21,420 bases of DNA, from positions 1-21,420 of IMG/VR virus record IMGVR_UViG_3300035689_000102. One strand, given 5' to 3'. Below are positions 1-21,420 of the stretch, piece after piece. Made by a program: the position numbers and the translations under genes. Under the pieces are notes generated by a model. It made no database searches, was not told the origin of the DNA, and saw only the letters and a program-made list of their open reading frames with translations. Position 1 is the first letter of the stretch; the number at the start of each line of letters is the position of its first letter. Source of the stretch: a virus.

Positions 1-1167
1 GTAGAATCTTTTGATTTTGATGGATCAATAAATCAAGATTGGCTTGTAAACGAAACAGAGAATTTTTGCAAAGACAAGGCAATTTATAATTCTATTATGG
101 ATTCCATCCAGATCATTGATGGAAAAGATTCAAGTAGAAATAAAACAGCAATACCAGAACTGTTATCAAAGGCATTGTCTGTTTCTTTTGATGTTCATAT
201 CGGACACGATTACACAAATGATTCAGAGAAGCGATTTGAATTCTATCACCAAAAAGAAAGAAAAATTGCATTTGATATCGAATACATGAACACAATCACT
301 GCTGGTGGCACACCAACTAAGACATTAAATGTTGTAATGGCTGGTACTGGCGTAGGTAAATCATTATTCCTATGTCACCATGCAGCAAATTGCCTTGTTC
401 AAAACCACAATGTTCTTTACATTACTTGCGAGATGGCAGAAGAAAGAATCGCTGAGAGAATCGACGCGAATCTTTTAGATGTAACTATGGATGATCTCAA
501 AGATATGCCTTTGAGTTCATATATGATGAAGATAAACAATGTAGTCAAGAATATCAATTCAAGACTCATCATCAAGGAGTATCCTACTTCTAGTGCAGGA
601 TCTACGCACTTCCGAGCATTGTTAGACGAATTGCAAATCAAGAAGGGATTCAAACCAGATATCATTTTTATCGATTATTTGAATATTTGTGCATCGTCTA
701 GAATTCGCAACAATGGTGCTGTAAATTCCTATACGCTTATTAAAGCGATTGCTGAGGAACTTAGAGCACTTGCAGTAGAGAAAGACATTCCTATCTGGAC
801 TGCGACACAAACAAACCGAGAAGGATACTCAAATACGGATGTTGGTCTTGAGAACACTTCTGAATCTTTTGGACTTCCAGCCACAACTGATTTTATGATT
901 GCTTTGATCTCTACTGAGGAGTTGGAAGAAGCAAATCAGATAATGGTCAAACAGTTAAAGAATCGATATAATAATGCCATGTCGAATAGAAAATTTGTAA
1001 TTGGATTAAATAGATCCAAGATGAAACTATTTGACATTCCATCTGTTGAACAGCCAACTCTCGTGGCTGGCAATACTACGGATGAACAGGAAGCCGGTTC
1101 CGGTTATGACATGAGAGACAAGTTCAAGAAAATGAAAACATCCTCAACGGGTGATTGGAAATTCTGA
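1..1167 (+). CDS. Replicative DNA helicase, T4 gp41/DnaB type (5' partial)
   Basis: Hexameric 5'-3' replicative helicase that unwinds phage DNA at the fork together with the primase encoded next. The reading frame is open from base 1, so the N-terminus lies outside the window; the first internal ATG at 97 is not the true start. The visible 388 residues carry a RecA-type core: Walker A GTGVGKS at about residues 115-121 and Walker B IIFIDYLNI at about 221-229. An acidic stretch precedes an aromatic C-terminus (GDWKF). The segment around CKDKAIYNSIMDSIQI resembles the T4 gp41 linker region. Its TGA overlaps the primase ATG by one base (TGATG), so the two are translationally coupled. The family assignment is secure; the gp41 subtype rests on gene order and on similarity judged by eye. 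Confidence 0.93.
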   Translation, partial: VESFDFDGSINQDWLVNETENFCKDKAIYNSIMDSIQIIDGKDSSRNKTAIPELLSKALSVSFDVHIGHDYTNDSEKRFEFYHQKERKIAFDIEYMNTITAGGTPTKTLNVVMAGTGVGKSLFLCHHAANCLVQNHNVLYITCEMAEERIAERIDANLLDVTMDDLKDMPLSSYMMKINNVVKNINSRLIIKEYPTSSAGSTHFRALLDELQIKKGFKPDIIFIDYLNICASSRIRNNGAVNSYTLIKAIAEELRALAVEKDIPIWTATQTNREGYSNTDVGLENTSESFGLPATTDFMIALISTEELEEANQIMVKQLKNRYNNAMSNRKFVIGLNRSKMKLFDIPSVEQPTLVAGNTTDEQEAGSGYDMRDKFKKMKTSSTGDWKF

Positions 1168-2183
1168 TGTCTACTTACATTGACAAAATGTTCATAAACA
1201 TAATTTCTCCAATGTTAGAGAAATTTGCATGGAAGAAAGAAACGCTTGCAAATTGCAGATGTCCAATTTGTGGAGATTCACAAAAGCACAAGAATAAGGC
1301 TAGAGGATTTTTCTTTCAAAAAGGAAATGATTTCTTTTACAAGTGCCATAATTGTAATTTTAGTAGTAATTTGTATAACTTCTTAGAACAAGTTTCCCCC
1401 AATCATTGCAAAGAATATGCAATACAAAGATGGAAGAATGGGGAAAATGGTAAGTCAAATTACAAGAAACCGAAGATAAAGTTTGAGAAACCACAATTCA
1501 AAAAAACAGAATTGACCGATTGTATCCCTGTTTCTGATTTAGAAGAAAATCATCCATGTAAAAAATATGTCATCTCTAGAAAGATTCCAAAAGAATCAAT
1601 GCATATTCTTTATTATACAAATAACTTTGGTAATGTCGTAAAGACAATTGATCCAGAGAAGGATGGAGTCATAGGTAAAGAAGAAAGATTAGTAATACCA
1701 ATTTATGATGAATCTGGATCTCTGATCGGAGCACAAGGAAGATATATTGGAGCCAATAAAAAGACAATTCGCTATATCACAGTTAAAAGAGAAAACTCAT
1801 CTAGATTGTGGTATGGTTTGAATAGAGTAAAAGATGAACCAGTTTATATTGTAGAGGGGCCAATTGATTCTTTGTTTTTACCAAACTGTGTAGCAACTCT
1901 TGGTATGGATTCTTCTATGGAATTACCAGATAAAATTAAAGACAAGAATGTGATATTCGTAATAGACAACCAACCAAGAAATAGAGATGTTGTGGAAACT
2001 CTACAAGATCTTATTAAAAGAAAATTTAACGTAGTTATTTGGCCAAATAACATAAAGGAAAAAGATATAAATGATATGGTTTTGTCTGGTAAAACTTCAG
2101 ATCAAATAATTGAAATTATTAAACAAAACACATATAATGGTTTGCAAGCACAATTAAAATTAAATGAATGGAAGAAAACATAA
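1167..2183 (+). CDS. DNA primase, T4 gp61 type
   Basis: Makes RNA primers on the lagging strand and works with the adjacent helicase. From the ATG at 1167 the product has 338 residues, close to T4 gp61 (about 340). An N-terminal zinc ribbon is visible: CPIC at residues 32-35 and CHNC at 60-63. A TOPRIM catalytic domain follows, with VYIVEGPIDS (catalytic Glu at about 230) and VIFVIDN (Asp at about 267). An in-frame TTG lies 12 bases upstream, but the ATG that overlaps the helicase stop is the more natural start. The stop in turn overlaps the next gene's start (TAATG). Confidence 0.93.
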   Translation: MSTYIDKMFINIISPMLEKFAWKKETLANCRCPICGDSQKHKNKARGFFFQKGNDFFYKCHNCNFSSNLYNFLEQVSPNHCKEYAIQRWKNGENGKSNYKKPKIKFEKPQFKKTELTDCIPVSDLEENHPCKKYVISRKIPKESMHILYYTNNFGNVVKTIDPEKDGVIGKEERLVIPIYDESGSLIGAQGRYIGANKKTIRYITVKRENSSRLWYGLNRVKDEPVYIVEGPIDSLFLPNCVATLGMDSSMELPDKIKDKNVIFVIDNQPRNRDVVETLQDLIKRKFNVVIWPNNIKEKDINDMVLSGKTSDQIIEIIKQNTYNGLQAQLKLNEWKKT

Positions 2184-2581
2184 TGGATCAAGAAAGCGAT
2201 GACTTCTTTGAAGAGTATGGAGAAGAAATGACAAAATCATTTTTAAACTTTGGAATACATTTCAAAGAATATGTTTGTGAAATGAATAACGAATTGTGCA
2301 ATTCTGCAATAGAATATGGACATTCTTTTGCAAAGCAATATGGAATAGAAGTTAAAAAAGAAAATGATGAATTTTATTATTCTGCCATAGAGGACACAGA
2401 AGAAACCGATTTTGTCTATTCAATAATAATGATTTACATGAGGTTTGCAGACAAGGTAAAGGAAGTAGATCCTGATTTGTGGCAAAAAGCGGTAGAGTAT
2501 TCCTCCGATTATGGTGGAGTTGGACGAGTAAAATTTTATCATACAGACAAAGAAAAAGAGGAAGAAGATGAAAAAGATTAA
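2183..2581 (+). CDS. Small acidic hypothetical protein
   Basis: A 132-residue protein, very rich in Glu and Asp, with no motif I recognise. The start is taken at the ATG overlapping the primase stop (TAATG), with a weak GGAAG about 8 bases upstream; an in-frame ATG at 2168 would add five residues. The C-terminus is a run of acidic and Lys residues whose coding sequence overlaps the next gene by 14 bases. Position between primase and thyX implies an early replication-period role, but nothing in the sequence shows what it does. Confidence 0.75.
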   Translation: MDQESDDFFEEYGEEMTKSFLNFGIHFKEYVCEMNNELCNSAIEYGHSFAKQYGIEVKKENDEFYYSAIEDTEETDFVYSIIMIYMRFADKVKEVDPDLWQKAVEYSSDYGGVGRVKFYHTDKEKEEEDEKD

Positions 2582-3245
2582 TGTTTTAGATCACGGTCAC
2601 GTTGAATATGTTATGCACATGGGAGATGATTTGGCAGTAGTGAACGCTGCCAGAGTTTCCTTTAACAAGGAAAGCACTTTACAAGAAAATGGAATCTTGT
2701 CTGATAAGGATAAAAAATTAATTGCTTACTTGGCCAAGCATAAGCATTGGACACCATTTGCACATCCACAAATTACACTTCGTATTAAGGCTCCAATTTT
2801 TATTCGAACTCAACTATTTAAGCACAAGGTTGGATTTGTAGAAAACGAAGTTTCCCGTCGATATGTCAGTGATCCTCCAATTGTTTATAATCCACGATGG
2901 AGAGGCAAACCAACAAATGGTGCAAAACAAGGGTCTGAGGACTTCATGGAAATTGACGAAGCATACAACACAACAAATAGACATTACGAATTTACTGTAA
3001 ATGAAGCACTTCAAACATACGAAGAACTACTGAAGCGAGGAGTTGCACCAGAACAAGCAAGATCTATTCTTCCACAAGGAACATACACAGAATGGTGGTG
3101 GACTGGTTCTCTTTCCGCTTATGCTAGAGTTTATCACCAAAGAATTGATTCCCACGCACAATGGGAAGTTCAGCAATACGCTAGTGCAATTGCCAAAATA
3201 ATCGAACCTCTCTTTCCAATCTCTTGGAAGACACTGACTACATAA
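2568..3245 (+). CDS. thyX: Flavin-dependent thymidylate synthase ThyX
   Basis: Methylates dUMP to dTMP using methylene-tetrahydrofolate, FAD and NADPH, supplying thymidine for phage DNA. The 225-residue length is typical. The N-terminal HWTPFAHPQ (residues 60-68) matches the ThyX substrate-binding region, and the family signature is present in divergent form, from Arg80 through FKHKVGF to the NEVSRRY block at about 93-99. The canonical RHR is KHK here. A good SD (GAGGAAG) precedes the ATG, which lies inside the end of the upstream gene. It sits immediately before nrdJ, a common pairing because both feed the dNTP pool. Confidence 0.9.
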   Translation: MKKINVLDHGHVEYVMHMGDDLAVVNAARVSFNKESTLQENGILSDKDKKLIAYLAKHKHWTPFAHPQITLRIKAPIFIRTQLFKHKVGFVENEVSRRYVSDPPIVYNPRWRGKPTNGAKQGSEDFMEIDEAYNTTNRHYEFTVNEALQTYEELLKRGVAPEQARSILPQGTYTEWWWTGSLSAYARVYHQRIDSHAQWEVQQYASAIAKIIEPLFPISWKTLTT

Positions 3246-3275
3246 AACACCAACTTTAAAAATTAGGAGCAACAA

Positions 3276-5198
3276 ATGAGTTTACCAAGTCTTTATCAGG
3301 ATTTTATTCACCTTTCGCGTTATTCAAGATGGATTGAAAGCGAAGGAAGAAGAGAAACATGGGAAGAGACTGTTCGTAGATATTTTGATTTTTTCGAAAA
3401 TCATCTTAAAAACGAACACAAGTTTATTCTTACCAAAGAACTTCGTAGTGAATTAGAAACCGCAGTACAGAACTTGGAAATCATGCCAAGCATGAGAGCA
3501 TTGATGACTGCCGGTGAAGCACTCCAACGAGACAACACAGCAGGATATAATTGTTCATATGTTGCTGTGAACCGAGTGAGGGCTTTTGATGAAATTTTAT
3601 ACATACTCATGTGTGGTACAGGTGTGGGCTTCTCAGTTGAGAGGCAATATGTTGAGAAACTTCCAACTATTGCAGAGGAGTTCACGAACAGTGAGACCAC
3701 TATTGTTGTCCAAGATAGCAAGGCTGGTTGGGCTAAAGCGTATAGGGAACTTGTGTCCTTACTTATTGGAGGTCAAATTCCAAAGTGGGATGTCTCAAAG
3801 GTTCGTCCTTCTGGCGCAAGACTTAAGACATTTGGGGGTCGTGCATCGGGACCGGGGCCGTTGGAAGATCTCTTTAGGTTTACAACTGAAACTTTTAAGA
3901 AGGCTTCAGGAAGAAAACTCACTTCCATCGAATGTCATGATATCGTTTGTAAGATTGCAGAAGTTGTCGTGGTCGGAGGTGTGCGAAGATCAGCACTTAT
4001 TTCACTTAGTAACCTTACTGATGAAAGAATGCGCGACGCAAAATCAGGAGCATGGTGGAACGACAATCCTCAACGCGCACTGGCCAATAACTCAGTTGCC
4101 TATAAAGAAAAACCAGACATGGGAATCTTTATGGAAGAATGGATGTCTCTTTATAAGAGCAAGAGTGGTGAGCGCGGTATCTTTAATCGCGAGGCTTGCA
4201 AGAAGACTGTTGCCAAACTAGGGGATCGTCGTGATTCAAACTTTGAGTTTGGAACCAATCCTTGTTCTGAAATCATCCTACGCGACCGTGAGTTCTGTAA
4301 TCTCACAGAAGTCGTTGTAAGAGCAGATGACACAGCAGACAGTCTTGCTCGTAAGGTGCGTCTAGCGACGATTCTAGGTACGTTCCAAGCGTCTTTAACG
4401 AACTTCCCATACCTCTCAAGCGAATGGAAGAAGAACTGCGAAGAAGAGGCATTACTTGGTGTATCCCTAACAGGCATTCTTGATAATGAAAATATGTGTA
4501 ATGATGTAATCAATTTGGAGAAGGGTTTGGTTTCTCTGAAGAATATGGCAATAAAGGTGAACGCAGAGTATGCCAAGAAGATTGGAATCAATCCTGCTGC
4601 TGCCATTACCTGTGTAAAGCCATCTGGAACTGTATCTCAATTGGTAGATGCTGCTTCTGGAATCCACCCAAGACACTCTCAGTATTACATTCGCACAGTT
4701 CGTGCAGATCAAAAAGATCCATTGTGTAAGATGATGATTGATATGGGATTCCCATACGAGAAGTGTGTAATGAAACCAGATTCTGTGATGGTATTTTCAT
4801 TCCCAACAAAGTCTCCAGATGGATGCGTAACACGAAACGATTTGGGTGCAATAGAGCACTTGGAATTGTGGTTGACATATCAAAGATATTGGTGCGAACA
4901 TAAGCCAAGTATCACAATCACAGTTCGTGAAAACGAATGGATGGATGTTGGTGCATGGGTGTATAAGCACTTTGATGAGATCAGTGGTATTTCATTCCTG
5001 CCACACAGTGATCACAATTATCGTCAAGCACCGTATCAAGAATGCACAAAGGAAGATTACGAAGCACTTCTAGCAAAGATGCCTCAAAACATAAACTGGT
5101 CTGATCTTGTTAAGTATGAGAAGGAAGACAAGACATCAGGAACACAAACATTTGCTTGCAGCGGCGATAAGTGTGAAGTAGTTGATATAACTTCGTGA
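3276..5198 (+). CDS. nrdJ: Adenosylcobalamin-dependent (class II) ribonucleotide reductase
   Basis: Reduces ribonucleotides to deoxyribonucleotides with a radical generated from coenzyme B12, so it needs no separate radical subunit or oxygen. The 640-residue protein resembles the monomeric Lactobacillus-type enzyme (about 740 residues), though shorter. Visible catalytic residues are Cys93 in YNCSY, NPCSEI (Cys330, Glu332) and Cys341 in the FCNL motif 11 residues later, matching the thiyl and redox cysteines; PSGTVSQLVDAASGIHPR forms the substrate-binding region. The C-terminal CSGDKC (Cys628, Cys633) is the expected swinging dithiol tail. A strong SD (AGGAG) precedes the ATG. The stop overlaps the methyltransferase start. 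Activity would depend on cobalamin made or imported by the host. Confidence 0.95.
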   Translation: MSLPSLYQDFIHLSRYSRWIESEGRRETWEETVRRYFDFFENHLKNEHKFILTKELRSELETAVQNLEIMPSMRALMTAGEALQRDNTAGYNCSYVAVNRVRAFDEILYILMCGTGVGFSVERQYVEKLPTIAEEFTNSETTIVVQDSKAGWAKAYRELVSLLIGGQIPKWDVSKVRPSGARLKTFGGRASGPGPLEDLFRFTTETFKKASGRKLTSIECHDIVCKIAEVVVVGGVRRSALISLSNLTDERMRDAKSGAWWNDNPQRALANNSVAYKEKPDMGIFMEEWMSLYKSKSGERGIFNREACKKTVAKLGDRRDSNFEFGTNPCSEIILRDREFCNLTEVVVRADDTADSLARKVRLATILGTFQASLTNFPYLSSEWKKNCEEEALLGVSLTGILDNENMCNDVINLEKGLVSLKNMAIKVNAEYAKKIGINPAAAITCVKPSGTVSQLVDAASGIHPRHSQYYIRTVRADQKDPLCKMMIDMGFPYEKCVMKPDSVMVFSFPTKSPDGCVTRNDLGAIEHLELWLTYQRYWCEHKPSITITVRENEWMDVGAWVYKHFDEISGISFLPHSDHNYRQAPYQECTKEDYEALLAKMPQNINWSDLVKYEKEDKTSGTQTFACSGDKCEVVDITS

Positions 5199-6127
5199 TG
5201 AAAGTTGGTTCCTTGTTTACAGGGGTAGGAGGCCTTGATCTCGGTTTTGAGAATCAAGGCTTTTCTATTTCTTGGGTTTGTGATAAGGAAAAAACTTGCA
5301 GAAAAATTTTGTCTAAAAGATTTCCCTCGGCTAAAATTTATGATGATGTTTGTACCATAGATCCAACTGAAGTATCTCCAGTTGATGTGGTTGTTGGTGG
5401 GTTTCCGTGTCAAGATTTGTCCGTTGCTGGAGAAAGAAAAGGATTAGAAGGAGAAAGATCAGGTTTATTTTATGAGTTTATTCGAATCGTCAGAGATATG
5501 CCAAAAAGACCATCCTTCGTGGTGGTCGAAAATGTCCCCGGAATGCTCACAAGCAATAACGGAAAAGATTTCGGTATCGTCCTCTCTGAAATGGTCAAAC
5601 AGTGGAGTCCTAAATCTATCGCGTGGAGAACATTGGACAGTAGATTCTTCGGTGTTCCCCACAGAAGAGAAAGAGTCTTCGTTGTTGCAGATCTTGCAGA
5701 AGAACGTGCCTCAAAAATACTTGCTCTTGATGAAGACATGCGCGGGGATATTAGAAAGAGGGAAGCGAAAGGGAAAAACTCTGTTTCCACCTTTAGCGAA
5801 CTCTTTGACGAATATGTTGAAGAATACCCCATAGCAATTCGCAAGTCAAGAAAAGCACAAAGCACATTTGATTTTGAAACATGGGTTCAAACGGATTATG
5901 CAAACACTTTAAATTTATTTGACATAAATCAAAGATCTAGCAATCTAGTCATAGAAAGCAAGAATGAAGTTCGTATGTTAACTCCAATTGAATGTGAACG
6001 ACTGCAAGGATTTCCAGATAACTGGACCGAGGGACTTTCGGATACTTCAAGATATAATCAGATGGGAAATGCAGTAACAGTAAATGTTGCAGAATGGCTT
6101 GCAAATAGGCTTAAAATGGCTATATAA
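5198..6127 (+). CDS. C5-cytosine DNA methyltransferase
   Basis: Transfers a methyl group from S-adenosylmethionine to carbon 5 of cytosine in DNA. The 309 residues show the family motifs in order: I (SLFTGVGGLDLGFE, near the N-terminus), IV with the catalytic Cys71 (GGFPCQDLS), VI (ENV, residues 111-113), VIII (FFGVPHRRERVF, about 150-161), then a short target-recognition region, IX (LTPIECERLQGFPDNW) and X (YNQMGNAVTVNVAEWL). The ATG at 5198 overlaps the nrdJ stop; a GTG one codon earlier is also in frame. No restriction endonuclease is adjacent, so it probably modifies phage DNA for protection or regulation. The recognition site cannot be read from the sequence. Confidence 0.95.
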   Translation: MKVGSLFTGVGGLDLGFENQGFSISWVCDKEKTCRKILSKRFPSAKIYDDVCTIDPTEVSPVDVVVGGFPCQDLSVAGERKGLEGERSGLFYEFIRIVRDMPKRPSFVVVENVPGMLTSNNGKDFGIVLSEMVKQWSPKSIAWRTLDSRFFGVPHRRERVFVVADLAEERASKILALDEDMRGDIRKREAKGKNSVSTFSELFDEYVEEYPIAIRKSRKAQSTFDFETWVQTDYANTLNLFDINQRSSNLVIESKNEVRMLTPIECERLQGFPDNWTEGLSDTSRYNQMGNAVTVNVAEWLANRLKMAI

Positions 6128-6131
6128 TTGT

Positions 6132-6212
6132 ACAGGGGTAGTGGCCGGGCCCGCTCCGCCTCAGGATCAATTGAAGTATCGATCTTCAGGCCGCCGGAAC
6201 CACTACTCCTGT
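6132..6212 (+). other. GC-rich folded element, long imperfect hairpin
   Basis: An 81-nt stretch of about 60% GC in an otherwise AT-rich genome. Bases 6132-6144 pair with 6200-6212 over 13 bp, with a single G-U. After a two-base AA bulge the stem continues with CCGG (6145-6148) against CCGG (6194-6197). Inside, GCC at 6158-6160 can pair with GGC at 6189-6191, and TGAAG (6172-6176) pairs with CTTCA (6184-6188) around a 7-nt loop. It lies between the methyltransferase stop and the resolvase start and has no T-tract, so it is not a standard terminator. It could be a structured RNA, an RNA-processing site or a small palindromic mobile element. Confidence 0.7.
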
Positions 6213-6230
6213 TAAGTTTCTAAATACTAT

Positions 6231-6797
6231 ATGATGACAATATATGCGGGAATAGATTATAGTTTAACTTCACCAAGCATCTGCATTTATAATACAGACA
6301 ATGGTGAGTTTGCATTTAAAAACTGTATGGTTTATTTTTTAACAGATGTAAAGAAATTAAACACAGTGTTTTTGGGAAATGTTCGTGGTGAGTCTTTTGA
6401 GGATTATAATAACCAATGTCAGAGATACGACACAATATCGGAATGGGCAATTCAATACCTAATAGGTTGCAAGATGGTTGGCATAGAAGACTACGCTTAC
6501 GCGGCCAAGGGAAGAGTGTTTCACATAGCGGAAAACACTGGCATCTTAAAATACAAACTATTTCAGCAGATGATACCAGTGGAGACAATACCACCAACAG
6601 TGGTGAAAAAGAATGCAACTGGCAAAGGGAACGCGGACAAAGAATTGATGTACAATGCTTTTGTCTCAGAAACTGGCGTGATGCTGAAAAATATTATTAC
6701 CCCCAATAAAAAAGATGTCGGAAACCCCGTTTCCGACATCGTAGACTCTTATTACATCTGTAAGAGTCTTTGGCAGAGTATTTCTGCCAAAGAATAA
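6231..6797 (+). CDS. RuvC-like Holliday junction resolvase/endonuclease
   Basis: Predicted RNase H-fold nuclease that cuts branched DNA during recombination-dependent replication or before packaging, the job of gp49 in T4 although of a different fold. The 188 residues start with a beta-strand carrying Asp9 (YAGIDYSLTSPSI), then Glu86 in VGIEDYAY, a Lys-rich segment VKKNATGKGNADK, and C-terminal acidic residues Asp169 and Asp172 in SDIVDSYY. These fit the four-acidic-residue RuvC pattern. The start is ATGATG at 6231; I see no Shine-Dalgarno in front of it, only the hairpin element and a TCTAAATA sequence (6219-6226). Assignment is by motif pattern, good but not proven. Confidence 0.8.
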   Translation: MMTIYAGIDYSLTSPSICIYNTDNGEFAFKNCMVYFLTDVKKLNTVFLGNVRGESFEDYNNQCQRYDTISEWAIQYLIGCKMVGIEDYAYAAKGRVFHIAENTGILKYKLFQQMIPVETIPPTVVKKNATGKGNADKELMYNAFVSETGVMLKNIITPNKKDVGNPVSDIVDSYYICKSLWQSISAKE

Positions 6798-6826
6798 TAG
6801 GTTTATTTTTTCAAATCTGCATAAAG

Positions 6827-6834
6827 TATAAATA
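6827..6834 (+). promoter_or_regulatory. Late-type promoter box TATAAATA for the 16S-tail RNA
   Basis: An exact match to the T4 late promoter octamer. By T4 geometry transcription would start near base 6840. No start codon follows at the 18-20 base spacing seen for other such boxes in this window, so it appears to drive a non-coding RNA. Confidence 0.65.
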
Positions 6835-6839
6835 CTCTA

Positions 6840-7055
6840 TCAGTTGAAGTGGGGATACCTTATCAACACCTCTCATATTGGGATTATCCCAGAGTGTAAT
6901 GGCTGGATCACCTCCTTGTAATAGGGGTCCCTTTGAAGAGTTTACACAGTGAGAGTGCTTCGGTAAAACCATATTAATCCTTTTTCGCACTAAACTTTAA
7001 CTGCTATCCTAGCCCGAGGAGCAAACAACACACTTAAGGTGTGTTGTTTGTTTGT
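6840..7055 (+). ncRNA. Phage RNA carrying the 3' tail of 16S rRNA (anti-Shine-Dalgarno mimic)
   Basis: A gene-free stretch bounded by a TATAAATA box and a 12-bp terminator hairpin. Bases 6901-6917, GGCTGGATCACCTCCTT, are identical to the 3' end of 16S rRNA of many bacteria, covering the end of helix 45, the GAUCACCUCC tail bound by the GTPase Era, and the CCUCC anti-Shine-Dalgarno. Upstream are possible hairpins GTTGA/TCAAC (6843-6847/6863-6867) and TGGGA/TCCCA (6879-6883/6887-6891), the latter where helix 45 would stand. Downstream, AGTGC (6954-6958) can pair with GCACT (6987-6991). No rRNA similarity is seen outside the 17 nt. It might act as a decoy for mRNAs, for Era or for other 16S-tail-binding factors. 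The match is seen directly; the existence of the transcript and its function are inferred. Confidence 0.75.
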
Positions 7056-7061
7056 TCTTTT
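7022..7061 (+). terminator. Strong hairpin terminator, probably bidirectional
   Basis: A perfect 12-bp stem (7022-7033 with 7039-7050) and a 5-nt loop, followed on the plus strand by a T-rich tail (7051-7061). It would end the 16S-tail RNA. The minus-strand lipoprotein stop codon lies in its loop, so it may also stop converging minus-strand transcripts, although the T tract on that side is poor. Confidence 0.8.
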
Positions 7062-7318
7062 GGTTCGTCTTTTTCTAAACCATCATCGCAGAGAATTGGT
7101 TTACGAATGAATTCTCTATATGCCCAGAATAAAGATATTACCAACACAGGAGCATACCAGAAAACCCAACTATATGATTGTTGTGCAACTCCTGGCTCAT
7201 TTATTCTATCTTTCATGCCAAGAATTATTGGATTGTCTTTTGTGGTGTCTGGTACAATTGTTGGAGTTGTATCACACGCCGCAAGAAGTAGTGACAATAC
7301 TGGAAGAATAAATTTCAT
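7034..7318 (-). CDS. Small lipoprotein with a second membrane segment
   Basis: 94 residues. The N-terminus is a lipoprotein signal: hydrophobic LPVLSLLLAAC with the lipobox Cys at residue 15, so the mature protein would be lipidated on that Cys. A second hydrophobic stretch (about 49-66, with WVFWYAPVLVISLFWAY) is followed by an acidic hydrophilic tail. SD AAGGA sits 8 bases before the ATG. It is 9 bases downstream of the membrane-protein gene and probably cotranscribed from its late-type promoter. The pairing of membrane protein and lipoprotein recalls holin/spanin lysis modules, but an outer-membrane spanin would not normally carry a second transmembrane helix, so the role is open. Confidence 0.75.
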   Translation of the reverse strand: MKFILPVLSLLLAACDTTPTIVPDTTKDNPIILGMKDRINEPGVAQQSYSWVFWYAPVLVISLFWAYREFIRKPILCDDGLEKDEPKEQTNNTP

Positions 7319-7327
7319 TTGTTGTCC

Positions 7328-7765
7328 TTATGATTTATTAGAACCGGCAGCAGAACCAAAATAGAAACCAACTATGCTGAGAAGAATTTGTCTATTCTCA
7401 GATGTATAGAGGAATCCATTTATTTGAACGAAGAACTTTCTGGTGGTTTCAGGAATTAAACCAAAGAATCCTTCTGGGTTCTTTGCATCAACTTCTACAA
7501 AGGTTGGAAGTCCAAAGAACGGTAAGATAAATGGTGCAGCAAGAGTTGCAAATAGAACTGTTAGAACTATGAATTGTCTGACTCCCCTACCAACATCAAG
7601 TGGTACTCTTTTTGCAGCCTTATCTTGGTTTTCGGTTGTTTGTTTGTTTGTTTCCATTGCCATTTGGAACATTTCTTTTTGATCTTGGGCTCTTTGCGCC
7701 CAATAACGAAATAGAAATCCGGTGATTCCACCGCCGAGCATGGAAATCAATTCTGTTGGAATCAT
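7328..7765 (-). CDS. Phage membrane protein, possibly holin-like
   Basis: 145 residues with three hydrophobic segments: about 4-20, 64-85 (FIVLTVLFATLAAPFILPFF) and 127-140. A hydrophilic, Gln/Lys-rich stretch lies between the first two. A very strong SD (GGAGGT) and a CATAAATA late-type box 20 bases before the ATG indicate strong late expression. Neighbours are a lipoprotein downstream and a ligase-fold-like protein upstream. Size and topology are compatible with a holin, but no diagnostic motif supports that and no endolysin is directly adjacent. Confidence 0.7.
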   Translation of the reverse strand: MIPTELISMLGGGITGFLFRYWAQRAQDQKEMFQMAMETNKQTTENQDKAAKRVPLDVGRGVRQFIVLTVLFATLAAPFILPFFGLPTFVEVDAKNPEGFFGLIPETTRKFFVQINGFLYTSENRQILLSIVGFYFGSAAGSNKS

Positions 7766-7784
7766 ACTGTACCTCCGTTACTTT

Positions 7785-7792
7785 TATTTATG
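7785..7792 (-). promoter_or_regulatory. Late-type promoter box CATAAATA
   Basis: One mismatch from the T4 late octamer, overlapping the stop codon of the upstream gene and ending 20 bases before the ATG of the membrane-protein gene. The same spacing recurs at 10323 (20) and, slightly shorter, at 17245 and 19840 (18). Confidence 0.5.
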
Positions 7793-9428
7793 CTTCTGGT
7801 GCTTTTCCGAAGCGAATAATGGCATTTTTAACATTCTTCTCTGGGAATCCACCGGGGCCTTCTCTGACAAACTTGGCTTGGGTTTCACCCATCCCTGGTC
7901 TGCCCATAGCAGAGACAAATCCTTCATGTTCTTCTCCACCGTGGGTTCTTAGATCAAATTGATCATAGTGAGTTCCAAATTGATCAAGCAGTGCGTGTTT
8001 TGCTGCATTTATATGTCCGTGTGCAGTGAATAAACCTTCTAAATGTTTTGCATTTTGTTGTATTGTTCTAGCAAAAGAATCTGTCATTGCTTTTCTGGTT
8101 CTTTCAGACAGTCCTCTTTGTGATGCCTTACCCATGTGTGTTGGTATAAATTCTGTTAGTCCCTTTACAGATCTGACACCAGTAGTTCTTGCTGCTTCGT
8201 TGGAATACTCTTGAACCATTCTATGGAACTTTTTGTCTTGTGGTAAGCCTCTAGCAAACCTAACCAGATCTCTATTTCCAAGAATTTTTTTGGCTTGTGC
8301 TATGGAACTAGATACTACCTTTGCTCTTTCGGGAGTTAATCCTAATCTTGTTTTTTTACCTATAGTCAAATTAGGAATAAAAGCTCCTTCTGCTGATAAT
8401 CCACTAACACTACTTGAAGTTTTTATTAAATTTGAAGTTCCTCTTTGGGTCTTATATAAAGAGTGTGGAGCAAAACCAACTGATGCTTCTTTTGGAACAG
8501 AATAATTAATTGCATTTGGTTGAGTTCTACCACCATGTTCGGTTCCAGTAAACAGCAAATCACCCTGAACTGCGGTTCCTGGCTTTAAGTTTAATTTTTT
8601 ACCAAAACGAAGAGCAGGAATTAAATCCCTGATCATATGCTCTTTATTTGTTGCTTTTGCTGCCGCTGTTATTTCTTCTTCTGTTCTAAATTTTGCTGCT
8701 CCTGATTTTGGTAGTACCGATACTTGTCCATTTTCATCCATTTCTATAACTATACTTCGACCACCGTCAGCCTTCAATGACATTGTATGTCCTCTAGACT
8801 GTCTTCCGGTTGCAAATCTTCTATGAGATGACTCAAGGTGTCTTATCGCAGTTGCTGGATTACCATGATACAAAAAATCTCCAACATGTGTCATGTGTCC
8901 AGTTGTTTGTACTACTCTTTTTGCTTCCAAAAGAAGATTCTCGAATAACTTTCTACCAACTCCCTTTTTGACTCGTTTTTTGTGTCTTAAAGCGGCCGCC
9001 GGAGTAACAACAACATCTTCTGGTTTGTCTGCGGAAACACCAACACCAACAATTCCACCACCACCAACCGACATTTCTTCAATAATTGGTTTAATGTAAC
9101 TTAAGAAATATTCACCATCACCGCCGAGAGAATCAACTTCTTCTGAGAGTGCTGTCATAGCAGCCATTGGATTTGTCATGGCATAACGAACCATTGGATC
9201 TGAAGAAGTTCGTAGTGCTCTTTTTAATACGACAATCAACCGATAAAATGGATTACCGGCTCTCATTTCTTGCTGTGTTTTGTAGTCTTGTGGATCTTTT
9301 AAAAACTTACCGTTTGCGTCAATTATTCCCGCCTTGTAAATGTCCATTTGGGTGAATGGTTTTGTCAACTCTGACAAAAATTCCCATATAGTGAAACTTG
9401 TTACAATTTGTGAATAAGATAGGTTCAT
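7788..9428 (-). CDS. Large phage protein with nucleotidyltransferase/ligase-like motifs
   Basis: 546 residues. Residues 28-75 (MDIYKAGIIDANGKFLKD) resemble the opening of conserved T4-like phage proteins. From about 178 the pattern HMTHVGDFLYHGNPATA, then KADGGRS (Lys219) and AVQGDLLF (about 286-293), ending with EGFV at 502-505, resembles the KxDG motif and later motifs of covalent nucleotidyltransferases (DNA/RNA ligase fold), as I recall from related cyanophage proteins. If so Lys219 would carry AMP. The region 320-500 is basic and shows no domain I know. The ATG overlaps the preceding gene's stop by 4 bases (ATGA). No catalytic proof; it could be a virion protein that kept the fold. Confidence 0.7.
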   Translation of the reverse strand: MNLSYSQIVTSFTIWEFLSELTKPFTQMDIYKAGIIDANGKFLKDPQDYKTQQEMRAGNPFYRLIVVLKRALRTSSDPMVRYAMTNPMAAMTALSEEVDSLGGDGEYFLSYIKPIIEEMSVGGGGIVGVGVSADKPEDVVVTPAAALRHKKRVKKGVGRKLFENLLLEAKRVVQTTGHMTHVGDFLYHGNPATAIRHLESSHRRFATGRQSRGHTMSLKADGGRSIVIEMDENGQVSVLPKSGAAKFRTEEEITAAAKATNKEHMIRDLIPALRFGKKLNLKPGTAVQGDLLFTGTEHGGRTQPNAINYSVPKEASVGFAPHSLYKTQRGTSNLIKTSSSVSGLSAEGAFIPNLTIGKKTRLGLTPERAKVVSSSIAQAKKILGNRDLVRFARGLPQDKKFHRMVQEYSNEAARTTGVRSVKGLTEFIPTHMGKASQRGLSERTRKAMTDSFARTIQQNAKHLEGLFTAHGHINAAKHALLDQFGTHYDQFDLRTHGGEEHEGFVSAMGRPGMGETQAKFVREGPGGFPEKNVKNAIIRFGKAPEA

Positions 9429-9805
9429 TTTAGATTTTTCAATATGTTGTTTACTCTATGATCACTTAATATTTTTTCTAAATCAGTTTCTGGTATTCTA
9501 CTCGGTAAAATTTGAAGATATTCTAAAAACGATTTAAGATACGGATGAAGTTTTGGACACACTTTAAAGAAAAGAATTCTGCAACAGGCTTCATTTCCAA
9601 ACACGTTGTTCAACAGTATTATATGATTTAATATCAGCCTTTCCTTCAAATCTTTTGACTTATCATAACGATTTAATAATCTCTTAATGTATTTTACTCG
9701 CGTTAGGTCGTCATTGAACTCATTTATGCCTTTGCAAAATGGATTATCATAATGCTGCATGGCATACATCATAAAATTTTCATCATTAAGAGATTCAAAC
9801 TTCAT
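9425..9805 (-). CDS. Conserved T4-like phage protein, unknown function
   Basis: 126 residues, mostly helical in appearance. The pattern FESLNDENFMMYAMQHYDNP then LKERLILNHIILLNNVFG and RILFFKVCP matches a small protein I recall in many marine T4-like phages, usually beside structural genes. No catalytic motif is evident. Its coding end overlaps the next gene's ATG by 4 bases, indicating coupled translation, and its own start is 6 bases after the preceding gene's stop. No obvious SD precedes it, consistent with reinitiation. Confidence 0.8.
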   Translation of the reverse strand: MKFESLNDENFMMYAMQHYDNPFCKGINEFNDDLTRVKYIKRLLNRYDKSKDLKERLILNHIILLNNVFGNEACCRILFFKVCPKLHPYLKSFLEYLQILPSRIPETDLEKILSDHRVNNILKNLK

Positions 9806-9811
9806 TGACTG

Positions 9812-10303
9812 TTATGCTTCTACTATGCTAGCCTTGATGTAGTATGGAGCCTTTTTGGTTTCTCCGCCGCTTGATTGAACCATTAGTTTTAGGACAAAAT
9901 TTCTCCCATCAAAACCGTTGGTTACTTCGAACCCAGTTGAAAGATCATGGGTTGGGGATGTTCCAAAAGATCCACCGAATCTCTTTAGTGGGAATTCGTA
10001 TTCTTTGTTTGTTTCTAATTCTGTTGATTTGTTTAGGTCAAAATCAACGTTTGCTAAATTCATTTTGGCTCGTAAAACATACAAGGCAGACTTTGGATCT
10101 AGATATGAACGTGAGGTGAATGCTGAGATAAAGGCATTAATTCTCTCTAAATCATCTTCTTTGTTATAGTCCACGGGACGAACTTTATCCATTGCATCTC
10201 TGCCCTTGGAGGTAAGAGTTGGATCATATCCAAAACCACCACCCTCGGAGTATTCTTCTGCTAATTCTGAAATTTCTGTTCTAAGTTCTTTAAATCGTTT
10301 CAT
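9812..10303 (-). CDS. Phage hypothetical protein, probable structural or late protein
   Basis: 163 residues. The N-terminus is charged and helical (FKELRTEISELAEEYSE) with a Gly-rich turn. The C-terminal half alternates hydrophobic and polar residues in beta-strand style (RNFVLKLMVQSSGGETKKAPYYIKASIVEA). SD GAGG lies before the ATG, and a CATAAATA box stands 20 bases upstream, implying late expression. I do not recognise a family; lying inside the late minus-strand block makes a virion-associated role likely but unproven. Confidence 0.75.
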   Translation of the reverse strand: MKRFKELRTEISELAEEYSEGGGFGYDPTLTSKGRDAMDKVRPVDYNKEDDLERINAFISAFTSRSYLDPKSALYVLRAKMNLANVDFDLNKSTELETNKEYEFPLKRFGGSFGTSPTHDLSTGFEVTNGFDGRNFVLKLMVQSSGGETKKAPYYIKASIVEA

Positions 10304-10322
10304 TGAGATTTCCTCTTTTAGT

Positions 10323-10330
10323 TATTTATG
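10323..10330 (-). promoter_or_regulatory. Late-type promoter box CATAAATA
   Basis: Located in the 31-base gap between two minus-strand genes, with the same sequence and same 20-base distance to the start codon as the box at 7785. It would start an internal late transcript covering the genes at 10303 and below. Confidence 0.5.
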
Positions 10331-10334
10331 CGGT

Positions 10335-11402
10335 TTACTTTTTGCCCTTTTTCTTCTTTCCCTTTGGTTCTTGTCCTCTTTTGCGAAGTTCGATATAGGT
10401 TGCAAGACGATATTTTGCATTTTCTGCTGTATCTTTACCCTTTATTGGTTTTGCTTTGACCTTTTTTGCAATTCTATCCCTGCTCTTTATCTCTTTTTTA
10501 GTCATTGTTCCTGCATGGTTTGCATTTACAATTTCTTCTGAAACCACACCAAGTCTAGTGAGTAATCGGGTTATGGTTGGCTTTACCTTTTCCATTATTG
10601 GTTTTTTTGTCACTTGTTCGTTTAACTGGACGTTTTCGTTTACACTCTTCCAACCACCGCCATGTTTTTTGTACCATTTTGCAGCCCAACCATTTGCATA
10701 GGCAGAAGGATAAACTTTAAATTTTTGTTTTGCTAGAGACTTTGCTTTACTCCAAAGTGAAGGATTTGTTGGTTTGTTTTCTCCTTCATTCAGGACAGAA
10801 TATTCTGTTATGTTTCCATTTTCTACAAATTTGATGGAAAGTATGTCATCGTATGAAACTGCTACAGTTTCATTTTCATTTAAGATCTCAAAATCTTTAC
10901 CATTTTTGATAAAACTATTTGACGCTATCTTAAACAATCCTCTATTATGGGTTATATCATTGGTTTCGTTCAAGTATTGTACTATGACTTTTTTATTCAA
11001 GAAAGATGAATCTAAATTCTCCAATACATTTTTATCGAAGGAGTATTGATACTTACTATTGGTTTGTTCTTCGTTTGGTTTTGCAAAATTTGTTATTTTT
11101 TCTACCAACGATTCGTTAATATTTTTGTGTGATGTCATGACTGGTTTTCTTCCTTGTGTTGTTGTACTAACTTTTGATTCTGCTGATCTTTTTTGTCTAA
11201 CTGCTTTCTTCTTTTCGTCTTTACTCATTTCACCGGATGTTTCTGGAGTTTTTGAAGATACTCTAACAGATGGTCTGCATTTAGGGTATGATGAATCTTT
11301 GGCTTCAGATCTACCACACGGTGGATGACCACCGCCTTTTTTCTTTCTTGATATATCCACCCATTTTTCTTTAAACCATCTTCTAAGATCTTCGTTTATC
11401 AT
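10335..11402 (-). CDS. DUF5872-like phage protein
   Basis: 355 residues. The N-terminal 75 residues (DLRRWFKEKWVDISRKKKGG, then HPPCGRS, YPKCRPSVRV and EMSKDEKKKAVRQKR) match the conserved DUF5872 region I know from phage and protist-like viral proteins, with two conserved Cys that suggest metal or nucleic-acid binding. The middle is acidic and variable. Around 230-250 a second conserved phage motif, YPSAYANGWAAKWYKKHGGGW, appears. The C-terminal 60 residues are extremely Lys-rich, as in DNA-binding or DNA-packaging proteins. SD AAAGG precedes the ATG, which starts right after the upstream stop. Function unknown; a basic, DNA-associated virion protein is a reasonable guess. Confidence 0.8.
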   Translation of the reverse strand: MINEDLRRWFKEKWVDISRKKKGGGHPPCGRSEAKDSSYPKCRPSVRVSSKTPETSGEMSKDEKKKAVRQKRSAESKVSTTTQGRKPVMTSHKNINESLVEKITNFAKPNEEQTNSKYQYSFDKNVLENLDSSFLNKKVIVQYLNETNDITHNRGLFKIASNSFIKNGKDFEILNENETVAVSYDDILSIKFVENGNITEYSVLNEGENKPTNPSLWSKAKSLAKQKFKVYPSAYANGWAAKWYKKHGGGWKSVNENVQLNEQVTKKPIMEKVKPTITRLLTRLGVVSEEIVNANHAGTMTKKEIKSRDRIAKKVKAKPIKGKDTAENAKYRLATYIELRKRGQEPKGKKKKGKK

Positions 11403-11405
11403 ACA

Positions 11406-12023
11406 TTAACCTTTTCTCTGTGATGCAAGTTGAACTTCTATTGCGTTTCTGGCATACAACATACTTTCTTTTACTACCGAGGTATCTACCATATCAAACT
11501 TAGTAGAGTTGCACCATTGATTTAGTAAGAAACCAGTAATTTGATTCCTTATTCTTATTGGCAATACGCAAAATCCCTCAACATTATTATCTTCAAAAAA
11601 TTGTTTAAAGAAAGAATGTTGCAAATCATGCATTGATATTATTTTTGGTTCGTCTTCAACCACAGAATTTAGTAGAGGGACAAACATGGAGCAAAGCAAT
11701 CCTTTAATTCTTCCAGCGTCGGCTGACATGCCACGAGATAGAGATTCGTGTGTGAGAGTGAACTTTCGCATTGACACCCCATCCATGAAGTATTCTCCAT
11801 TATGAAATTGTATGATCTGTGATCTTGCAGCATCTGTCTTGACTCGTAGTTCCGTTAGAGTTTCATGAATTTCACCATGAACTTCAATATATTTTTTATC
11901 TTCATCGTTTTTTCTCTTTGGGACTAATTTGATGGTGGTTAATATTACACCAACCACCCCCGCCGTAATTAGACTTGCTGTTTCAAACCACTCAATGAGT
12001 AAATCACTTTTGTTTGATGCCAT
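11406..12023 (-). CDS. Membrane-anchored GAF-like domain protein
   Basis: 205 residues. One transmembrane helix near the N-terminus (about 12-33) is followed by a soluble domain with TELRVKTDAARSQIIQFHNGEYFMDGVSMRKFTLTHES and then VEGFCVLPIRIRNQITGFLLNQWC. This alternation resembles a GAF/PAS-type sensor fold I have seen in other large phages. No kinase or output domain is attached. SD AGGAG lies in the end of the upstream gene, which this gene overlaps by 20 bases. It may sense a small molecule at the host inner membrane or act as a scaffold; ligand and purpose are unknown. Confidence 0.7.
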   Translation of the reverse strand: MASNKSDLLIEWFETASLITAGVVGVILTTIKLVPKRKNDEDKKYIEVHGEIHETLTELRVKTDAARSQIIQFHNGEYFMDGVSMRKFTLTHESLSRGMSADAGRIKGLLCSMFVPLLNSVVEDEPKIISMHDLQHSFFKQFFEDNNVEGFCVLPIRIRNQITGFLLNQWCNSTKFDMVDTSVVKESMLYARNAIEVQLASQRKG

Positions 12024-15000
12024 TTTTAACTACTCCTTTTAGAACTTCCTGAATTGGGTCAACCATGCCTGGTGTTTCCTTTACATATTTTTTTCTCAAT
12101 TCATCAGTTCCAATTTCTCCAGCACCATGTTCCTCGTTCATAGATCTATTTTTGCTTTTTGAAAGAACTCTTAGATTAGAATCACCATTATTTCGTGGAT
12201 TTCCATCTTTATGATCTACATCTTTTCCATCACCTTTTTTAACTCTTCCCTTTTTCATCATTTTTCTTCTTGCCAATACTCTTTTAGATCTGTTTTTTCT
12301 TTGTTCTGGTTTGCTGTGGTAGTTGTCATATTCTTTTCTGTAATTTCTAGCCTCATTCACAAAACTTTCAAATGCCTCTGGGGATAACAAACTATTTTCC
12401 CACATTTCATTCAATAAACTTGCTAAATCTGGTTCTAATCCATTTATCATTATTGTTTCCGGTGAAACCAAACCGGAAGTCAGCGCAATATTTAGTCCTT
12501 CTTCGTTATCTTGATTTTCGATCAAGAAATCATTTATGAATCCATAAGAATCTTCATTAATTTCTTGTGGCGTTTCTTCAAATTGTTGAGAATCCATAAC
12601 CGGAATAGAGAAAACTTTTCTACCGTCTATGATAATTTGATTATAGCCTCTAGATGGCCCTTCCATGTAATCTGTAACATCAACTTCATTAGAAACCATT
12701 ATTTGTGGTTCTAATTCTGTGTAAAACATAAGTGCATTGACATCATTTCCAATTTCATCTAAATCATTTTTCATCTGAGAACTCATTGGAACACCGAACA
12801 TAGAATTTTCCATCTGTTCGTGTAGTCTTGGGGTGTAGTCAATGTTAAACAGAGTAGAGAAAGATCTCATCTTTTTCTTCTGTCCCTTTACAGCCCTAGA
12901 TCTTCCTTTAAATGCTCCTCTGATTTTTAGATCTGGGAGAATTTTTCTAATAAGTTGTTCACTGATTACATCAACTTTGACGCCAGTTCCATCTTTATTC
13001 ATTCCCAACAAATGGGTTGCACACGCGGCGTTATTTGCACCAAACTTACCAACACCACTAAATGATTCTAATATCATTGAGGTTTGGAATTCCTCGCTGA
13101 TATCAAAAATTTCTCGGAACATGTTTGCCACATCATCTTTTAACTTATCTTGTTGTTCTACTATTCTCTTATATTTTCTCATCTCTGCTTCGTTAGCACC
13201 TGATGGAAGTTCTCCGTCAGAGATGTAGGACTTGATTTCTCCAACTTCATAAGTCCCGGTTTCGGCAGATTTGGCAAAATTCAATAATGCATCTTTGATT
13301 TTTTTGACTATGCTTTTAACTTTAGGATTCTTAGCGGCAATGTCTCCAGCCATCCTAAGAGCAGACTCCACGGTTGCTGCTGCTTCCCCACCTTCTGCGT
13401 TTAGAATACGAGAAGCACCAACTTTCATGCTTGCACGAATGCATTTCTTGGGATCTATTTTGCTCATGTCACCATTTGCTTTTTTCCATAAATCTCTGGG
13501 GACAAACATTATATCAGTTTTTGGTGTGCTATCTGTTCCACCAGAATCTGTCCATTGTTTTGTTAGTTTTGTTTTTGCTGATCCCATATGGACACCAACC
13601 ATGTCTCCAAATTGTTGTTGTATTTGTTGAACACAACGCATGGCTGATGCTTGGAGAGTTTTACTTCCAGCCAATTTTTCTTTCATTTTCTTTTCTAGGT
13701 TTGGGTCAGTTCCTTTTATACCCAAAACTTGATTGAGAACCACAGGAATTGCTGCTTCTAGATCCAAAGAACTATGATCCCAATCCTCATATTGAGACTT
13801 TGGTGTTGTTCTAGTTTTTCCCTTTGGTGGAACTTTTGGAAGTTCTGGGAGTATTGTTCTTGGATCTTTTTTAGTTACAGTTGGTTTTTTTTCTGCTGCT
13901 TTCTTTGCTTTTTTCTTTGTTTCTTTTGCCTTTTTCTTCTTTGCAGCACCCTTTGGTTTTGCTCTAGAAAACTCAGGGAATAATTTTTTCGAAGAATCTG
14001 TGATTCTGAAATTGGGATCATCAAGATAACGCTTTGCCTTACCCTTATCAAATTCGTCAGGAGAAACTAATACTCTAGATTTACCAATGTCACGCTTCGA
14101 TACGATCTTAATCTTGTTTTTCTTGCCTTCGCGAGCAACTACTACTGCATAAGCACCACCCTTTTTTTCTCTTCTTTCTTCTTGCTTGCGAATTGTATCC
14201 TTCTTTCGTGGATTGCCTGCGGAACGAACCTCAGTTCTTGCACTAGAACGAACTTTCCGTGGAGATGCGACTGCTCTTTTTACTGCTTCTGATATTAGTT
14301 CTTCGCTTATTCTCACTCTTCTTGGCCTTCCTGTTGTTCTTGGTTGCTTATCCAAACCACTAGCAATTTCGGCTCGTTTGGCACTTAGCAGACGCCTAGA
14401 GAAGTTAGTCTTTACCTGAAAACGAACATTTGCTATTCTTGCTTTTCTTGCTAACGGATGTTCGCCGCGCATAGATGATGTTTTCTTTGCTCTATGTAAT
14501 TTGTTTGCTAGAGTTGTTTTTCTTTGTTTTATTACAGATTGAACAATTTGTGCTTCATTCAACATATTTGCAAAGTCACTTATCTTATCCATTGAAAATT
14601 GTTCTGTTAACTTTTTCTTTCTTGCTGCTGCTCTTTCTCTGGCTTTTTTGTTTCTCTCCAATCTTCGTGCTTCTTCAGCAGCAGGGACAACACTAGTAAA
14701 TTGTCTACGAATCATCGATGCATATTGTTTTTGTTTACCAGATGCAAGAATAGATTCTGGCATAAATGCGTGTGCTAAATCATCTTTTCCCGCTAATATT
14801 GCTTTTCTGAGTCTACCAGCCTTTGCGTGTTCAACTGGAATTCTACCACCGACTACCAATTTGGATAATTCTTCCAAAGGTAAATCTTCTTCACTTCTCT
14901 TCGCTGCAAGTGGATGAAAATCAACTTTAACTCTATGCACTGTTTTTTGATCAGAACCAAGCATACCACCATGTGTCTTCATGTGCTTTTCAATTGCTGC

Positions 15001-15393
15001 TCTAAGAGATTTCTCTCCTTGCATTTGATCTGGTCCTAATCCAACTGTGATATGCTTATGCCCACCCCTTTCTATGAGGTGAACAATTTGATGCATTGGA
15101 CTAATTGAAGATTTTTGCGGGACGGTTCCAAAACTCAGTCTAGATGCACCCATACCTTTTTTGATATGTGCGTGGGAACCCTTTATTATTTGTTCTTTTT
15201 GTCTAAATGATAATGGTGCGTCTGGAGCATTCTCCGAAGCACCAAGACCATGATAAAAATGACTATAACCGGACTTTTCTGCATGAGCAGCAGCAGTCCT
15301 TGCTATTTCTTCGTGTCCTCTGGTATAAGGATTAAAAGCGCCGGTTACTAAAAATGCCGAACCTGTTTGTTTTGCTTCAGTTAATATATCCAT
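12004..15393 (-). CDS. Giant multidomain protein: nucleotidyltransferase, nuclease-like and HNH domains
   Basis: 1129 residues. Residues 10-240 are a HIGH-superfamily nucleotidyltransferase (GAFNPYTRGH at 18-27, LSFRQKEQII at 61-70), the NadM/cytidylyltransferase-like domain common in T4-like phages. Residues 240-540 are highly basic and low-complexity, with a Lys/Ala run at 480-505. Residues 545-700 recall a PD-(D/E)XK-like domain of phage proteins: KTDIMF (Asp627), then ASMKVGASR (Lys657) and an EGGEA segment. The C-terminus, about 1027-1085, is an HNH nuclease (KDVDHKDGNPRNN, then NLRVLSKSKNRS). The start lies within TATAAATG and has only a weak GGGA upstream. It could be a packaged or pre-processed protein; I see no frameshift. 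Confidence 0.75.
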   Translation of the reverse strand: MDILTEAKQTGSAFLVTGAFNPYTRGHEEIARTAAAHAEKSGYSHFYHGLGASENAPDAPLSFRQKEQIIKGSHAHIKKGMGASRLSFGTVPQKSSISPMHQIVHLIERGGHKHITVGLGPDQMQGEKSLRAAIEKHMKTHGGMLGSDQKTVHRVKVDFHPLAAKRSEEDLPLEELSKLVVGGRIPVEHAKAGRLRKAILAGKDDLAHAFMPESILASGKQKQYASMIRRQFTSVVPAAEEARRLERNKKARERAAARKKKLTEQFSMDKISDFANMLNEAQIVQSVIKQRKTTLANKLHRAKKTSSMRGEHPLARKARIANVRFQVKTNFSRRLLSAKRAEIASGLDKQPRTTGRPRRVRISEELISEAVKRAVASPRKVRSSARTEVRSAGNPRKKDTIRKQEERREKKGGAYAVVVAREGKKNKIKIVSKRDIGKSRVLVSPDEFDKGKAKRYLDDPNFRITDSSKKLFPEFSRAKPKGAAKKKKAKETKKKAKKAAEKKPTVTKKDPRTILPELPKVPPKGKTRTTPKSQYEDWDHSSLDLEAAIPVVLNQVLGIKGTDPNLEKKMKEKLAGSKTLQASAMRCVQQIQQQFGDMVGVHMGSAKTKLTKQWTDSGGTDSTPKTDIMFVPRDLWKKANGDMSKIDPKKCIRASMKVGASRILNAEGGEAAATVESALRMAGDIAAKNPKVKSIVKKIKDALLNFAKSAETGTYEVGEIKSYISDGELPSGANEAEMRKYKRIVEQQDKLKDDVANMFREIFDISEEFQTSMILESFSGVGKFGANNAACATHLLGMNKDGTGVKVDVISEQLIRKILPDLKIRGAFKGRSRAVKGQKKKMRSFSTLFNIDYTPRLHEQMENSMFGVPMSSQMKNDLDEIGNDVNALMFYTELEPQIMVSNEVDVTDYMEGPSRGYNQIIIDGRKVFSIPVMDSQQFEETPQEINEDSYGFINDFLIENQDNEEGLNIALTSGLVSPETIMINGLEPDLASLLNEMWENSLLSPEAFESFVNEARNYRKEYDNYHSKPEQRKNRSKRVLARRKMMKKGRVKKGDGKDVDHKDGNPRNNGDSNLRVLSKSKNRSMNEEHGAGEIGTDELRKKYVKETPGMVDPIQEVLKGVVKNGIKQK

Positions 15394-15429
15394 TTATACG
15401 ATTCCCACAGGACAAACCCTGTAAGATAT

Positions 15430-15461
15430 GTAGAAAAAGAAAGCCGAGCACTTGCTCGGCT
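15430..15461 (-). terminator. Rho-independent terminator
   Basis: On the minus strand an 8-bp stem AGCCGAGC/GCTCGGCT (15442-15449 with 15454-15461) with a 4-nt loop is followed by a T-rich run. It ends the transcript carrying the gene at 15491 and separates it from the 1129-residue gene, which must therefore have its own promoter or depend on read-through. Confidence 0.85.
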
Positions 15462-15490
15462 AGTTGTACGCCACGGTGGTTGTAGGCGAC

Positions 15491-15829
15491 TTATACAATC
15501 CTATCTATCTTCACAAAGCCTTTATGGCTTTTTCTCTTCCCGGCCATTAATTCATACATTGCTGACTTAGACAGATTATTAATCCTACAGAATTCCATGA
15601 AGTTTTCCACCATAAACGAAACACCATCGTTTCTAGTAAACAGCCATGCTTTACTAGGTTGTATCTTTTCTTCCATGTGTTCCGACCAAACCCAAGAAGA
15701 ACCTTGTCTTTTGAAAATACCACCATATCTTTGAACAAATGCATCTCTAAACTTGTTTGAATTTGAAGATTCATTTGCTCTCACCCACATTTTGGTATTT
15801 TTTACATTGATCAGTCTCTTAGCGTCCAT
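15491..15829 (-). CDS. NUMOD-like small DNA-binding protein
   Basis: 112 residues. The C-terminal pattern FCRINNLSKSAMYELMAGKRKSHKGF resembles the helix-turn-helix NUMOD modules that accompany homing endonucleases, but no nuclease motif (HNH or GIY-YIG) is present. The N-terminal half contains KNTKMWVRANE and RYGGIFKRQGSSWVW, an aromatic-rich region I do not recognise. SD GGGAG precedes the ATG. The gene overlaps the end of the exonuclease gene by 11 bases and ends about 30 bases before a strong terminator. It may be the remnant DNA-recognition part of a homing enzyme or a small regulator. Confidence 0.65.
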   Translation of the reverse strand: MDAKRLINVKNTKMWVRANESSNSNKFRDAFVQRYGGIFKRQGSSWVWSEHMEEKIQPSKAWLFTRNDGVSFMVENFMEFCRINNLSKSAMYELMAGKRKSHKGFVKIDRIV

Positions 15830-16481
15830 TTTGTTGCTCCCTATAATAATCTATTGCATACTTTAGTTGCTTTACATAATGTACTGGATTTCTTTCGAAT
15901 ACTTGAACATCTCCAGTTTCACAAGTAATAATTATGCAAATGTTTTTAATTGGTTCTTTGAACTGTTCTTGCCACATTATCGCATATGCGGTTGTTTGTG
16001 TAAAATAGTTCTCTATATCTTCTTCTCTTTTTGTTTTTGTACTTCCCTTGAAGTCTATTACAGAGAGTTTCCCATTGAACTCTCCCACACAATCTACTCT
16101 TCCAGCCAGTTTCAAGGTTTTGCTGAATAACGGACATTCCAATCCACGAATGTTGTCAATTTGGTTTATAGTGGTTTTTGTCTGGAGGAATAACTCCAGT
16201 ATGTCCGCCGACATCTCTTTCGTATTGAGATCTTGGTTTTCTAGGTATTTTTCGATGACGGAGTGAAGGTTTGTTCCCCTTTTTGTCACCCGATTTAATT
16301 CTGCTGGATTGTTTTTTCGCCATTCTGCAAAGAAAGATCTTTTTTGCCATCCTGTTACCGTTGTTACAGAGGGATAATATTCACCTTCACATAGGTATCT
16401 ACGACCATTTTCATCTTCAACAGATTCAATTGGTTTAAATTGATGGGGTATGTGAACAAATTGTTTTTGCAACTTCATCAT
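15819..16481 (-). CDS. PD-(D/E)XK exonuclease (RecB/Cas4/MGME1-like)
   Basis: 220 residues. Motifs fit the RecB-family nuclease fold: GTNLHSVIEKYL (His73), an acidic residue near 115, GRVDCVG (Asp130), VIDFKGS (Asp143, Lys145) and QTTAYA (Gln162) of motif QxxxY. Such enzymes cleave single-stranded or duplex DNA ends with Mg2+, and phage versions aid recombination or processing of DNA ends. The start is ATGATG; the SD is weak and the upstream gene stops 26 bases before. Sited between an unknown late gene and the NUMOD-like gene. Confidence 0.8.
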   Translation of the reverse strand: MMKLQKQFVHIPHQFKPIESVEDENGRRYLCEGEYYPSVTTVTGWQKRSFFAEWRKNNPAELNRVTKRGTNLHSVIEKYLENQDLNTKEMSADILELFLQTKTTINQIDNIRGLECPLFSKTLKLAGRVDCVGEFNGKLSVIDFKGSTKTKREEDIENYFTQTTAYAIMWQEQFKEPIKNICIIITCETGDVQVFERNPVHYVKQLKYAIDYYREQQNGR

Positions 16482-16507
16482 TATATAAAGAAATACACAG
16501 TTTTAAA

Positions 16508-17227
16508 TTATTTCTTCTCTTTTTTACCACTAGAGAATTGAGAAGTGACATCACGATTTCTCTCATCATAAACTTTGAAATGAGTTTTGCCAGAAACAAT
16601 ACGCATCACGCCTTTGTGTGATACGGCAGTTCCTCTTTTCTTTACACCCTTATCCATAAAAGTAATCTTATACAACTTCTTCTTGTGTTTTTTCAGTGGG
16701 TGAGTTGCTTCTTCGCTCATGTAGCGATTGATGTTCCTTGTTGTAGGATCAGCACGGACATCGGCCATTGCTTGTTGTGTCATTTGATAATTTGCTGAGA
16801 ATGGACTGAGTGTGCTTGTTGGATCAATGCTACCATCTGGTGCAACTCTTCCCTCAGAACCACAGACACCCTGTTTGTATTGTTGGACGAATTGACGAAA
16901 CAGGTCTTTTTGGCTTATATCTTCAAAGATGGAAAGAAAGACTTGCTCAGGAGAATACTTTTCTATTATATCTTCGGTGCTTTCGTTTAGATCTACTGTT
17001 TCTATTTGCTCTTTATCTTTTACAAAATTTATGACTAAATCTGTAAAGATTTCTTCTTGTTCTTCTGTCAATGGAAATTGAAAGCGTTCTTCAAATACTT
17101 CCATAGATTGTTCTATTGTTTCGGCAAGGACGGAAACAGGATCATCGGTTCCTTGAATCTGCTCCGGTTGTACATTTACAATTTTGTTAACGACATCAAC
17201 AATAGATTTTTGTGCTCTTGTATCCAT
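16508..17227 (-). CDS. Phage hypothetical protein with basic C-terminal domain
   Basis: 239 residues from the ATG at 17227, which has SD GGAG 6-7 bases upstream and a TATAAATA box 18 bases upstream. A longer reading from 17302 would read through that promoter and is rejected. The N-terminal 150 residues are acidic and helical; the middle is Ser/Thr/Asn-rich; the C-terminal 60 residues are basic with a compact beta-like domain (KLYKITFMDKGVKKRGTAVSHKGVMRIVSGKTHFKVYDE). No family recognised. Late-type expression and mixed charge suggest a virion-associated protein. Confidence 0.75.
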   Translation of the reverse strand: MDTRAQKSIVDVVNKIVNVQPEQIQGTDDPVSVLAETIEQSMEVFEERFQFPLTEEQEEIFTDLVINFVKDKEQIETVDLNESTEDIIEKYSPEQVFLSIFEDISQKDLFRQFVQQYKQGVCGSEGRVAPDGSIDPTSTLSPFSANYQMTQQAMADVRADPTTRNINRYMSEEATHPLKKHKKKLYKITFMDKGVKKRGTAVSHKGVMRIVSGKTHFKVYDERNRDVTSQFSSGKKEKK

Positions 17228-17244
17228 AGGTATCTCCGTAATCT

Positions 17245-17252
17245 TATTTATA
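17245..17252 (-). promoter_or_regulatory. Late-type promoter box TATAAATA
   Basis: An exact T4 late octamer on the minus strand, 18 bases before the ATG at 17227. The SD and start codon follow directly, so the leader would be only about a dozen bases. It lies in a 60-base divergent region shared with the small plus-strand gene at 17288. Confidence 0.65.
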
Positions 17253-17287
17253 GTATACATACTTTTACTTTTAAAAGGAATAAAAGC

Positions 17288-17527
17288 ATGGACATTTATC
17301 AAAGCGCAAGATTAATTTCCGCTAGCGGCACTTTACAAAAAAACAAGGGAATAATGCTGCTTGGTGCATCTTCTGGAATACTTGTAAAAATGACTGGTTT
17401 GAGTGGAGGAAATCGAGTAGTTTCTTCTGTTGGTGTTACAGGGGTTGCTAATGACATTAGAATTATTCCAGTTCAAATTATCGGAATTACTTTAGGCGCA
17501 TCCGGTACAGTTTACGAACTCAATTAA
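17288..17527 (+). CDS. Small beta-rich phage protein
   Basis: 79 residues, with AAAAGGAA 8 bases before the ATG. The sequence is rich in Gly, Ser, Ile and Val with short alternating patterns (GIMLLGASSGILVKMTGLSGG), typical of a small beta-sandwich or fibre-tip protein; no signal peptide or motif. It is the only plus-strand gene between two minus-strand genes, divergent from the gene at 17227 and overlapping the lysozyme gene tail to tail by 8 bases. I do not see a convincing promoter of its own. Unknown function; phage decoration or baseplate-tip type protein is a guess. Confidence 0.65.
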   Translation: MDIYQSARLISASGTLQKNKGIMLLGASSGILVKMTGLSGGNRVVSSVGVTGVANDIRIIPVQIIGITLGASGTVYELN

Positions 17528-18728
17528 CGGGTTTTGACCACAATCCACCTTCCATTTTTCTTCTCGTAACTAGTCCGCGCAGGACTTCTTTTCTTCCTGT
17601 CTCTGGGTTGTGTGCTTTGTTATACAACGCCATCGTGCCTGGAACTTTATTCCAATTATCTGGGTGACTTAAGGCATCTTGAATTTTTTCATAATTTTTG
17701 TTTTTCATAAAGTTTTCGCCAACGTTATAAGAAAAACTAATTACTGCTGCTTTTTGGTGATCATTCATTTTGTCCCAATGTGGAACAGTCTTCTCCATCT
17801 TTGGTATAACCACGTTGTGGATGTGGTGTTCGTGTTCCTTGTGTGCTTGTTCTCTGGTTATAGTGTCCCCTTGTTTAACTGGTTTTCCAGATGACCAGCG
17901 AGTGGTTCCCAAACCAACAGTCCATGTACCATCTTTATTATAGGCAGTTGGTTCAAATCCTTCTCGTTCTCTTATAATTTGAGAAGCAAGTAAATGAGCA
18001 GAGGATGTTGGTTTTTCCTCTCTTGTTTTGGCAACAACCTGACCAGAACCAATCTTTGCAACAGCAGGAGTTACTTGCTGAAAGGTAGGTCTTGTTGCTT
18101 GATGGGCTCCAATTACAGATCCTGCAACGGCCAATCCACCTAGTACGCCTCTAGCCCAATCTTTTTTTTTAAGACGTTGTTCAAGCAAATTCATAATTCT
18201 AACTGTATCTGTTGTGGATTCTTCTGAGAGATCTGGTAGTCCTCTGAATTGTCTTCTACCACCAACCATAGAAACTCTGTAGGGAGAACGTTCTACCTCT
18301 GTTTCAATCATGTCACCCTCTGATTCGTGTCCTGCGTGTAGATACATTGTTCTTCCGGCTCTTCTATTTTTTTCTTTGAAGTTTACTGCAATATGGCCGC
18401 TATCAGAGGGAACCATTTGTGATACTTCTCTGGCCATACCTTTTGGATCTACCATCATCAATGCACCTTGATGTACTACTAGATTATGATCTACTGCTGG
18501 TGCTTCGAAGTCTGGTACAGTTCTTGCACGAATTGTGACAATCTTTCCTGACTTCAGTGCTGTTTGTATAGCGCCATGTGTTTTTGTTGCTGATTCTGCT
18601 CTTGCTTTTTTTGTTATGGCAATCGCTGGTCTTTCCCTTGCCTTTAGCATCTCATCTTTTACTCTTCCTTCCATGAATGTCCTAAAATCTTCTGTGAAAT
18701 GCTTTAATTTATTTGTTTTTTGTTCCAT
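17520..18728 (-). CDS. Lysozyme (GH24, T4-type) with long N-terminal extension
   Basis: Cleaves the beta-1,4 bond of peptidoglycan. The C-terminal about 160 of 402 residues form a T4-lysozyme-like domain with a Glu-Asp-Thr pattern: Glu256 (REREGFEP), Asp266 (YNKDGTW) and Thr270 in WTVGLGT; the later helical half is present (AVISFSYNVG, ALYNKAH). The first 240 residues are unlike classical lysozyme: basic and helical at the start, then a beta-rich region (KIVTIRARTVP, HNLVVHQGALMMVD) and a short hydrophobic stretch at about 194-207 (GVLGGLAVAGSVIGA). No signal peptide is evident. SD AGAGGAAAC precedes the ATG. It could be the lysis enzyme or a virion-associated lysozyme used in entry; the extension favours a virion role. 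Confidence 0.85.
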   Translation of the reverse strand: MEQKTNKLKHFTEDFRTFMEGRVKDEMLKARERPAIAITKKARAESATKTHGAIQTALKSGKIVTIRARTVPDFEAPAVDHNLVVHQGALMMVDPKGMAREVSQMVPSDSGHIAVNFKEKNRRAGRTMYLHAGHESEGDMIETEVERSPYRVSMVGGRRQFRGLPDLSEESTTDTVRIMNLLEQRLKKKDWARGVLGGLAVAGSVIGAHQATRPTFQQVTPAVAKIGSGQVVAKTREEKPTSSAHLLASQIIREREGFEPTAYNKDGTWTVGLGTTRWSSGKPVKQGDTITREQAHKEHEHHIHNVVIPKMEKTVPHWDKMNDHQKAAVISFSYNVGENFMKNKNYEKIQDALSHPDNWNKVPGTMALYNKAHNPETGRKEVLRGLVTRRKMEGGLWSKPVN

Positions 18729-18785
18729 AGTAGTAGTTTCCTCTGATTAAGTATGTAGTTTTAGCCTATATCTTTGAATTTGCTA

Positions 18786-18814
18786 TTGATTTCAACCGCA
18801 AGTCATGGTATACA
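18786..18814 (+). promoter_or_regulatory. Sigma70-like promoter of the outer-membrane cassette
   Basis: TTGATT (18786-18791), a 17-base spacer, and TATACA (18809-18814). Transcription would start near 18821, giving a leader of about 45 bases before the SD AAGGAG. This host-type promoter differs from the late boxes elsewhere in the window. Confidence 0.55.
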
Positions 18815-18866
18815 TATCCCTACATTCGCGTCAAACCGAATGATGTCTTTAAAAAAGGAGATATGA

Positions 18867-19598
18867 ATGAAGACACTATGCACAGTTATGACTGGTCTTG
18901 CACTCTCCTCTTCTGCGTTTGGTCAGGAAGCACCCGCTCCTACACCAATGGTAGATGCTCTGACTCTCAAGGAGTCAGTAGAAATCTACGCAAAGAAGGG
19001 AAATGCAGATACAGTCGCAGCGTTGAACACAACTCTCGCTGCAAAGGCATTTGGACTTGATTGGCACTTCACCGTTCCAGTCTATGTCTCAGAAGCCAGT
19101 GGTTATGGTTCTATGGAACTCGGAGTCTCTTGGGATTTCCTCAAGGGCGCTGATTTCCTAGGTTCCAAGACTACCGTGAACGTTGAGGGAGGTCTTTGGA
19201 TGCCAACAGGTTCTGCTGGCTACGAAACCACCAACCTTGATCCACACATTGGTCTAGGTGCAAATCTTGATTGGACAAACTGGAATTTCAACCAGACATT
19301 CGATTATCGTTTTGTACCCGGTACTATGTACGATCCACTCATCGGGTATCGTATTGGCGAGGGTGTTGCATCTCTCGTTTCAGATCTAGATTATAAGTTC
19401 GCTCAGAACTTTGATGTAGGTTTGAACATCACCCAAAAGTATTTTGATGGTGGTGGTGTTGTTCTTCTTGGTCCATCTATGGAATGGAATGCTGCTACAG
19501 ACGTAAATGTTAATGCTGGCATTGGATTCCCTGTTTGGCAAGACCTCGCAGTATCAAACAACTGCGTTGTAAATGCTGGTGTCAGTTTTAAATTCTAA
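18867..19598 (+). CDS. Phage-encoded outer-membrane beta-barrel protein
   Basis: 243 residues. A signal peptide is visible (KTLCTVMTGLALSSSAFG, cleavage predicted after AFG at residue 19). The mature part has alternating hydrophobic strands with aromatic girdles (WHFTVPVYVSEA, GSMELGVSWDF, WTNWNFNQTFDYRF, NVNAGIGFPVW) and ends in VSFKF; a C-terminal Phe is the usual BAM recognition signal. SD AAGGAG is 6 bases before this ATG; an overlapping ATG at 18863 has only a 2-base spacing. Codon and base usage is noticeably more GC-rich than the neighbours, suggesting recent acquisition or selection for high expression. It could alter receptors or permeability of the infected cell. The family is uncertain. 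Confidence 0.85.
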   Translation: MKTLCTVMTGLALSSSAFGQEAPAPTPMVDALTLKESVEIYAKKGNADTVAALNTTLAAKAFGLDWHFTVPVYVSEASGYGSMELGVSWDFLKGADFLGSKTTVNVEGGLWMPTGSAGYETTNLDPHIGLGANLDWTNWNFNQTFDYRFVPGTMYDPLIGYRIGEGVASLVSDLDYKFAQNFDVGLNITQKYFDGGGVVLLGPSMEWNAATDVNVNAGIGFPVWQDLAVSNNCVVNAGVSFKF

Positions 19599-19616
19599 TT
19601 GAAAGGAGAATTTACC

Positions 19617-19787
19617 ATGGCTGATGAAACTACTTGCACTACTAAGTCCTGCGTTCCCTGCGGTTTTTGCTGGAAGAACGTATGGCATTGGGCTCTAGCC
19701 CTTGCACTACTTCCCTTCGCCGTTAGCGGCGTCGGTGTAGTAATGAATGCGGTTCACAACATTGTGAATCTATTCGCCGGTAAGTGA
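19617..19787 (+). CDS. Tiny Cys-rich membrane protein
   Basis: 56 residues with a strong SD (AAGGAG, 8 bases before the ATG). The N-terminus has four cysteines (residues 7, 12, 15 and 18) in TCTTKSCVPCGFC, which could bind metal or form disulfides. A single hydrophobic helix follows at about 23-45 (WHWALALALLPFAVSGVGVV), then a short amphipathic tail. It lies 18 bases downstream of the beta-barrel gene and shares its promoter and terminator, so it is likely a partner acting at the inner membrane. No homologue recognised. Confidence 0.8.
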   Translation: MADETTCTTKSCVPCGFCWKNVWHWALALALLPFAVSGVGVVMNAVHNIVNLFAGK

Positions 19788-19809
19788 TCCTTTAGGACAT
19801 TACTGAGAA

Positions 19810-19840
19810 CTCCCGGTAAGAGATTACCGGGAGTTTTTTT
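19810..19840 (+). terminator. Rho-independent terminator of the outer-membrane cassette
   Basis: A perfect 10-bp stem, CTCCCGGTAA (19810-19819) with TTACCGGGAG (19824-19833), a GAGA loop, then seven T. The last T is also the first base of the following late promoter box, so terminator and next promoter abut directly. Confidence 0.93.
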
Positions 19841-19847
19841 ATAAATA
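19840..19847 (+). promoter_or_regulatory. Late-type promoter box TATAAATA
   Basis: An exact late octamer 18 bases before the ATG at 19866, with SD GGAG in between. Confidence 0.65.
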
Positions 19848-19865
19848 TTGTATACGGAGACAATC

Positions 19866-20507
19866 ATGGATCATATATTTGAACAAAAACTCATCAGAGA
19901 AAATCAACAACTTCAATTTGAACTTGCAAAGGTAAACAAGCAAATCAAGCAATTACAAGAGAAGGTTTTTGCTTACGAGAATATGATTGCAGAAACATAT
20001 GTCTCAAAAGATCCTATGCCAACTTCTGAGGCTGGAATGAGAGAAAAGATAGCCGCCGATAAAGCAGCAGCAGAGGCACTAAGAGGAAAGTCTGCACCCA
20101 AGATTCCAACAACAATTAGAATGCCAAAACATCCAAAATTGAATAAGTTAGAAGAGAGTCACACAAAACAACAACTTCAAAAACTTTCAACAGATAAACT
20201 TAAAAAATTAAAAGCAAAATATACAAACAAACCAGGCAGCAAGACTGAGTTGAACAACATCAAGAATTTATTGAACAAGAAAAAAGTAAATGAAGAGTTG
20301 CTGAACGAGATTGGTGATACCCGAGAAGGTCAGACAGCACTCAAATTAGCCAGAGCAAGAGCAGATGCAATGGTAGCATGGGATTCAACTGTAGGTAAAT
20401 CTATGGCCAAACTAGATGGCCCAGAAGCAGTTGCACAAAATGAAAAAATGCTAGCAAAGAATAAAAGAGTGATGGATCTAGCAACGAAACGAATAAAACC
20501 ACAATAA
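19866..20507 (+). CDS. Coiled-coil phage protein
   Basis: 213 residues. Start chosen at the ATG at 19866 because SD GGAG lies just upstream and a TATAAATA box stands 18 bases before it; the longer TTG reading begins inside the promoter box. The N-terminal 45 residues form a heptad coiled coil (LIRENQQLQFELAKVNKQIKQLQEK); the middle is Ala/Lys/Pro-rich and basic; the C-terminus has ELLNEIGDTREGQTALKLARARAD, a motif that I recall from other large phage proteins near their C-termini. No enzymatic motif. Late expression suggests a structural or scaffold-like role. Confidence 0.8.
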   Translation: MDHIFEQKLIRENQQLQFELAKVNKQIKQLQEKVFAYENMIAETYVSKDPMPTSEAGMREKIAADKAAAEALRGKSAPKIPTTIRMPKHPKLNKLEESHTKQQLQKLSTDKLKKLKAKYTNKPGSKTELNNIKNLLNKKKVNEELLNEIGDTREGQTALKLARARADAMVAWDSTVGKSMAKLDGPEAVAQNEKMLAKNKRVMDLATKRIKPQ

Positions 20508-20511
20508 AAAC

Positions 20512-20537
20512 AAAACCCCGAGAAATCGGGGTTTTTT
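20512..20537 (+). terminator. Bidirectional terminator between convergent genes
   Basis: Ten-base stem AAAACCCCGA (20512-20521) and TCGGGGTTTT (20526-20535) with a GAAA tetraloop and T run on both strands. It serves the coiled-coil gene on the plus strand and the converging minus-strand gene at 20539. Confidence 0.9.
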
Positions 20538-20538
20538 A

Positions 20539-20949
20539 TTACGCCTTCATTGCGTAATGAGTTTTTTCCCAATCTTTGATATAATATTTTGATTTCTTGT
20601 ACTTTTTATAATCATCACTATACATTGTGGGATAATCATTCTTCAACATAATCGCTTGGCTTCTATTGTTCTCTGTGAGAACATTTACCTCAGCGTTCAA
20701 GATTACTATTTCTTCCATCAATTTTTCAATTTCTTGGGTAAGTACAGCATTTGTTTCGGCCAGTAATCGAAGTTTTTCATTCTCCTCTTGAAGCCTTTGT
20801 CTTTCGGCATCAACGATAGAAACTTCTTCAGCCAATTGAGAAATTGACGGAATCATCCCCTGAATTGCAGCAATCGGAAATGATTCTAAAATTTCACAAT
20901 AGTTGATAACATTTTCTACGAGTTTTTCGGTATTGCTTTGTTCTGTCAT
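20539..20949 (-). CDS. Small coiled-coil early-type protein
   Basis: 136 residues from the ATG at 20949. The reading at 20976 begins inside the promoter -10 region and is rejected. Residues 40-95 form a long heptad coiled coil (VSIVDAERQRLQEENEKLRL and LTQEIEKLMEEIVILNAEV); the last 30 residues are Tyr/Lys-rich. No DNA-binding or enzymatic motif. It has a consensus sigma70 promoter, so it is probably expressed early by the host polymerase; function unknown. Confidence 0.75.
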   Translation of the reverse strand: MTEQSNTEKLVENVINYCEILESFPIAAIQGMIPSISQLAEEVSIVDAERQRLQEENEKLRLLAETNAVLTQEIEKLMEEIVILNAEVNVLTENNRSQAIMLKNDYPTMYSDDYKKYKKSKYYIKDWEKTHYAMKA

Positions 20950-20967
20950 CGCTTTCTCTTTGATACA

Positions 20968-20995
20968 ATTATACACCCTACCACTCCAATGTCAA
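20968..20995 (-). promoter_or_regulatory. Consensus sigma70 promoter
   Basis: On the minus strand TTGACA (20990-20995), a 16-base spacer and TATAAT (20968-20973), both hexamers perfect. Predicted start is near 20961, about a dozen bases before the ATG at 20949. The -35 hexamer overlaps the stop codon of the upstream small membrane gene. This is the early-type control signal in contrast to the late octamers. Confidence 0.75.
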
Positions 20996-21144
20996 TTTTT
21001 ACAACCAGTTTTTTCTTCCTTTACGAAGAAACCATATATGGTTCCAACGATCACTGAGTAAATTACTATGGAAGCAAATATGCTCAAATAAAAAAACAGT
21101 ATGATGGGATCATACCAGTTATCAAATCTTTTCTTTTCTTCCAA
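20992..21144 (-). CDS. Small single-helix membrane protein, TTG start
   Basis: 50 residues, too short for usual ORF cut-offs. Begins at TTG (21144-21142) with GGAG 9 bases upstream, directly after an in-frame TAA. A charged N-terminus (EEKKRFDNWYDP) precedes one long hydrophobic helix, residues 13-40 (IILFFYLSIFASIVIYSV), then the basic tail KEEKTGCKN. The charged start then WYDP then helix pattern recalls tiny membrane proteins in other large phages. It overlaps the end of the phosphoesterase gene by 23 bases, so it is cotranscribed with it. Confidence 0.7.
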   Translation of the reverse strand: MEEKKRFDNWYDPIILFFYLSIFASIVIYSVIVGTIYGFFVKEEKTGCKN

Positions 21145-21420
21145 GTTTTAATTCTCCATTTTCATCTTCATAAACGAAAGAACAATTTTCTTTCTCTGTC
21201 CAGCAACCACAATTTATGTAAAGAGTTTCATTTTTAGTTGTTATTTTTGGATCATGTATATGACCACAGATAACACCATCATAGCCTCTGTCCTTTGCAT
21301 ACTTGCAAATAACTTCTTCAAAACTCTCTATGAACTGAGCTGCCTTCTTTACTTTTATCTTTATGTATTTTGAGATTGACCAATATTTCATTCCCAAAAT
21401 TTTTCTAAACCAGTTAAATA
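21122..21420 (-). CDS. Metallophosphoesterase, LpxH-like (C-terminal part)
   Basis: The end of a calcineurin-type phosphoesterase; the frame stays open to the window edge so the true start is outside. Visible 98 residues include YDGVICGHIHDP with the metal-binding GHxH motif and YINCGCWTE, both as in UDP-2,3-diacylglucosamine hydrolase-like proteins of phages and bacteria. The upstream metal ligands are not in the window, so activity cannot be judged. If LpxH-like, it would act on lipid A precursors or, more generally, on a phosphodiester. Confidence 0.85.
   Translation of the reverse strand, partial: FNWFRKILGMKYWSISKYIKIKVKKAAQFIESFEEVICKYAKDRGYDGVICGHIHDPKITTKNETLYINCGCWTEKENCSFVYEDENGELKLGRKEKI

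Follow-up and report, generated by a model that had tools for sequence, protein, structure and literature searches.

We found that the stretch of DNA analysed here (the window, an IMG/VR record taken whole, 21,420 bases) appears to contain a non-coding RNA gene, transcribed late and specific to one clade of T4-like, probably aquatic phages. The proposed gene is ~214 nt long (6840..7053, + strand), and the element is found in 26 further viral contigs; it has no Rfam match. At 6901..6917 (+) it carries GGCTGGATCACCTCCTT, which is identical to the 16S rRNA 3' tail and includes the anti-Shine-Dalgarno (anti-SD) sequence. The pattern of conservation suggests that a functional likeness to 16S rRNA is somewhat more likely than coincidence. 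We tentatively propose that the RNA may mimic the 16S tail late in infection, as an SD/anti-SD decoy for a translation or ribosome-assembly factor; this is quite possible, but we do not hold it with confidence.

The layout of the element resembles that of a T4-type late transcription unit. A T4-type late promoter box, TATAAATA, is located at 6827..6834 (+) and was kept in 12 of 12 distinct sequences, whereas the bases flanking it were variable; its activity is predicted. In T4, roughly one helical turn separates the late box from the start, and the first base of the box is at -13 (PMC2988020). If the box here occupies -13 to -6, the RNA is predicted to start at 6840. Both the spacing of the box and the presence of the late sigma factor gp55 in this phage group agree with such a unit; gp55 was found in a 75-kb relative of the element-bearing clade, G001/L005 (phrog_234, E 1e-56). 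Elsewhere in the window, TATAAATA occurs twice, each time immediately 5' of a ribosome-binding site and an ATG. Exact TATAAATA was not clearly enriched over the reversed control in these contigs, and thus our argument for the promoter is one of position and conservation. At the 3' end of the element there is an intrinsic terminator (7019..7053, +), which consists of a hairpin of 16 pairs and, on the + side only, a U-rich tract after it. Its stem was kept in all relatives, with one two-sided change, and the orientation of the U-tract in the relatives was judged from the alignment by inspection. An earlier sequence-only reading of the window had placed a late-type promoter 5' and a terminator 3' of the 17-mer, and both were borne out. 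Comparison across the 12 distinct sequences supports a non-coding RNA gene that has a late promoter and a terminator of its own, with transcription predicted, and we consider it very probable that the element is a phage RNA gene.

The element lies directly 3' of a RuvC-like resolvase gene (6231..6797, +; Pfam PF02075 and phrog_159), and its core is not densely structured. Both observations would fit a conserved DNA element or a 3' UTR of the RuvC transcript, with no separate RNA. This is very unlikely, because the promoter box is conserved and its flanks are not, because a terminal helix and the terminator delimit a discrete unit, and because there are relatives whose RuvC genes are found without the element.

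A small, convergent lipoprotein-like gene (7034..7318, -) has a lipobox-like start, MKFILPVLSLLLAAC, and its stop codon falls within the terminator of the element. Family profile searches with its product gave no match; the product is possibly an o-spanin. A strong minus-strand terminator-like hairpin is present within the 3' part of RuvC (6714-6740, -). Leftward late transcription may therefore cross the RNA gene, end at this hairpin and yield an antisense transcript.

Profile searches assigned several genes of the window to a DnaB-like helicase, ThyX, a class II-type ribonucleotide reductase, a C5 methylase and RuvC. The window also encodes a 1129-aa protein (12004-15393, -) whose N-terminus is cytidyltransferase-like and whose C-terminal part is HNH-like, an unusual fusion. 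G001/L005 shares the element and, besides gp55, encodes a gp43-type polymerase, UvsX, a UvsW-type helicase, a clamp loader, gp46/gp47-type nuclease subunits and a T4-type major head protein. The nearest relatives of its polymerase are those of cyanophages (~50% identity), and the nearest relatives of its gp55 are from Prochlorococcus phages and Methylophilales phages. From this gene set and these nearest relatives, we take the carriers of the element to be T4-like phages, seen in metagenomes only. They are probably of marine or freshwater origin.

The exact 17-mer occurs in 32 viral contigs, 23 of which have common surroundings of ~220 bases and 9 of which are unrelated. Scans that made no use of the 17-mer, which relied on outside motifs, RuvC or the neighbouring gene, recovered the same contigs and three others (L065, L070 and L072). 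In these three, the first 15 nt, GGCTGGATCACCTCC, were kept, and only the final TT was altered, to CG. The family thus comprises the window and 26 other viral contigs, with 12 distinct sequences, and GGCTGGATCACCTCC is invariant in 12 of 12. It is also the longest invariant run of the alignment, and this run coincides exactly with the 15-nt stretch of 16S tail. Next in length is AATAGGGGTCC (6920-6930), which could pair with the 16S-tail block, followed by a run of 9 nt; in all, roughly half of the alignment columns do not vary. No member lacking the 15-mer was found in the scans by RuvC, other motifs or the neighbour gene. As several of these scans were independent of the 17-mer, the conservation of the 15-mer is not an artefact of how members were found. 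The earlier reading had suggested a search for the 17-mer in related phages and had named its loss amid conserved surroundings as grounds for rejection. We observed the opposite: the 15-mer is kept and the surroundings vary. The 17-nt match itself needs trimming, as 6901-6915 is invariant and the last two bases are not.

The covariance model found one copy per contig and found it in this clade only, with no convincing match beyond it. Looser scans by the hairpin and the 3' block gave no distant members, and a search of the GTDB genome collection by hairpin pattern did not find the element. Contigs with RuvC at 52-58% identity had no element, nor did contigs with the 145-aa neighbour at 74-79% identity. 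Among cultured phages, a search by sequence gave only one short chance match. The Rfam search of the window had no match, and a relaxed threshold around the element gave no OLE match. A tRNA or tmRNA identity was ruled out, because model searches had no match and the element has no tRNA-like or tmRNA features.

Within the window, a scan confirmed that 6901-6917 (+) is identical to the 16S tail, and this was the sole match at <=3 mismatches (expectation in shuffled sequence, 0.01). The chance of 2.5 per million given earlier holds for the window alone, but it ignored the search space of 2.9 million viral contigs. In that collection, the 17-mer also turns up in 9 contigs unrelated to the element: mostly it lies within protein genes, where it specifies GGDPA, and only one of the 9 (L029) resembles a genuine 16S end. 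Thus, the case rests on conservation and not on rarity. The element is not a 16S fragment or a contaminant: 26 other contigs conserve it along with its own flanking sequence. Assembly contamination, the other ground for rejection named earlier, did not occur, as the element is present in many independent assemblies.

The 16S match is longer than plain SD pairing would require. Element and 16S rRNA 3' end have in common GGCUGGAUCACCUCC(UU), including GAUCACCUCC. According to literature cited in PMC10582724, GAUCACCUCC is recognised by Era. The match takes in this whole recognition sequence and reaches five bases further 5' (GGCUG), and it is this 5' extension that exceeds the requirement of SD pairing. 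In contrast to the 16S end, the copy in the element is internal and lacks helix 45, and inspection by eye showed no similarity to 16S rRNA beyond the tail.

The sequence-only reading had reported no ORF at this site. Literally this is incorrect, since a 53-codon ORF (6811..6972, -) spans it; its substitution pattern, however, is not that of a protein gene. The ORF encodes MVLPKH...GPLLQGGDPA.TLW.NP.MRGVDKV..., with the 17-mer providing the codons for QGGDPA. A small minus-strand protein at first seemed likely to us, since the frame is open in every relative and an SD-like leader, AAAAAGGATTA.TATG, stands in front of it. Residue likeness also exceeded that of column-shuffled alignments (2/1000). 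We compared 38 codons in eight distinct sequences and used RuvC of the same contigs as the control. Differences at codon positions 1/2/3 numbered 145/202/184 for the ORF and 463/211/1518 for RuvC, so that third-position changes are not in excess. The ratio of synonymous to non-synonymous codon differences was 53:307, compared with 1220:555 for RuvC, and synonymous sites within the conserved blocks were nearly unvarying. These counts indicate that the constraint is on nucleotides and not on a protein. In addition, a peptide search found no relative outside the clade, and the window copy has a frame-disrupting deletion near its end. We therefore dropped the minus-strand protein, which we now regard as highly improbable.

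The predicted RNA begins with a terminal helix, P1, formed by CAGTTGAAGT (6841..6850, +) and ACTTTAACTG (6994..7003, +), the first arm of which starts at the predicted transcription start. The 5' arm of P1 is nearly constant, and the 3' arm is strongly divergent between relatives, mostly still pairing. Own arms paired better than arms swapped between relatives (0.1-1.7% of permutations did as well, depending on the set), and in a hand-spliced alignment of five, three pairs were altered on both sides. P1 is weak in L002 and L065. In the consensus fold a second helix, P2, pairs CTCTCA (6870..6875, +) with TGAGAG (6950..6955, +); one of its pairs is U-A/U-G and the others are invariant. The 16S-tail block is predicted to take part in an SD/anti-SD-like hairpin (6905..6930, +), in which GGATC-A-CCT pairs with AGG-GGTCC around the loop CCTTGTAAT. 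Alone, this hairpin has a local fold of -7.1 kcal/mol, and it is also part of the consensus fold. In full-length folds, its pair probability was 0.14-0.91 in most members and ~0 in L065. The alignment is neutral on the hairpin, because its stem is invariant and no covariation is possible. Covariation of flanking stems had been suggested as a check: P1 has compensatory changes, and the anti-SD hairpin stem never varies. Across the full alignment, RNAalifold reported a single two-sided change.

The fold of the whole element (z -2.7) owes its stability to the terminator. When the terminator was removed, the mean z of seven distinct RNAs was -0.08 versus shuffles. We therefore ruled out a densely structured RNA. 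As far as these data show, the element would be a sequence-motif RNA with a terminal helix and no compact ribozyme-like fold.

Could the identity to 16S rRNA be coincidental? The element could be a genuine phage RNA in which the conserved block is required for folding or for a different partner. The same collection has the 17-mer by chance in ~8 unrelated phage contexts, which counts against mimicry. In addition, neither arm of the hairpin varies, so pairing alone could account for the constraint, and further blocks are invariant as well. However, the 16S match is the single most conserved block in the 12 distinct sequences, and a chance match would have had to land precisely there; the 15-mer is also present in the three contigs that were recovered with motifs other than the 17-mer, and only ~3 of ~215 positions of a 17-nt segment hold a 15-nt invariant run. 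We consider coincidence rather unlikely.

Another possibility is that the RNA is an ordinary antisense regulator, in which CACCUCC pairs with phage or host SD sites and blocks translation. Anti-SD seeds are an established device of sRNAs: the alpha-r14 sRNAs silence mRNAs via anti-SD loops with CCUCCUCCC (PMC10746234). The element resembles the alpha-r14 / NfeR1 ('cuckoo') sRNAs in its small size, its conserved anti-SD motif and its terminator. Those sRNAs have three hairpins with CCUCCUCCC in the loops and are encoded on alphaproteobacterial chromosomes, whereas the element has one CACCUCC copy, partly paired, and extended 16S identity 5' of the motif; the three-hairpin layout that defines them is absent. 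In favour of such regulation, a late gene next to the element (7328-7765, -) has a strong SD, GGAGGTACAGTATG, and distant relatives have extended SDs, GGAGGTGATCC, before GTG starts; in L253, L256 and L259 this extended SD precedes a nucleotidyltransferase-like gene. However, CCUCC would suffice for such a regulator, yet 15 nt including GGCUG are invariant, and the predicted folds occlude the seed at least in part. A 10-nt extended complementary site is absent elsewhere in the 75-kb relative, and no extended antisense target was found in the window or in that relative except the element itself. Simple antisense regulation is, in our judgement, unlikely.

We observed two other RNA candidates. 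L254 (G015) and L257 (G016) contain an intergenic hairpin of 88 nt, which is closed by a long stem and has a T7 tail. In this hairpin GATCACCTCC is paired with an SD-like AGG (z -5.25), and the two copies are identical over ~76 nt, whereas the flanking genes differ at ~1 base in 10. It is possibly an independent anti-SD-bearing RNA of related phages. The second candidate is a GC-rich hairpin of 83 nt in the window (6131-6213, +), between the stop of the C5 DNA methylase and RuvC. Its fold z is -4.2, four pairs show two-sided changes in four relatives, and an Rfam search gave no match. It is present in clade members that have the methylase and missing from four whose sequence at this place is different. 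This hairpin seems to be a better-structured RNA candidate than the element, and one that travels with the methylase.

Relatives with the same gene order suggest how the element came to be where it is. In six contigs (L179, L182, L185, L198, L233 and L247), drawn from phages with the 145-aa neighbour at 74-79% identity, the order is the 145-aa gene, the small lipoprotein-like gene and convergent RuvC. The small lipoprotein-like gene directly abuts RuvC in these contigs and the RNA element is absent. Thus, the element appears to be a clade-specific cassette of ~230 bp, which would have been acquired by one clade or lost from its relatives.

The closest precedent for mimicry is OLE RNA, in which an SD/anti-SD mimic in P6 binds ribosomal protein bS21 (PMC12054373). 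Both are non-coding RNAs in which the 16S anti-SD is copied internally and can, in the element by prediction, pair with an SD-like sequence of the same RNA. OLE RNA, however, is ~600 nt, highly structured and found in Bacillota, with a match of 6 nt (CCUCCU), whereas the element is ~214 nt, phage-borne and weakly structured overall, with a match of 15-17 nt and no Rfam match. The element is not an OLE RNA and has no model match. The claim that no phage system of this kind had been described needs qualification: OLE RNA (PMC12054373) and alpha-r14 (PMC10746234) are precedents, but neither is from a phage, and neither is described there with 15-17 nt of the 16S tail. No phage RNA built on the 16S tail was found in the open-access literature searched. 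The related marine T4-like phages Melnitz and Mosig carry a two-piece tmRNA with a glutamine riboswitch (PMC9004378), and thus translation-related RNA genes have a precedent in this group. The sequence of that tmRNA is unrelated to the element.

Based on these results, we propose a model for the RNA. The first part of the model is that the RNA may display the 16S 3' tail, either unpaired or, as an SD/anti-SD mimic, base-paired with the AGGGGUCC of the same RNA. On the 30S subunit, the 16S 3' tail is the normal site of bS21, bS1, IF3 and the assembly GTPase Era, and the 16S 3' end is also the KsgA site. The second part is that the displayed tail would capture one of the normal tail binders (bS21, bS1, IF3 or Era), in a working mode similar to that of the OLE RNA mimic. 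The protein partner is a guess; no bS21 gene was found in the 18 contigs that were searched. The final part is that capture of the factor would alter the choice of late messages that are translated, or would slow host ribosome maturation.

If the likeness to 16S rRNA is functional, this would be the first phage RNA known to us that is built around the mRNA-docking tail of the ribosome, and it would give a phage a way to act on host translation by RNA alone, without a protein. Even if the likeness is coincidental, the element would represent a non-coding RNA family of T4-like phages that is absent from the libraries searched.
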